Assembly: GCA_902599405.1 (NCBI GenBank)
Contig: CACKFO010000001.1
Span: 1 to 64,000 of the forward strand
Source: an uncultured Alphaproteobacteria bacterium
GTDB taxonomy: Bacteria; Pseudomonadota; Alphaproteobacteria; HIMB59
Reading direction: 5' to 3'
Length of the DNA: 64,000 bases
The notes beneath the pieces were generated by a model. The model did not search any database. It was not told the DNA's origin and worked only from the letters and a program-made list of their open reading frames with translations. The translations under genes and the position numbers were made by a program. Position 1 is the stretch's first letter; each line of letters begins with the position of its first letter. Positions 1 through 64,000 of the stretch are shown here, piece by piece.

Positions 1-114
1 TTTGCTTTTGAGATCAAGCAAAACTACTTGGCGGTTAGAATTAGCCAAATGGGCAGCAATACCCGAGCCCATCGTACCAGCACCAATAACAACAATTTTA
101 TTAAAGTTACTCAT
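1..114 (-). CDS. 3-hydroxyacyl-CoA dehydrogenase, N-terminal part (truncated by window edge)
   Basis: Thirty-eight codons read inward from an ATG at 114 and run off the left edge, so only the N-terminus is visible; it is too short for the ORF track. It begins MSNFNKIVVIGAGTMGSGIA, a Rossmann NAD-binding loop GAGTMGSGIA followed by a beta strand ending VVLLD, the usual start of the 3-hydroxyacyl-CoA dehydrogenase family (fatty acid beta-oxidation). Related beta-hydroxyacid dehydrogenases share the GxGxMG loop, so the exact substrate cannot be settled from this fragment. Confidence 0.7.
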   Translation of the reverse strand, partial: MSNFNKIVVIGAGTMGSGIAAHLANSNRQVVLLDLKSK

Positions 115-176
115 AATAATAAGACAGGGATAATAGCAAAAACGCCTATATAGTTAAGATCTTTTAAAAGAAAATA

Positions 177-395
177 TTAAGAATCAAAATCGCCAATATT
201 TTCTATTGAAGAAACAACCATTAAGCTTTCAATATATCGTTTTTTACTACAATCGTAACAAATCGTAATCATTTCATCGTTGATTTTATTGATATATTTC
301 TTTGAGACTTCCTTGTAATCACCACATTCAGAACACTTATTATATGGAATTTCATTATTTTCAAATAACTCCTCTTTACCATTCCACCAGCCCAT
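177..395 (-). CDS. small zinc-ribbon-like hypothetical protein
   Basis: A 72-residue protein that I do not recognise by name. Two CxxC knuckles (CSEC near residue 21 and CYDC near residue 46) are spaced like a small zinc ribbon, and the middle is lysine-rich. Such proteins often bind nucleic acid or another protein, but nothing here shows which. It stands alone on the minus strand between the dehydrogenase fragment and a secreted-protein operon. Confidence 0.5.
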   Translation of the reverse strand: MGWWNGKEELFENNEIPYNKCSECGDYKEVSKKYINKINDEMITICYDCSKKRYIESLMVVSSIENIGDFDS

Positions 396-468
396 TCATG
401 ATTGATATCATACATATAGATCAGTCTTTGATAGAAGTTACGCATAAATAAAAAAAGTTGTTAATAAA

Positions 469-1041
469 TTATTTGGTTAATTCATTAATTAAAATATTTA
501 GATCGCTTATGAAAGTCTTTTGATCAATAGAGGTATCAAGATACATGGTGCAATGATGATTGACGAAGTGATCTGTGAGAAATTTCATTGCATTGTCTTC
601 ACCACTCCAAGATTGACTAAAATCCTCTGAGGCTTGAAAAAAAGACTTCAATGACTCCTCACTGCAATTATCCCAAAACGCAGGACAATAGTTTATTCCA
701 TCACCCTTAAATAAATTGATATATGCATCTAATACTAAGATTTCAAAATTAGGATAATTGACTTTTTTATATTTACTAATATCTACACCTTCTAAATCAA
801 TTAAAAACTGCTTTGATTGGGAGTCATAATACAAGTCATAGTTTAGGTTTTCTGCACCCTCAAAATTATCATCAAAAAATTTAATTATTCTTTCTCGAAC
901 TTCAATCTCTTCAATAGGATCTAAAGACCAGTAAACTTCTTCTAAGTAACCAACGCAGTAATCTTGATCTGATGAATATAAACTTTGATAAAAACTTAGA
1001 TTAATAATAAAAGTTGTAATTAAGAAATATATTTTTGACAA
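469..1041 (-). CDS. secreted hypothetical protein with signal peptide
   Basis: A 190-residue protein with a hydrophobic N-terminus (MSKIYFLITTFIINLSFYQS) that looks like a signal peptide, so the acidic mature part is probably periplasmic. It has several cysteines (YCVGYL, YCPAFWDNC, HHCTMY) that could form disulfides. I recognise no family. It starts only 5 nt after the stop of the nuclease-like gene on the same strand, so the two are probably cotranscribed with the DUF4396-like gene upstream. Confidence 0.55.
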   Translation of the reverse strand: MSKIYFLITTFIINLSFYQSLYSSDQDYCVGYLEEVYWSLDPIEEIEVRERIIKFFDDNFEGAENLNYDLYYDSQSKQFLIDLEGVDISKYKKVNYPNFEILVLDAYINLFKGDGINYCPAFWDNCSEESLKSFFQASEDFSQSWSGEDNAMKFLTDHFVNHHCTMYLDTSIDQKTFISDLNILINELTK

Positions 1042-1046
1042 AACAT

Positions 1047-1511
1047 TTAATTATTTTTTCGAAAGTCCCATGGATATTCAAATTTCATAGACCACATTCC
1101 AAGTTTGTTAGATTTAGCATACTCCTCATCTAAAATATATTTATCTGAATATTTTCTATAAGCAAACGCAAAACCCTCTCTGACTAAATAACTACTTAAT
1201 GACTCTCCATTGACAAAGCACTCACCTAAAACTCTTCCATAAAAGTCTTTTCCCTCATCTGTACAAGTAATTTTATTATTTGTAACTTTTGTAAGTAAAA
1301 TATCTTTTGATATTTTTCCACAAGCAACCTTCCCTTCACTTGCAACACACGTCTGCTTAATTTCAGGAGCATCTATTCCGTTAAAACGTATTTTAACATC
1401 ACCTAATTTAATTGTGTCTCCATCAACTACGGTGACATGAGAGGCAAATAGGTTATTTACGAGTAAAAACAGTGAGGAAACTAGGTAAATAATAGAAAAT
1501 TTTAGTGACAC
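1047..1511 (-). CDS. secreted thermonuclease-like (SNase domain) protein
   Basis: This matches the staphylococcal nuclease (SNase) fold. A hydrophobic leader (KFSIIYLVSSLFLLVNNLFA) is followed by HVTVVDGDTIKLG, then RFNGIDAPEI carrying an Arg and a Glu that match two of the three active-site residues, and FYGRVLG carrying the second Arg. The family cleaves DNA or RNA with Ca2+; the leader predicts periplasmic or extracellular action, perhaps nutrient scavenging. The track uses a TTG at 1538, but a GTG at 1511 lies right at the start of the leader and overlaps the upstream DUF4396-like stop by only 10 nt, so I prefer 1511. Four cysteines suggest disulfides. Confidence 0.8.
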   Translation of the reverse strand: MSLKFSIIYLVSSLFLLVNNLFASHVTVVDGDTIKLGDVKIRFNGIDAPEIKQTCVASEGKVACGKISKDILLTKVTNNKITCTDEGKDFYGRVLGECFVNGESLSSYLVREGFAFAYRKYSDKYILDEEYAKSNKLGMWSMKFEYPWDFRKNN

Positions 1512-1948
1512 GCAATATTGTACTTTTTTAAACGCCAATAATTATAGGGCCAAGGAGTAATAAAACCAACAAAAAGCATTATGGGAACGACCCACCAAGT
1601 AAGCATTGCCCCTCCCGTTAAAATTACATCTGTAACATTCATAGCTATTTCCATTGATATCATAGATATAAAACTCATTCCAAGAGCAGTGCTAATTGCC
1701 TCTCTTAGAGAAAAATTTTGTCTTAAAAGAATTATTGTTTCAAGAATAATGCTAGTAATCAGTCCATTAATAATTGCTAAAATCATTATATTTAAGGTAG
1801 GCCAAGCAATTTCATTAACTTGAAAGTAGAATATTGTACCAAGATCTCCTATAGCACATCCAATTAAACACCACTTAGTATTATGAGCACTTTTTTTCCA
1901 GGTATGTTTACATTTCCAATTAAAGTTGGTGAGAGTTGAAACAAACAT
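1502..1948 (-). CDS. DUF4396-like integral membrane protein, probably metal-linked
   Basis: About 148 residues from the ATG at 1948. The longer track start at 1996 would run across the operator and into csoR, so I reject it. The segment FNWKCKHTWKK...CLIGCAIGD and three or four hydrophobic helices fit my recollection of DUF4396 proteins. Cys and Met-rich stretches (CLIGCAIG, MSFISMISMEIAM) and a terminal Cys-His could hold a soft metal, but that is inference. It is divergent from a CsoR-type copper-sensor gene with a perfect palindrome between them, so repression by that protein is likely. The ATG lies just 9 nt from the palindrome and lacks an obvious Shine-Dalgarno. Confidence 0.6.
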   Translation of the reverse strand: MFVSTLTNFNWKCKHTWKKSAHNTKWCLIGCAIGDLGTIFYFQVNEIAWPTLNIMILAIINGLITSIILETIILLRQNFSLREAISTALGMSFISMISMEIAMNVTDVILTGGAMLTWWVVPIMLFVGFITPWPYNYWRLKKYNIACH

Positions 1949-1957
1949 TTTTTTATT

Positions 1958-1979
1958 TACTATATACTGGTATATAGTA
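1958..1979. promoter_or_regulatory. palindromic operator between csoR-like and DUF4396-like genes
   Basis: The arm TACTATATAC and its exact reverse complement GTATATAGTA are separated by 2 nt, giving a 22-bp perfect inverted repeat. It lies 10 nt before the csoR-like ATG and 9 nt before the DUF4396-like ATG. TATACT/AGTATA half-sites resemble those of the CsoR/RcnR/FrmR family, although classical sites have a G/C-rich core that is missing here. Probably an autoregulatory operator that also contains -10 elements. Confidence 0.7.
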
Positions 1980-1989
1980 TATTGCTTAT

Positions 1990-2283
1990 ATGTCAAATAT
2001 AATTAAAATAAATAAAAATCCAGATCATATTAAAAATATTCATCGTATTAATCGAATTCATGGTCAGCTTAAAGGCGTTGAAAAAATGATTGTTGAAAAA
2101 CGATATTGTCTTGAAATTTTACAACAAACAAGAGCCATAACTTCGGCAATAAAATCTCTAGAAAATAACATACTTAATAAGCACATTGATCACTGTGTTG
2201 TAGATGCTATGAAAAAAAACGACAAACAAAAAAAACAAAAAATAGAAGAATTACAAGATTTACTTAGAAAATTTAATAATTAA
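1990..2283 (+). CDS. csoR: CsoR/RcnR-family metal-sensing repressor (Cu(I)-type ligands)
   Basis: A 97-residue all-helical repressor of the DUF156/CsoR family: HRINRIHGQLKGVEKMI at the N-terminus, then Cys40, His65 and Cys69. Their spacing (25 and 4 residues) is the same as the Cys-His-Cys copper(I) triad of Mycobacterium CsoR, so copper sensing is more likely than nickel (RcnR) or formaldehyde (FrmR). A perfect palindrome sits just upstream and is the expected binding site. A TTG-start cytochrome c gene follows after 5 nt, so the repressor, the cytochrome and the divergent DUF4396-like gene probably form one metal-responsive unit. Confidence 0.85.
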   Translation: MSNIIKINKNPDHIKNIHRINRIHGQLKGVEKMIVEKRYCLEILQQTRAITSAIKSLENNILNKHIDHCVVDAMKKNDKQKKQKIEELQDLLRKFNN

Positions 2284-2288
2284 AAACA

Positions 2289-2771
2289 TTGTCGTTTCTT
2301 TTAAAAAGAATTCTAATATTTGTTATTGGTTTCGCAGCGATAATAATTTCTCTTCTGTATTTTTTAAAACCTTATAAAAAAGAAAATGGCAATATTGAAA
2401 TAACTAATATCGAAATTGATGAAAAATTAATTAGTCAAATTAACTTAGGTAAATCTCTTTATGTAACTCATTGTGCATCATGTCATGGGGACAACTTACA
2501 AGGTCAATCCAACTGGAGCACTAAAAAAGATAAAGATGGTCATAATCTCTCCCCACCCTTAAATGGTACAGGTCATACATGGCATCACAGTCAAGAACAG
2601 CTCTTTAGCATAATTAGGTATGGGTTTAAAATTTATAATGAAAACTACGATGGTAAAATGCAAGGTAACGACAAATTAAATGATGATGACATATGGTCTA
2701 TTTTAGCTTACATGAAATCTGTTTGGCCTGAGTCAATTCAAAAAAAATACAACACTATAAGTAAACATTAA
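2289..2771 (+). CDS. membrane-anchored monohaem cytochrome c
   Basis: A 160-residue protein starting at TTG 5 nt after csoR. One N-terminal membrane helix (about residues 7-26) is followed by a class I cytochrome c domain with a single CASCH haem site (Cys62, Cys65, His66). Met124 in GKMQG is the likely axial ligand. The domain ends with DDDIWSILAYMKSVWP, the typical C-terminal helix. It faces the periplasm and presumably carries electrons. Co-location with a copper-type repressor suggests a role in copper oxidation or tolerance, but this is only context. Confidence 0.8.
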   Translation: MSFLLKRILIFVIGFAAIIISLLYFLKPYKKENGNIEITNIEIDEKLISQINLGKSLYVTHCASCHGDNLQGQSNWSTKKDKDGHNLSPPLNGTGHTWHHSQEQLFSIIRYGFKIYNENYDGKMQGNDKLNDDDIWSILAYMKSVWPESIQKKYNTISKH

Positions 2772-2886
2772 TTTTAAACATAGCTAAGCATATAAAACCC
2801 CTTAGAAAGTGGATTGAATATGAATAAAGGTTGATAATATTGATCTTTTGATATCAGTTAATTGCATATTATTTAGGCTTTTAATG

Positions 2887-2898
2887 TGTTTGAAAACA
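2887..2898. promoter_or_regulatory. weak palindrome upstream of the agl-type operon
   Basis: TGTTT-GA-AAACA is a short perfect inverted repeat in the 179-nt gap before the first binding-protein gene. It could be an operator for a sugar regulator. No regulator gene is adjacent, and so short an AT-rich repeat can occur by chance. Confidence 0.25.
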
Positions 2899-2950
2899 TA
2901 TTCATTTTGTTAAATTCATCCTCACATATTTTTATAGGAGGAGGATTTCT

Positions 2951-4261
2951 ATGAAATTAATTAAGACAATTACAGCTTTGATAGCTATTTCTCTATTTGG
3001 AGCAAGCTATGCAAATGCTGGTTCTCACGCATATACAGGCCCTGACCTGTCGGGAGAAAAATTAACAATCTTTGGTCCTTGGTTGGCACCACAAGATGAT
3101 GATTTCAGGGATGTCATATCAATTTTTGAAGCAGCAACAGGAGCGTCCGTTGAGTATGGTGGTTCTGATGAATTTGAATCAATTATTAATATTGACTGTC
3201 AAGCAGGTAGTCCAGCTGACATAGCTGTATTCCCTCAGCCAGGATTAGCAGCAAACATTGCAGCTACTGGTTGTTTATCTCCACTAGGTGACGACATCAA
3301 ACAAATGGTTCTTGACAATTATGCTGCTGGACAATCTTGGGTTGATCTTACAACATATAAAGATCCAACTGGTTTTGATAAGTTCTACGGTGTTTTTTAC
3401 AGAGTTAATGTAAAAAGCTTAGTGTGGTATTCACCAGATAACTTTGAAGACAACGGGTATGAGACACCTTCCAGTATGGAAGAGTTGTTAGCATTAGCTG
3501 ACCAAATGGTTAGTGATGGCAATACTCCGTTCTGTATTGGACTAGGTTCTGGTGGTGCAACTGGATGGCCAGCTACAGACTGGATGGAAGATATTATGTT
3601 GAGAACTCATGCACCTCATATTTACGATCAGTGGGTATCTAACGATATGAAATTTAATGATCAAAGAGTGATTGATGCGATGGAATTTTTTGGTTCAATA
3701 GCATTAAACGACTCTTATGTTAATGGTGGAACTAAAGCTGTTGCTACAACAGACTTTAGAGACTCTCCAAATGGTCTTTTCACATCACCTGCTGAGTGTA
3801 TGATGCATAGACAAGCAAGCTTTATTCCTGCGTTCTTCCCTGAGGGAGCTGAAGCTGGTGTTGACTATGACTTCTTTTACTTTCCACCTTTTGAGTCTCA
3901 GGACTTAGGAAAGCCTGTTTTAGGTGCTGGTACTTTAATGGCCCCAACTAATGACAGAAAAGTCACTACTGAATTCATGAAGTTCTTACTTCACACAGAA
4001 GCCAACGAAAGATTCATGGAAAAAGGTGGTTTTTTAACACCTCATAAGTATGTGGATACAAGCAAATATTCTAGCGATACGTTCAGAGGTCTGCATGATA
4101 TCCTAATAAATGCAACAACTTTCAGGTTTGATGGCTCAGACTTGATGCCTGGTTGGGTTGGTGCAGGATCTTTCTGGACAGGAATGGTTGATTATACCAA
4201 TGGTAAATCAGCTCAGGATGTTGCTGACGAAATCCAAACTAGCTGGGAAGCTGGTCAATAA
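2951..4261 (+). CDS. aglE: alpha-glucoside-type ABC transporter substrate-binding protein
   Basis: A 436-residue family 1 extracellular solute-binding protein. The leader ends at ANA-GSHAYTG, giving a periplasmic mature protein, and a very strong ribosome site (AGGAGGAGG) precedes the ATG. The mature N-terminus LTIFGPWLAPQDDDFRDVI and the segment FESIINIDCQAGSPADIAVF resemble AglE of rhizobial alpha-glucoside transporters. Two permeases, a GH4 enzyme, an ATPase and a GH1 enzyme follow on the same strand. A strong hairpin (4282-4313) directly after the stop probably keeps this message more abundant than the downstream part. Substrate: probably maltose, trehalose or sucrose-like alpha-glucosides, inferred from family only. 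Confidence 0.82.
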   Translation: MKLIKTITALIAISLFGASYANAGSHAYTGPDLSGEKLTIFGPWLAPQDDDFRDVISIFEAATGASVEYGGSDEFESIINIDCQAGSPADIAVFPQPGLAANIAATGCLSPLGDDIKQMVLDNYAAGQSWVDLTTYKDPTGFDKFYGVFYRVNVKSLVWYSPDNFEDNGYETPSSMEELLALADQMVSDGNTPFCIGLGSGGATGWPATDWMEDIMLRTHAPHIYDQWVSNDMKFNDQRVIDAMEFFGSIALNDSYVNGGTKAVATTDFRDSPNGLFTSPAECMMHRQASFIPAFFPEGAEAGVDYDFFYFPPFESQDLGKPVLGAGTLMAPTNDRKVTTEFMKFLLHTEANERFMEKGGFLTPHKYVDTSKYSSDTFRGLHDILINATTFRFDGSDLMPGWVGAGSFWTGMVDYTNGKSAQDVADEIQTSWEAGQ

Positions 4262-4281
4262 AAAAATAGTTAATTTCTAAA

Positions 4282-4313
4282 CTAAGGGCGAATAGTGTAT
4301 TATTTGCCCTTAG
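4282..4313 (+). promoter_or_regulatory. strong intra-operon hairpin after binding-protein gene
   Basis: CTAAGGGCGAATA pairs with TATTTGCCCTTAG (13 bp including one G-T) around a 6-nt loop. No T-run follows, so it is not a classical terminator. Placed between binding protein and permeases, it is likely a 3' stabiliser or partial terminator that sets the stoichiometry. Confidence 0.7.
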
Positions 4314-4328
4314 CATCTTTCTAATACA

Positions 4329-5312
4329 ATGAGTATTTTCTCCCTAGCAATTACTGTTTTAGTTGGCGTTCTCTTTTTTGTATTATTTTTTCACTTATCA
4401 AATTTTTTACTAGATTATTTTAGAGTAAAAGCATCTAAAAATTTTGCTTTTGAAAATTCTATTAGGGTTATTATTTTTATAGCACCTGCTTTTATAGTGT
4501 TATTTGTTTTTATTATTTATCCTGTATTTGAAACTATAAGATTGAGTTTTTACGACAAAGTAGGTGAAAACTTTGTAGGGCTCTTCAATTATACCTGGGC
4601 TATTAATGATCCTGATTTTAGAAGAAGTATTATTAATAATCTAGGTTGGTTAATTGTTGTTCCAACTTTAAGTACTTTTTTTGGTTTAGTGATTGCAAAT
4701 CTAGCAGATAGAATTTGGTGGGGATCAATTGCAAAGTCAATAATTTTTATGCCTATGGCAATTTCATTTGTTGGAGCAGGTGTAATATGGAAATTTATGT
4801 ATGATTATAGAGGACCTGGTGATCAACAAATTGGACTTTTAAATGCAATAGCAGTCGCTTTAGGCTTTGAACCACAAGCATGGTTAACAATTCCATTGTG
4901 GAATAATCTTTTTTTAATGGCAATTATGATCTGGATACAAACTGGTCTTGCCCTAGTTATTTTTAGTGCAGCTCTAAGGAGTATTCCTAATGAAACTTTA
5001 GATGCAGCTAGAATAGATGGTGCAAGTGAATTGAAAATTTTCTGGTCAATTATCATTCCATATCTAGAACAGACAATCTTGGTAATTTGGACGATAATTA
5101 CAATTCTAGTTTTAAAAGTTTTCGACATTATCTATGCAATGACCAATGGTCAGTGGCAAACTGAAGTTCTAGCAAATTTAATGTACGATTGGATGTTCAG
5201 AGGGGGTGGCGACTCAGGTAGGGGGAGTGTTCTTGCTTTTTGTATCTTGATTGGAGTTATCCCAATATTGGCTTGGAACTTATACAGACATAAGCAAGAG
5301 CAAAAAGTATGA
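4329..5312 (+). CDS. aglF: sugar ABC transporter permease, AglF/MalF type
   Basis: A 327-residue membrane protein with about seven hydrophobic segments. The ATPase-contact (EAA) loop reads ETLDAARIDGASELKIFWSIIIPYL, typical of the CUT1 family. An extra N-terminal helix before the core (residues about 5-30) is usual for AglF. It forms the translocation pore with the next gene, whose start overlaps its stop (ATGA at 5309-5312), a sign of translational coupling. Confidence 0.82.
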   Translation: MSIFSLAITVLVGVLFFVLFFHLSNFLLDYFRVKASKNFAFENSIRVIIFIAPAFIVLFVFIIYPVFETIRLSFYDKVGENFVGLFNYTWAINDPDFRRSIINNLGWLIVVPTLSTFFGLVIANLADRIWWGSIAKSIIFMPMAISFVGAGVIWKFMYDYRGPGDQQIGLLNAIAVALGFEPQAWLTIPLWNNLFLMAIMIWIQTGLALVIFSAALRSIPNETLDAARIDGASELKIFWSIIIPYLEQTILVIWTIITILVLKVFDIIYAMTNGQWQTEVLANLMYDWMFRGGGDSGRGSVLAFCILIGVIPILAWNLYRHKQEQKV

Positions 5313-6448
5313 AAAAACTAACCTTTACCTCAGTATTCTCCCAACTTTTATTACTATTATTCGTAATTGCATGGATTGTTCCAACATTTGGGCTATTTAT
5401 AAGCTCTCTAAGAGATAAAGATGTTTTAGCTATAAGTGGTTGGTGGACCTCGTTTACCACCACTGAGGTCAATGAAATATATCGTACAAAAGGTAAAGAG
5501 GACCAGATCAAAGAGGGAGATTACTATTTTATAAAAAGTAATTTATTTGATGAAAATCAGGGTAAAGAGATTTATCGGTTTGGAATTACCTCTAAGAATA
5601 TTGATGAATATGAGGTTGGTGAGACTGCATTATTTAAAGATGAGACAGAAATTACAGTTTTTGAAAATGGTGATTATTTTTGGAAATCAAAAGAAGAGTT
5701 TAAAAAGAAAAAAGGGAAAAGAATTTTTGTATCAGCTAAGAGCCCTCCAAGCTTTACACTTGATAATTATAAAGAGGTGCTTCTTAAAGAGGGATTAGGC
5801 CAAGCATTCTTAAATACATTTGCAGTAGCACTTCCTGCAACTTTAATACCTTTAATTATTTGCTCGTATTTTGCGTATGCACTTACCTGGATGAAATTTT
5901 ATGGTAGAGATCTTCTATTAGCTACTATAATAGCGTCTCTGGTTGTTCCATTGCAGATGTGCTTAATACCTGTACTAACAATATACAATGATTTTGGTGC
6001 ATTATTCGGTGTTTCTGCTAAATCTTATCCTGGTATTTGGATGGCACATACGGGATTTGGTCTTGCGTCAACTACATTTTTATTATGGAATTTTCTAAAA
6101 ACACTACCTAGCGAAATGATTGAGGCAGCTAGAGTTGATGGAGCGACACATTACGATACTTTTATAAAAATAGTAGTGCCATTATCAATACCTTCTTTTG
6201 CATCGATTTTTATCTTACAATTTTTATGGGTATGGAATGATTTGCTTGTTGGTTTAGTTTTTTTAGACAAACATCCAAGTGAAATTATTTTAACTGCAAA
6301 GTTAAAAGAGCTTCTAGGATCGAGAGGAGAAAATTGGGAAATTTTAACAACAGGTGCCTTTGTATCAATGACGGTGCCTTTATTTATTTTCTTTTCTCTT
6401 CAAAGATATTTTATTAGAGGACTTGTAGCAGGATCAGTAAAAGGCTAA
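5309..6448 (+). CDS. aglG: sugar ABC transporter permease, AglG/MalG type with periplasmic insert
   Basis: A 379-residue permease, longer than most MalG-type proteins (about 280) because an insert of roughly 90 charged residues (about 45-140) follows the first membrane helix; this insert is characteristic of AglG. The EAA loop is EMIEAARVDGATHYDTFIKIVVPLS. Its start overlaps aglF by 4 nt. The insert should lie in the periplasm and may contact the binding protein. Confidence 0.82.
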   Translation: MKKLTFTSVFSQLLLLLFVIAWIVPTFGLFISSLRDKDVLAISGWWTSFTTTEVNEIYRTKGKEDQIKEGDYYFIKSNLFDENQGKEIYRFGITSKNIDEYEVGETALFKDETEITVFENGDYFWKSKEEFKKKKGKRIFVSAKSPPSFTLDNYKEVLLKEGLGQAFLNTFAVALPATLIPLIICSYFAYALTWMKFYGRDLLLATIIASLVVPLQMCLIPVLTIYNDFGALFGVSAKSYPGIWMAHTGFGLASTTFLLWNFLKTLPSEMIEAARVDGATHYDTFIKIVVPLSIPSFASIFILQFLWVWNDLLVGLVFLDKHPSEIILTAKLKELLGSRGENWEILTTGAFVSMTVPLFIFFSLQRYFIRGLVAGSVKG

Positions 6449-6468
6449 TGATAATAGGTAAATAAATT

Positions 6469-7788
6469 ATGGGAAAAAGAATTGTAATAATAGGAGCAGG
6501 AAGCACTAACTTTGGTTTGAAGATAATTGGAGACTTTTATAAGTCTCAAATCCTTAAAGGATCCACTATCGTCCTCCACGACATAAGGCCCGAAGCAGTC
6601 GAAAAAACAAGGAAAATTGCTGAAAATTATAAAGAAAAACTTCAGGTAGATTTTCAAATTGAAGCTACCACTTCAAGAGAAGAAGCTCTCAGAGGTGCTG
6701 ATTTTTGTTTAATCTCTATTGAAGTTGGAAATAGATTTGAACTCTGGGAACAAGATTGGGGGGTACCAGTTGAATATGGTTTTAAACAAATTTATGGAGA
6801 AAACGGAGGTCCCGGAGGTCTATTTCATGCTTTAAGAATAATACCTGTGATCATAGAAATTTGTGAGGATATAGAAAAGATTTGCCCTGACGCTGTTGTA
6901 TTTAATTACTCGAACCCCATGCAAAGAATATGTCATGCTCTTACCACAAAATTTCCTAATCTAAATATAATTGGCTTATGCCACGAAATTCATTCTATGG
7001 AAAGACAATTGCCAACGTTGCTCGATACCAAACTCGACAATATAGAATTTGAAGCAGGAGGGCTAAATCATTTTAGTATCCTATTGGATGTCAAATATAA
7101 AGACACCAAAAAAGATGGATATCCTATTATTCGAGATAAATTTAATAGCTACTACTCTAACTTAATTAATGATCACGAAGGTTTTGAGTCAGACCCTGGC
7201 GCTGAAAGAGGGGTCTTCTTTGAGTTATTTAAAAAATATTCTTACCTTCCCATTACAACAGACAGTCATGTTGGAGAATACATGCAATGGGCTTTCAGCG
7301 TTGCTGATCACGAAGGAATTTCAGATTTTTATAAAAAATATAAAAATAGATGTTTAAATTTTTACGAAGATGACTTTTTGTATGGGAGGTTTTTTGATAA
7401 TAGCAAACCAAAACTAGATGAGAGAGTTGTGCCAATTATTGAAAGTATTATTGAAGATGACAATAGACTTGAACATGCAGTAAATATCCCAAATAATAAT
7501 TTTATTGAATATTTACCAAATGATATTGTAGTAGAGGTGCCAGCTGTTATTAATAAGAAAGGTGCGAATGGAAAAAAACTAGATAATTATCCTAAAACAT
7601 TTGGTGCTCTTTTAAATTCGCAAACAGGAGTCATACAATTAACAACAGAGGCAATTTTAAATAAATCAAAACACGGTGCGTATTTAGCTCTTTTGTCAGA
7701 TCCTATTGTTGATGATGCAATTAAGGCTGAAAAACTTTTAGATACTATGATTAATAAACAATCAAAATTTTTAGGATATTTAAACTGA
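6469..7788 (+). CDS. GH4 family NAD- and metal-dependent glycosidase
   Basis: A 439-residue cytoplasmic enzyme of glycoside hydrolase family 4, which cleaves glycosides by a redox-assisted route using NAD+ and a divalent metal. The Rossmann motif IVIIGAGSTNFG opens the protein. NYSNPM, then GLCHEIH (Cys is the metal ligand) and GGLNHFS (second His ligand) follow in family order. CHE(I/V) points to the non-phosphorylated alpha-glycoside subgroup rather than 6-phospho-glucosidases, with moderate certainty. It lies between the permeases and the ATPase gene, so it probably hydrolyses the imported sugar. Rhizobial agl operons instead carry a GH13 enzyme. Confidence 0.85.
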   Translation: MGKRIVIIGAGSTNFGLKIIGDFYKSQILKGSTIVLHDIRPEAVEKTRKIAENYKEKLQVDFQIEATTSREEALRGADFCLISIEVGNRFELWEQDWGVPVEYGFKQIYGENGGPGGLFHALRIIPVIIEICEDIEKICPDAVVFNYSNPMQRICHALTTKFPNLNIIGLCHEIHSMERQLPTLLDTKLDNIEFEAGGLNHFSILLDVKYKDTKKDGYPIIRDKFNSYYSNLINDHEGFESDPGAERGVFFELFKKYSYLPITTDSHVGEYMQWAFSVADHEGISDFYKKYKNRCLNFYEDDFLYGRFFDNSKPKLDERVVPIIESIIEDDNRLEHAVNIPNNNFIEYLPNDIVVEVPAVINKKGANGKKLDNYPKTFGALLNSQTGVIQLTTEAILNKSKHGAYLALLSDPIVDDAIKAEKLLDTMINKQSKFLGYLN

Positions 7789-8864
7789 TGGCGGATATAG
7801 AACTTAGCTCAATTAATAAATTCTTTGGAAAAACCCATGTAATAAAGGATTTTTCACTCAATATTAAAAGTCAGTCATTTACAACACTCGTTGGGCCCTC
7901 TGGGTGTGGAAAGTCGACATTATTAAGGATGATAGCTGGGTTAGAAGAAACTAATTCGGGAAAAATATCAATTGGTGGAGAAGAGGTAAATAACCTCCCT
8001 CCCAAAGAAAGAAATATTGCCATGGTTTTTCAATCTTATGCTCTTTATCCCCATATGACTGTTTTTGATAATATGGCATTTGGACTAAAATTAGAGAAAA
8101 GACCTAAAGATGAAGTTAAAGATAGAGTACATGAGGCTGCAAAAATTTTACAAATTGAAGATTATCTTCTAAGAAAGCCTAAACAGTTATCAGGAGGTCA
8201 AAGACAAAGAGTTGCTATTGGTAGAGCAATAACTAGAAAACCTAAAGTCTTTTTATTTGATGAACCTTTATCTAATTTAGATGCCGCTTTAAGAGTTCAA
8301 ATGAGAATTGAATTAGCAAAATTACATAACCACTTGGATGCAACCATGGTTTATGTGACTCATGACCAAACTGAGGCAATGACTTTATCTGATGAGATTG
8401 TTGTGTTAGATCAAGGTGAAATTTCTCAACAAGGTAGGCCAATAGAATTATATAATAACCCAAAAAATTTATTTGTTGCAGGTTTCATTGGTTCTCCAAA
8501 GATGAATTTTATAAATGCTAAAATTTCATCAATAGATCAAAATAAAGTTGAAATTAATGTTTTAGGTTCAAAGATTACAATTTCAAAAAAAATTAATTCA
8601 AATGAAAATAGTGATATTATTTTTGGAATTAGACCTGAAGATATAATAATTACTGATGGCTCAGATTATGATTTCCAAGGCAAAGCGTTCGTTGTAGAAA
8701 AATTAGGCTCCAACACTTTTATTTATTTAGATAATGAAGGTGATCCAATAGTAGTTGAAGCATCAGGAGATAGTTTAATTAAAGTTGGTGATGATGTTAA
8801 AATTAAATTTGATTTAAACAAAACAAATTTGTTCAATTCTAGTAATAAAATAAGAATTGATTAA
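7788..8864 (+). CDS. aglK: sugar ABC transporter ATP-binding protein (AglK/MalK type)
   Basis: A 358-residue CUT1 ATPase with all catalytic motifs: Walker A GPSGCGKST, signature LSGGQRQRVAIG, Walker B VFLFDEPLSNLD and switch histidine in YVTHDQTEAM, followed by a C-terminal OB/TOBE region. Its ATG shares a base with the GH4 stop (TGATG). It powers the AglFG pore as a homodimer, unlike the asymmetric ATPase pair at 15.8-18.0 kb. Confidence 0.88.
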   Translation: MADIELSSINKFFGKTHVIKDFSLNIKSQSFTTLVGPSGCGKSTLLRMIAGLEETNSGKISIGGEEVNNLPPKERNIAMVFQSYALYPHMTVFDNMAFGLKLEKRPKDEVKDRVHEAAKILQIEDYLLRKPKQLSGGQRQRVAIGRAITRKPKVFLFDEPLSNLDAALRVQMRIELAKLHNHLDATMVYVTHDQTEAMTLSDEIVVLDQGEISQQGRPIELYNNPKNLFVAGFIGSPKMNFINAKISSIDQNKVEINVLGSKITISKKINSNENSDIIFGIRPEDIIITDGSDYDFQGKAFVVEKLGSNTFIYLDNEGDPIVVEASGDSLIKVGDDVKIKFDLNKTNLFNSSNKIRID

Positions 8865-10179
8865 CCTATCTTTTCTTCAAGACTTTCCAAAAGATTTTAA
8901 CTTTGGAGTTGCTACTTCCTCTTATCAAATTGAAGGAACGATGTATGGCAATTGTGGTAAATCAATTTGGGATGATTTTGCTGAGAGAAAATTGAATGGC
9001 ATTGATGGGAAACTTGCTTGTAATCATATTGAATATTTCAAAGAGGATATTAAACTTATAAAAGACGCGGGTTTTAAGGTCTATCGTTTCTCATTTGCTT
9101 GGCCTAGATTATTTCCAGACAATAATAAAGATGTCAATTTAAAGGGTGTGGATTTTTACAAGCAATTATTAGAAGAAATAAATAATTGTGATTTAGAGGC
9201 TTTCCCAACAATTTATCATTGGGATCTTCCCATAAGATTTCAAAAAATTAAAGGTTGGGAAGATCAAGAAACCTGTAAACATTTTGGAGAATTATCTTTT
9301 TTCATATCAAAAACATTTGGAGATCAATTTGAAAAAATTTCAACCATTAATGAGCCTTGGTGTGTTTCTTGGTTAAGTCATTATTTAGGAGAGCATGCAC
9401 CAGGTATTAAAAATATCCAATCAGCTGCTAAAACTATGCATAATATTTTATTTGCACACTCGCAATCTGTTGAAGCATTAAGGTCATGTAATGATCATCA
9501 GATTGGAATAATTTTAAATAATCAATTTGGTCAACCTATAGATAGTAATGAAGAAAATATTCAAGCAACAAAACTGTTTGATGAGATTCATAATAGATGG
9601 TTTTCCGATGCTATCTTTAAAGGTAAATATCCAGAATTAGCTTTATCCATCCTAGAAAAATACCTCCCAGAAAATTACAAAACACAATTAGAATTAATAT
9701 CTTCACCAATTGACTGGATAGGATTAAATTATTACACCCGGTCTTTAATCAAATATAAAAAATCAAATGATGGTGTCAATTATGAATGTAATAGTGGGAC
9801 GCTAAAAAAAACAGATATGGGGTGGGAATTTTATCCTGAGGGATTGAGCTACTTTATTAAAAGAATTAATAAAGAATACGATAATAATATTCCAATCTAT
9901 ATTACAGAAAATGGGATGGCTAATAATGACAAATTATCTTTAGGAAATAGTATTAAAGATCATGATAGAATAGAATTTTTCAATATACACTTAAAAGAGG
10001 TGTTAGATTGCGTGAATGAAAGATTACCAGTCAAAGGGTATTTTGCTTGGTCATTACTTGATAACTATGAGTGGGCCTTTGGTTACTCTAAAAGATTTGG
10101 TTTAGTTTTTACTGATTTCCAAAACTTTAAGAGAATACCCAAAAATTCTTATTATGAATTTCAAAAATACTTGAAGTAA
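8857..10179 (+). CDS. GH1 family beta-glucosidase
   Basis: A 440-residue (beta/alpha)8 enzyme of glycoside hydrolase family 1. The acid/base Glu166 is in TINEPW and the nucleophile Glu351 in YITENG. The opening FPKDFNFGVATSSYQIEG and the terminal SLLDNYEWAFGY substrate loop are also typical. No signal peptide, so it acts in the cytoplasm. It starts at TTG inside the last codons of the ATPase gene (8-nt overlap); the next in-frame ATG would remove the first strand. An alpha-acting GH4 and a beta-acting GH1 enzyme in one transporter operon suggests that more than one glucoside is imported. Confidence 0.88.
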   Translation: MINLSFLQDFPKDFNFGVATSSYQIEGTMYGNCGKSIWDDFAERKLNGIDGKLACNHIEYFKEDIKLIKDAGFKVYRFSFAWPRLFPDNNKDVNLKGVDFYKQLLEEINNCDLEAFPTIYHWDLPIRFQKIKGWEDQETCKHFGELSFFISKTFGDQFEKISTINEPWCVSWLSHYLGEHAPGIKNIQSAAKTMHNILFAHSQSVEALRSCNDHQIGIILNNQFGQPIDSNEENIQATKLFDEIHNRWFSDAIFKGKYPELALSILEKYLPENYKTQLELISSPIDWIGLNYYTRSLIKYKKSNDGVNYECNSGTLKKTDMGWEFYPEGLSYFIKRINKEYDNNIPIYITENGMANNDKLSLGNSIKDHDRIEFFNIHLKEVLDCVNERLPVKGYFAWSLLDNYEWAFGYSKRFGLVFTDFQNFKRIPKNSYYEFQKYLK

Positions 10180-10183
10180 GTAT

Positions 10184-10918
10184 CTACCTTATACTCCGTC
10201 CACCATCTACTGGTATAGTCAAGCCCGTCATAAAAGATGCACTCTCACTTGCTAAAAAATATATTACATTGGCCACCTCTTTTGGTTTGCCAACTCTTCC
10301 AATGGGATGGTTTTCCTTCATTCTTTTTTGGTACTCTTTCAGTGATAAATCTTTTTTAAAGGAAGCCAACATTGGTGTTTCAATAGCCCCTGGAGCGACA
10401 GCGTTTACTCTGATTTTATTTTTTGTTAAATCCAGAGCAAGTGACGCTGTAAAAGATATTATTGCACTTTTAGAAGTCGCGTATGCCAACATATTTTTAG
10501 CTCCTCTAATACTGTTTATTGATGCAACATTTATAATTGAAGAATTTTTAGCTTTTTTAAGAAAAGGTAAAATATACTTACAAGCAAGAAAGGAGCCTGT
10601 AACATTATTATTTAGATGGTATGACCAATCACTCATAGACGTGGTCTCTAAATTTCCACTCAATCTGACCCCTGCGCTATTCACTAAGACATCAATTTTT
10701 TTAAATTTTTTTTTTATATGTAGAGCTAGATTTTCCCAATCCTTATTCTTAGTAATATCTATGCGATGATATTCGATATCTTTAGTATTTTTGTTATTAT
10801 TATTTTTAAGGTAAGTACCAATAACTTTGTATCCATTATCTAAAAAAATTTTAGATGTGCTTTTTCCGATACCTGACTCAGCGCCTGTTATTAAGACAAC
10901 TCTTTTTTTAGATGTCAA
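10184..10918 (-). CDS. short-chain dehydrogenase/reductase (classical SDR)
   Basis: A 244-residue classical SDR: TGAESGIGKS cofactor loop, NSAG, catalytic Ser in INVASIN, YATSK with the catalytic Tyr and Lys, and VDGGRS at the C-terminus. It probably oxidises a sugar, polyol or inositol-type ring alcohol with NAD(P). It lies 3 nt downstream of the IolD-like gene on the same strand, so the two are likely cotranscribed. The substrate cannot be read from sequence. Confidence 0.8.
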   Translation of the reverse strand: MTSKKRVVLITGAESGIGKSTSKIFLDNGYKVIGTYLKNNNNKNTKDIEYHRIDITKNKDWENLALHIKKKFKKIDVLVNSAGVRLSGNLETTSMSDWSYHLNNNVTGSFLACKYILPFLKKAKNSSIINVASINSIRGAKNMLAYATSKSAIISFTASLALDLTKNKIRVNAVAPGAIETPMLASFKKDLSLKEYQKRMKENHPIGRVGKPKEVANVIYFLASESASFMTGLTIPVDGGRSIR

Positions 10919-10921
10919 AAA

Positions 10922-12766
10922 TTAAACACCTTTACGCTGTTTGCTCTTTCCAGACTCAAAATCCTCGAGGGCAATTTTATTATTATCAGTAATTGGATCT
11001 TGCAATGTGGGGCTTTCCCAAAATGCAGTCCCCTCTAACCATTCATAACCATGAGTTTTAATTGTAATAACATAAGTTTTATCTGAGTCTTTTGCCCTTT
11101 TATAAGCTGCCTCTAGCTCTGAAGTTGAGCTTACAGTCTCTGCATTAGCTCCCATACTTTTTGCGTGATTTTCAAAATCTACAAATTTAAGATTGGTCGC
11201 TCTAGCAGCACGAAGATTACAAATATATTCTTTCCCTCCTTTAGCTAATTGAAGGCGATTAATAACCATGTGCCCTCCATTATCACATACTATAATAATG
11301 AGCTTTTGATCGTATATAACTGAGCTATATATATCTGTATTGTTTAATAAGTAAGAACCATCACCAACAAATACCACCACGTCTTGATCGGGTTTCGCCA
11401 TTTTAATTCCAAGTGCACCTGAAATTTCATATCCCATACAACTAAAACCCCACTCAGTTTCAAATGTATTCAGCTGCTTTGGTTTCCAAACTTGCACGAC
11501 CTCTCCCACAAGTCCTCCTGCTGCTGTTACTACGATATCACTTGGATCTGAATTTCTGTAAACTGCACCTACGGCGTGAGCATATGAGGGCTCCTCTTGA
11601 TTGGTAGGTCCACTTTGTTTTTCAACATAAGCATCCCATTCATTCTTTTCCTTAATTGCTCTTTTATACCAGTCATCAGGAGCTTTCCAATCACCAAGAG
11701 CTTCGGATATTTTCTGAAGACCTACTTTAGCATCGCTTATAACAGGGGTTGCTAAATGTTTTGTAGTATCGTATCGAGCTGTATTTACTGAAACTAATTT
11801 GAAATTAGGATTTTCAAAATTTGCCCATGAGCCTGTGGTAAAATCTGCAAGCTTTGTACCTATAGCTAAAGCTAAGTCGGTATCTTTAGATAAACTATTG
11901 GATGAGCCCTCTCCTAACGCACCAACCGCACTAATATAATAAGGATCATCTTTAGTCATGCAACCAATACCCATTACCGTTGAAGTAACAGGAATGTTAT
12001 GTTTTTTAGCAAATTTTGAGAGTTCTTGCTCTGCTTCAGAGTAGAGAACACCTCCTCCTGAAATAATAATAGGTTGTTTTGAGTTTTTTATTTTTTCGAC
12101 TGCTTGATTAATCTGACTTGGATCTGGATGAACTCTTCTTATCTCGTGTAGTTTTTCTTCGAAAAATACTTCAGGGTAATCAAATGACTCTCCTTGAACA
12201 TCTTGTGACATTGCAATAGTTGCTGGCCCACAGTCAGAGGGGTCAAGCATGACTTGGATAGCTTGAGGAAGAGAAGCAAGAATTTGCTCTGGTCTTGTAA
12301 TTCTATCGAAATACTTTGAAACAGGTTTAAAAGCATCATTTGCGGTTTCAATAGGTGAGTTGAAATTTTCAACTTGTTGCAAAACAGGATCAGGAAATCG
12401 ACTAGCAAAAGTATCTCCTGGTAATAACAATATTGGAAGTCGATTGCTTAGAGCTACTGCTGCAGCTGTAACCATGTTTGTTGCCCCAGGGCCTACTGAT
12501 GAGGTGGCAATAAAAATTTGTTTTCTTCTCATGGCTCTAGCGTATCCAATACCAGTCAAAGCCATACTTTGTTCATGATGACCTCTAAAACCAGGAAGGT
12601 CAGACTGAAACTCTTCCATTGCTTGGCCTAAACAAGCAACATTACCATGGCCATAAATAGCAAATGCTCCTGGGAATAGTGGAGCTTTCTTACCATCTAT
12701 GATAGTTTTTTGCGCAATTAAATATTTAAACAGTGCGTGTGCACAAGACAATTTGATGGTTTTCAT
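10922..12766 (-). CDS. iolD: IolD-type 3D-trihydroxycyclohexane-1,2-dione acylhydrolase (TPP enzyme)
   Basis: A 614-residue thiamine-diphosphate enzyme with three domains: Pyr domain (FPGAFAIYGHGNVACLGQAM, with the catalytic Glu in HHEQSMA), central nucleotide-like domain, and PP domain with the metal motif VGDGSYLLNN. The overall opening matches IolD, which opens the diketo-inositol ring in myo-inositol breakdown. A good ribosome site (GGAGG) precedes the ATG. No other iol genes are in the window except possibly the SDR downstream. A related TPP carboligase or lyase acting on another cyclic polyol is the alternative. Confidence 0.8.
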   Translation of the reverse strand: MKTIKLSCAHALFKYLIAQKTIIDGKKAPLFPGAFAIYGHGNVACLGQAMEEFQSDLPGFRGHHEQSMALTGIGYARAMRRKQIFIATSSVGPGATNMVTAAAVALSNRLPILLLPGDTFASRFPDPVLQQVENFNSPIETANDAFKPVSKYFDRITRPEQILASLPQAIQVMLDPSDCGPATIAMSQDVQGESFDYPEVFFEEKLHEIRRVHPDPSQINQAVEKIKNSKQPIIISGGGVLYSEAEQELSKFAKKHNIPVTSTVMGIGCMTKDDPYYISAVGALGEGSSNSLSKDTDLALAIGTKLADFTTGSWANFENPNFKLVSVNTARYDTTKHLATPVISDAKVGLQKISEALGDWKAPDDWYKRAIKEKNEWDAYVEKQSGPTNQEEPSYAHAVGAVYRNSDPSDIVVTAAGGLVGEVVQVWKPKQLNTFETEWGFSCMGYEISGALGIKMAKPDQDVVVFVGDGSYLLNNTDIYSSVIYDQKLIIIVCDNGGHMVINRLQLAKGGKEYICNLRAARATNLKFVDFENHAKSMGANAETVSSTSELEAAYKRAKDSDKTYVITIKTHGYEWLEGTAFWESPTLQDPITDNNKIALEDFESGKSKQRKGV

Positions 12767-12880
12767 TATTCCTCCAAAAAACTTAACCGTTGAATGATAT
12801 TACACGATAGAAAGATAATTTGAATGAAAAACCTTTATAAATTCGCACTTTTTTGACATAACTTTGTATCAAGAGAAAAT

Positions 12881-13843
12881 ATGAAAGTTGCTGTTCTAGG
12901 TATAGTTGATCCGAAAGGCTTATCGTTTTTGAAAGAAAACGAATTCAAGGTCATTGAAATTGAGAATTTTGAAATACAAAACTTAAGGGAACAATTAGAA
13001 GATGTTGATGGAATTTTATTAAGAACTACAAGACTTGATAAAGAAATTTTACAACATTGTAACAATTTAAAAATTATATCAAGACATGGAGTTGGTTACG
13101 ATAATGTTGATCTTGATTTTCTCAATCAAAATAAAATTGCACTTAGTATTACTTCTACTTCTAATGCTGTAAGTGTTGCCGAACATGTATTATCATTTTT
13201 TATTTATTTAACAAAAAATTTAACTCTATCAGATAGTCTGGTTAAAGAAGGTAACTTTGAAAAAAGATCTCAGTTACCCAATTTTTTTGAATTGTATAAA
13301 AAGAAAGTACTTATTATTGGTTTTGGTAGAATAGGAAAAGAAGTTGCTAAGAGATGTCTCGGATTTGATATGGAAGTATATGTATATGATCCTTTTTTAG
13401 ATAATGAAATAATAATTAGAAATCAATGTATACCGATTGAGAAAAACCAAGGTTTGGCTATATCTGATTTTATTACTATCCATTTACCATTAAATGGAGA
13501 CACTAAGAACTTTATCTCCCAAACAGAATTAAATTTGATGAAGAAAAACTCTATTCTTGTCAATACATCAAGAGGTGGGATCGTTAACGAAAATGACTTA
13601 TGTATAGCTTTAGAGTCAAAAAAAATTCAAGGTGCAGGAATGGATGTGTTTGTATCTGAGCCACCTGATTCCAATCATCCTTTTTTTAAGTTAGATAATA
13701 TTTTACTGACACCTCACAATGCAGCATTAACATTAGAATGTAGGGAAAGGATGTCCTTAGAAGCTTCACAAAATATTGTTTTTTTCTTAAAGTACATGAG
13801 TGAATTAAATGTCGAAAATTTAGTGAATAAAAAATATTTATAA
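12881..13843 (+). CDS. D-isomer-specific 2-hydroxyacid dehydrogenase
   Basis: A 320-residue NAD-dependent enzyme of the D-2-hydroxyacid dehydrogenase family. The nucleotide loop is IIGFGRIGKEVAKR. The catalytic triad is visible as Arg in NTSRGGIVNE, Glu in SEPP and His in LTPHNAAL. SRHGVGYDNVD is the usual substrate-side motif. Candidates are 3-phosphoglycerate-, glyoxylate- or hydroxypyruvate-type reductase; sequence alone does not choose. It converges tail-to-tail with the SMP-30 gene and is divergent from iolD. Confidence 0.82.
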   Translation: MKVAVLGIVDPKGLSFLKENEFKVIEIENFEIQNLREQLEDVDGILLRTTRLDKEILQHCNNLKIISRHGVGYDNVDLDFLNQNKIALSITSTSNAVSVAEHVLSFFIYLTKNLTLSDSLVKEGNFEKRSQLPNFFELYKKKVLIIGFGRIGKEVAKRCLGFDMEVYVYDPFLDNEIIIRNQCIPIEKNQGLAISDFITIHLPLNGDTKNFISQTELNLMKKNSILVNTSRGGIVNENDLCIALESKKIQGAGMDVFVSEPPDSNHPFFKLDNILLTPHNAALTLECRERMSLEASQNIVFFLKYMSELNVENLVNKKYL

Positions 13844-13846
13844 AAA

Positions 13847-14719
13847 TCAAAAATCAGCCAAAAGTTGCTTTGAACCTTGAGTCCCTGTTTTAATTTTATA
13901 GAGATTTCCGTCAGCACTATCATTAATTGGATCTGCTCTTAGAGAGGTTATATATAGAGATGACAAATCAGAATTTCCAAATGCTACACATGTAGGTGTC
14001 CTTGTAGGGAGATCAATTTTTTCAATGATTTTGCCATTTTTTGTATCAATACATATAATACATTTTCCCCTAACCCTTGCTGACCAATAGTTGTCATTAT
14101 TATCCAAAGTGGCGCCATCTGGTTCTCCAACATCTTTGAAAATCATATTTGTTTCTAATTCATTTAGTTTTTTAAAATCTTGATTGTAGCTAAATTTTTG
14201 TATCCGACCAGTTGGTGTGTCTGCAAAATACATAATATTGTCCTTTTGAGAGAAGGCTAGTCCATTAGAGACAGTAATATTTGATAAAAGATGAGTTAAG
14301 GACAAGTCTGGAGCAAGTCTGTAAAGATTTGCAATAGGTTTTCTATTTAATTTATCTGGATCTTCATTATAAGTCCCAAATACAATTCCACCATATGGAT
14401 CTACTTTTGCATCATTTATTCGTGTCTTTTTAATACTAACTTCTACGTCACATATTTTTTCAAAAGATGAAAAATTTTTATTAGAAATTGCAATAAACTT
14501 TGGGAATCCAATTATAAATCCGTCTTTTTTTCTTGGTAAAATAAAACCAGCTCTATCTGGTAAATTAAATTTAAAACTTTGATTACTCTCATCAAGTTTC
14601 CAAATTGTTTTACCCTCGATATCTGTCCAAATTAAGCAATTTTCTTTCGAGTCCCAAAAACAACTTTCTCCAATTAGGTTTTTACAGTCTAGAGCTATTG
14701 AAACCTTATTTATATTCAT
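13847..14719 (-). CDS. SMP-30/gluconolactonase-like lactonase
   Basis: A 290-residue six-bladed beta-propeller of the SMP-30/gluconolactonase/LRE family. Metal ligands fit: Glu in LIGESCFWD, Asn in VSNGLAFS and Asp in EPDGATLD. It hydrolyses a sugar lactone to the aldonic acid and is cytoplasmic (no leader). It sits last in the run of minus-strand genes that begins with the MDR alcohol dehydrogenase, directly after a sugar dehydrogenase that would make lactones, so dehydrogenase and lactonase form a plausible pathway, although they may be in different compartments. Confidence 0.82.
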   Translation of the reverse strand: MNINKVSIALDCKNLIGESCFWDSKENCLIWTDIEGKTIWKLDESNQSFKFNLPDRAGFILPRKKDGFIIGFPKFIAISNKNFSSFEKICDVEVSIKKTRINDAKVDPYGGIVFGTYNEDPDKLNRKPIANLYRLAPDLSLTHLLSNITVSNGLAFSQKDNIMYFADTPTGRIQKFSYNQDFKKLNELETNMIFKDVGEPDGATLDNNDNYWSARVRGKCIICIDTKNGKIIEKIDLPTRTPTCVAFGNSDLSSLYITSLRADPINDSADGNLYKIKTGTQGSKQLLADF

Positions 14720-14754
14720 CTCAAAATAATCTTTATTTCAAACATAGAGAATAG

Positions 14755-15837
14755 TTAGGGTTTAAGAACAAATAAATTTGAGTCCCTTTCATCGGCAATC
14801 ACATATATATTGCCTAGTTGATCTATCTCTATGTCTCTTACTCTTCCAATTTTATCTTTAAAAATTATTTCCTCTTTAACAAATTTATTATCTTTTCTGT
14901 GTAAAACAGAAAGGTATTGATACTTTAGTGAAGATACTAATAGTGAATTTTTCCACTCTGGAAAGGCATCTCCATGATAAAACTTAATACCACTAACTGC
15001 TATTGATGGCACCCAAATAAAATCAGGTTTTATAAATCCAGGCTCCCACGCATTACCGTCACCTATTTTAGTCCCTGAGTAATTAGTGCCACCCCAACCT
15101 ATTTTTTTCCAACCATAATTAGATCCACTTACAACTTTTCCTATGAAGTCGCCTCCTTTAGGTCCATGATTAGATATGTAAATTGAATTTGTTTGAGGAT
15201 CCAATGTCATACCTTGAGGGTTTCTAACACCGATTTGGTATAACTCAGGTAACCAGTTATTGCCTGAAATGAAAGGATTATCGTCAGGTAATTCACCATT
15301 TTTGTGAATTCTGATTATGGCTCCAATAGAGTTTGAAAAGTCTTGGGCAATCATACCCTTACCTCTTTCCCCGATACTAGCATAAAGATAATCATCAAGA
15401 ATTTCTATTCGTGAACCAAAATGCTTACCATTACTGAAGTATGGTAGTGCTTCATAAATAAGTTTTTCATTTATGAGGATATTGTTTTTAAACTCAGCAC
15501 GATAAATGGCAGTAGTGTATTTACCATTTTTTTTAATGGATCCAGAGACCCATATAATATTTTTATCACTTACTATATCTAGGAGTCCTCCTTGTCCATG
15601 TTGAACAAAGGGAATTTTATGATCAATTTTTATTTTTGTATAATCATTTGTATTAACAAGATAAATTTCACCTGATTTTTGTGTGATCAATAACTGATCA
15701 TCCATCCAACTCATACCCCAAGGATTGTTTAACGATACTGGTGTTTTCTCTAAAGTTATAGAATGCGTGTTTGCACTAAATAATAATAGACAAAATATAA
15801 ATAAAAAGGTTTTTTTAAATGAGTTTATTATCTTCAT
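14755..15837 (-). CDS. periplasmic PQQ-dependent aldose sugar dehydrogenase-like protein
   Basis: A 360-residue protein with a signal peptide (FLFIFCLLLFSANTHS) and a beta-propeller of the soluble glucose/aldose dehydrogenase (YliI-like) family. NNPWGMSWMDD, the HGQGGLLDI motif with the likely catalytic His, and RNPQGMTLDP are characteristic. It would oxidise aldoses to lactones in the periplasm with PQQ. No PQQ biosynthesis gene is in the window, so the cofactor may be made elsewhere or scavenged. It overlaps the preceding ATPase gene by 23 nt, showing tight coupling with the transporter. Confidence 0.8.
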   Translation of the reverse strand: MKIINSFKKTFLFIFCLLLFSANTHSITLEKTPVSLNNPWGMSWMDDQLLITQKSGEIYLVNTNDYTKIKIDHKIPFVQHGQGGLLDIVSDKNIIWVSGSIKKNGKYTTAIYRAEFKNNILINEKLIYEALPYFSNGKHFGSRIEILDDYLYASIGERGKGMIAQDFSNSIGAIIRIHKNGELPDDNPFISGNNWLPELYQIGVRNPQGMTLDPQTNSIYISNHGPKGGDFIGKVVSGSNYGWKKIGWGGTNYSGTKIGDGNAWEPGFIKPDFIWVPSIAVSGIKFYHGDAFPEWKNSLLVSSLKYQYLSVLHRKDNKFVKEEIIFKDKIGRVRDIEIDQLGNIYVIADERDSNLFVLKP

Positions 15838-16888
15838 ATATACAGCAATGTTCTGCTGGTAATTTTAGAATAACTTTTTCTGACGGTATGTCTAATTCTC
15901 TTTTAACTTTTGCTTTTATTTTAAATGAGTCAAAAGATGCTGTAACAAGTTTATAATTTCCAAAATCTTCAACTTCAATTACGTCTGCTTCTAATGAATT
16001 ATCACTATGTTCATTTTCAACTGTAATATACTCAGAACGGATTCCTAGTTTTAGGTTTTCCGAATTAGAATTATTAATATTTGTTTGAACTTTGAATGAA
16101 TTAGCTCCTATACTAATTTCGTTTTTAGAACTTGCGGAGCATTCATATAAATTCATTGCAGGTGAACCAATAAAATAACCAACGAATGTTGTTTGAGGTC
16201 TTTCAAAAAGATCCTTTGGTGATCCTGCCTGCACAACTTCACCTTGATCCATGACAATAATATTATCTGCAAATGTCATAGCCTCATTCTGATCATGAGT
16301 TACATATATCAATGTTGTCTTGTACTTATCATTTATTTCTTTTAATTTTCTTCTAAGACGAAATTTTAAGTCAGGATCAATAACTGTCAGTGGTTCATCC
16401 ATTAATATAGCAGCTACATCCTCCCGAACTAAACCTCTTCCGAGAGAAATTAATTGCTTTTGATCTGCTGTTAATCCTTTTGCTCGATTGTTCAAATAAT
16501 CTTGTAAATTCAGTATTTCTGCAACTTCTTTGACTTTTCTTTCTATTTGATCCTCTGGAAACTGTCGACATTTTAGAGGAAAAGCAAGATTTTCGAATAC
16601 TGTCATTGTTCCGTAAATTACTGGAAATTGAAACACTTGGGCGATGTTTCTTTCTTCAGTAATCATTGAGGTTACTTCTCTTTCATCGAAAAATACTTTT
16701 CCATGGGAAGGATTTACTAAACCACTCATAATATTTAACATTGTTGTCTTTCCACAACCTGAGGGGCCAAGCAGTGCATAACGTCCACCATCTGCCCAAG
16801 AAAGAGACATTTCTTTCAAAGCAAATATTGGGTTACTTTCATTGGGCTCATAAGTGTGTGCAATATTATCTAAAATTATTTTAGCCAT
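15815..16888 (-). CDS. ABC transporter ATP-binding protein with degenerate signature motif
   Basis: A 357-residue CUT1 ATPase. Walker A (GPSGCGKTT, 41-49), Walker B (ILMDEP) and switch His198 (YVTHDQNEAM) are intact, but the signature LSGGQ is replaced by LTADQ (139-143). It must pair with the adjacent ATPase, which has a normal LSGGQ. This arrangement resembles the paired GlpS/GlpT ATPases of rhizobial glycerol transporters, by recollection of the family. Its start and the neighbour's stop share a base. The C-terminal regulatory domain is present. Confidence 0.85.
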   Translation of the reverse strand: MAKIILDNIAHTYEPNESNPIFALKEMSLSWADGGRYALLGPSGCGKTTMLNIMSGLVNPSHGKVFFDEREVTSMITEERNIAQVFQFPVIYGTMTVFENLAFPLKCRQFPEDQIERKVKEVAEILNLQDYLNNRAKGLTADQKQLISLGRGLVREDVAAILMDEPLTVIDPDLKFRLRRKLKEINDKYKTTLIYVTHDQNEAMTFADNIIVMDQGEVVQAGSPKDLFERPQTTFVGYFIGSPAMNLYECSASSKNEISIGANSFKVQTNINNSNSENLKLGIRSEYITVENEHSDNSLEADVIEVEDFGNYKLVTASFDSFKIKAKVKRELDIPSEKVILKLPAEHCCIYEDNKLI

Positions 16889-17961
16889 TATTGTTGATAG
16901 GGAGAATGTCGCAGTTCCCCAGACTCCTCGAATAAATAAATTTTTGATTTATCAAAATTAATTTTTACAACCTCATTTGTATTATAGGTTTTTACCTCTT
17001 CAATTGTGGCAACACATTTTAAATTTTTATTACGTAAGTGAAGAAAGGTCTCTGAACCTGATATTTCAGATATTTCTACGTCAAAAGCAAAACCTTGATC
17101 ATCAAGAAATATATCTGTAGCCCTAATGCCTACTAAATACTTCCCATTAGGTACAGACTTGAGTTCATCAGGGATTTGGATTTGAACGCTATCATTCATT
17201 ATCAAAGAATTATCTTGTATAAGACATTTATTGATATTCATTGCAGGGTCATTAGTAATTTCAGCAACTTTAGCAGTTGCAGGATTTTCAAATACATCTT
17301 TAGCTGTACCTGTCTGAAGTATTTTACCTTCATCAATTACAATAATATCACCGTTGAGTTGCATCGCCTCCAAAGGGTCTGTGCTAGCATAAATTAAAAT
17401 TGAGTTTGACTCATCAGATACATTGAAAAGTTTTTTAAATTCCTCTCGAAGGCCCTCTCTTAATTTGTAATCAAGGTTAACGAGAGGTTCATCTAATAAA
17501 AGTATTTTAGCTTTTTTTGCCAGAGACCTTGCGAGAGCAACTCTTTGTTGCTGTCCACCAGATAGTTCTTGGATTTTTCTTGACTCAAAACCGATCAAAC
17601 CAACTTTCTCCATCGCAACTTTGACTTCTTTTTCAATTAAATTTTCATCCATTTTCCTTTGTTTTAGTGGAAAAGCGATGTTATCTCTGACATTTAAATG
17701 CGGATAATTTATAAATTGCTGATACACCATCGCTACATTTCTTTTCCAAACAGGAATTGACAAAAAATCTGTATCTTCAAAATTTATAGATCCCGAGTCA
17801 GGTGTTTGAAGACCAGCAATAGTTTTCAAAAGTGTAGTTTTGCCTGATAAAGTTCTACCTAATATCGTATACATTTTTCCTGAGTCAAATCTCAAACTAA
17901 TATCATTTAAATGGTATTCCTCTGTTGGTTTAAAAGAAATATGGTCAAGCAATAAAGACAT
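16888..17961 (-). CDS. ABC transporter ATP-binding protein with normal signature but no switch histidine
   Basis: A 357-residue CUT1 ATPase. Walker A is GRTLSGKTT (35-43), the signature LSGGQQQRVALARSL is intact (133-137) and Walker B is ILLLDEPLVNLD. The switch histidine is missing: the usual YVTHD reads YASTD, with Thr194 in place of His. Its defect is complementary to the partner at 15815-16888, predicting a heterodimer with one working ATP site. It follows the MalG-like permease with overlapping stop and start. Confidence 0.85.
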   Translation of the reverse strand: MSLLLDHISFKPTEEYHLNDISLRFDSGKMYTILGRTLSGKTTLLKTIAGLQTPDSGSINFEDTDFLSIPVWKRNVAMVYQQFINYPHLNVRDNIAFPLKQRKMDENLIEKEVKVAMEKVGLIGFESRKIQELSGGQQQRVALARSLAKKAKILLLDEPLVNLDYKLREGLREEFKKLFNVSDESNSILIYASTDPLEAMQLNGDIIVIDEGKILQTGTAKDVFENPATAKVAEITNDPAMNINKCLIQDNSLIMNDSVQIQIPDELKSVPNGKYLVGIRATDIFLDDQGFAFDVEISEISGSETFLHLRNKNLKCVATIEEVKTYNTNEVVKINFDKSKIYLFEESGELRHSPYQQ

Positions 17962-18809
17962 TATTTTAAAGCTCCAGATAAATTACCCTTTGATAAATAA
18001 CGCTCTACAATAAACGCCACGATTATTAACGGTGCAACAGATACAAGTGCTGCTGCAGATAAACTCCACCATGGTGTAATTGAAGAATTTAGTGCTACAA
18101 TTTTGACTGGAAGCAATTGTACTTTTGTAAAAGTTAAAATAAAGGCAAAGAAAAAATCAATCCAACCAAATATAATACAAAACAAACCTGCCACTAACAT
18201 ACCTGGAACTGAGTTAGGGAGAACCACTTTAAAAAAAGCTTGGAATGGGTTACATCCATCAATTAAAGCTGTTTCATCAATTTCTCTGGGAACACGATTA
18301 AAAAAATCAACCATAATCCAAACAGCGATTGGCATTAATAAAACAATATAAACAAGTATTAAACCAGCGAGACTGTCTAGAAGCCCTAAGGAACTTAAGA
18401 AAATAAAAAAAGGAATTGACAATACAACGGGAGGCATAATTCTTTGAGATATAAAAAAGAATGTAATGTCATTATTTTTTACAATTCCAGCTTTGAAAGT
18501 GTAACGGGATAAAGCATAAGCAGCTAATGTGCCTAAGACAATGCTGATCAAACTCGCCGTTAATGTAACAAAAATACTATTAAAATATGGTCCAATAATA
18601 TTTATGCCACCTTGAGAACCAGGTTTAAATAAAACACTCCATCCATCTAAAGTTGGTTCAAACTGTAACCACGGTATATAAGTCGCTCCTCCTGTAACTG
18701 AATTGAAATCCTTAAAAGAAGTTGATATGGCCCATAGAAAAGGAGCAATAACAAAGCAAGCCCATAGTACAACAAAAAAATATTTCAAAAATGTATATAA
18801 CTTAGGCAT
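17961..18809 (-). CDS. polyol/sugar ABC transporter permease, MalG type
   Basis: A 282-residue permease with about six membrane helices and the EAA loop EIDETALIDGCNPFQAFFKVVLPNS. It pairs with the MalF-type permease one nucleotide upstream. The large periplasmic loop after helix 1 contains QFEPTLDGW, typical of this subfamily. Order binding protein, two permeases, two ATPases matches glycerol/polyol importers. Confidence 0.85.
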   Translation of the reverse strand: MPKLYTFLKYFFVVLWACFVIAPFLWAISTSFKDFNSVTGGATYIPWLQFEPTLDGWSVLFKPGSQGGINIIGPYFNSIFVTLTASLISIVLGTLAAYALSRYTFKAGIVKNNDITFFFISQRIMPPVVLSIPFFIFLSSLGLLDSLAGLILVYIVLLMPIAVWIMVDFFNRVPREIDETALIDGCNPFQAFFKVVLPNSVPGMLVAGLFCIIFGWIDFFFAFILTFTKVQLLPVKIVALNSSITPWWSLSAAALVSVAPLIIVAFIVERYLSKGNLSGALK

Positions 18810-18810
18810 T

Positions 18811-19674
18811 TTATTCCCTCATCAAAACCTTCGTTAAAACTTTAACAATAATTGTCAAGCTTATGATCATGATAATAAGGTAAGTAAAAGATGCGGTTGC
18901 GGCGTACCCCATTTGGAATTCTCGAAGACCTTTTATAAAAATGAAAAAGCTTGATGTTTCCGTGGATGTACCTGGGCCTCCGCTGGTCAAAACAAAAACT
19001 GTATCCATAATTTTAGAAGCCTCAATAAGTCTTATTATTATAGCTCCTATAGATATGGGTGCCATCAGGGGAAAAGTGACATATATAAATTTTTTAAACG
19101 GGGAGGCGCCGTCAACAGCTGCAGCTAAAAAAGGTTCTTTAGGTAAACTTAAAAGTCCAGCCAACATCAATAGAAACATAAACGATGTCCACTGCCAAAC
19201 TTCTACTACAATAATGGAGACTTTTGCTAAACCAGGGCTAGATAACCATGGGGGTTGTACTCCAAAAATACTCAGAAAATCATTTAAAGGTCCTAAAGAT
19301 TCATGGAAAAAAGTTCTCCAAATAACAGTCATAATTACTGGAGTTGTCATCATAGGAATGAGAAACAAAACTCTAAAAAATCTTTTAAACTTGATGTCCT
19401 TCCAAACCATGTGGGCCAAAGCAAACCCAATTATATATTGAAGAAAAACCGTAGTTATTGCTAAAAAACTTAATCTAAAAAATGACTGCCAAAAACGAGG
19501 GTCATCAGTAAATAATCGAATATAATTTTTAAGACCTATAAAATCTAATCCAGGATTAAAACTATTCCATCCTGATAAACTTAACCTTACAGTAAAAATT
19601 ATTGGAAAAATTAGTATACCAATTAAAACTATTAAACCGGGAAGTAAAAATACATATTTATGTTTAAAGTTCAT
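18811..19674 (-). CDS. polyol/sugar ABC transporter permease, MalF type
   Basis: A 287-residue permease with six hydrophobic segments. The EAA-like loop KEPFLAAAVDGASPFKKFIYVTFPLM lies in the second half and VLTSGGPGTSTETSSFFIF is the usual MalF-type extracellular segment. It is first after the hairpin that follows the binding-protein gene and so begins the less abundant part of the operon message. Confidence 0.85.
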   Translation of the reverse strand: MNFKHKYVFLLPGLIVLIGILIFPIIFTVRLSLSGWNSFNPGLDFIGLKNYIRLFTDDPRFWQSFFRLSFLAITTVFLQYIIGFALAHMVWKDIKFKRFFRVLFLIPMMTTPVIMTVIWRTFFHESLGPLNDFLSIFGVQPPWLSSPGLAKVSIIVVEVWQWTSFMFLLMLAGLLSLPKEPFLAAAVDGASPFKKFIYVTFPLMAPISIGAIIIRLIEASKIMDTVFVLTSGGPGTSTETSSFFIFIKGLREFQMGYAATASFTYLIIMIISLTIIVKVLTKVLMRE

Positions 19675-19709
19675 TCAGTAATAAATATTTTATAAAATTA
19701 ATCTTTGGG

Positions 19710-19737
19710 GTGATCGCTCAGTATTATGAGCGATCAC
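19710..19737 (-). promoter_or_regulatory. strong intra-operon hairpin after binding-protein gene
   Basis: GTGATCGCTC and GAGCGATCAC form a perfect 10-bp stem with an 8-nt loop, 23 nt downstream of the binding-protein stop and ahead of the permeases. No T-run follows on the minus strand. Position and form parallel the hairpin at 4282-4313, suggesting 3' protection of the binding-protein message. Confidence 0.7.
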
Positions 19738-19759
19738 TAAGTTAAATCAAATTAATAAT

Positions 19760-21286
19760 TTATAATTCGTTATCTTCCATTTTGACACCAACAGCGTATG
19801 CATCTCTAACGTTATCAGCACCAACTCTATCGAGAATTGATACCCACTCTGCATAAACTTCGTCAAGTGCCTCTTGAGGAGATAACTGTCCTGCTAAAGC
19901 TTTTGCCGTTCCAGTTGCTAATGCACTGTTGAACTCAAAAGTACCAGGAACTCTTAATGGAAATACTCTGTTAGTGCTTTTTTCCATATCAGCAAGTGTG
20001 TCGACATATGATTGAGCAATATCTGAATCCCAACCAATTTGTGTCCAAACATCAGCTTTAAAGTCCTCTTCCATAAATGGGTTTACACCAAATCGACCAA
20101 TTCCGATATCTGCTTGGTGATTAGCGCCATTTGCAAAGAAGCAAAGATAATCAAAAGCGACATCTTTATTTTCTGACTTTCCTGCAACACCAACTGCCCA
20201 TCCCCATACGAAGAAAGGAGCTTGATTGTATCTTGCTTCCCAGGCACCCATCCCTCTGTTCCAAACTTTTTCGGCACCAGGAAGTTGTGCGGCACCTACT
20301 TGGTTTGCAATTGGACTATCTGGTTGCATTGCTGCTACAAAAGCATCGTCCCATGAGAAACTAAATAAGGTCTGGCCTCCACCAAAAGAGTTAATTTCAT
20401 CTCCTAGACCAAAGTTAATTCCTCCAGGTGGTACATAGTTAACTGCATCAACCCAATCTGTGAGAGCTTCAACAAATCCAGGGTTATTAATTAGTGGTTC
20501 CATAGTTTCTAAATCAAAGAAGAAACCTCCTGGGGTGCTCTCATTTTTGGCGTAAGCAACTGAACGAGAATAGAAAGCAGCATACATAAGGTCATCTTTT
20601 TTCATAACCTCAGCAGAACCATATTCTAGTTCTCCGTCACCATCCCAGTCCCAACCATTAAAGTAAGAAGCCATTTCTCCGTACTCTTTCCAAGTTGTTG
20701 GAACTTTTAATTCCTTACCTGTATCAGCTTTATACTTAGCTTGCATCTCAGGATTATCGATGACGTCTTTTCTATATTTTAAATAGTGTCTGTCACCATC
20801 AACAGGATACTGATACATAACACCGTCCCATGAAGCGATAGCCTTGTGTGAAGCTGATACACCATCCATTTGGTCCACATATTCTTGTGGCACAGGCGCT
20901 AAATATCTTTTCCAGTCATTGATAAAGTTTGAAAAACCAAAGACGATATCATATGGAGCCTGACCAGCTTGGAAAGGAACCATTGCCTTTGAGTAAAGGT
21001 CACCAGCAGGAGTATGTGTTACTTCTACTTTAGCACCTGTTAATTTTTCAAACTGCTCAGCGTGAAGAGCGGTTGGCTCTCCCATAACAGGGATAGCGTG
21101 TGTGTTTATAGTAAGTGTTCTTCCGCTATAGTCTTTTTGAGACATAGACTCATAGGAACACATTCCAGGAATGTCTCCTGTAGCAGCGATGTGTGGAAAT
21201 TGATCTCCCCACTTGTCTGCATGTGCAACTTGGCTGCCTATCAAGAGAACAGACGCCAAGGCGCTTATCAAAGTTTTAAGTTTCAT
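19760..21286 (-). CDS. polyol/sugar ABC transporter substrate-binding protein (large type)
   Basis: A 508-residue extracellular solute-binding protein with a cleavable leader ending AHA-DKWGDQF and a strong ribosome site (GGGAGGG). It is longer than ordinary maltose-type proteins (about 400-440), as in the glycerol/polyol class (GlpV-like). The body contains LTINTHAIPVMGEPTALHAEQF and many aromatic residues. Downstream permeases and twin ATPases complete the importer. Substrate is not certain: glycerol, a sugar alcohol or an aldose are all possible; the neighbouring dehydrogenases favour a polyol or aldose. Confidence 0.8.
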   Translation of the reverse strand: MKLKTLISALASVLLIGSQVAHADKWGDQFPHIAATGDIPGMCSYESMSQKDYSGRTLTINTHAIPVMGEPTALHAEQFEKLTGAKVEVTHTPAGDLYSKAMVPFQAGQAPYDIVFGFSNFINDWKRYLAPVPQEYVDQMDGVSASHKAIASWDGVMYQYPVDGDRHYLKYRKDVIDNPEMQAKYKADTGKELKVPTTWKEYGEMASYFNGWDWDGDGELEYGSAEVMKKDDLMYAAFYSRSVAYAKNESTPGGFFFDLETMEPLINNPGFVEALTDWVDAVNYVPPGGINFGLGDEINSFGGGQTLFSFSWDDAFVAAMQPDSPIANQVGAAQLPGAEKVWNRGMGAWEARYNQAPFFVWGWAVGVAGKSENKDVAFDYLCFFANGANHQADIGIGRFGVNPFMEEDFKADVWTQIGWDSDIAQSYVDTLADMEKSTNRVFPLRVPGTFEFNSALATGTAKALAGQLSPQEALDEVYAEWVSILDRVGADNVRDAYAVGVKMEDNEL

Positions 21287-21344
21287 ATATTTCCCTCCCT
21301 TAATACTTCGTTTTTGCTCAGAACTTAATCTGATAACAAACTTT

Positions 21345-22409
21345 TTATGGTACTAATACTGCTCTTCCTTTTACAAGACCGTTATTAAGATCATGCAGAG
21401 CTTTATTGGCTTCGCTAAGCTTGTACTCCTGCATGGATAACCTTACTAGGTCTTTATTAGCTAATTCCATTAACTCATAAAGTTCGGACCATGTACCAAT
21501 TAAATTTCCTATGATATTTCTCTCAGAAATAATCATATCAACGGATTTGATTTTAATATCTTCTCCGTAACCAACTATATAATAAGACCCAGTGTTTTTA
21601 GTCATACTAAGACCCATTGAAGTTGAACCTTTTTCTCCCACCATATCGATGACTGCCTCAGCACCAAGACCTTTGGTTAATTCCATAACTCTCTCTACTT
21701 CATTGCCATCAATTAAAACACCATGATCTCCACCAAGAGGCATAGCATGCTTAAGTGCAGTTTCAGATTTTTCTACAATAATTATATTCGCAGCACACAT
21801 TGCTTTTAAACATTGGATAGCTATGTGACCCAAACCACCAGCACCTATTACAACACAGTTCTCACCTGGTAAAAGATGTCTTGTTGCTTTTTTTGCAACA
21901 CGATATGCTGTTAAACCGGCATCAGAAAATGGTGCAACATCCTTAGGGGTTAATGTATTCGGAATCTTGATAAGATTTCTTACACTTGTTTTTAATAATT
22001 CAGAGTATCCACCTTCTTTAACATTTAATCCTGGAAAAATTCCGTTCTCGGCGTGAGTGTCTAGACCTTTTCTACAACTTAAACAAGTGCCATTAGTTCC
22101 AGAGATAATTGGATGGAGAATAACTGAGTCACCTTTTTTAAATCCCTCTACATCACTTCCAACTTCCTCAATCCATCCAGCGTTTTCGTGACCCATTACA
22201 CATGGTAAAAGTTTATCATCAGGGTCCTGAATATGTCTCCACTCACCTTCGATGACATGTAAATCTGTTCTGCAGACGCCTGCTGCTCCAATTTTAACAA
22301 TGACGTCAGATGCCTTTTCAAGTTTTGGGTTTGGAACTTCTTCTTCCTTTACCCAAACGTCCTGTTTCATCTCAGGGTCATAGCTATGTAATACTTGTGC
22401 TTTCATCAA
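21345..22409 (-). CDS. MDR-family alcohol dehydrogenase (zinc type)
   Basis: A 354-residue medium-chain dehydrogenase. Catalytic zinc ligands are Cys in GVCRTDLH, His and Glu in GHENAG, and the later catalytic region; the cofactor loop is VVIGAGGLGHIAIQ. The structural zinc lobe is degraded: of four expected cysteines, only CLSC is seen, and the last is Ala in DTHAENG. It heads the minus-strand run toward the transporter (59-nt gap) and is divergent from the AcoR-like regulator, which likely controls it. Substrate: a primary alcohol or polyol, unresolved. Confidence 0.82.
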   Translation of the reverse strand: MMKAQVLHSYDPEMKQDVWVKEEEVPNPKLEKASDVIVKIGAAGVCRTDLHVIEGEWRHIQDPDDKLLPCVMGHENAGWIEEVGSDVEGFKKGDSVILHPIISGTNGTCLSCRKGLDTHAENGIFPGLNVKEGGYSELLKTSVRNLIKIPNTLTPKDVAPFSDAGLTAYRVAKKATRHLLPGENCVVIGAGGLGHIAIQCLKAMCAANIIIVEKSETALKHAMPLGGDHGVLIDGNEVERVMELTKGLGAEAVIDMVGEKGSTSMGLSMTKNTGSYYIVGYGEDIKIKSVDMIISERNIIGNLIGTWSELYELMELANKDLVRLSMQEYKLSEANKALHDLNNGLVKGRAVLVP

Positions 22410-22506
22410 TTCCTCCCAAAAATTACATTCATTTAACTATAAAAAGTCCACAGATCCAATGTTCAAAATTGATGCATACTCTTGTTTAAAAGAAAAAAAT
22501 CAAAAA

Positions 22507-22527
22507 ATTGTCCATTTTTTGAACAAT
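22507..22527. promoter_or_regulatory. candidate activator site upstream of alcohol dehydrogenase / AcoR-like gene
   Basis: ATTGT and ACAAT are separated by 11 nt, matching the TGT-N(10-13)-ACA form of sites bound by Fis-type HTH domains of NtrC/AcoR regulators. A further TGTTCAAAA at 22460-22468 repeats in inverted form at 22517-22525. It lies in the 161-nt divergent gap. AT-richness makes chance matches possible. Confidence 0.4.
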
Positions 22528-22570
22528 CTTAGAAGTTGTAATAATTTTATGAAATTGCTAATTTTCAAAA

Positions 22571-23665
22571 ATGCAATCTTACAGACAGTTAATTGAAAGA
22601 ACTCGTCTTTTGGAAAAGGATAGAAACATATCCTTAAATTTTACAGATAAAAAAATTGTTGATAGTTGGATTAGGTGTTTTGAAAATGGTTTAAGTCCTG
22701 AGAGAAATTCTATTGAAAGTGTTATAAGTGCATCAAAATTAAATGAACTCCAAGATGAGTATAACGATATCAGAGGTTTTATTTTACCAGAATTAGAACT
22801 TCTTCATTCCCAAATTGCTGGAACAAACTTTATGGTTGCTTTTGCGAACAACGATGGAGTTGTTCTCGACACACTTTATGATAATGAATTTTATAATAGT
22901 AAAGCAAGAAAGGTTGTTATACCTGGTTCAGTTTGGAAAGAAGAGTATAGAGGAACGAATGGGTTAGGATTAACACTTAAAACAAAGTCTGCTTCAATAG
23001 TTGCTGGAGGTGAGCATTTTTTTAATGAACATTGTCACCTCTCCTGTTTTGCAAGTCCAATTTTTGACCATAACCAAAATATTGTTGGTATAATAGACGC
23101 TTCAACTGACACATCATCAAGACAAGATCATACTTTGGCTCTAGTTAAACTATCTGCAAAATCTGTAGAACAGAAATTATTTTTGAATTCATTTCAGCAC
23201 ACTAACATTTACTCTTTTCACCCAAGAAGCGAATACCTGAATACAAACAGTATAGGTTTGATTGCTATTAATGATGATGGAGAAATAGAAGGAGTAAATT
23301 CTAACGCAAGAGTTATGCTAAGTGGTATTTTTAAAGATACAACAAATGATTTTTTTAATATCTTTACTACTCCATATCATAAAATTGCATATGATTTAAA
23401 TTTAGATAAAGTTTTAAAAGTAAAAGATTGGTTGGGCTCAAGTCTTTTTATTAAGTTATTTCAAAGGCAAGTATTTAATTCTAATAGGGTAAATAATAAT
23501 TTAAAACAGCCATATAAGCCTTGTGTTAATTGCGAAGGATCTGCAATTAAAGAAAAGCAGTGTATCCTTATTCAAAAAACATATAAGCAAACTGGCGAAA
23601 AAGTTAGCAGTGTTTCAAGAACTTTAAATATCTCGAGAACGACTGTTTATAAGCATTTATCTTAG
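22571..23665 (+). CDS. AcoR-like transcriptional regulator lacking the AAA+ domain
   Basis: A 364-residue protein. The N-terminus (SWIRCFENGLSPE) and GAF domain (about 70-200, with GTNGLGLTLKTKSASIVAGGEHF) are those of AcoR-type sigma54 activators. A PAS-like segment (about 225-290) follows, and the C-terminus (SVSRTLNISRTTVYKHL) is a Fis-type HTH. The roughly 230-residue AAA+ module with Walker and GAFTGA motifs is absent. Instead there is a short linker with CVNC and another Cys nine residues later. It should bind DNA but cannot remodel sigma54 holoenzyme, so it probably works with sigma70 or as a repressor. Divergent from the alcohol dehydrogenase. Confidence 0.82.
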   Translation: MQSYRQLIERTRLLEKDRNISLNFTDKKIVDSWIRCFENGLSPERNSIESVISASKLNELQDEYNDIRGFILPELELLHSQIAGTNFMVAFANNDGVVLDTLYDNEFYNSKARKVVIPGSVWKEEYRGTNGLGLTLKTKSASIVAGGEHFFNEHCHLSCFASPIFDHNQNIVGIIDASTDTSSRQDHTLALVKLSAKSVEQKLFLNSFQHTNIYSFHPRSEYLNTNSIGLIAINDDGEIEGVNSNARVMLSGIFKDTTNDFFNIFTTPYHKIAYDLNLDKVLKVKDWLGSSLFIKLFQRQVFNSNRVNNNLKQPYKPCVNCEGSAIKEKQCILIQKTYKQTGEKVSSVSRTLNISRTTVYKHLS

Positions 23666-24700
23666 TTATTTTACGCCAAGTTTTTTTTGTAAGTCACTAG
23701 AAGAGGTAGTGTACCTAAACACGTATTTCTTATCACTATGACAGTATTCAAACATTTTTTTTGCTGCAAGAGCTGCTTCATGAAAGCCACTTAAAATTAA
23801 CTTTAATTTACCAGGATAAATACAAATATCTCCAACAGCAAAAACTCTTGGAACAGAAGTTTCAAAATTCTCCGTATTCACTGATATTAAATTTTTTTCT
23901 AAATTTAAGCCCCAATCTGCTATTGGGCCCAACTCTATTTTTAATCCAAAAAACGGAAAAATAGCGTCAATATCACTTAATGTTGTCTCATCATCAAGTG
24001 TCACTGTGACTTTACCGTTATCATTTTTTTCAACCTTTTTTAAACTTCCCATATTGAAGTTTACATCGCCTTTATCAACTAAAGACATAACTTTATTTAC
24101 AGAGTCTTGAACTCCTTTAAATTCTTTTCTTCTGTGGACCAAAGAAACTTTTTTGGCTATTCCTTGAAATCCCATAACATAATCAAGCGCAGAGTCACCA
24201 CCGCCGATTATTAAAATATTCTTATCTTGAAAATCAGATCTTTTTTTAACAGAGTAAAAAATATTTTTATTTTCTAGCTCCTGAGAGCCCTCTGCAGGAA
24301 GTTTTCTTGGAACAAAACTACCAGCCCCCGCTGCAATCACAAGAGACTTGCATTTAATGGATGTGCCCTTATCGGTTTCAACTAAAATATCATTATCATT
24401 TAAAGATATTTTAGAGGTTAATTGATTGAGATGATATGAAGGATTGAAAGGCTCAGCTTGTTTCATTAAATCATCGGTTAGTTCTTGGCCGGTAATAGCA
24501 GGCCTGCTTGGAATATCATATAAATTTTTATCAGGATATAATTCTGCGCACTGCCCTCCTATTTTATCAAGGTTGTCGATTAAATGAGCCTTCATATCTA
24601 AAAGACCCAATTCAAAGACTTGAAACAGACCACATGGACCAGCACCGATAATTACAACGTCTGTTTCGTGGCTTCCACCTGATTTAATAATATTGGTCAT
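23666..24700 (-). CDS. ferredoxin--NADP+ reductase, thioredoxin-reductase-like type
   Basis: A 344-residue flavoprotein with FAD loop VVIIGAGPCGLF near the start and NADPH loop ILIIGGGDSALD in the middle. IGGQCAELYPDKNLYDIPSRP and the absence of a redox CxxC mark the YumC/Rhodopseudomonas-type FNR rather than a thioredoxin reductase. It moves electrons between NADPH and ferredoxin or flavodoxin. It converges with the AcoR-like gene, whose stop is adjacent. No obvious operon partner. Confidence 0.85.
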   Translation of the reverse strand: MTNIIKSGGSHETDVVIIGAGPCGLFQVFELGLLDMKAHLIDNLDKIGGQCAELYPDKNLYDIPSRPAITGQELTDDLMKQAEPFNPSYHLNQLTSKISLNDNDILVETDKGTSIKCKSLVIAAGAGSFVPRKLPAEGSQELENKNIFYSVKKRSDFQDKNILIIGGGDSALDYVMGFQGIAKKVSLVHRRKEFKGVQDSVNKVMSLVDKGDVNFNMGSLKKVEKNDNGKVTVTLDDETTLSDIDAIFPFFGLKIELGPIADWGLNLEKNLISVNTENFETSVPRVFAVGDICIYPGKLKLILSGFHEAALAAKKMFEYCHSDKKYVFRYTTSSSDLQKKLGVK

Positions 24701-24735
24701 GTCTTATTATTATAATAAATGTTACTTGAGTTAGA

Positions 24736-24828
24736 TTATTTGTTTCTTTTGTAAATATCAAAAACCATTATCGCTATTGCTAAAACTGCGCCAAATATAC
24801 CCAATAAAAGCGAGGTTTCTAAAGTCAT
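24736..24828 (-). CDS. candidate 30-residue single-helix membrane microprotein
   Basis: Below the ORF-track size limit. It reads MTLETSLLLGIFGAVLAIAI followed by MVFDIYKRNK: one hydrophobic helix then a basic tail, the layout of small membrane subunits or regulators. It fills the gap between two divergent genes. No strong Shine-Dalgarno is present (AGATC lies about 4 nt upstream) and I do not recognise a family, so it may be a chance ORF. Confidence 0.4.
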   Translation of the reverse strand: MTLETSLLLGIFGAVLAIAIMVFDIYKRNK

Positions 24829-24904
24829 ATTTATGATCTAACAAATTAACTCTATTATGGTAATCAATGCATTTCTAGTTTAAAAAAAAACTAGGAGAAA
24901 TAAG

Positions 24905-26017
24905 GTGGGGGCAAAAAAGTCAGATTTTTTTGATTCAAGAGATAAATATTTATCATTTGTAAATTCTACCAACGAAAAAAGTCGAATAGCTTTTCAATTA
25001 GCGAAGTATTTAAAAAATTCTAAAATTACTGAAGATGCATTTAGAATTTTTGATGCTGGGACAGGAGATGGCTCAGTCATCTGCACATTGCTATCGGCTG
25101 TTCATGACAAATTTCCTGAAGATCCAATTATAGTTGTTGGAAAAGAAATTAGTATCGATGATATTAACAGTCTTCTGAATTATCTTGGTTATAGATTTTT
25201 TGAACATAAGAATTTAGTTTTCTGTATAACTAATGCATCTTACAGAGAAATTAATGATAATCGTTTCACAGATTGTAAGTTAATAAAAAAAGAATTAGTT
25301 GGAAATTCAAGTTTTAGTTTCAATCAGCAACTCATGAATATGGGTGAGGTTATAAGAAAAAATTGGGATATAAAAGAAGATACTTCTTCAACCATATTGA
25401 GACCGAGGCAAAAGACACTGATGGTTATTTACAGGAGGGATCAAAAAATTGCATTAAAGCATTTGATACCAAGTAAGTTAGAGAGTATTCCAAAGTTTTA
25501 CGACTATATAATTGCATCTCAAGCTTTCAGGCTAAGGTCTCCTTACGACAGAACACTTAAGCTAGTACTTATTCCATTATTAAAAATGTTAGATGTAAAA
25601 GGTCAGCTATTTTTTATTTATTCATCCGGAAATGATTTTTCAAAAAAGCTTCTCAAATTATTCTTTCCAAAGATTAATCCCTATCAATTTAGTGATCCCA
25701 AAAAATTTGTAGAAAGCCTGAATAAAAAAATACCTCATTTTAGAAAAAAATTTAAAGTATCCATATCTTCATTTTTATTTTCATTTATAAACCTATCGTT
25801 ATCCTCTAAGAAAAAATTTTCACCGATGAACTCTCTTGGATTATGGAATGCTATCACCTATGTTGGTCAAATATCCGAAAATGAACAAAAAAGTATTAAA
25901 ATAAGTATTAATTTCCTTGATAAAATTAGCAATAGTGCAAAAAAACTTAAATTGCAATTTAGTGATAATCTTTTAAGGTTTGAAAAGAATAATTTTAAAA
26001 GTCATTTGGATGAGTAA
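24905..26017 (+). CDS. methyltransferase-like protein of unknown function
   Basis: A 370-residue basic protein starting at GTG behind a good ribosome site (AGGAG, 9 nt upstream). FRIFDAGTGDGSVICTLL near residue 50 resembles SAM motif I of class I methyltransferases, and the region around FFEHKNLVFCITNA fits a Rossmann-like layout. The C-terminal part is rich in Lys, Ser and Phe and unlike anything I know. Its stop overlaps the start of the DddP-like gene by 8 nt, so the two are translationally coupled. I do not assign a substrate; a link to organosulfur metabolism is only context. Confidence 0.55.
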   Translation: MGAKKSDFFDSRDKYLSFVNSTNEKSRIAFQLAKYLKNSKITEDAFRIFDAGTGDGSVICTLLSAVHDKFPEDPIIVVGKEISIDDINSLLNYLGYRFFEHKNLVFCITNASYREINDNRFTDCKLIKKELVGNSSFSFNQQLMNMGEVIRKNWDIKEDTSSTILRPRQKTLMVIYRRDQKIALKHLIPSKLESIPKFYDYIIASQAFRLRSPYDRTLKLVLIPLLKMLDVKGQLFFIYSSGNDFSKKLLKLFFPKINPYQFSDPKKFVESLNKKIPHFRKKFKVSISSFLFSFINLSLSSKKKFSPMNSLGLWNAITYVGQISENEQKSIKISINFLDKISNSAKKLKLQFSDNLLRFEKNNFKSHLDE

Positions 26018-27296
26018 TTTTACAAGTAAATTTGCAGACCGTAAAATTGGCCCAAAGTTTTTCGAAACAATTAACCAAAATTTTGAAAATCAAGTTTATA
26101 AACCTAGGCTCTACGAAGAAAAAATAGACTTCGACCGTTTACGTATGTATCGACTCAATAGAGTTTTAGAGCAACTACGATTAAATAATGTTGGTGCTTG
26201 CATATTATTTGATCCGATCAATATAAGGTATGCAACCGACAGTAGAAATATGAGTTTATTTACAATGCATGAACTCGTGCGATTCGTATTTATTTCTGCA
26301 GAGGGAAAAGTAATACTATTTGATTATCCAAAGAGCGAGCATCTCTCAGAACATTTATGCACGATTGATGATATTCGAGCAGTTGATAGTTGGGATTTTT
26401 TTTCAGCAAATAATTTTGTTGATAAAAATGCAAAAAAATGGGCTGGCACTGTTCAAGATTTAATGAGAGAGCATTCACCTGATAATAATTGTCTTGCAAT
26501 AGATGTTTCCGATCCAGTTGGAATACAAATGTTACTTAAACAGTTTAATGTTAAACTAGTGAACGCCCAAAAGTATATTGAGCTTGCAAGATCTATTAAA
26601 TCTGATGATGAGTTAATTTGCATGAAAGCTTCTATTGAGACTGCTGAAAAAGGAATGTGGCTAATGAGAGACAAACTTCAGGCAGGTATGACAGAAGAAG
26701 AACTTTGGTCATACATGCATAAAGTCAATATTGAAAATGGTGGGGAATGGTTTGAGACTCGTCTTTTAGTATCTGGACCACGAACAAATCCTTGGCTTCA
26801 AGAATGCAGTAACAGAGTCATTGAGTCTGGAGATTTAGTTGCTTTTGACACAGATATGGTTGGACCATACGGTTACTGTGCTGATATCTCTCGAACCTTT
26901 GTTGAGGGCAATCGTCTAAATGATGAACAAAAAAGGCTCTACTCAATGTCTTTAGAGCATATTAATCATAACAAATCTCTGATTAAAGCTGGTTTAAATT
27001 TTAGAGAATTTGCAGAAAAATCCTGGAAATTGCCTGATAATTGCTACGATAATCATTATCCATGCATTATTCATGGTGTCGGTCTTTGTGATGAATGGCC
27101 ACTTGTTGCTTACCCAAATAGAGATTTTAGCAACGCGGATTACTCAGCCAATTTTGAGGAAAATATGACTATCTGTGTAGAGAGTTATATTGGTGAAGTT
27201 GGCGGCAAAGAAGGAATTAAACTCGAGGATCAGTTCGTTGTAACCAAAGATGGCTTGAAGCAACTAAGTTCATTTCCTTATGAGATAGATATCTAA
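26010..27296 (+). CDS. dddP: DddP-like M24-family protein, candidate DMSP lyase
   Basis: About 428 residues from the ATG at 26010, which overlaps the previous stop; the track start at 25980 lies inside the upstream gene. It has the M24 (creatinase/prolidase) fold, with close resemblance to DddP: IRYATDSRNM, WFETRLLVSGPRTNPWLQEC, FDTDMVGPYGYCADISRTF and HGVGLCDEWPLVAYP. Metal ligands Asp, Asp, Asp, His, Glu, Glu are all visible (FDTD, DIS, HGVG, CVES, KLED). The Tyr five residues before the HGVG His and the Asp six after it match the catalytic residues reported for DddP. DddP splits dimethylsulfoniopropionate into dimethyl sulfide and acrylate. An M24 peptidase is the alternative. Confidence 0.72.
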   Translation: MSNFTSKFADRKIGPKFFETINQNFENQVYKPRLYEEKIDFDRLRMYRLNRVLEQLRLNNVGACILFDPINIRYATDSRNMSLFTMHELVRFVFISAEGKVILFDYPKSEHLSEHLCTIDDIRAVDSWDFFSANNFVDKNAKKWAGTVQDLMREHSPDNNCLAIDVSDPVGIQMLLKQFNVKLVNAQKYIELARSIKSDDELICMKASIETAEKGMWLMRDKLQAGMTEEELWSYMHKVNIENGGEWFETRLLVSGPRTNPWLQECSNRVIESGDLVAFDTDMVGPYGYCADISRTFVEGNRLNDEQKRLYSMSLEHINHNKSLIKAGLNFREFAEKSWKLPDNCYDNHYPCIIHGVGLCDEWPLVAYPNRDFSNADYSANFEENMTICVESYIGEVGGKEGIKLEDQFVVTKDGLKQLSSFPYEIDI

Positions 27297-27297
27297 A

Positions 27298-27618
27298 CTG
27301 ATTGGATATTTTTATTTAGCTGCAGCGGTCTTCTTCGGGATACTTTCAAATAATTTTGCAAAAATATCAAATGGATACGAGAAATTCATACCAACCTCAC
27401 TAAGTGCTATTTCCATAGTAATCGCGGTCTTTTTTATTTCTAAGGTAATGAAGTTTTTACCAATGGGAATTGCCTATGCCTCTTATGCTGGTTTAGTGAT
27501 TTTTGGAACGTTCATATTAAGTATAATTAAGTTTGGTCAGAGTCCAAACTTATTTGGAGTTCTTGGTTGTGGGCTGATTATACTTGGTATTGTTATGGTA
27601 AACGCTCTGGGTAAATAA
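27298..27618 (+). CDS. SMR-family-like small membrane protein (no ATG/GTG/TTG start)
   Basis: An open frame of about 106 codons missed by the track because no standard start lies near its 5' end; CTG at 27298 or ATT at 27301 would be the start, right after the dddP stop. It reads IGYFYLAAAVFFGILSNNFA, KISNGYEKFIPT, MGIAYASYAGLVIFG and ends GLIILGIVMVNALGK, giving four membrane helices in small multidrug resistance order. The essential membrane Glu of EmrE (position 14) is Gly here. It could export or exchange a compound related to the DddP reaction; function unproven. A start error or a decaying gene are possible. Confidence 0.6.
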   Translation: MIGYFYLAAAVFFGILSNNFAKISNGYEKFIPTSLSAISIVIAVFFISKVMKFLPMGIAYASYAGLVIFGTFILSIIKFGQSPNLFGVLGCGLIILGIVMVNALGK

Positions 27619-28536
27619 TTACTTCATTCCAGTCATAGTAATACCTTCAACAAATCTTTTTTGAGCAACTATGAAAGCCACAATAAGTGGAATGGTAACA
27701 GTAACAATCGACGCCATCATCGGTCCAAATTCATCACTATCAATTCCGCCTCTAAATTCTCTAATACCAAGTGGTGGTGTAAATAAATCACGATTACCTG
27801 TGATAACAATCCTAGGCCAAAAATAATCATTCCAGTGAGCAACAACTGAGAAAATTGCAAAAGCGAGTAACGCTGGTATGGCTACAGGAAGCATAACTTT
27901 CCAAACAATAGAATATTCTCCCATACCATCCATCCTTGCAGCATCAATTAGTTCATCTGGTACTGTCATAAAAAATTGCCGCATTAGAAAAATTCCAAAC
28001 ACGGATATCGTCCACGGTATTATTAAGGCTGCGTAGGTATCCACCAGTCCAGCTTTTGCTAACATGACATACAACGGTAAAGCGATTGCATGCACAGGTA
28101 TTAATAAACAGAACAGAACCATCGAAAAGACAAATTCCCTGCCTTTAAACCTGAGCTTGGCTAGTGCATAAGAACATGGAAGTGCAATCAATACTTGTAT
28201 TAAAAAGATTGAAACAGTCACAATCAAACCGTTCATTAAATACCTTGGAATTGGCGCTTTTTTGAATGCAAACCAGAAATTGTATTTATAAGGTCGCATT
28301 GTGCATACCTCTTCAGTATATCCGTGCTTAGTACAAACTGGGAATGTTTGAATCTCCTGTGCTCCGACTAAACCTCCAGATATTGACTGAATTTCTTGTT
28401 GAGATTTAAGTGACATTGAAACCATCATGTAGAATGGGATCAACACAATTAATGCTCCAATGATGAGCAGTCCATGCTTCCATGACTCTCCAATATAATG
28501 TCTAGCTAGCATTTTAGTAATGTACCCTTTTCTCAA
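27619..28536 (-). CDS. Ugp/CUT1-type ABC transporter permease (MalG/UgpE type)
   Basis: A 305-residue permease with EAA loop ELIDAARMDGMGEYSIVWKVMLPVA and a GIREF C-terminal region. After the first helix there is a periplasmic insert with two cysteines (PVCTKHGYTEEVCTM) that could form a disulfide; most MalG proteins lack this. It overlaps the MalF-type permease by 23 nt. It is part of the importer whose binding protein lies beyond phnAY at 33.5 kb. Confidence 0.85.
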   Translation of the reverse strand: MRKGYITKMLARHYIGESWKHGLLIIGALIVLIPFYMMVSMSLKSQQEIQSISGGLVGAQEIQTFPVCTKHGYTEEVCTMRPYKYNFWFAFKKAPIPRYLMNGLIVTVSIFLIQVLIALPCSYALAKLRFKGREFVFSMVLFCLLIPVHAIALPLYVMLAKAGLVDTYAALIIPWTISVFGIFLMRQFFMTVPDELIDAARMDGMGEYSIVWKVMLPVAIPALLAFAIFSVVAHWNDYFWPRIVITGNRDLFTPPLGIREFRGGIDSDEFGPMMASIVTVTIPLIVAFIVAQKRFVEGITMTGMK

Positions 28537-29470
28537 TCACATATCTTTGGAAGAATGTTAGCAAGATTATAAAAATTATAAACACAACAGTAATCGCTGC
28601 ACCAATACTTGTAATATTTTGTTGAATTGCTTTTTCAAAAATTGCGTACATCATTACATACGTTGTTTTGGCAGGACCGCCTTTTGTAAGAATTTCAATT
28701 GTGTCAAATACTTGAAATGACCTTATTGTCGTTATGGTAACCACAAAAAGAGTTGTTGGACCTAACATTGGCCAAGTTACAAGTTTAAATTGTTCCCAAG
28801 TTGACTGAGCACCATCCATTTCTGCAGCATGATATAGTTCTCTTGGTATGCTTGTTAAACCAGCTAAGTATAACACCATATTAAATCCAAAGGCTTGCCA
28901 TACTCCAATAAAACAAATTGTCCAAATCGCTGTTTTTTTATCTTTGAGCCAATACGGGAAATCCATATTGTTAGCACAAGCAACACTGTACCAACTGTCC
29001 TCGGAACTAACCCACGGTAGCCAATGAAAACCTAAAATAAATTCTCTAATACCTCCGCATCCATTGGCAAGGAAAGAATTTATTATTCCAAGAGTTGGAT
29101 GAAGAGTAAATTCCCAAGCAATAGCCATTGCCAATAAAGTAGCCATCACCGGAAGAAAAAAAATTGTTTTATAAATATCAGCTCCAAATCGAAGAGAGTT
29201 GAGCATAATGGCTGCAACTAAACCTAATACCACTGAAACAGGAACAACGATCAACACGTAAGTTGCCGTTGATATAATCATTTTTATGTAAGTTTTTCTG
29301 GAGAACATTTTTTCATAATTCTCCGTACCTACCCATTCGAAACTAGAATTACCAAGATTGTAATTAGTAAATGAGATACCTCCGGCTAAAAAAATTGGAA
29401 GTATTAATATGACTATCATTAGTATGATTGCAGGCCAAACAAACCAAATATGTGCTTTAGAGTGGTGCAT
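28514..29470 (-). CDS. Ugp/CUT1-type ABC transporter permease (MalF/UgpA type)
   Basis: A 318-residue permease; EAA loop RELYHAAEMDGAQSTWEQFKLVTWPML and the MalF-type ILTKGGPAKTTYVMMY segment are visible. Between helices it carries a longer periplasmic loop with cysteines (NGCGGIREF and SVACANNMDFPYW), matching the cysteine-bearing insert of its partner. It begins 2 nt after the ATPase stop. Confidence 0.85.
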   Translation of the reverse strand: MHHSKAHIWFVWPAIILMIVILILPIFLAGGISFTNYNLGNSSFEWVGTENYEKMFSRKTYIKMIISTATYVLIVVPVSVVLGLVAAIMLNSLRFGADIYKTIFFLPVMATLLAMAIAWEFTLHPTLGIINSFLANGCGGIREFILGFHWLPWVSSEDSWYSVACANNMDFPYWLKDKKTAIWTICFIGVWQAFGFNMVLYLAGLTSIPRELYHAAEMDGAQSTWEQFKLVTWPMLGPTTLFVVTITTIRSFQVFDTIEILTKGGPAKTTYVMMYAIFEKAIQQNITSIGAAITVVFIIFIILLTFFQRYVIEKRVHY

Positions 29471-29472
29471 AT

Positions 29473-30591
29473 TTATCGGATACGCTCACCAGATGTTTCA
29501 AAAAGCATAGCCTCTGCATGAGAGAGACTTATTCTAACAGTTTCCCCATTTGAGATCAGTCCAGCTTGTGGTGAGCCTCTGACTATGATTTTAGATTCAG
29601 ATTGATCAACTTGAACATGGTAAAATATATCCGAACCAAGGTTTTCTCGGTATGAAACTGTAGCCTCAAATGCAGGTTTATTTGAGTCTTTTGTAATTTC
29701 TAAATGTTCTGGTCTCACAGCAACTAAAGCTTTTTGACTATTAGTATTAAATTTTCTTTCAAGCTTAATACCCATAAATTCAACAGAACCATCAGAGCTA
29801 ATCTGTGCAGCAAATGTGTTAATCTTTGGGCTGCCAACAAATTCTGCAACCCTTAAAGATGATGGATTATTATAAACCTCACTTGGTGTATCAAGTTGCA
29901 AAAGTTCCCCATCAATCATTACAGCCATTCTAGTTGACATTGTAAGTGCTTCAGCTTGATCATGCGTCACATAAATGAAAGTGGTCTTTAAAGAATTATG
30001 AAGCTCAGATAGTTCAGATCTCATATGAACTCTTAATGCAGCATCAAGATTTGATAAAGGTTCGTCCATTAAGAATGCAACTGGTTCTCTTACCATCGCC
30101 CTTCCTAATGCCGCTCTTTGTCTTTGACCACCTGATAGTTGACCTGGCTTTCTATCAAGTAGTTCTGTTATTTTTAAAGTTTCAGATGTTTTAAAAACAA
30201 GGTCATCAATTGATTTCTTTTTTTCTTTTCTACTAGGTACAAAATTACCAACAAGAGGCAACCTCTCTACAAAACTATAGTCTCTTAATTTCAAAGGTGT
30301 TTCTAGATTTTTTCTGACAGTCAGGTGCGGGTAAAGAGCGTAAGATTGGAAAACCATTGCTAAGTCTCTCTTGCTAGCTCTGGTGCTGTTAACATTCTTA
30401 TCATCAATAATTACATCGCCACTATTTTGTTGTTCCAATCCAGCAATAATTTTTAACAAAGTGGATTTGCCGCAACCGGACGGACCGACTAATGTTAAAA
30501 ATTCACCATCTTGGATATCAAGGCTTAGTTGTTTAAGTACCTCAGTTGAACCAAATGACTTATTGATGTTCTTTAAAGAAATTGTCCCCAT
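29473..30591 (-). CDS. Ugp/CUT1-type ABC transporter ATP-binding protein (UgpC/MsmK type)
   Basis: A 372-residue ATPase with complete motifs: GPSGCGKST, LSGGQRQRAALG, FLMDEPLSNLD and switch His in YVTHDQAEAL, then a TOBE-type regulatory domain. A helical-domain insert (RDYSFVERLPLVGNFVPSRK) makes it longer than MalK and lies near the region that contacts the permeases. It is the first gene of the minus-strand operon and diverges from phnA, sharing a promoter region with a Pho-box-like repeat. Confidence 0.88.
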   Translation of the reverse strand: MGTISLKNINKSFGSTEVLKQLSLDIQDGEFLTLVGPSGCGKSTLLKIIAGLEQQNSGDVIIDDKNVNSTRASKRDLAMVFQSYALYPHLTVRKNLETPLKLRDYSFVERLPLVGNFVPSRKEKKKSIDDLVFKTSETLKITELLDRKPGQLSGGQRQRAALGRAMVREPVAFLMDEPLSNLDAALRVHMRSELSELHNSLKTTFIYVTHDQAEALTMSTRMAVMIDGELLQLDTPSEVYNNPSSLRVAEFVGSPKINTFAAQISSDGSVEFMGIKLERKFNTNSQKALVAVRPEHLEITKDSNKPAFEATVSYRENLGSDIFYHVQVDQSESKIIVRGSPQAGLISNGETVRISLSHAEAMLFETSGERIR

Positions 30592-30647
30592 CTATTTTTA
30601 TTCCTCAAACCTAAAATAGTTCTGATTAAGACATTTTAAAAGTAAAT

Positions 30648-30665
30648 TTGTAAAATTTATGTTAA
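30648..30665 (-). promoter_or_regulatory. Pho-box-like tandem repeat in the transporter/phnA divergent promoter
   Basis: Read on the minus strand: TTAACAT-AAAT-TTTACAA, two 7-mers separated by 4 nt, the geometry of PhoB/PhoP sites. TT(A/T)ACA half-sites are close to those known for PhoP of Bacillus; the enteric consensus CTGTCAT differs. It is 57 nt before the ATPase start and 63 nt before the phnA start. Confidence 0.5.
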
Positions 30666-30727
30666 AACTTTATGAATTAATTTTACATTAATCGGAAGTT
30701 TGTTCTTTATATGGGGCAATAGTAATT

Positions 30728-31963
30728 ATGAGTGATAAAATTGAAATAAACAAAAGACAATACAATAAATCACTTTCTTCAACTGTAGTAGTTATATGCC
30801 TTGATGGTAGTCAAAAAGAGTATATTGATATCGCCTCTTCAAAAGGATTGACACCAAATCTTGATAAAATACTTGAAAATGGCCAATATCTAATGGCTAA
30901 CAGTGCTATTCCCAGTTTTACAAACCCTAACAACATTTCGATAGTCACAGGGCAGCCTAGTGATGTTCATGGAATAAGTGGTAATTTCTTTTATACCCCA
31001 TCAACCGGTGAAGAAGTGATGATGAATGATCCAAAATATTTAAGAGCTCCAACTATTTTTGAGAAATATTATAATGAAGGTTATAAAATAGCAGTAATCA
31101 CTGCTAAGGATAAATTAAGAACTCTTTTAGGTAATGGTTTAAAATTTAATGAAGGAAGAGCAATCTGTTTTTCATCAGAAAAATCAGATCAGGCCACTCT
31201 CAGTGAAAATGGTATTGAAAATATTAATGACTGGATTGGAATGAAAGTACCTGAAGTATATTCTCAGGATCTATCAGAATTTGTTATGGCAGCTGGGGTA
31301 AAATTACTTGAGGAATTTAATCCTGACATTATGTATTTATCTACAACTGACTTTATTCAACACAAATATGCACCTGGAGATAAAGAAGCAAATGATTTTT
31401 ATCAGATGTTTGATAAGTATGTCAGTAAAATTTGTAGTAATGGGAATTCGGTTGTCATCACTGCAGATCATGGAATGAAGTCTAAAGCAAATATTAATGG
31501 AGAACCTAATGCCATCTTCCTTCAAGATTATTTAGATGATCAAATGGGTAAAGATGAGGCTAAAGTAATACTTCCAATTACTGACCCTTATGTAGTTCAT
31601 CATGGTTCACTGGGATCGTTTGCCACTATATATGTAAAAGATAAATCAAAAATTGGTGAAACAATTAGCAAAATATCATCAATTAAAGAAATTGAAGTAG
31701 TTGTTAAACAAGAAGAAGCATGTAGAGAATATAGGCTACCTTCAGATAGAATAGGTGATATCGTATGCATGTCATCTGAAGATATGACAATTGGTACCTC
31801 AAAAGCTAATCATGATCTTTCAAAATTAAAGGAACCCCTTAGATCTCATGGAGGTCATCATGAAAGAGAAGTTCCTTTTATTTCTAATAAAAAACTAAAC
31901 ATTGCCAAAGATCAAAGTTTAAATAACTATGATGCATTTTTTTATGCTATTAATGGAGCTTAA
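30728..31963 (+). CDS. phnA: phosphonoacetate hydrolase
   Basis: A 411-residue member of the alkaline phosphatase superfamily that cleaves phosphonoacetate to acetate and phosphate. All zinc and catalytic residues expected from characterised PhnA are in order: Asp in ICLDGS, nucleophile Thr in PSFTNPNN, Asp and His in [12 protein letters not shown], Asp-His in ADHGM, and His in [24 protein letters not shown] is also a family segment. Cytoplasmic (no leader). phnY follows after 2 nt. It is divergent from the transporter operon. Confidence 0.93.
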
Positions 31964-31965
31964 TC

Positions 31966-33405
31966 ATGACTGATAAAATTATTAATGAGGGTATGAGGAT
32001 TGGTGGAAAAACTGTTCACACCGATAACAAGATTGATGTTATCTATCCCTTCACAGGTAAAGTTATAGGCACAGTACCAGCTGGCACAGCAGAACATGCT
32101 CAAAAAGCCTTTGATATTGCTGCAAATTATAAACCTAATTTATCTAGATATGATCGTCAAAAAATACTTCAAAAGACTGCTGAAACACTTGTTGAGAGAA
32201 AAGAACAAATTTCTGATCTAATTTCACTTGAGTCTGGGCTATCGAAACAAGATACGCTTTATGAAGTTGGTAGAGCCTTTGATGTATTTTCTCTTACTGC
32301 TCAGCTTTGTATCCAGGATGACGGAGAAATTTACTCTTGTGATTTAACACCTCATGGAAAACAAAGAAAAATATTTACAATTAGAGAACCGCTTAACACT
32401 ATATCTGCAATCACTCCATTTAATCATCCTTTAAATATGGTTGCTCACAAAATAGCTCCATCAATAGCAACTAACAACTGTACTGTTTGTAAACAAACAG
32501 AATTGACCCCTTTAACAGCTATGCTACTAGCAGATATTTTATATGAATGTGGCCTTCCTCCAGAAATGTTTTCAATTTTAACAGGATGGCCTGAAGACAT
32601 TGGGAACGAAGTAATTAAAAATAAAAATATAGATTTAATTACTTTTACAGGAAGCGTTGGTGTTGGAAAACTGATAGCTGAAAATGCAGGTTACAAAAGA
32701 ACTGTTTTAGAGTTAGGTGGAAACGACCCTTTAATAGTTTTGAGTGACTTAGATGATGATGATTTAAATAAAGCAGCTGATCTAGCAATCATGGGAGCAA
32801 CAAAAAACTCTGGTCAAAGATGCACTGCTGTAAAAAGAATATTAGTTCAAGAATCAGTAGCTGATAAATTTGTCGAGCTTGCTTTGGAAAAAGCAAAAGC
32901 AATAAAATTTGGTGATCCCATGGATATTAATAATCAGTTGGGTACAGTAATTAATAAAGAGGCAGCAAGTATGTTTAATGACAGAGTAAATAAAGCTGAA
33001 CAGGATGGTGCAAAAATTCTTTATAACCCTGGGGTCCAAGAAGCTCTTGTGCCACCAATTTTTATAGACAACGTTAATTATAAATCAGAACTTGTTGTTG
33101 AAGAAACCTTTGGTCCAATTGTGCCCGTTATTAGAGTTCCCAATGATGATGAAAAAGTAATGGAAATTTCAAATTCAACGGCCTTTGGTTTGTCATCAGG
33201 TGTTTGTAGTAACGATTTTAGAAGAATTAAAAAATACATAAGCGGTCTTAATGTGGGCACAGTTAATATTTGGGAAGTGCCCGGTTACAGAATTGAGATG
33301 TCACCTTTTGGCGGAATAAAAGACTCAGGATTAGGCTATAAAGAGGGTGTAATAGAGGCTATGAAAAGTTACACAAATGTAAAAACCTTCTCATTACCTT
33401 GGTAA
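31966..33405 (+). CDS. phnY: phosphonoacetaldehyde dehydrogenase (PhnY, ALDH family)
   Basis: A 479-residue NAD(P)-dependent aldehyde dehydrogenase. Catalytic Cys in [10 protein letters not shown], general-base Glu in LELGGND, and the nucleotide-binding FTGSVGVGK are present. It begins 2 nt after phnA, and the overall sequence fits PhnY, which oxidises phosphonoacetaldehyde to phosphonoacetate, the PhnA substrate. No PhnW transaminase is nearby, so the aldehyde probably comes from another source than local 2-aminoethylphosphonate transamination. Confidence 0.88.
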
Positions 33406-33477
33406 TTAATAGCTTTTAGGAATTATTCACACATTTTTTCTCACACATACTGATTATTTCTACTTTGCTTTAAAAAT

Positions 33478-33495
33478 TTAACATATTCTTAACAT
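33478..33495 (+). promoter_or_regulatory. Pho-box-like tandem repeat upstream of the Ugp-type binding protein
   Basis: TTAACATATTCTTAACAT: two identical 7-mers TTAACAT with a 4-nt spacer, 42 nt before the ATG. The geometry and TTAACA half-site match PhoB/PhoP-type sites and repeat the arrangement found in the other promoter of this cluster. Confidence 0.55.
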
Positions 33496-33537
33496 TAAGG
33501 ATTTAATAGTTAATTATTATTATTTTAAGGAGGGACT

Positions 33538-34773
33538 ATGAAAAAACTAATCTTAGGATTTTTTGCATCAGTTTTCGCATACAACGCTAATGCGGTAGAA
33601 ATTGAATTTGCATATCCTTATTCAGGTTTGTTCGATGTGACATACCAGGCAATTATGCCAGAGTTTGAAAAAGCTCATCCTGACATTAAAGTTAAGTTCA
33701 GAGCAACTTATGAAAACTATGAAGATGCTACTGCTACTATATTAAGAGAGTCAACATCAGGAAACTTACCTGATATCACCATGCAAGGTCTTAATAGACA
33801 AGCACCTTTAGTAGACAAAGGTATCGCTTTATCTTTAGAGCCTTTCATTGCTAATGAGCCAGATTTTGCAAAAGACGGTTATCATGAAGCTATGTTGAGC
33901 TTATCTACCTTTGGAGGAGAGGTTTATGGCTTGCCATTTTCAGTATCAACTCCAGTTGGTTACTACAACATGGATCTTTTAGCAAGTGCTGGTGTTAGCA
34001 GCATTCCATCAAATTGGGATGAAGTCATTGACGCTTGTAATAAATTAGAAGCTGCAGGACACGGTACACTTTACTTTGGATGGAATATTACAGGTAACTG
34101 GTTCCATCAAGCTCTAATGCATAGCCAAAATGTTCCAATGGTTAAAGATGGAGCTGTTAATATGGGAGGAGATGCTGGTCTAAAAACTTTAGAACAAATG
34201 AAAGATATCATGGGTGGCTGTAATATGCCTAACTATTCTATTGCTGACGGACAAGCTGCGTTTAATGCAGGTACTATTGGTATGATGTTTTGGAGTACTA
34301 GTAGTTTAGGCTCTGTTGAAGCTGCAAAAGCTGACTTTGAACTAAAGACTGCCCCTTTCCCAGGAATACCTGGTGTTAATGGTGGAACTCCAGCTAGACT
34401 ACCTGCCGGTGGTAACGCAGCGATGTTAGTTACTACTTCAGATGATCCAGAAAGAGTACAAGCGGCATGGACATTTTTAAAGTTTATCACATCAGGTGTA
34501 GGAGCAGCTGCTGTTGCAGAAACAACAGGTTACGTTCCTCCTAACAAAGCTGCAAATGACCTGTTAGGTGATTTTTATGATGCAAACCCCAACAAGTTAA
34601 CTGCTGTTAATCAGCTGCCTTTGTTAGCTGATTGGTTCGCATATCCTGGAGAAAACGGTCTTGCTGTGACTCAGGTAATCTATGACTACACGGAGACCAT
34701 TGCTACAGGTGACGCCGACGACATGGCTGATCTTCAGGAAGAAATGATGGAGGAAATTGAAGACTTAATGTAG
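33538..34773 (+). CDS. Ugp/CUT1-type ABC transporter substrate-binding protein
   Basis: A 411-residue solute-binding protein with a leader ending ANA-VEIEFAYPYSG and a strong ribosome site (AGGAGGG). MPEFEKAHPDIKVKF and VYGLPFSVSTPVGYYNMDLL place it with sugar / glycerol-3-phosphate (UgpB-like) proteins. The C-terminus is acidic (DDMADLQEEMMEEIEDL). It is separated from its presumed permeases and ATPase by phnA-phnY, so the phosphonate enzymes are embedded within the transporter locus. A terminator follows. I infer a phosphonate-bearing sugar or polyol ligand; direct sequence proof is lacking. Confidence 0.85.
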   Translation: MKKLILGFFASVFAYNANAVEIEFAYPYSGLFDVTYQAIMPEFEKAHPDIKVKFRATYENYEDATATILRESTSGNLPDITMQGLNRQAPLVDKGIALSLEPFIANEPDFAKDGYHEAMLSLSTFGGEVYGLPFSVSTPVGYYNMDLLASAGVSSIPSNWDEVIDACNKLEAAGHGTLYFGWNITGNWFHQALMHSQNVPMVKDGAVNMGGDAGLKTLEQMKDIMGGCNMPNYSIADGQAAFNAGTIGMMFWSTSSLGSVEAAKADFELKTAPFPGIPGVNGGTPARLPAGGNAAMLVTTSDDPERVQAAWTFLKFITSGVGAAAVAETTGYVPPNKAANDLLGDFYDANPNKLTAVNQLPLLADWFAYPGENGLAVTQVIYDYTETIATGDADDMADLQEEMMEEIEDLM

Positions 34774-34809
34774 GTCTTTTCAATTCCGTTTATCTATCAT
34801 TAGATTTTT

Positions 34810-34844
34810 AAACAGCAGCTAGTATACTGGCTGCTGTTTTTTTT
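34810..34844 (+). terminator. Rho-independent terminator after the binding-protein gene
   Basis: AAACAGCAGC pairs with GCTGCTGTTT around a 10-nt loop, followed by more Ts, ending 3 nt before the ATG of the MetE-like gene. The strong GC stem in an AT-rich region and the U-run make this a clear terminator. Its 3' edge touches the next start codon. Confidence 0.8.
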
Positions 34845-34846
34845 AA

Positions 34847-35929
34847 ATGAGCATCAAAACTACAACCATTGGAGCTTATCCAAAACCTAATTACACACCT
34901 ATAAGAGATTGGTTTCTCCAAGATAAATCTGACGAAGAAAAAAAACAATCCAAGGGATTGTTATCAAATTGGGATCCCAAAAGTGAAGACCATAAAGTAT
35001 ATGAAGAGAAAGATGAGGAAAAAGAAAAACTATTCTTAAAAGCTATTGAAGAAGTAATTCTTGATCAGACAAGTAGCGGAATAGATATCCCCACAGATGG
35101 TGAAGTAAGGCGAGAAAACTATATTTTTTATCAATTGAGATTTTTTAATGGTGTAAGCTTTGAACACTTAACAACTAAATCAGTCAGGAAAGGAGCTTTT
35201 GAAGCAACACTCCCAACAATTACAAGTAAAGTTTCAAATAAATCATTACGATTAGTAGATGATTGGAAATCTGCACAGCAGTTTACTAATAACCCAGTGA
35301 AAATAACTATACCTGGTCCTATGACAATAACTGACTCCATTGCTGATGACTATTATAATGATCCCAAAAAAATGGGTTATGATCTAGCTTTATGTATTAG
35401 TAATGAAGTTAAGGCTCTATCCGAAGCTGGTTGTCAATACATTCAAATTGATGAACCAGTGTTCGCCAGAAAACCAGAAGAAACACACGATTATGGTATG
35501 GAAAACTTAGAAAGAGCAATGCATGGAATACTAAAAGAAACTCAAAAAGCTTGTCATATTTGCTGCGGTTATCCTAATTCGCTTGACTCAGAACACTACA
35601 AAAAAGCAGACCTAGATGCATATGATAAAATTGCTGACTTAGTTGAAGACTCTAGTATAGACGAAGTTTCTTTGGAAGACTCTCACCGACCTTTAGATTT
35701 AAAATTATTAGAGAAATTTAAAAAAACCAAAGTTATTATGGGTTTGATTGATGTAGCTAAAAGTCGTATGGAAAGTGTCGAGGAAATTCAAAAAAGGATC
35801 AGAGAAGTTCTTGAGCATATTGATGAGGAAAGATTAATTGCTGCTCCTGATTGTGGTCTAGGGTTTTTTGATAGAAATCAAGCAAAACAAAAAATGCAAA
35901 TTCTCTCAAAAGCTGTTAAAAATCTCTAA
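34847..35929 (+). CDS. core-MetE-like cobalamin-independent methionine synthase family protein
   Basis: A 360-residue protein corresponding only to the C-terminal catalytic barrel of MetE; the N-terminal half of full MetE is absent. Zinc ligands are visible: His and Cys in CHICCGY, Glu in EVSLED, and Cys in APDCGLG. TTTIGAYPKP is the typical start, so the ATG right after the terminator is needed. Such short forms transfer methyl groups to homocysteine, possibly from methylcobalamin, or act in other thiol chemistry. Nearby metK and ahcY (39.4-41.9 kb) suit a methionine cycle; adjacency to phosphonate genes leaves another role open. Confidence 0.72.
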   Translation: MSIKTTTIGAYPKPNYTPIRDWFLQDKSDEEKKQSKGLLSNWDPKSEDHKVYEEKDEEKEKLFLKAIEEVILDQTSSGIDIPTDGEVRRENYIFYQLRFFNGVSFEHLTTKSVRKGAFEATLPTITSKVSNKSLRLVDDWKSAQQFTNNPVKITIPGPMTITDSIADDYYNDPKKMGYDLALCISNEVKALSEAGCQYIQIDEPVFARKPEETHDYGMENLERAMHGILKETQKACHICCGYPNSLDSEHYKKADLDAYDKIADLVEDSSIDEVSLEDSHRPLDLKLLEKFKKTKVIMGLIDVAKSRMESVEEIQKRIREVLEHIDEERLIAAPDCGLGFFDRNQAKQKMQILSKAVKNL

Positions 35930-35934
35930 ATCTT

Positions 35935-37047
35935 ATGTGGGAATATTATAATCCGGTAAATGTTATTTTTGGTTCGGAAAAATTTAATGAAATTGAACAT
36001 ATAATAAGTAATCGAAAGTACATTCTTGTTACCCATCCTGATGATAACTTTGATACGTATAGAGAGTTTTTTAACAATTTATCAAATAGGCCTCTAGAAA
36101 TCTTTGATGATGTTCAACCAAATCCAGACTATCAAGATTTAATTTCTGCAGGGGAAAAATTTTCAAAAATAGAAAGTCAAATTGATACAGTTGTTGCTCT
36201 TGGAGGCGGCTCTGTCATGGATACGGCCAAATTACTTGCAGCTTTTAAAGGTGAAAATAAATATTTAAATGATTTTGTAAGAAATAAAAAATCAGCTTAC
36301 GTTCAAGATCCAAAAAAAATTATAGCTATACCTACTACTTCAGGCACATCGAGTGAACTTACGTGTTGGGCTACAGTCTGGGATAAAGAATATAAAAGTA
36401 AATTTTCATTAGCAGATAAATCTTTATATCCTGAAATATCAGTTATTGACCCTAAGTTAATGATCAACAAGCCAAAAAATCTGACTATTTCTACTGGTCT
36501 TGATGCATTGTCCCACTCCTTAGAAAGCATTTGGAATGTAAACTCAAATCCGATTTCAACATTTCATGGAATTGCAGGTGCTCAAACCGTGATCGATACA
36601 CTTCCAAAGCTTGTAAATGATTTAAAAAACATAGAGTTGAGAACTTTAATGGCTAAAGCTTGTGTTCATGCAGGTCTAGCTTTTTCAAATACTAAAACTG
36701 CAATAGCACATAATATTTCATACCCGATAACAATTAATTTTAATGTTCCACATGGAATAGCTTGTTCTTTTACTTTGCCGACAATAATGAGGAGTCTGAT
36801 TGGCCAAGATGAAAAAACAGAAAAATCCCTAGAAAAAATTTATAATGTCGATCTCATTGAGAGTTCAAAAAGACTATCTGAGACATTGAGAATTCTTGAA
36901 GCACCATTAAATTTAAATGAAATTGGAATACCAAAAATTGAATGGGATAAATATGTTGAGGATGCTTTTCAAGGTGAAAGGGGAAAAAATTTCATTGGAA
37001 ATAAAATCTCATTTGATAAAGCGTGTTCTGAGATGAATTTCTTCTAA
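35935..37047 (+). CDS. iron-type alcohol dehydrogenase, candidate 2-hydroxyethylphosphonate/phosphonoacetaldehyde oxidoreductase
   Basis: A 370-residue group III dehydrogenase. The NAD motif is GGGSVMDTAK. All four metal ligands are seen: Asp and His in TGLDALSHSLE, His in AIAHNISYP and His in VPHGIACSF. The opening WEYYNPVNVIFGS is like the PhpC/FomC branch, which interconverts phosphonoacetaldehyde and 2-hydroxyethylphosphonate; this is from memory of the family. It starts 5 nt after the MetE-like gene. With PhnY and PhnA it would complete a route from 2-hydroxyethylphosphonate to acetate plus phosphate. A general alcohol dehydrogenase remains possible. Confidence 0.68.
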   Translation: MWEYYNPVNVIFGSEKFNEIEHIISNRKYILVTHPDDNFDTYREFFNNLSNRPLEIFDDVQPNPDYQDLISAGEKFSKIESQIDTVVALGGGSVMDTAKLLAAFKGENKYLNDFVRNKKSAYVQDPKKIIAIPTTSGTSSELTCWATVWDKEYKSKFSLADKSLYPEISVIDPKLMINKPKNLTISTGLDALSHSLESIWNVNSNPISTFHGIAGAQTVIDTLPKLVNDLKNIELRTLMAKACVHAGLAFSNTKTAIAHNISYPITINFNVPHGIACSFTLPTIMRSLIGQDEKTEKSLEKIYNVDLIESSKRLSETLRILEAPLNLNEIGIPKIEWDKYVEDAFQGERGKNFIGNKISFDKACSEMNFF

Positions 37048-37370
37048 AGTTTACTGTTAATCCAACTTCTTAAGTCCGCTTCTGAGCCTAAGCCAATCTT
37101 TGCATCAGCCATTGATCCATCTTTAAAGAGGATCATTGTGGGTATACTCCTAATACTAAAGTTTGCTGGTGCTTGAGGATTTTCATCTATATTAATTTTT
37201 TTTATAGATATCTTATCGCCCATTTCAGAAGCTAAATTATCCAAAATAGGAGCAATAGCCTTACATGGACCACACCACTCAGCCCAAAAATCTACCAAAA
37301 CAGGCTTATCTTTTGATCCTTCAAGAACTTTTTGATTAAATTCATCGTCATTTATTTGTTCAACTGTCAT
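37044..37370 (-). CDS. trxA: thioredoxin
   Basis: A 108-residue thioredoxin with the active site WAEWCGPCKAI and the cis-proline segment IRSIPTMILFKDG. It is cytoplasmic and reduces disulfides, including those of ribonucleotide reductase and other enzymes. Full family length. It converges with the iron-type dehydrogenase gene, with the two stops overlapping by 4 nt. Confidence 0.93.
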   Translation of the reverse strand: MTVEQINDDEFNQKVLEGSKDKPVLVDFWAEWCGPCKAIAPILDNLASEMGDKISIKKINIDENPQAPANFSIRSIPTMILFKDGSMADAKIGLGSEADLRSWINSKL

Positions 37371-37389
37371 ATATTTAATATGGTTATTA

Positions 37390-38031
37390 TTATTTGTATT
37401 TCAAATACTCATCTTTAGTCCCAACATGAGCATTGATTTTAGTAGTCTCATATCCATAGATTTTTTCATTTAACGAACAATCTTTCCAAAAGTCTTGAAT
37501 GTTAAAAATTTCAGGGTAAGGATGCAAAGAGTTTTTTCTAATAATATGACAACCTTGAAATGAAGTATTGCATAGTTTTGATGGAAAGTTAATAAGCCCT
37601 TCATTATTTACTTCAAGATCAAAATTATTATTTTTAGAATTTATAAGAAGGACACTATCAAAACTTTTATTTTCATCAAAAAATTTAATTGATTTTTCTA
37701 ATTCATTTTCAAAGGACTGGTCCCATAAATTATCTGTATTTAGAATTACTGTATCGTTTGTTTGTATGTTTTTTATACCACCTCCTGTTCCTAAGATAGT
37801 TTCTTCATAAGAAATTGTAATATCAGGGTAATTTTCAGAGATAAATCTTTCTAACATATTATGTTTATAGTGGGTATTGATATAAATTTTATCAAATGAC
37901 ATGTTTTTAATGAGATCGATTGCATAGCTAATAAGCGTTTTATTTTTTATTTTTAATAAGGGTTTAGGGATATCTTTGGTTAAGTTATCCATTCGCATTC
38001 CATAACCTGCAGCTAATATTAGAGCGTCCAT
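37390..38031 (-). CDS. MurU-like nucleotidyltransferase
   Basis: A 213-residue sugar-phosphate nucleotidyltransferase: LILAAGYGMRM at the N-terminus, KPLLKIKNKTLI, and TDNLWDQ with the metal-binding Asp. Directly downstream of an aminoglycoside-phosphotransferase-like kinase and TsaE, the order known for AmgK-MurU, which recycle N-acetylmuramate to UDP-MurNAc in Pseudomonas and many alphaproteobacteria. Its ATG follows the kinase stop with no spacing. Substrate assignment depends on context. Confidence 0.75.
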   Translation of the reverse strand: MDALILAAGYGMRMDNLTKDIPKPLLKIKNKTLISYAIDLIKNMSFDKIYINTHYKHNMLERFISENYPDITISYEETILGTGGGIKNIQTNDTVILNTDNLWDQSFENELEKSIKFFDENKSFDSVLLINSKNNNFDLEVNNEGLINFPSKLCNTSFQGCHIIRKNSLHPYPEIFNIQDFWKDCSLNEKIYGYETTKINAHVGTKDEYLKYK

Positions 38032-39000
38032 TTAACTTGTTTTGTTATATATCTCCATAAATATTTCTCTTAAATCCCAAAGTCTTAAATATTCGACATG
38101 TTTAAATATTTGAGCCCATGTATTTTTTCTAAAGACTTTAAGATATTTTGGTTTTCCAGCATTATATAATTGCACCCAATTACCAAGAATTCTCAGATTA
38201 CGTAAAAGACTAATCATATGAATGTCTGACCTAAGCTGCTTGAGATTAAGTTTCATTCTTCTTGCATAAAGCTTCAATAATTTATCTTCGACTTTGGTAG
38301 AATAAGATCTCCTAGCATCAAAAATCAATGAAGAAATATCTAATAATGGATGGTTGTAGTGAGTATCTTGATGATCAATAACATAAACTTTTTGATTGTA
38401 ATAAATTAAATTATCTAAAAAAAAATCACCGTGAGTTAAAGTTGGTTTAAATTTTCTATATTTTTCAGTACTTTTTTTCAAAGATACTTTCACAAGTTTA
38501 TTGAGATAAAAACCAATTTGGATCTTGTGATCATAGTGGTCAATAAAAGTCTCAATACCGTTCAATGCATCCTTGAGTAAATTATTTTGTGATTTTACTT
38601 GAACGCCTGAAAACTTTTTCTTGGGTTTTTGAAGATTTGTAAGAGCTCTCACAGCCAATGGAAGTATTTTTTTAATTTGTGGTTTTTGGAAATATTTTGA
38701 TGCATTTGCAATAGGGAAATAATCCATGATTACAAACTTATATAAATTACTTTGGTCAATTATTTTTGGTGTATTAACATTTTGTGAAATTAAAATATCA
38801 GTTGCTTTAATATATTTTTGATAATCGCTAGGTTTATTTAAAAAAGAGAGGACAAGTAATGATTGATTTGCTGTTTTACATAATTTGAAAATTTTTTCTG
38901 ATGCATCAGACTTGAAATTTAAAAAGCCCCCTATTTTAAAATTTTTATTTTGAAGGTGGTTTTTTATTTTGATTAGATTTATTTTATTTTGTGAAGCCAT
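38032..39000 (-). CDS. aminoglycoside-phosphotransferase-fold kinase (AmgK-like)
   Basis: A 322-residue kinase with the APH catalytic loop LTHGDFFLDNLI and metal motif VIDHQDTHYNHPLLDISSL. Together with the next gene (MurU-like) it suggests anomeric sugar kinase activity on N-acetylmuramate/N-acetylglucosamine for peptidoglycan recycling. It is very basic and divergent, so confidence in substrate is modest. It overlaps tsaE by 22 nt, the fused-operon layout common in alphaproteobacteria. Confidence 0.7.
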   Translation of the reverse strand: MASQNKINLIKIKNHLQNKNFKIGGFLNFKSDASEKIFKLCKTANQSLLVLSFLNKPSDYQKYIKATDILISQNVNTPKIIDQSNLYKFVIMDYFPIANASKYFQKPQIKKILPLAVRALTNLQKPKKKFSGVQVKSQNNLLKDALNGIETFIDHYDHKIQIGFYLNKLVKVSLKKSTEKYRKFKPTLTHGDFFLDNLIYYNQKVYVIDHQDTHYNHPLLDISSLIFDARRSYSTKVEDKLLKLYARRMKLNLKQLRSDIHMISLLRNLRILGNWVQLYNAGKPKYLKVFRKNTWAQIFKHVEYLRLWDLREIFMEIYNKTS

Positions 39001-39428
39001 TTTTTATTACTTGATTTTATCTCTATATTTCTTTTCTCACCAGTAACCGAAATATTAATAGATAAAGCCATATGATTATATCTTTTAATAAGATTTTCTA
39101 ATGGCCACTCAATAAGAACACAATTATCATTAAAATACTCATCCAAATCTAGTTTGTTATTTTGAACTTGATAAAAATCAAAGTGAATAATATTAAACTT
39201 ATTAAAATTGTAAACATGTTCTCTTTGATACGTGGGGCTCCCTTGGAAGGAAAAAGTTTTTTTTTCTGACTTGCTAATTTCACTTAAGATATATCTGATT
39301 AGAGTTGTCTTACCAGAACCGGCCTCTCCCTCAAAAAAAATGATCTGGTTTTTAGAAATAGACCTAGATATTTTTCTAGCTAAAGGTTTTAACTCAATTT
39401 CATTTGAGACTGCAAATCTCAAACTCAA
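38979..39428 (-). CDS. tsaE: tRNA threonylcarbamoyladenosine biosynthesis ATPase TsaE
   Basis: A 149-residue P-loop ATPase with GEAGSGKTTLIRYIL, SPTYQREHVY and FHFDFYQVQ, followed by CVLIEWPLEN, all typical of TsaE, which assists TsaB/TsaD in making t6A at position 37 of ANN-decoding tRNAs. The start is TTG directly after the metK TAA (TAATTG). Normal family length. Confidence 0.9.
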   Translation of the reverse strand: MSLRFAVSNEIELKPLARKISRSISKNQIIFFEGEAGSGKTTLIRYILSEISKSEKKTFSFQGSPTYQREHVYNFNKFNIIHFDFYQVQNNKLDLDEYFNDNCVLIEWPLENLIKRYNHMALSINISVTGEKRNIEIKSSNKKWLHKIK

Positions 39429-40601
39429 TTAAGCTAGCGATTTGAAATCGGAGACTAAATCTAGAGCTTCCCATGAAAAAGCTCCTGAAGAGCTGTCATG
39501 TGTTCTACCAAAGTGACCGTAAGCTGCTGTTTGTTCGTAAATTGGCTTGTTTAACTGTAATTTCTCTCTGATTCCTCTTGGAGAAAGATTCATAATGTCA
39601 GGTATCGCAGACTCAATTTTTGCTTCATCTATTTTATTAGTGCCTTGAGTATTCACATATATTGACAACGGTTTGGCTACACCGATTGCATAAGACAACT
39701 GGATAGTACACTGATCACATAAACCGGCAGCAACAATATTTTTTGCTAAGTATCGTGAAGCATAAGCGGCAGAGCGGTCGACTTTTGTAGGATCTTTTCC
39801 AGAGAAAGCCCCTCCACCGTGAGGTGCTGCACCACCATAGGTATCGACAATAATTTTTCTTCCTGTTAATCCCGTATCACCATCTGGTCCTCCAATAACA
39901 AAATTACCTGTTGGATTTACGTAGTATTCTTTATCATCTAAATTTTTTAATAACTCTTCAGGGATAGATTCTTTTAATGCTGGATTTACTATTTCTTTAA
40001 CATCAGCAGGAGATAATCCATCAGCATGTTGTGTTGATATCACAACAGATGTAACTGCACTTGGTTTACCATCAACGTATTTAAGAGTTACTTGGCTTTT
40101 TGAGTCAGGCTCTAATCCTTTTAAGCTACCGTCTTTTCTGCCCTTAGCCATTATCTCTAAGATTTTATGAGAATAAAAAATTGGTGCCGGCATCAGTTCA
40201 GGTGTTTCCGTACAAGCGTATCCAAACATAATTCCTTGGTCACCTGCCCCCTCGTCTTTGTCAGATGATGAGTCTACACCCATTGCAATATCTGCAGATT
40301 GTCCGTGAAGTAAATATTGGATATCTGCGGTTTGCCAATGAAAACCATCTTGCTCATAGCCGATGTCTTTTATGCACTCCCTTACTTTTGAAATAATTTC
40401 ATCTTTGTCTTCTTGGACTGGTCCTCTTACTTCACCAGATAAAACAACTTTGTTGGTTGTTGTTAATGTTTCACAAGCGACTCTAGCAAATGGGTCTTTG
40501 GAGATAAAATGATCGACAACTGCATCAGAAATTCTATCAGAAACTTTATCTGGGTGTCCCTCAGACACTGACTCAGATGTAAAAATATAATTTTTTCTCA
40601 T
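39429..40601 (-). CDS. metK: S-adenosylmethionine synthetase
   Basis: About 390 residues from the ATG at 40601 ([19 protein letters not shown]); the longer track start at 40646 runs into ahcY and adds a non-conserved leader. Family motifs: GHPDKV near the N-terminus, [12 protein letters not shown], and [16 protein letters not shown]. It makes SAM from methionine and ATP. Downstream of ahcY by about one base on the same strand, with a kinase-like gene upstream, it forms a SAM-recycling operon. Confidence 0.96.
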
Positions 40602-40602
40602 T

Positions 40603-41883
40603 TTAGTACCTATATGTATCTTTCTTAAATGGACCTTGTTGCTCAACTCCTAAATAATCGCTTTGTTCCTTGGACATTTCAGTCAGTTTAGCACCAACTT
40701 TTTGTAAATGAAACATTGCAACCATTTCATCTAGTTTTTTAGGAAGGACATAGACTTTATTTTCATAGTTTTTGTAATTCTCCCAGATTTCGATTTGAGC
40801 TAAAACCTGATTTGAGAATGATGCACTCATCACAAAACTAGGATGGCCAGTGGCATTACCTAGGTTCACTAACCTTCCCTTTGAAAGAATTATTAGCTTC
40901 TTACCATCCGGAAATGTTACTTGGTCAACTTGAGGTTTTATCTCTTCCCATTTATAGTTTTGCAAATCATCTATTTGAATTTCATTATCAAAGTGTCCGA
41001 TATTACAGACAATTGCTCGGTCTTTCATTTCTCTCATATGGTCTTGGGTAATGATATCTTTGTTGCCTGTTGCAGTTACAAATATATCAGCATACTTACA
41101 TGCATCATCCATAGTGACAACCTCATAGCCTTCCATTGCTGCTTGAAGTGCACAAATAGGATCAACTTCTGTTACTTGAACTCTAGCCCCGGCGCCTCTT
41201 AATGAAGCTGCGCTTCCTTTTCCAACATCTCCAAACCCAGCAACAACAGCAACTTTACCAGCCATCATTACGTCAGTTCCTCTTCGAATTCCGTCTACTA
41301 AACTCTCCTTACAACCGTATAAATTATCAAATTTACTTTTTGTTACCGAGTCATTCACATTTATAGCAGGAACTTGAAGAGTTCCTTTGGATGCCATTTG
41401 CTCTAAACGAAGAACGCCTGTAGTAGTTTCTTCAGATAGTCCTCTAACATTTTTTAATAGCTCAGGGTACTTCTCATGCATTCGAAGTGTTAAGTCTCCG
41501 CCATCGTCTAGGATCATATTAGGTTCCCACCCATCTGCCTCAATTGTTTGATCAATACACCACCAAAATTCCTCTTCATTCATACCCTTCCAGGCAAAAA
41601 CAGGTGTACCGCTTTGGGCAATCGCAGCAGCTGCATGATCTTGAGTAGAGTAAATGTTACATGAGCTCCATCGACATTTGGCGCCAAGTGCTACAAGTGT
41701 TTCAATTAAGACAGCAGTTTGGATGGTCATGTGAAGGCAGCCCATAATATTGGCTCCAGCCAACGGTTTTGAGTCTCCATATTGTTCACGAATAGCCATT
41801 AGTCCTGGCATTTCAGTTTCTGCTATTTCAATTTCTTGTCTCCCGAATTCGTGTTGGGAAATATCTTTTACTTTGTAATCCAC
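40603..41883 (-). CDS. ahcY: adenosylhomocysteinase
   Basis: A 426-residue NAD-dependent enzyme that splits S-adenosylhomocysteine to adenosine and homocysteine. [24 protein letters not shown] is the NAD site, [11 protein letters not shown] and the C-terminal PFKKDTYRY are diagnostic. It starts at GTG behind a perfect AGGAGGG site. It precedes metK, and a PfkB kinase that could remove adenosine lies just upstream on the same strand. Confidence 0.96.
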
Positions 41884-41938
41884 TTAACCCTCCTTTTAGA
41901 TAGACTATTTAAAATAAAATATGATTTATTCATCGTTA

Positions 41939-42889
41939 TCAAGCTCTTTTTATCCTTGGTCCCAGCTGCTGTATAACTTCCTCAGCCTTTCTATTACCAT
42001 TCTTAAGCGCTTCATCAACAGGTTTTCCAGATAAGTAAAAATCTAAAAATCCTGCAGCAAAATTATCTCCTGCACCTGTTGTGTCCATAACATTTTCTAT
42101 TTTTTGAGCAGATTGATGTTTTACATCGTCTTCAAAAAAATAATATGCACCCTCAGCACCAGAGGTCATAACAATTTTTTTTCCAAAATTTTTAAAAAAA
42201 GAACTCACATCTGCCATTGAATCAGATTGTGTAAACATCTTTGCTTCATCAAAATTACAAAAAACTAAATCTACATTATCAGTTATAAAATTTTTTAATT
42301 CATCTCTGTGTCGATCAACACAAAAGGGGTCTGACAATGAAAGAGATATTTCTATTTTTTTTGATTTTGCAATATCTGAAAATTTTTTGAGTGTTTTTTT
42401 TGTTAGTTCATGATCCCAAAGATATGACTCCATGTACACATGATCAATTGAATTGAGTATATCTTCATTAACTTCGTCTGGATTTAATTGTGAACCTATT
42501 CCTATGTGTGTAGCCATTGTTCTTTCACCATCGGGTGAAACTAAAATATTACAGCAGCCAGTTGGAAGATCTGTTTTATTGGAGACACCTTTAAACGAGA
42601 TATTTTCTTTTTGTAAATCTTGAATAAAAGCATTTCCATACTCATCATCATTGACCTTGCCGTAAAAACTTGCCTCATGAGAGCCAAAGTTTAATTCATG
42701 GATAGTATTACATACTGATCCACCTGAAGTAATTAATGGATTATCGAAATTTGACCTAATTTCCTTAATTTGAGACTCCTCAATCAATGTCATAGAGCCT
42801 TTAGTTAGTTTCAGATTATTGATGACACTATCCTCTACCTGGCATATGACATCAACCAAAGCAGTTCCTACCCCTAGAATTTTTTTCAC
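41939..42889 (-). CDS. PfkB-family sugar/nucleoside kinase (adenosine-kinase-like)
   Basis: A 316-residue ribokinase-fold kinase. SGGSVCNTIHELNFGS near residue 55 and the catalytic DTTGAGDNFAAGFL near the C-terminus are the two PfkB signatures. In this family and next to ahcY, adenosine kinase activity (clearing the adenosine released by AhcY) is a sensible inference, although other nucleoside or sugar substrates are possible. First gene of the pfkB-ahcY-metK-tsaE-kinase-murU run on the minus strand. Confidence 0.82.
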   Translation of the reverse strand: MKKILGVGTALVDVICQVEDSVINNLKLTKGSMTLIEESQIKEIRSNFDNPLITSGGSVCNTIHELNFGSHEASFYGKVNDDEYGNAFIQDLQKENISFKGVSNKTDLPTGCCNILVSPDGERTMATHIGIGSQLNPDEVNEDILNSIDHVYMESYLWDHELTKKTLKKFSDIAKSKKIEISLSLSDPFCVDRHRDELKNFITDNVDLVFCNFDEAKMFTQSDSMADVSSFFKNFGKKIVMTSGAEGAYYFFEDDVKHQSAQKIENVMDTTGAGDNFAAGFLDFYLSGKPVDEALKNGNRKAEEVIQQLGPRIKRA

Positions 42890-43175
42890 CTAATGAAAGT
42901 AAGGGATTTTAAACAGAGATCTATTAAAAAATCCTGAATTCCTTATGAAAGTTGAACATAAATGTGAATTGTTTTTGATGTGCAAAATGCGAATCAGGTC
43001 AGAATTAGTGCTATTAAAAATGGACCTAAATAATATTTTTTAAGAGATATTCGTAGTTTTGGAAAATTTGATAAAAACCTGTGAATATTTTCAAATTACT
43101 TGTTAATTGAATCTTTAATTTCCAATTGAATTTATTGGCTTTTCAGAATTTAATACAAAATAAATTGACTAAGAT

Positions 43176-43191
43176 TGTCTATAGATTGTAT
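43176..43191. promoter_or_regulatory. NrdR box, weaker copy
   Basis: TGTCTATAGATTGTAT agrees with the palindromic NrdR consensus ACACTATATATAGTGT at 10 of 16 positions and lies exactly 32 nt upstream of the stronger copy, the spacing of about three helical turns normal for paired NrdR boxes. Confidence 0.5.
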
Positions 43192-43207
43192 AGTCACTAG
43201 GCAATAA

Positions 43208-43223
43208 ACACTACATCTAGTGA
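43208..43223. promoter_or_regulatory. NrdR box, strong copy
   Basis: ACACTACATCTAGTGA is close to the NrdR palindrome ACACTATATATAGTGT and lies 36 nt before the nrdA ATG. NrdR represses ribonucleotide reductase genes when dATP is high. No nrdR gene is in this window. Confidence 0.7.
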
Positions 43224-43259
43224 TTATTCAAAAAAGTACACTTAAACTTGGTAGGAAGA

Positions 43260-45998
43260 ATGGAAACAAATAACGCAGTATCACTTGAAAATTCAACAAA
43301 AAACACAGTTATAAACAAGCAAAACGAAGAAATAAACCTGCTAAGTCTCAGTGTTGTAAGGCGTGATGGATCGATAACACCTTTTAAATCTGACAAAATC
43401 GCAAATGCTATAAGAAAAGCATTTTTGGCACAAACTGATCTTCGTGATAGCAAACAAATTGACAAAAATGTTTCAGTGTTAACTGAAACAGTCACTGCGG
43501 CTCTAACTAGACGTATTGCAAACGGTGATATGATACATATCGAGGATATCCAAGACCAAGTGGAATTAGCTCTCATGAGGGGTGAACATCATAAAGTAGC
43601 TCGCGCCTATGTACTCTACAGAGAACAAAGAGCTAACCAACGTTATAAGACTGCTCAACTAAATGAACAAATTGGTGCCAAAGTATCCACAATGGCTGTT
43701 ACCAAAAGAGATGGTAACAAAGAGGATATCTCTTTAGAAAAAATTACAAATCGTATTTCTATTTTGTCAAACGGTTTAGAGATAGATCCTATTACAATTG
43801 CTCAAAAGGCAATTCAAGGTCTTTACGATGGTATCACAACAAATGAAATTGACACTTACTTAGCAGAAACAGCTGCTGCTCTGACAGTAGAACATCCCGA
43901 TTACTCATATCTAGCTGGGAGGATTAAAGCTAATGCTCTACATAAAGAAACACCAGGTTTTATTATTGCAACAAAAAATCTTTATGAGGATGGTTTATTG
44001 CGCGATGAATATTATGAAAAAGTAAAAGCTAACGCTGAAGAGATTGAAAAAATTATTGACTACGATCGTGATTATTACTTTGATTATTTTGCATTGACTA
44101 CTTTGTTCAGAGCTTATCTTTTACAATCAAACAATAAAACAGCAGAAAGACCTCAGGATTTATGGATGAGAGTCGCTTTATGTGTGTCCGGAGATAAGTT
44201 TGATTTTTATCAGGTTAAGAAAACTTATGACAGCCTATCTCAGGGTTTCTACACACACGCAACCCCCACTCTATTTAATAGTGGTTTGAAGATGCAACAA
44301 TTGTCGTCCTGTTTTCTAATTGGAATGGAAGATGACTCTATCGAAGGAATTTTTAATACTGTAAAAGACTGCGCTTTAATTTCAAAAACCGCTGGTGGTA
44401 TTGGTCTTCATGCTCATAACATTAGAGGTGGCGGTAGCCGTATTAAGTCAACCAATGGCAAGTCCAATGGATTGATACCTTTCCTTAAAATTTTTAATGA
44501 AACAGCAAGATCTGTTGATCAGGGTGGAGGTAAAAGAAAGGGTTCTTTTGCTGTCTATTTGGAGCCATGGCATGCAGATATTGAGGCTTTTTTAGAGCTT
44601 AGAAAAAATACTGGAGCTGAAGAATTTAGAGCCAGAGACTTATTCTATGCCTTATGGATCCCTGATTTATTTATGGAAAGAGTCGAAGAAGATGCCGATT
44701 GGACTCTAATGAGTGAACACGAATGCCCTGGTTTATCGGATACCTATGGTAAGGAGTTTGTTGATCTTTACACAAAATATGAAAATGAAATGCCTGACTT
44801 AAAAAGAATAAAGGCAAGAGCTTTAATGTCTAAAATCATCGAAGCCCAAATTGAAACTGGTCAGCCGTACATGCTTTACAAAGATGCTGTTAATAATAAG
44901 TCTAACCAAAAAAATATTGGTGTCATTAAATCTTCTAATCTCTGTGCGGAGATAGTGGAGTATTCTGAAAAAGATGAAACTGCTGTTTGTAACCTTGCAT
45001 CAATAGCATTACCAAAATTTGTAACTGATGAAAGTAAATTTGATTATCAAAACTTATATCAAGTTGCAAAACTGGCGACTAAGAATTTAGACCAAGTTAT
45101 TGATATAAATTTTTATCCTACTAATAAAACTGAAAACTCAAATAGTCGTCACCGTCCTATCGGTCTCGGTATACAGGGTTTAGCAGATGTTTATTTTAAA
45201 ATGAATATTCCTTATGACTCCGTTCAAGCGCAAATAATTAATAAACAAATTTTTGAAACAATTTATTTTGGAGCTTTAGAAGCATCAATGGAACTTGCTA
45301 CCGATAAGGGGCCTTACTCTACTTTTAAAGGTTCCCCTCTATCTGAAGGTAAATTTCAATTTGATCTTTGGGGTGTGAAACCATCAAGTATGTGGGACTG
45401 GAAGGGATTAATGGAGAAGATCCAAAAGCATGGTGTTCGAAACTCTTTGACCACTGCATGTATGCCGACAGCCTCCACTGGTATTATCCTTGGAAATACT
45501 GAAACGTTCCAAGTACAAACATCAAATATTTATAAAAGACAAACTCTCTCAGGTGAATTTTTATTAGTAAATCGTCACCTTGTTAAAGAACTTATGAAGA
45601 GAAACTTATGGAGCAAAGAATTACGTGATCAAATTATTTTGGAAAATGGTTCTGTACAAAATATTGAAGGATTTCCTGAAGACCTAAAAGATGTTTATAA
45701 AACTGTTTGGGAAACATCTCAAAAAACAGTTATTGATATGGCAGCTGATAGAGCGCCATTTATCGACCAAACCCAATCTATGAACTTATGGTTGGCAACA
45801 CCTACTTTTGGAAAAGTAAACTCCATGCACATGTATGCATGGAAAAAAGGCTTAAAAACAGGCATGTATTACCTGCGAAGCCGATCAGCCGTAGACGCAG
45901 TTAAAGTAACAGTGTCTTCTGAAAAAAAAGCAAAAGAGTCTTATGTCAAAGAGGCGCAATCTAATGAACCAGAAGATTGTGTAACATGTAGTGCTTAA
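43260..45998 (+). CDS. nrdA: class I ribonucleoside-diphosphate reductase, alpha subunit
   Basis: About 912 residues from the ATG at 43260, which has GGTAGGAAG just upstream; the track's TTG at 43248 overlaps that site. Two consecutive ATP-cone domains are visible, one at LSVVRRDGSITPFKSDKI and one at MAVTKRDGNKEDISLEKI, for allosteric activity control. The catalytic core includes SSCFLIGMEDDS, NLCAEIVEYS and the C-terminal redox pair CVTC. It reduces ribonucleotides for DNA synthesis with NrdB. Glutaredoxin follows nrdB and could re-reduce the tail cysteines. Confidence 0.95.
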   Translation: METNNAVSLENSTKNTVINKQNEEINLLSLSVVRRDGSITPFKSDKIANAIRKAFLAQTDLRDSKQIDKNVSVLTETVTAALTRRIANGDMIHIEDIQDQVELALMRGEHHKVARAYVLYREQRANQRYKTAQLNEQIGAKVSTMAVTKRDGNKEDISLEKITNRISILSNGLEIDPITIAQKAIQGLYDGITTNEIDTYLAETAAALTVEHPDYSYLAGRIKANALHKETPGFIIATKNLYEDGLLRDEYYEKVKANAEEIEKIIDYDRDYYFDYFALTTLFRAYLLQSNNKTAERPQDLWMRVALCVSGDKFDFYQVKKTYDSLSQGFYTHATPTLFNSGLKMQQLSSCFLIGMEDDSIEGIFNTVKDCALISKTAGGIGLHAHNIRGGGSRIKSTNGKSNGLIPFLKIFNETARSVDQGGGKRKGSFAVYLEPWHADIEAFLELRKNTGAEEFRARDLFYALWIPDLFMERVEEDADWTLMSEHECPGLSDTYGKEFVDLYTKYENEMPDLKRIKARALMSKIIEAQIETGQPYMLYKDAVNNKSNQKNIGVIKSSNLCAEIVEYSEKDETAVCNLASIALPKFVTDESKFDYQNLYQVAKLATKNLDQVIDINFYPTNKTENSNSRHRPIGLGIQGLADVYFKMNIPYDSVQAQIINKQIFETIYFGALEASMELATDKGPYSTFKGSPLSEGKFQFDLWGVKPSSMWDWKGLMEKIQKHGVRNSLTTACMPTASTGIILGNTETFQVQTSNIYKRQTLSGEFLLVNRHLVKELMKRNLWSKELRDQIILENGSVQNIEGFPEDLKDVYKTVWETSQKTVIDMAADRAPFIDQTQSMNLWLATPTFGKVNSMHMYAWKKGLKTGMYYLRSRSAVDAVKVTVSSEKKAKESYVKEAQSNEPEDCVTCSA

Positions 45999-46031
45999 GA
46001 TTCTCAATCAATTTAATTTAAGGAGCAAGTC

Positions 46032-47021
46032 ATGATATCTAAAGGATGCAAATCAATTTTCCCTATTCAACACCAAGAAATTTTCGATCGTTACAAGCAA
46101 CACGTTCAAGCATTTTGGACACCAGAGGAGGTATCTCTTCAAGATGATTTAAGAGATTTAAAAACACTAGGAGAAGGAGAGATACATTTTATTAAACATG
46201 TACTTGCATTTTTTGCAAATTCAGAGGCAATGATAAATGAAAATCTAGCATCCAGATTTTATAATGAAATTTTAATTCCTGAGTCTCGATTGTTTATAAC
46301 CATGCAAATGCTGAACGAGTCTATTCACGCAGAAATGTATGGTTTACAAATTGAAGCTTATGTAGAGGACCCATCAGAAAAAGATAAGCTGTTTTCTGCT
46401 ATTCAAAATGTTCCTTGTATTAATAAAAAAGCACAGTGGGTTTCAAAATGGCTGAATGGAAATCAAAATTTATTAACACGCTTAATTGCCTTTGGTTTAG
46501 TTGAAGGATTATTTTTTGCCGGATCTTTTTGTGCCATCTATTACTTTAGAAAAAGAGGTTTGCTTCCAGGCTTAGCATTATCAAATGACTGGATAGCCAG
46601 AGATGAAGGAATGCACTTCAGTTTCTCAGCTTTGATGTTTAAAACATTAAGTGAAAAGTTTAATAAAGGAACCTTGTCAGATGAAGATATTAAATCGATG
46701 GATTTAATCCCTGGTCCTGTTGCACAGTCTGAGTTCGAAGAAATAGTCAGAGAAGCAGTGGAGTTTGAAAAAGAATTTGTTACTGACGCACTTCCTGTTG
46801 ATCTCATTGGTATGAACAAGGAAATGATGTGTATGTATATTGAAGCTGTTTCAGATCGAATTGCTGATCTTTTTGGATTTGAAAGGGTATTTAATACTGA
46901 AAACCCATTTGATTTCATGAGAGCTCTTGATGTTCAAAATGTGACTAATTTCTTTGAAAAAAGGGTATCTGAGTACCAACGTCCAACAGATCGTTCTTTG
47001 TCTTTTGACGAGTCTTTTTAA
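46032..47021 (+). CDS. nrdB: class I ribonucleoside-diphosphate reductase, beta subunit with Glu as first metal ligand
   Basis: A 329-residue di-metal protein. Aligning by eye with mammalian-type R2, ligands are Glu65 (FFANSEAMINENL, where R2 has Asp), Glu96, His99, Glu158, Glu192 and His195; radical Tyr103 is kept (HAEMY). The Asp-to-Glu change at the first ligand is known from Chlamydia class Ic, which uses a Mn/Fe centre but lacks the Tyr. The C-terminus LSFDESF is the NrdA-binding tail. A good ribosome site (AAGGAG) precedes the ATG. Confidence 0.93.
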   Translation: MISKGCKSIFPIQHQEIFDRYKQHVQAFWTPEEVSLQDDLRDLKTLGEGEIHFIKHVLAFFANSEAMINENLASRFYNEILIPESRLFITMQMLNESIHAEMYGLQIEAYVEDPSEKDKLFSAIQNVPCINKKAQWVSKWLNGNQNLLTRLIAFGLVEGLFFAGSFCAIYYFRKRGLLPGLALSNDWIARDEGMHFSFSALMFKTLSEKFNKGTLSDEDIKSMDLIPGPVAQSEFEEIVREAVEFEKEFVTDALPVDLIGMNKEMMCMYIEAVSDRIADLFGFERVFNTENPFDFMRALDVQNVTNFFEKRVSEYQRPTDRSLSFDESF

Positions 47022-47261
47022 GTGGAAGTCAAAATTTATAGTAAAGACAACTGTATTTTTTGCACTAAAGCCAAGGCAGTTTTATCCTCTCATAACCCCC
47101 AAGTATTAATGCTTGATGAGGATTACAGCCGTGATCAGTTTTTTGAAATATTTCCAACTGCCAAAACATTTCCCCAAATAATAATTAATGGTGAAAAAAT
47201 TGGTGGCTACCATGAGCTTGAACGTTGGATGGCATTTAATAAACCTGATGATGATTTTTAG
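47022..47261 (+). CDS. glutaredoxin in the nrd operon
   Basis: A 79-residue glutaredoxin: IYSKDNCIFCTKAKAVL holds the CxxC pair, KTFPQIIING has the cis-proline, and GGYHELERWM ends the fold. It starts at GTG directly after the nrdB TAA (zero spacing), so translation is coupled. It likely donates electrons to NrdA. NrdH-like sequences are an alternative name, but the GGYHEL segment favours glutaredoxin. Confidence 0.85.
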   Translation: MEVKIYSKDNCIFCTKAKAVLSSHNPQVLMLDEDYSRDQFFEIFPTAKTFPQIIINGEKIGGYHELERWMAFNKPDDDF

Positions 47262-47267
47262 TTTTAA

Positions 47268-49946
47268 CTAGTGAGCTAATCCCCAGTTCAAGCCACCACC
47301 GAAGTCGACTTTTATAGGAGTTTTAAAAGATTTGTATTTTTGATGTGATGTTTCCATCAACTTAGTTATTTGTGGAATAATATCTTTTTCTTTTTTATGA
47401 ATTTCAAATAAAAGCTCATCATGGACTTGTGATGTCATTTTAGATTTACATTTATTTTTCTCTAAATAGCTATGAATATCCAACATTGCAATTTTAATTA
47501 ACTCAGATGCTGTGCCTTGAATAGGCGCATTGATAGCTTGTCTTTCTGCAAAAGATCGGAGCATAAAATTTTTAGCATTGATGTCTTTAATGTGTGATTT
47601 TCTTCCAAAAAGGTTTTCAACGTAGCCTAGTTTTTTTGCTTTATCGGTAGTTGATTTCATAAAGTCACTAATTTTTGGAAATTTTTTAAAATAGTTATCT
47701 ATAAAAAGCTTTGCTTCAGCATTGCTAACACCTAACTGTTTAGCTAAACCATATTGGCTAATTCCATAGATTATTCCAAAATTAATAATCTTGGCCATTC
47801 TTCGATCATTAGCATTAATTGTTTTTTTGTTAAAAACTAATTGGCCTGTACTTTGATGAATATCTTGATCCTCTTGGAAAGCTTTTAATAAATTAGGGTC
47901 TTCACACGCTTCACAAAGCACACGAAGCTCGATTTGGGAGTAATCGAAGCTATATAACTCATGATCTTTTTCTGCAATAAATGCTGTTCTAATTTTCTTT
48001 CCGATCTCAGTTCTAATAGGGATATTTTGTAAATTAGGTTCAGATGAACTTAATCTGCCCGTAATAGTAGCTGCAATATTAAATGTGCTATGAACTCGAT
48101 CGTTATTATCAGCATGTTCAGCTAAAGAAGATGTATAGGTCGATACGAGCTTGGAGTATTGACGCCATTGTAGAATATGTGAGGCAATCTCTACTCCCTC
48201 AGTTTCTAATTGTTCTAAGACTTTTACATTAGTTTGAAAATCTCCTGCTTTTGTTTTTTTTGTTACCTTCACATCAAGTTTCTTGAAGATTTCGGTAAGT
48301 TGCTTTGGCGAACCAATATTGAACTCCTCACCTGCGATTTTGAAAATTTTCTGTTCAATTTTTTCAATTTCTTTATTTAGATCTTTTTCCAGTTTTGTTA
48401 AAAATTTAAGATCAATCTTACAACCATTGTTTTCAACTTGTTGAAGGACTAAGCTTAATTTTTTATCGATATCAAAATATATATAACTATCTGGGGCATC
48501 TAATATTTGATCGTGTAATGTCTCATATAATTTATAAGTGGCATAAGCATCATGAGCAGCGTAATTTGTTGCAGACTGTAAAGGCACTTCAGAAAAATCT
48601 TTATAATTTCTTTTAGACTCATTTTTGATGACATCTTTAAATTTTTCTTTTTCTTCTCCAAAATAATAATAATACAAATCCTCAAGATTATGTTTTGTTA
48701 AACCGTTATTGACAAAAAAAGACATTAATAAGGTATCTTGAAAAGAAATAGTATTTACATTAAAGCGTTTTAAAATAACACTATCGTATTTAGCATTATG
48801 AAAAATCTTTAAAATTGAAGGATCTTCACATAATAAATTCAGCTCTTTTAATATTTTTTTTTGATCTGTCTCAGATATTTCATTTTCAGGTGATTTAAAA
48901 GGTAGGTAATAAGCTTGCTGTGCATTAGATAATGAAATGCCAATGATATTCGCTTCATTGACGTCTAAACTATCTGTCTCTAAATCTATCGCTAAGGTTT
49001 TTTCAGATTGAAGAGACTTTAGATATTCGATTATATCTTTTGTCTTAATAAGTGATTTAAATTCTAAGTTTTTTTTGGCCGCATGCGGTTTTGTTTCATG
49101 AGCGCTATTTCTAATTAATGATTTAAATTCATATTTTTTGAAAAAGTCATTAAGTTTAGGTGAGTCTTCAAAATCTTTTAACTTTTCGATTGTTATAGGT
49201 AGTTCAAGATCATTTTTTAAAATTACTAGTTGGTGGCTTATTTTTGCTTTTTCCTCATGATCATGTATCAGATTTTTAATTCTTTCATTTGATATTTTCT
49301 CTTTATTTGCCAGAAGGCCCTCAAAAGAACCAAATTCATTAATTAATTTAGAGGCTGTTTTTGGTCCGATGCCAGGGACGCCAGGAATATTATCAACACT
49401 ATCGCCAATTAAAGCTTGTACATCTGTAATCTTGTCAGGGCCAACACCAAATTTTTCCATTACCTTTACTTCATCAATTTCAATATTTTTCATTGGATCC
49501 ATGATGCGATTATTAGCTGATAACAGTTGAAAAAGGTCTTTGTCTGAACTAAATACTGTGGTGGGTATCTTATTGTCTTCACCATATTTAACGTAACTTG
49601 CTATAACATCATCGGCCTCAAAGTCTTTTTTTTCAATAACATCTAAACCAAACGCATCAATAGCTTCACGAATAATACTAAATTGAGGAATCAAATCTTC
49701 TGGTGCCTCGCCACGATTTGCTTTGTATTCAGGAAATAAAGTGTTTCGAAAAGTATTTCTTCCTGCATCAAGAATGATTAGTATTTTGTCATTTGGATGC
49801 TCTTCAATAAGTCTAAGCATCATATTGCAAAACCCATAAACTGCATTTGTGGGGATGCCCTTAGAATTATTCATTGGGGGTAAGGCGTAATAAGCTCGGA
49901 AAATATATCCGGAACCATCAACAAGTATTAGTCTTGGCTTAGACAT
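47268..49946 (-). CDS. polA: DNA polymerase I
   Basis: An 892-residue enzyme with three domains: 5'-3' exonuclease (VDGSGYIFRAYYALPP, then DKDLFQLL and VPGIGPKTASKLI), 3'-5' exonuclease with its DxE motif intact (LAIDLETDSLD), and polymerase (YSFDYSQIELRVLCE motif A, RRMAKIINFGIIYGIS motif B, MTSQVHDELLFE motif C). It fills gaps and removes Okazaki primers. Full length. It converges with the nrd operon. Confidence 0.97.
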   Translation of the reverse strand: MSKPRLILVDGSGYIFRAYYALPPMNNSKGIPTNAVYGFCNMMLRLIEEHPNDKILIILDAGRNTFRNTLFPEYKANRGEAPEDLIPQFSIIREAIDAFGLDVIEKKDFEADDVIASYVKYGEDNKIPTTVFSSDKDLFQLLSANNRIMDPMKNIEIDEVKVMEKFGVGPDKITDVQALIGDSVDNIPGVPGIGPKTASKLINEFGSFEGLLANKEKISNERIKNLIHDHEEKAKISHQLVILKNDLELPITIEKLKDFEDSPKLNDFFKKYEFKSLIRNSAHETKPHAAKKNLEFKSLIKTKDIIEYLKSLQSEKTLAIDLETDSLDVNEANIIGISLSNAQQAYYLPFKSPENEISETDQKKILKELNLLCEDPSILKIFHNAKYDSVILKRFNVNTISFQDTLLMSFFVNNGLTKHNLEDLYYYYFGEEKEKFKDVIKNESKRNYKDFSEVPLQSATNYAAHDAYATYKLYETLHDQILDAPDSYIYFDIDKKLSLVLQQVENNGCKIDLKFLTKLEKDLNKEIEKIEQKIFKIAGEEFNIGSPKQLTEIFKKLDVKVTKKTKAGDFQTNVKVLEQLETEGVEIASHILQWRQYSKLVSTYTSSLAEHADNNDRVHSTFNIAATITGRLSSSEPNLQNIPIRTEIGKKIRTAFIAEKDHELYSFDYSQIELRVLCEACEDPNLLKAFQEDQDIHQSTGQLVFNKKTINANDRRMAKIINFGIIYGISQYGLAKQLGVSNAEAKLFIDNYFKKFPKISDFMKSTTDKAKKLGYVENLFGRKSHIKDINAKNFMLRSFAERQAINAPIQGTASELIKIAMLDIHSYLEKNKCKSKMTSQVHDELLFEIHKKEKDIIPQITKLMETSHQKYKSFKTPIKVDFGGGLNWGLAH

Positions 49947-49978
49947 TTAAGCAGAATAACAAAGAAAGTAGTGAGTTT

Positions 49979-50539
49979 CTATTCTTTAGGTGCGTGCTTA
50001 TTTAAAATTCTTTGAAGAGTTCTTCTGTGCATTTTTAGTCTTCTAGCAGTTTCAGATACATTACGGTTGCATTGTGTAAAAACTCTTTGAATATGTTCCC
50101 ATCTTATCCTGTCAGCAGACATTGGGTTCTCAGGTGGTGGGGGCAAAGATGTAGCGGTGGCAGACATTAATGATTTTTCGATATCATCGATGTTTGCAGG
50201 TTTGGTTAAGTAATCATCAGCACCCAATTTAACGGAGGATACAGCTGTAGCTATGTTGCCATAACTTGTCAACATTACTGTTCTACATTCTGGGTTTTGC
50301 TCCTTGATCACCTTAATAACATCGAGTCCTGAACCATCACCTAGACGAAGATCAACTATGGCATAATTAAAATTATTTCCAGCTAAAACATCTAAAGCCT
50401 CTTTTTTTGAAGCTGCTGCTGTTACTGTGAAATCTTTACGTTGAAACGAAGTGGTTAAACGCTCACGAAAGGGTTTATCATCCTCAATAATAAAAAGTGT
50501 TTTATCTTTGACTAATGTATTTTGCTCTAAATCCGCCAT
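49979..50539 (-). CDS. regA: RegA/PrrA/ActR-type redox response regulator
   Basis: A 186-residue two-domain regulator. The receiver has Asp-Asp at the start (IIEDDKPF) and phospho-acceptor Asp63 in AIVDLRLGDGSG; after a proline linker (LPPPPENP) the Fis-type HTH NVSETARRLKMHRRTLQRIL is almost invariant in the RegA family. It controls redox-dependent genes (respiration, carbon and nitrogen use) in alphaproteobacteria. It overlaps regB by 13 nt. Confidence 0.93.
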   Translation of the reverse strand: MADLEQNTLVKDKTLFIIEDDKPFRERLTTSFQRKDFTVTAAASKKEALDVLAGNNFNYAIVDLRLGDGSGLDVIKVIKEQNPECRTVMLTSYGNIATAVSSVKLGADDYLTKPANIDDIEKSLMSATATSLPPPPENPMSADRIRWEHIQRVFTQCNRNVSETARRLKMHRRTLQRILNKHAPKE

Positions 50540-51771
50540 GTTAAAGTTACTTCTGCTCCATCATTACTTTGTACTAATATTTCACCATTTAGATTTTCAA
50601 TCATTTGTTTTGTTATGAATAGGCCAAGGCCCATATTTACCCCTTTTTCAGGTCTGCTAGAATAGAATGGTTTTCCAAAATTAGCTATAAACTTCTTATC
50701 AAAACCGGGACCATCATCTCTGATTTTAATTGAATAAGAATTTTTCGATGTCTCTGAGATTACTAATATTTGTCTATACGCGAAGCTTATGGCATTTTTT
50801 ATAATATTATTCATCGCTATGTTCAGTTCGGGTGTGATTTTAATGTTAATATTTTTAGAATTTTCATCAGATCTATAATCTAATTTCACAGCTCGATAGT
50901 TATTTGAAAATTGATCACATAAAGATTGCACATAGGCATCTAATGACATATTTGTAATTTCAGTAGAGAGTTCTTTTGACTCTGGGTTTGTTGAGAGCTC
51001 TTTTAGTATTTCCTTACACCTGTCTAACTCTAATAATAGAGTTTTAATATCTTTCCCGTAATCATCTTTTAATTTTTGATCTTTTTTTAAATCATCAACA
51101 ATTAAATTTATGGTATTCAGTGGTGTGCCTAATTCATGAACAGCTGCGGCTGCTAAACCTCCAACTTTTAAAAGCTCTTTTTCATTTTGAAGTTGTTTAC
51201 TAGCTAACTCATATGCTTTTTGGGTGCTTTTGTAATTTAGTGAAAAGTAATAAAGATAAAAAACTAAAAAAATACTACTTATGAATAAAGAAATCATAAT
51301 AGCTAGGCTGTATGTAAAATTAATATTAGGATGCACAGACAAAGGAAGATTAATATAAAAGTTAAATATCAAAGCAAAACAAACTAATGCTAAACTTAAG
51401 ATAATTATTATTCTTTCTATCGTGAGATATGATGCTGCAATAGCAATAGGAGCTAAGATAATAAATATAAAAGGATTAGTGTGTCCACCATTTAAAGCAA
51501 TCAAACTTGAAATTTGAACAATATCAAAACATAAAAATAAGAAGACTTGATTTTCAGAAATAATTTTATCTCCTTTATTTAAATAAAATCCTAAGAGAAT
51601 ACTAGCCATTAAGATAAAAGCTATTATCCAAGAGCTCATTGCTACTGTCTTAGAAATTTCGAAAAAATACTGTGTTATAAATAAAGTGGCGGCCTGACCT
51701 CCAAAAGCAATTGCACGTATAATTAAAAAATCTGAGGAATTAACAAAGAGAAAGTTTTTTTGGTTGTTCAA
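50527..51771 (-). CDS. regB: RegB/PrrB-type redox sensor histidine kinase
   Basis: A 414-residue kinase with six membrane segments, a quinone-binding motif GGHTNPF (95-101), phospho-acceptor His212 in HELGTPL, the conserved redox Cys (Cys252 in DRCKEIL) and an ATPase domain ending DGPGFDKKF and GLGLFITKQ. It senses the quinone pool and phosphorylates RegA. The start is TTG immediately after the gyrB TAG. Confidence 0.93.
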   Translation of the reverse strand: MNNQKNFLFVNSSDFLIIRAIAFGGQAATLFITQYFFEISKTVAMSSWIIAFILMASILLGFYLNKGDKIISENQVFLFLCFDIVQISSLIALNGGHTNPFIFIILAPIAIAASYLTIERIIIILSLALVCFALIFNFYINLPLSVHPNINFTYSLAIMISLFISSIFLVFYLYYFSLNYKSTQKAYELASKQLQNEKELLKVGGLAAAAVHELGTPLNTINLIVDDLKKDQKLKDDYGKDIKTLLLELDRCKEILKELSTNPESKELSTEITNMSLDAYVQSLCDQFSNNYRAVKLDYRSDENSKNINIKITPELNIAMNNIIKNAISFAYRQILVISETSKNSYSIKIRDDGPGFDKKFIANFGKPFYSSRPEKGVNMGLGLFITKQMIENLNGEILVQSNDGAEVTLTWRI

Positions 51772-55307
<3,536 letters not shown>

Positions 55308-56417
55308 TTAAACTCTCATAGGCATTAAAATAAATAAACTTGTTGTATCTTTAGGGTCCTTTACTATTACTGGTGATGATTGATTTAGTAACTCTAAAAT
55401 CAAAGTGTCTCCTTCAACAACATCTTGTAAATCCAATATATATTTTGAATTAAAAAGTATTTCAAGACCATCTGCAGCGTAATTTGCTGCAACCTCTTCA
55501 TCGCCTTTGTTACTGTCAGTGCTTGTGGCCATTATCTTGATGCTATTATTTTCAAATTGTAACTTAACTGTTGGTGTTTTGTCTTGATTCACAGTTGAAA
55601 CCCTATCAATGGCATTAAAAAAAGGCTCTGCCTCAACTTGTAATAATTTGTCATTGGATACAGGTATAACTTTTTCATAATCTGGAAATGTTCCATCTAT
55701 TAGTTTACTTATTATAATGAAATTATCTGCTTCTAGACTCACTTGAGTATCAGTGCATATTATTTTAACCTTACCCTCAAAATCACCTAAAATGCGGTCT
55801 AATTGAAGTATAAATTTTCTTGGGAGTATAATTCCAGATATATTTATGACATTTGTTAAATCTAGCTCTGTTTTAGCAAGTCTATGGCCGTCAGTAGCAA
55901 CACACCTCAAAGTTGACTTTGGTCCGTTAGTGATAGTATGGAAGTATATACCATTTAGGTAGTATCTCGTCTCCTCAGCAGATATAGCAAATTTAGTTTT
56001 ATTAAAAAGTCTTTTAATCTGCGAGATTGTTAGTTCGAATGAGTTTGTTTGTTCTAAAGGAACAAATTTTGGGAATTCATCTGCTGTCAATGCATTTAAC
56101 TCAAAGACTGAGTTATCAGAATTTATTATTAATCTATTTCCCTCTAATTTACATTTTACAATAGAGTTTTTTTTTGTCTTGCGAATTATATCAGTTAATA
56201 TTCTTGAATTTACGGTTGCTTCTCCATTTTTTGAAGAATCGGTTGATACGAATTCTCTGATGGAAATATCCATATCTGTCGATCTAATCTCTATTTGGTT
56301 ATTATCACATTTTATATAAATGTTAGAAAGAATTGGAATTGTAGATCTACTGTCAACAATTGAACTAACGTGAGTTAAGACTCTTAAAAAAGCCTCTCGA
56401 CTTACTCTAAAATCCAT
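55308..56417 (-). CDS. dnaN: DNA polymerase III sliding clamp (beta subunit)
   Basis: A 369-residue clamp: MDFRVSREAFLRVLTHVSSIVDSRSTIPILSN is a typical N-terminus, LRCVATDGHRLAK marks domain II and the protein ends VIVKDPKDTTSLFILMPMRV as in the family. It tethers the replicative polymerase. ATG follows the dnaA TAA with no spacing. Confidence 0.97.
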   Translation of the reverse strand: MDFRVSREAFLRVLTHVSSIVDSRSTIPILSNIYIKCDNNQIEIRSTDMDISIREFVSTDSSKNGEATVNSRILTDIIRKTKKNSIVKCKLEGNRLIINSDNSVFELNALTADEFPKFVPLEQTNSFELTISQIKRLFNKTKFAISAEETRYYLNGIYFHTITNGPKSTLRCVATDGHRLAKTELDLTNVINISGIILPRKFILQLDRILGDFEGKVKIICTDTQVSLEADNFIIISKLIDGTFPDYEKVIPVSNDKLLQVEAEPFFNAIDRVSTVNQDKTPTVKLQFENNSIKIMATSTDSNKGDEEVAANYAADGLEILFNSKYILDLQDVVEGDTLILELLNQSSPVIVKDPKDTTSLFILMPMRV

Positions 56418-57785
56418 TTAAGAAGTTTGCAATATTCTAGTCAAAAGTTCAATATCTTCTGCTAGGTTAGGATCATTTACCATAATTTCTTCGATAGTTT
56501 TAATAGCATGAATAACAGTGGTATGATCTCTGCCACCAAATTTTCTACCAATTTCAGGTAAAGATCTTGTGGTAATTGACTTAGCTAAATACATTGCAAC
56601 TTGTCTTGGACGCGCCACAGACCTTGATCTTCTCGGTGAATGCATATCTGAAAGTTTGATATTGTAATGCTCAACAACTTTCTTTTGAATCTCATCAATA
56701 GTAATTTTTCTTGAATTAGTCCTGAGTAAATCTTTTAAAACATCTTTTACGAGGTCAACAGATATTTCTGAGTCCTGAATTGAAGCATGAACTGCTAATC
56801 TATTCAAGGCGCCTTCCATTTCTCTGACATTATTTGTGATCTTATTTGCTAAAAATTCCATTACTTCTTGTTTTAGTTTAAGGGATTTTTGTTCAGCTTT
56901 AGCCTGCAGAATACCTAATCGTAATTCATAAGTTAAGGGATGTATATCCGCTACTAATCCCCAGCCTAATCTGGACTTTAATCTGTCCTCTAATCCATCA
57001 AGGTCAGCAGGGGATTTATCAGCTGAGATGATAATTTGTCTTTTTTTGTCGATTAAAGTATTAAAAGTATGAAAGAACTCTTCCTGTGTGTTATCTTTAC
57101 CAATAATAAATTGCACATCATCGATCATTAGAACATCTACTGATCTAAATTGTTCTTTAAAACTCATAATATTTTTAAATCTCAAAGCTTTAATAAACTG
57201 ATACATAAATTTTTCAGCTGTTAAATAAACAACATTTTTTTTGGGATTTCTTTTTTTAATATTCCATGCAACAGCATGCATTAAGTGTGTTTTTCCTAAT
57301 CCAACACCACCATACAAAAATAATGGATTAAAGCTTACGACTTCTGATTGTGCTACACGTTGGGCTGCTGCGTACGCCAACTCATTGGGTTTACCAACGA
57401 TAAAATTATCAAAAGTAAATTTTGGATCTAATGGTGCAGAAATATCGTCATAATATGTGTCTTCATCATCATCTTTATCTTCATAAATGACTTCTGTGCC
57501 AGGAATAATTCGATTATTATTTTCTTTGACGAGTATAGCCAATTTATCGATGCTATGACCTTGATCCATATAAGCTTTTTTGATAACAGAAGCATAGTTT
57601 TTGATTATCCAATCACGAAGAAATCTCGTTGGAACTGAAAGGGTGAGAGAGGTATCAATATGTGACTCGAAATAGATTGGCTTAATCCAATTTTGGAAGG
57701 TATCTTTATCAAGTGATTTTTTTAGTTCAGATGTGATCTTCGGCCAGGACACATCTATGCCACCTTGATGCTTTTCGTCTTCCAC
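56418..57785 (-). CDS. dnaA: chromosomal replication initiator protein DnaA
   Basis: AAA+ initiator: domain I (WPKITSELKKSLDKDTFQNWI), linker, Walker A GGVGLGKTHLMHA, Walker B VDVLMIDDVQF, and domain IV with the DnaA-box contact GRDHTTVIHAIKTI. The track begins at a GTG at 57815, but a GTG at 57785 has GGAAGGA nine bases upstream, whereas the first has no ribosome site; I use 57785. No DnaA boxes (TTATCCACA-like) are visible in the flanking 76 nt, so the origin is probably elsewhere. Confidence 0.94.
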   Translation of the reverse strand: MEDEKHQGGIDVSWPKITSELKKSLDKDTFQNWIKPIYFESHIDTSLTLSVPTRFLRDWIIKNYASVIKKAYMDQGHSIDKLAILVKENNNRIIPGTEVIYEDKDDDEDTYYDDISAPLDPKFTFDNFIVGKPNELAYAAAQRVAQSEVVSFNPLFLYGGVGLGKTHLMHAVAWNIKKRNPKKNVVYLTAEKFMYQFIKALRFKNIMSFKEQFRSVDVLMIDDVQFIIGKDNTQEEFFHTFNTLIDKKRQIIISADKSPADLDGLEDRLKSRLGWGLVADIHPLTYELRLGILQAKAEQKSLKLKQEVMEFLANKITNNVREMEGALNRLAVHASIQDSEISVDLVKDVLKDLLRTNSRKITIDEIQKKVVEHYNIKLSDMHSPRRSRSVARPRQVAMYLAKSITTRSLPEIGRKFGGRDHTTVIHAIKTIEEIMVNDPNLAEDIELLTRILQTS

Positions 57786-57891
57786 TAACTTAATTCCTTC
57801 CTCTAAAAGATGCACTATTTAAGCATGAAAAGTTAAAAAAGAAGAATAAAAAAAAATGTTTTTTTTAAAAAAAATTGCTTGAAAAAAAAAA

Positions 57892-58158
57892 TTATTTTGA
57901 AATTGCAGTTATATCTTTTTGTAGTTTTGAGATAGTTCTAGATGCCTTATTAAGGTGCATAATTTTCTTTTTAGTAGATTTATGCAATACAGACATAACT
58001 ACTTTTAGTTTCACCATTGATTCCTCTACCTTTTTATCTTTTATGAGTTTATCAATTGCCTTTAGTTGGGTTGAAACATTTGATTTTACAGCTTTGTTAA
58101 CTGTTTTTTTTCTATCAGACTGTCGAAGTCTTTTTTTTGCTGATTTATGTTGTGGCAT
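57892..58158 (-). CDS. rpsT: 30S ribosomal protein bS20
   Basis: An 88-residue basic protein, MPQHKSAKKRLRQSDRKK at the start and lysine-rich throughout, the pattern of bS20. The usual position next to dnaA on one side and fpg on the other is seen in many alphaproteobacteria. AAAA-rich sequence follows the stop, without a clear terminator hairpin. Confidence 0.94.
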   Translation of the reverse strand: MPQHKSAKKRLRQSDRKKTVNKAVKSNVSTQLKAIDKLIKDKKVEESMVKLKVVMSVLHKSTKKKIMHLNKASRTISKLQKDITAISK

Positions 58159-58217
58159 ATAAAAATATTATTAACAGGTTGTTCGTCTAAAAGCGTTAGT
58201 AACTTATACACATTTTT

Positions 58218-59036
58218 TTATTTTTGTAAAGCAGGTGAAAAAAAAGTTGAACGCCCATTTTGGATGATTTTTTTTACCTTATAGGTCTTTTTTTTGTATA
58301 TAACATGTTTCTTTTGATAAACCTTAAATAAGCTTTGAAAACTTCCGAGGGTTCCATCTGGGGATTTATAATCATTTATTGAAGAGCCACCATTTTTTAA
58401 AGATAATTTCAATACAAATTTACAAGAGCTTAATAACTTAGATATTTCAGCTTTTTTAAGTGTGTGTGTAAGTCTTTGAGGATTTAACCTTGAGTGAAAA
58501 AGAGCCTCATTAGCGTATATGTTTCCAATACCCACTATTAAACTTTGATCTAGGAGAGCTTGTTTCAAAGAAATTTTTTTCTTTATAAGTATATTGTATA
58601 TCTTATTTAAATTAACCTTATTAATTAGTAAATCAGTGCCGTAGTTATTAAAAAAAAATTTAACTTCTTTTGAATCTTTAAGTCTAAAAAACATGCCAAA
58701 CCTACGAGGATCATTAAAAATAATTTTAAATTCGTTAAATTGCAGAACAACATGATCATGTTTTTCTTTTTTATAATTCTCGTTTGAATAAAACTTTAAT
58801 CGACCGCTCATTCCCAAATGAATAATTATGTAATTATCATTTTCTAATCCTATGATTATATATTTTGCAAAACGTTCAACAGATATAATTTTTTTCTGTG
58901 ATATTTGCTCAAGATCTTGAAAGTTTAAATTTTTCCTTAGTTTTTTTTGTGACCTATTGATAGAAATAATTTTTTTTCCTTTAACTTTTGACTTTAAATA
59001 TCTTATTGTGGTTTCTACTTCAGGTAATTCAGGCAT
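58218..59036 (-). CDS. mutM: formamidopyrimidine-DNA glycosylase
   Basis: A 272-residue Fpg/MutM enzyme that removes 8-oxoguanine. The start MPELPEVETT fixes the start codon because Pro2 becomes the catalytic residue. Lys in HLGMSGRLKF and the H2TH region (LIVGIGNIYANEALF) are clear. The C-terminal zinc finger is unusual: I see VYQKKHVIYKKKTYKVKKIIQNGRSTFFSP, in which the usual four cysteines are missing. Its ATG overlaps the ubiE ATG on the opposite strand (shared CATG). Confidence 0.93.
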   Translation of the reverse strand: MPELPEVETTIRYLKSKVKGKKIISINRSQKKLRKNLNFQDLEQISQKKIISVERFAKYIIIGLENDNYIIIHLGMSGRLKFYSNENYKKEKHDHVVLQFNEFKIIFNDPRRFGMFFRLKDSKEVKFFFNNYGTDLLINKVNLNKIYNILIKKKISLKQALLDQSLIVGIGNIYANEALFHSRLNPQRLTHTLKKAEISKLLSSCKFVLKLSLKNGGSSINDYKSPDGTLGSFQSLFKVYQKKHVIYKKKTYKVKKIIQNGRSTFFSPALQK

Positions 59037-59736
59037 GATAACTAAAAATAATTCAAATCATTATAATATTACAGATATTTTTGAAAATGTATCTCATGCA
59101 AAATATGACTTAATGAACGATATTATGAGTTTTGGCATACATAGACTTTGGAAAAAATATTTTGTTGATCTTGTATTATCAAAACATACTGACAATGAGA
59201 AAATTTTAGACATTGCAAGTGGCAGTGGGGATATTTTTAATTTGCTTCCTATTTCAAAAAATCTTTATGCTTTAGACCCCGTTTCTGAAATGCATAATAT
59301 ATCTAGAAAAAAAAATAGTTCTAAAATAATTAATTACGAAGTTGGTTATGCAGAAAATTTGCCGTATAAGAAAAATTTTTTTCAAATTATAACATGTACT
59401 TACGGTGTAAGAAATTTTAAAAAACGAAAAAATGGTTTTTCTGAGATTTATAGATGTCTTAAAAAAAATGGTTATTTTTTTATTATGGAATTTGGTATTC
59501 CAAAAAGAGATTTATTAAAAAATCCATACAAAAAATTTTTAAAATATGTTTTACCTTTTACCGGTAGCATTATCTCCAATGATAGACATAGTTATAAATA
59601 CTTAGCTGACAGTATTATTTCCTTTCCTAATCAAAATAACCTTCTTAAAGAACTGATAAATACAGGTTTTTCTCATATTAAAACTATTGATTTCATTTCT
59701 GGAGCTAACAGCATATATATAGTGCAGAAAAAATGA
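59035..59736 (+). CDS. ubiE: ubiquinone/menaquinone biosynthesis C-methyltransferase UbiE
   Basis: About 233 residues from the ATG at 59035; the track start at 58957 lies inside fpg. VSHAKYDLMNDIMSFGIHRLWK is the family signature, LDIASGSGDIFNLL is SAM motif I and TYGVRNFKKR the later motif. It C-methylates the quinone ring. The stop overlaps coaC (ATGA). ubiB, which often follows ubiE in alphaproteobacteria, is not here. Confidence 0.93.
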   Translation: MITKNNSNHYNITDIFENVSHAKYDLMNDIMSFGIHRLWKKYFVDLVLSKHTDNEKILDIASGSGDIFNLLPISKNLYALDPVSEMHNISRKKNSSKIINYEVGYAENLPYKKNFFQIITCTYGVRNFKKRKNGFSEIYRCLKKNGYFFIMEFGIPKRDLLKNPYKKFLKYVLPFTGSIISNDRHSYKYLADSIISFPNQNNLLKELINTGFSHIKTIDFISGANSIYIVQKK

Positions 59737-60251
59737 AAATTTTAATAATAATAACAGGGAGTGTTGGCTGTTATAAATCTTTAGATCTAATTCGTGAGTG
59801 CCAAAAAAAAGCTATTGAATATGAAGTTATTGCAACAAAGAACACTTATGAGTTTATTTCTAAACTACTACTTGAAACAATTTCCAATAAGCCAGTGTAT
59901 TCAGAGCTCTTTGATTTGGATATGGAAAAAAAAATTGGTCACATAAAATTAGCACGAGATAATACTCATATTATTGTTTACCCTGCGACAGCAAATATAA
60001 TTTCAAAATTTGCAAAAGGTTTTTGTGATGACCTAGCTCTAACATGTATGATAGCTGCAAACAAACCTATATATTTTGCACCTGCAATGAATAAAGAAAT
60101 GTGGGCTAATCAAATTATTCAAGACAATGTGGACTATTTAAGAAAAATTGGTCATCATTTTATTGGCCCAGATGATGGATCTTTAGCTTGTGGTGAATAT
60201 GGTAGTGGTCGATTAGTTGATCCTAGTGAAATCATTAGTCAACTTAAGTAA
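59733..60251 (+). CDS. coaC: phosphopantothenoylcysteine decarboxylase (CoaC half)
   Basis: A 172-residue flavoprotein: ITGSVGCYKSLDLIREC, catalytic His in IGHIKLAR, YPATANIISKFAKG, the PAMNKEMW substrate loop and CGEYGSGRL. This is exactly the N-terminal half of CoaBC. In most bacteria it is fused to CoaB; here a TAA ends it and CoaB begins in the next codon (TTG). It makes 4'-phosphopantetheine for coenzyme A. Confidence 0.92.
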   Translation: MKILIIITGSVGCYKSLDLIRECQKKAIEYEVIATKNTYEFISKLLLETISNKPVYSELFDLDMEKKIGHIKLARDNTHIIVYPATANIISKFAKGFCDDLALTCMIAANKPIYFAPAMNKEMWANQIIQDNVDYLRKIGHHFIGPDDGSLACGEYGSGRLVDPSEIISQLK

Positions 60252-60890
60252 TTGAAACACGCATTAATAACTATTGGGTGCACTCGAGAGTATATAGATC
60301 CAGTAAGATATATATCAAATGAGTCATCAGGTCGGCAAGGCATAGCTTTAATAAAAAGCCTATTAAAATTTAATTATAAAGTTATTTGTTTACACGGATA
60401 TCTTCAAACAAAACAAATAGTCTCAAAAAATGTTAAGTTTATCTTCACTCCTACAGCAGATGAAATGTTAAGAGAAGCAAAAAAATATAAGTCTATCGAC
60501 TTAGGAATTTTTAATGCTGCGGTAAGTGATTATAAAGCTAAAAAATATAATAAACTGAAAATTAAGAAAAAAAATGGACTGTCTTTAAAATTAACCAATA
60601 ACCCTGATATTTTAAGATCAATGTCATTTGGTAAATATAAACCTAAAGTTACAGTCGGATTTGCTTATGAAACAAATGATGTATTTAAAAATGCAAAAAA
60701 AAAATTGCTTTCCAAAAATTGTGATTATCTAGTTTTGAACTTTCCAACAGCAGAAGATAAAATTTTTAATTCAAAATACAATAATGGTATTTTAATTGGA
60801 AGATCAGGTGACTTTTTAAATTTAGGAAATGTAACTAAAACAATTTTTGCAAATAAAATTGTTAAATACATTAGCAATAGAAAGAATTAG
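60252..60890 (+). CDS. coaB: phosphopantothenate--cysteine ligase (CoaB half)
   Basis: A 212-residue protein starting at TTG: TIGCTREYIDPVRYISNESSGRQG is the diagnostic N-terminus of CoaB, followed by NAAVSDYKAKKY and LTNNPDIL. It condenses phosphopantothenate with cysteine using CTP. It begins directly after the CoaC stop, the same reading frame, so one TAA is all that separates the two. It may form the CoaB/CoaC complex as separate chains. Confidence 0.92.
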   Translation: MKHALITIGCTREYIDPVRYISNESSGRQGIALIKSLLKFNYKVICLHGYLQTKQIVSKNVKFIFTPTADEMLREAKKYKSIDLGIFNAAVSDYKAKKYNKLKIKKKNGLSLKLTNNPDILRSMSFGKYKPKVTVGFAYETNDVFKNAKKKLLSKNCDYLVLNFPTAEDKIFNSKYNNGILIGRSGDFLNLGNVTKTIFANKIVKYISNRKN

Positions 60891-60891
60891 G

Positions 60892-61335
60892 ATGGTTTAT
60901 ATAAAAGTAAAAAAGATAAATGATAACGTTACTCTTCCAACTTATGAGACATCATCTAGTGCCGGAATGGATATTAGAGCATACTTACCTAATGGAAAAG
61001 TTAGCATACTACCAAAAGAAACAAAACTAATTGGAACTGGATTATTTTTTGAAATTCCAAATGGATTAGAAGTTCAAATTAGACCTCGAAGTGGACTGGC
61101 TGTGAAAAACTTTATTACTGTTCTTAACAGCCCAGGAACTATAGATGCTGACTATCGAGGTGAAATAAAAGTGATTTTAATAAATCATGGATCAAAAATG
61201 TTTGAAATTGAAGATAAAATGAGGATTGCACAAATGGTTGTGTCAAAATATGAAAAGGTTAATTTTGAACTAGTAAGTCATTTAAGTGAAAGCGAGAGGG
61301 GTAGTGGTGGTTTTGGATCAACAGGAACAAAGTGA
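60892..61335 (+). CDS. dut: dUTP diphosphatase
   Basis: About 147 residues from the ATG at 60892, one nucleotide after the CoaB stop. Trimeric dUTPase motifs: SSAGMDIRA (1), PRSGLAVK (2), GTIDADYRGEIKV (3), EDKMRIAQMV (4) and the C-terminal arm [10 protein letters not shown] (5). It removes dUTP and supplies dUMP for thymidylate. Confidence 0.95.
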   Translation: MVYIKVKKINDNVTLPTYETSSSAGMDIRAYLPNGKVSILPKETKLIGTGLFFEIPNGLEVQIRPRSGLAVKNFITVLNSPGTIDADYRGEIKVILINHGSKMFEIEDKMRIAQMVVSKYEKVNFELVSHLSESERGSGGFGSTGTK

Positions 61336-62056
61336 AAAACTGATTGAAGAGTTTGGAAGACAAATTTTAGTTCCTGGGATAAATGAAGAGGGGCAACTAA
61401 ATATCTCTAAGAAAAAAATTTGTATAATTGGCTTAGGTGCTCTGGGAACTGTTGCATCACAATATCTTGTTCGAGCTGGGATTGGTGAGATACACCTTAT
61501 TGATTATGATATTATCGAGAAGTCAAATTTACATCGTCAAATTAATTATGATAAAGATGATGTTGGTAAATCTAAATCAAACACTTCAAAACATAAACTA
61601 AATAATATAAATGACTCAACAATAATAAAAGAGCATTCTTTAAATTTTGAGTCTTTCATAAAAAAAAATCCAAATAATAATTTTGATTTAATATTTGATT
61701 GCACGGATAATCATCAGAATAAAATTTTTTCTTCAAAATATTCTAGAGCAAATAAAATCTCATTTGTATCCATATCAATTAACTCTTCAGAGGGCATATA
61801 CTTTGCACAAAACAATGAAGAAAATAATCCATTATGTTTTGAGTGCCTATTTCCTAAAGTTGATCAGAATCACCGTTGTCTTAACAGCGCAATGATAGGT
61901 CCAGTTGCAGGATTTGTTACTAGTTTTGCTTGTATGAAAATTATATTTGCCCTTGCAAAAATTAAAACTCAACTGAAAAGTGAAATCAATTTGATAGACC
62001 TTTTGACTTCGGACATAAACAAACTACAATTAACAAATAAAGATTGTCCTCATTAA
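61307..62056 (+). CDS. MoeB/ThiF-family adenylyltransferase
   Basis: About 249 residues. [20 protein letters not shown] is the nucleotide loop, SNLHRQINY the catalytic Arg region and FDCTDNHQN the adenylation Asp. One zinc pair is seen (CFECLF), but the second CxxC near the C-terminus is replaced by a terminal DCPH. It activates the C-terminal glycine of a small sulfur carrier (MoaD or ThiS). I start at GTG 61307, with GAGAGGGG upstream; the track start is 61286. Overlaps dut by 29 nt. Confidence 0.82.
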
Positions 62057-62057
62057 T

Positions 62058-62573
62058 ATGAATACATTTACACCTCAATCTAGTTATAGTTACGAAGAAA
62101 TAATTGAATGTGGTAAAGGAAATTTATTTGGAAAAGGAAATGCTCAACTACCAGCACCTCCTATGCTTATGTTTGATCGCATTACTAATGTCAATAAAGA
62201 TGGTGGAGTACATGGGAAAGGAGAAATAACTGCTGAACTGGATATAAATGAGGATTTATGGTTCTTTAAATGTCATTTCTTGGGTGATCCAATTATGCCC
62301 GGATGTTTGGGTCTTGACGCTTTATGGCAAATGTTGGGTTTTTATCTAGGTTGGCTTGGGTATCCTGGGAAAGGTCGTGCTTTGGGTGTTGGGGAAATAA
62401 AATTTGTTGAAGAAATTAAACCGGACAAAGAATTAATAAAATATAAAGTTAGTTTAAAAAAATCTTTAAATAAAAAAGGGTTATCAATTGGGTATGGAGA
62501 TGGGCAGATAATTCACAAAGAAAAAACAATTTACCATGCCAATGATTTAAGAGTGGGTTTATTCAATGAGTGA
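62058..62573 (+). CDS. fabA: 3-hydroxydecanoyl-ACP dehydratase/isomerase FabA
   Basis: A 171-residue hot-dog-fold enzyme: catalytic His in [13 protein letters not shown] and Asp in [15 protein letters not shown]. It introduces the cis double bond for unsaturated fatty acids and always works with FabB, which follows with an 8-nt overlap. Full family length. Confidence 0.95.
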
Positions 62574-63783
62574 TAAAAGAGTTGTCGTTACTGGATACGG
62601 TATTGTTTCTTGTATAGGAGATAATAAAAAAGAAGTTTTACAGAGCTTAAGAGATGTGAAATCTGGGATTAGTCATTGCAAGGAATATGAAGAACTTGGA
62701 ATGAGAAGTCATGTACATGGAAAACCTAAAATAAATATTAAAGAAAATGTAGATCGAAAAATTTTGCGTTTTATGGGGGAAGGCGCAGCTTACAATTATA
62801 TTGCAATGAAAGAGGCAATTGAACATTCAGGTCTTGATGAGGGACTTATATCTAATGTTAATACTGGGTTAGTGATGGGATCAGGTGGACCTTCAACGTA
62901 TCAATTGCAACAAGCATTTGACATAGCAAGAGAAAAAGGCGTTAAAAAAATTGGACCTTATATGGTAACTAGAACAATGGCATCAGGAAATTCTGCTACT
63001 TTAGCAACTCCTTTTAAAATTAAAGGTGTAAATTACTCCATTAGTTCAGCTTGTTCGACAAGTTTGCACTGCATTGGCAATGCTTATGATCTCATAAGAC
63101 ATGGGCAACAAGAAATTGTATTTGCAGGTGGTGGTGAGGAAACCCATTGGACAATGTCTATTTTATTTGATGCCATGGGTGCCTTATCAAGCAAATATAA
63201 TGAAACACCAGAGGTTGCCTCTCGAGCTTACGACTCTTCTAGAGATGGGTTTGTCATTGGGGGGGGTGCAGGTGTTTTAGTAGTTGAGAGCCTTGATAGC
63301 GCTAAAGCTAGAGGGGCCAATATTATTGCAGAAATTCAAGGTTTTGGTCAGACTTCAGATGGATATGACATGGTTCAACCCTCTGGAGAGGGAGCAGTAA
63401 GGTGTATGCAGATGGCAACACAGGGTAGACCTGTTGATTATATCAACGCTCATGGAACATCAACACCTGTCGGAGACATGATTGAGTTAAAAGGTATTAA
63501 AGAGGTTTTTGGAGATAACATTCCTCCAACCAGCTCTACAAAGTCACTAACGGGTCATTCATTAGGAGCAACTGGTGTACAAGAAGCCGTTTACTCTCTT
63601 TTAATGATGGAAAATGATTTTATGGTTGAGTCAGCCAATATTACAGACTTAGATGAAAAGGCTGAAGGAATGAATATTCTCTTAGAGAATCAAAATGATA
63701 TCAAAATCAATTCTATACTTTCGAATAGTTTCGGTTTTGGCGGAACGAATGCATCTATCTATCTAACTAGCTTTAATGAGTAA
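62566..63783 (+). CDS. fabB: 3-oxoacyl-ACP synthase I FabB
   Basis: A 405-residue condensing enzyme: catalytic Cys in [10 protein letters not shown], His in [12 protein letters not shown] and His in [10 protein letters not shown], ending [12 protein letters not shown]. It elongates the unsaturated intermediate from FabA. Its start overlaps fabA and its stop overlaps the fabI-like start, a tight fabA-fabB-fabI operon. Confidence 0.95.
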
Positions 63784-64000
63784 AATTTTAGAGGGCAAAA
63801 AAGGATTGGTTGTTGGTATAGCCAATGATCATTCAATTGCATGGGGTATTGCAAAGACCCTGAGTGATGAAGGTGCAAGTATGTATTTGACCTATCAGAA
63901 TGACTCAATCAAAAAAAGAGTTGAGCCTCTATCTGAGAAAATTAATTGCTTAGGAATTATGCCTTGTGACGTATCTGAAACATCTTCACTTGAAAATGTT
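63776..64000 (+). CDS. fabI: enoyl-ACP reductase FabI, N-terminal part (truncated by window edge)
   Basis: Starts at ATG inside the last codons of fab[34 protein letters not shown] and [10 protein letters not shown] match FabI-type SDR enoyl reductases; the gene runs off the right edge. It completes the fatty acid elongation cycle. Confidence 0.9.

Follow-up and report, generated by a model that had tools for sequence, protein, structure and literature searches.

Two divergent genes of an uncultured marine HIMB59 alphaproteobacterium of low GC content, fpg (mutM) and ubiE, begin within the same four nucleotides, a CATG that holds both ATG start codons, and this arrangement is conserved throughout the source genus. 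We consider it probable (roughly 0.75) that this zero-spacer pair, which belongs to a streamlined genome, is served by ordinary promoters embedded in the coding sequence of the partner gene. Divergent genes are usually assumed to require spacer DNA for two promoters; fpg and ubiE look like a genuine minimum (−2 nt), genus-wide and also present in a second family. As known from its sequence, the pair appears to be a well-supported, unusual, and conserved variant of divergent gene overlap. Divergent overlap itself is known and rare, and what is new here is a conserved minimal case with a readable trace of the displaced promoter.

The shared CATG and spacer length in relatives

The window (the whole stretch of DNA analyzed, 64,000 nucleotides) contains fpg, encoding a DNA-formamidopyrimidine glycosylase, at positions 58218 to 59036 of the minus strand (272 aa; N terminus MPELPEVETT) and ubiE, encoding a ubiquinone/menaquinone biosynthesis methyltransferase, at positions 59035 to 59736 of the plus strand (233 aa; N terminus MITKNNSNHYN). 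With fpg starting at 59036 and ubiE at 59035, the overlap amounts to 2 bp, no spacer is left, and the CATG occupies positions 59034 to 59037. Fpg, with its Met-Pro-Glu N terminus, scored above the NCBIfam fpg cutoffs in a full-length family match beginning at residue 1, while UbiE gave a full-length match to NCBIfam TIGR01934 (200.2 bits versus a curated cutoff of 158.35) and also matched Pfam Ubie_methyltran. These are two genuine opposite-strand genes with common 5′ nucleotides, and the first-pass annotation was correct in placing both divergent ATGs in one CATG, with no intergenic DNA between the genes. The source genome comprises 1.26 Mb in 34 contigs, with a GC content of 29 to 32% in the parts read; the HIMB59 family has streamlined genomes of ca. 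1.47 Mb, with 30.7% GC and intergenic spacers averaging 2.35 bp (PMC10734472).

From the source genus (HIMB59 family), we recovered 44 distinct fpg/ubiE junctions. The CATG was invariant in all of them, a comparison that had been proposed as a check and that excludes an assembly accident as the source of the overlap, which persisted down to 58% UbiE identity. Together with 13 distinct junctions of a second family (f9, to which L180 was assigned), the 44 genus junctions establish that the overlap is conserved in relatives and is not a start miscall. Most of the relatives recovered are represented by single-cell genomes from marine alphaproteobacteria. When the genomes of 84,980 species were scanned for the pattern, 78 candidate loci were returned; 51 proved to be genuine fpg|ubiE pairs with the −2 overlap, every one in a record of alphaproteobacterial type, and the remainder were chance occurrences. 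The loci with the −2 overlap form two groups, the source genus and the second family, with clearly different UbiE N termini.

The distance between the two genes was 1 nt in 36 of 47 cases in the sister family (f2), and otherwise 3 or 2 to 12 nt; it was 29 to 39 nt in SAR11 (one genus sampled) and ca. 25 to 90 nt in most other alphaproteobacteria examined, many of them with larger genomes. Read across families, this series suggests a stepwise loss of the spacer, by which the zero-spacer state probably arose from the divergent fpg|ubiE arrangement common among alphaproteobacteria. The presence of a CATG at the fpg start was rejected as a marker of the overlap, being coincidental in 166 of 386 alphaproteobacteria (43%); in the CATG-bearing genomes inspected, the ubiE start was mostly tens of nucleotides off.

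In the spacers of many larger-genome alphaproteobacteria, GCTA-type −10-like motifs were observed ca. 5 to 8 nt from both start codons, as in genome G174 (CAT-ggccgac-TGTAGCG ... GGCTATGGT-tcgcagc-ATG), which suggests leaderless divergent transcription of fpg and ubiE in those organisms. The SAR11 spacers carry a conserved near-symmetric TATATT/AATATA element (ACTATATT), a candidate bidirectional promoter.

Synonymous constraint at the facing 5′ ends

Without a spacer, each promoter has to sit in the codons of its partner, and synonymous sites there should consequently freeze. We compared codon identity in sequence pairs keeping the same amino acid with the gene-wide expectation for that amino acid, and the significance of constrained windows was obtained by column shuffles (5,000 in the genus and 3,000 in the sister family). 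Within the genus, fpg codons 10 to 22 (58971 to 59009, the putative ubiE promoter region on the plus strand) showed an excess codon identity of 0.326, compared with 0.112 in the next-best window, a value reached in 0 of 5,000 shuffles. Codon identity in this block was 0.9 to 1.0, where 0.49 to 0.85 was expected. Between the block and the start codon, the codons for Pro2, Leu4, Pro5, and Thr9 are freely variable, indicating that the freezing of codons 10 to 22 is no simple general 5′ effect. The best window in ubiE was codons 2 to 14 (59038 to 59076), which hold the candidate fpg promoter on the minus strand, with P values of 0.012 and 0.023 in two runs.

As controls, we used the operon-internal start of coaC, which showed no constrained block (P = 0.52), and SAR11, in which the spacer is present and no constraint was detected at the corresponding places of fpg (P = 0.93) or ubiE (P = 0.68); the sole signal in SAR11 fpg was located in codons 2 to 8, adjoining the spacer. 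In the sister family (gap of 1 to 12 nt), ubiE codons 4 to 16 were constrained (0 of 3,000 shuffles; P < 0.0004), with a hint of constraint on the fpg side (P = 0.066). In the second family, which has the same overlap, ubiE codons 3 to 15 were constrained (P = 0.002), and no freezing was found on the fpg side (P = 0.62). These results support a synonymous constraint at promoter distance that is absent where a spacer exists, strong on the fpg side and moderate on the ubiE side. Constraint on 5′-end codons can also stem from translation initiation.

Candidate promoters and alternative readings

In the reading that we prefer, fpg and ubiE would each be transcribed from an ordinary σ70-type promoter with its core within the first 10 to 25 codons of the partner, the promoters having withdrawn into the facing gene while the spacer was lost. 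We infer the exact promoters, start sites, leader lengths, and face-to-face geometry from the sequence. The ubiE promoter would be the frozen block of fpg codons 10 to 22 (TTTTTTTCCTTTAACTTTTGACTTTAAATATCTTATTGT on the plus strand), in which TTAACT is followed by a 17-nt spacer, TATTGT, and, 25 nt later, the ubiE ATG. The best −10 candidate is TATTGT (59004 to 59009, plus strand), identical in 44 of 44 junctions, although the overlapping alternative TATCTT (58999 to 59004, plus strand) is equally conserved; TTAACT (58981 to 58986, plus strand) is a weak −35 candidate. The ubiE message would have its 5′ end near 59016 to 59017 and a leader of ca. 18 nt with a weak Shine-Dalgarno (SD)-like element, AGGTA (59022 to 59026, plus strand), antisense of the fpg Pro-Glu-Leu-Pro codons (Leu4-Pro5). 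The fpg promoter would lie on the minus strand within ubiE codons 2 to 18, with two candidate −10s. TATAAT (59060 to 59065; Tyr10-Asn11), 23 nt before the fpg ATG and 16 nt from a candidate −35, TTTTCA (59082 to 59087), keeps TAnnnT in 42 of 44 junctions and would place the 5′ end near 59053, giving a leader of ca. 17 nt without an SD. The alternative, TATTTT (59045 to 59050), 8 nt before the ATG, would yield a leaderless message starting at 59036 to 59038.

The candidate −10 and −35 of ubiE each have only four of six consensus positions, σ70-like sites were no more common in a σ70 scan than in shuffles, and no clear −35 consensus was recovered de novo from promoter-proximal genes, only an enrichment of A ca. 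7 nt after the −10. In the source genome, promoter-proximal genes show an enrichment of −10-like hexamers 5 to 24 nt before the start codon, and an SD is missing from 131 of 187 of them. Short, SD-free leaders thus seem normal here, which would leave little leader to fit into the partner.

With −10s at 59004 to 59009 (plus) and 59060 to 59065 (minus), the promoters would face each other, so that the mRNA 5′ ends would be antisense over up to ca. 37 nt, both start codons included. Overlapping antisense 5′ ends of the fpg and ubiE messages are what the embedded-promoter reading predicts, and they probably do overlap. That face-to-face promoters make the mRNAs antisense across both starts (ca. 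20 to 37 nt) and bring the polymerases into collision is a more tentative proposal, possible but rather doubtful. If true, a DNA-repair gene and a quinone-synthesis gene would be locked in mutual interference, and the junction would form a minimal 5′-5′ sense-antisense switch, conserved in the genus and recurring in another divergent pair.

The first-pass annotation had claimed that each promoter must lie within the other gene or that both messages are leaderless. The first part agrees with the frozen fpg codons 10 to 22 and, more weakly, with ubiE codons 2 to 14; the second fails as an alternative, since in leaderless messages the leader and ribosome site go and the promoter stays in the other gene. 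We regard it as unlikely that both messages are strictly leaderless, starting at the A of each ATG from promoters in the partner gene with a transcript overlap of 2 nt. The TATTTT site speaks for this arrangement, as it keeps TAnnnT 8 nt before the fpg ATG in 43 of 44 junctions although UbiE residues change there, as do the GCTA-type motifs near both starts in larger-genome alphaproteobacteria and the frequent occurrence of leaderless messages in other alphaproteobacteria (PMC7566282). However, leaderless pairs should have a −10 ca. 5 to 9 nt before both starts, and whereas the fpg candidate fits (TATTTT, gap of 8), ubiE does not: TAnnnT is absent within 24 nt of its ATG in the window, and its frozen hexamers lie 25 and 30 nt upstream, so that ubiE should have a leader. 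The sequence favors a mixed answer, with a short leader and the weak AGGTA element for ubiE and either the ca. 17-nt leader without an SD or none for fpg.

It is quite improbable that the frozen fpg block, instead of being the ubiE promoter, is an operator or acts within the fpg message through 5′ codon usage or structure. The conserved stretch, ca. 39 nt, is longer than a bare −10/−35 and unique in the genome, which speaks for such an element, but a regulon operator should recur, and we rejected this candidate because a search of the genome allowing up to three mismatches found the block only once. No RNA family was matched (an Rfam search gave subthreshold matches only), and SAR11, which has a spacer, shows no freezing of the equivalent fpg codons. 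Furthermore, the block ends at the hexamers 25 to 30 nt before the ubiE start, and the sequence from there to the start is variable.

Codon offset 0 is the sole position with an ATG, GTG, or TTG in all 44 genus junctions, in agreement with the earlier view that this ATG is the only sensible UbiE start. An in-frame upstream GTG (−27) is present in only 18 of 44, and the next Met found in most junctions (43 of 44) lies 26 codons in (codon 27), within the conserved YDLMND motif. The ubiE ATG keeps its G in 44 of 44 junctions, and the following base is variable (A35, G4, C4, T1). Even granting this GTG and the start misannotations behind database divergent overlaps of over 60 bp (PMC2478687), a true UbiE start elsewhere, with the overlap merely apparent, is extremely improbable in view of the fixed G next to a variable base, an overlap of 2 bp and not a long one, and the lack of any alternative in-frame start common to the genus ahead of codon 27, itself in the catalytic domain. 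UbiE of the source genus has an N terminus (59035 to 59110) ca. 8 to 12 residues shorter than that of its sister-family counterpart (MITKNNSNHYNITDIFENV versus MKKDYNFGYTKVNSKQKTKLVQNVF).

Known systems and a second zero-spacer pair

In order to put this junction into perspective, we compared it with known systems. Divergent (5′-5′) overlapping pairs are, like fpg and ubiE, adjacent opposite-strand genes with overlapping start regions. In one survey, they made up ca. 1% (457) of the well-characterized overlaps, and all 75 of those over 60 bp were misannotated (PMC2478687); their strong underrepresentation has been attributed to a requirement for regulatory DNA upstream of genes (PMC2174442). 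Unlike the divergent overlaps surveyed, that of fpg and ubiE is conserved in a genus and retains a visible trace of the displaced promoter. Bidirectional promoters, with a pseudosymmetric −10, also serve two opposite transcripts from a single short stretch, but their start sites diverge, most often 18 bp apart (PMC12825309), whereas the starts predicted here are ca. 37 bp apart and converging, with the cores in coding sequence. A bidirectional promoter should have overlapping −10s with start sites that diverge by 10 to 25 bp; the candidate −10s here point at each other. The divergent fpg|ubiE pairs of other alphaproteobacteria have the same genes and orientation in many families, but mostly with a spacer of 25 to 90 nt that holds −10-like motifs, compared with −2 nt here. 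Leaderless genes and SD-free genes with short leaders resemble fpg and ubiE in that a canonical leader and ribosome site would not fit outside the partner, although ubiE, unlike leaderless genes, appears to retain a short leader with its weak SD-like element. A literature search turned up no paper in which ubiE and mutM are named as a divergent pair.

In streamlined genomes, even the last spacer may be lost, with the promoter moving into the codons of its partner and freezing them, and such synonymous freezing of embedded promoters would be searchable genome-wide. Within a baseline of 392 kb of the source genome, with genes from a simple ORF caller, 2 of 55 divergent pairs were separated by ≤1 nt, not counting a pair at −89 that is probably a start miscall. 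The second zero-spacer pair (L056, 13585 to 15481; genome contig C1, 133585 to 135481) consists of an rsmI-like methylase gene and a gene for a 358-aa protein without a Pfam match, joined at CATAATG. Its gaps in the genus were 1 nt (24 cases), 0 nt (8 cases), and −2 nt (3 cases), with 7 and 14 nt also found, and both 5′ ends were constrained (P = 0.002 and 0.0007). In L377, a genus member in a single contig of 1,410,127 bases, this pair has a CATG overlap too.

Downstream of ubiE, CoaBC is split: CoaC (59733 to 60251) ends with a TAA, directly followed by CoaB from an in-frame TTG (TAATTG, 60249 to 60252). The 172-codon CoaC with its stop is kept in ca. 42 of 44 genus junctions, so the stop is not a sequencing error.
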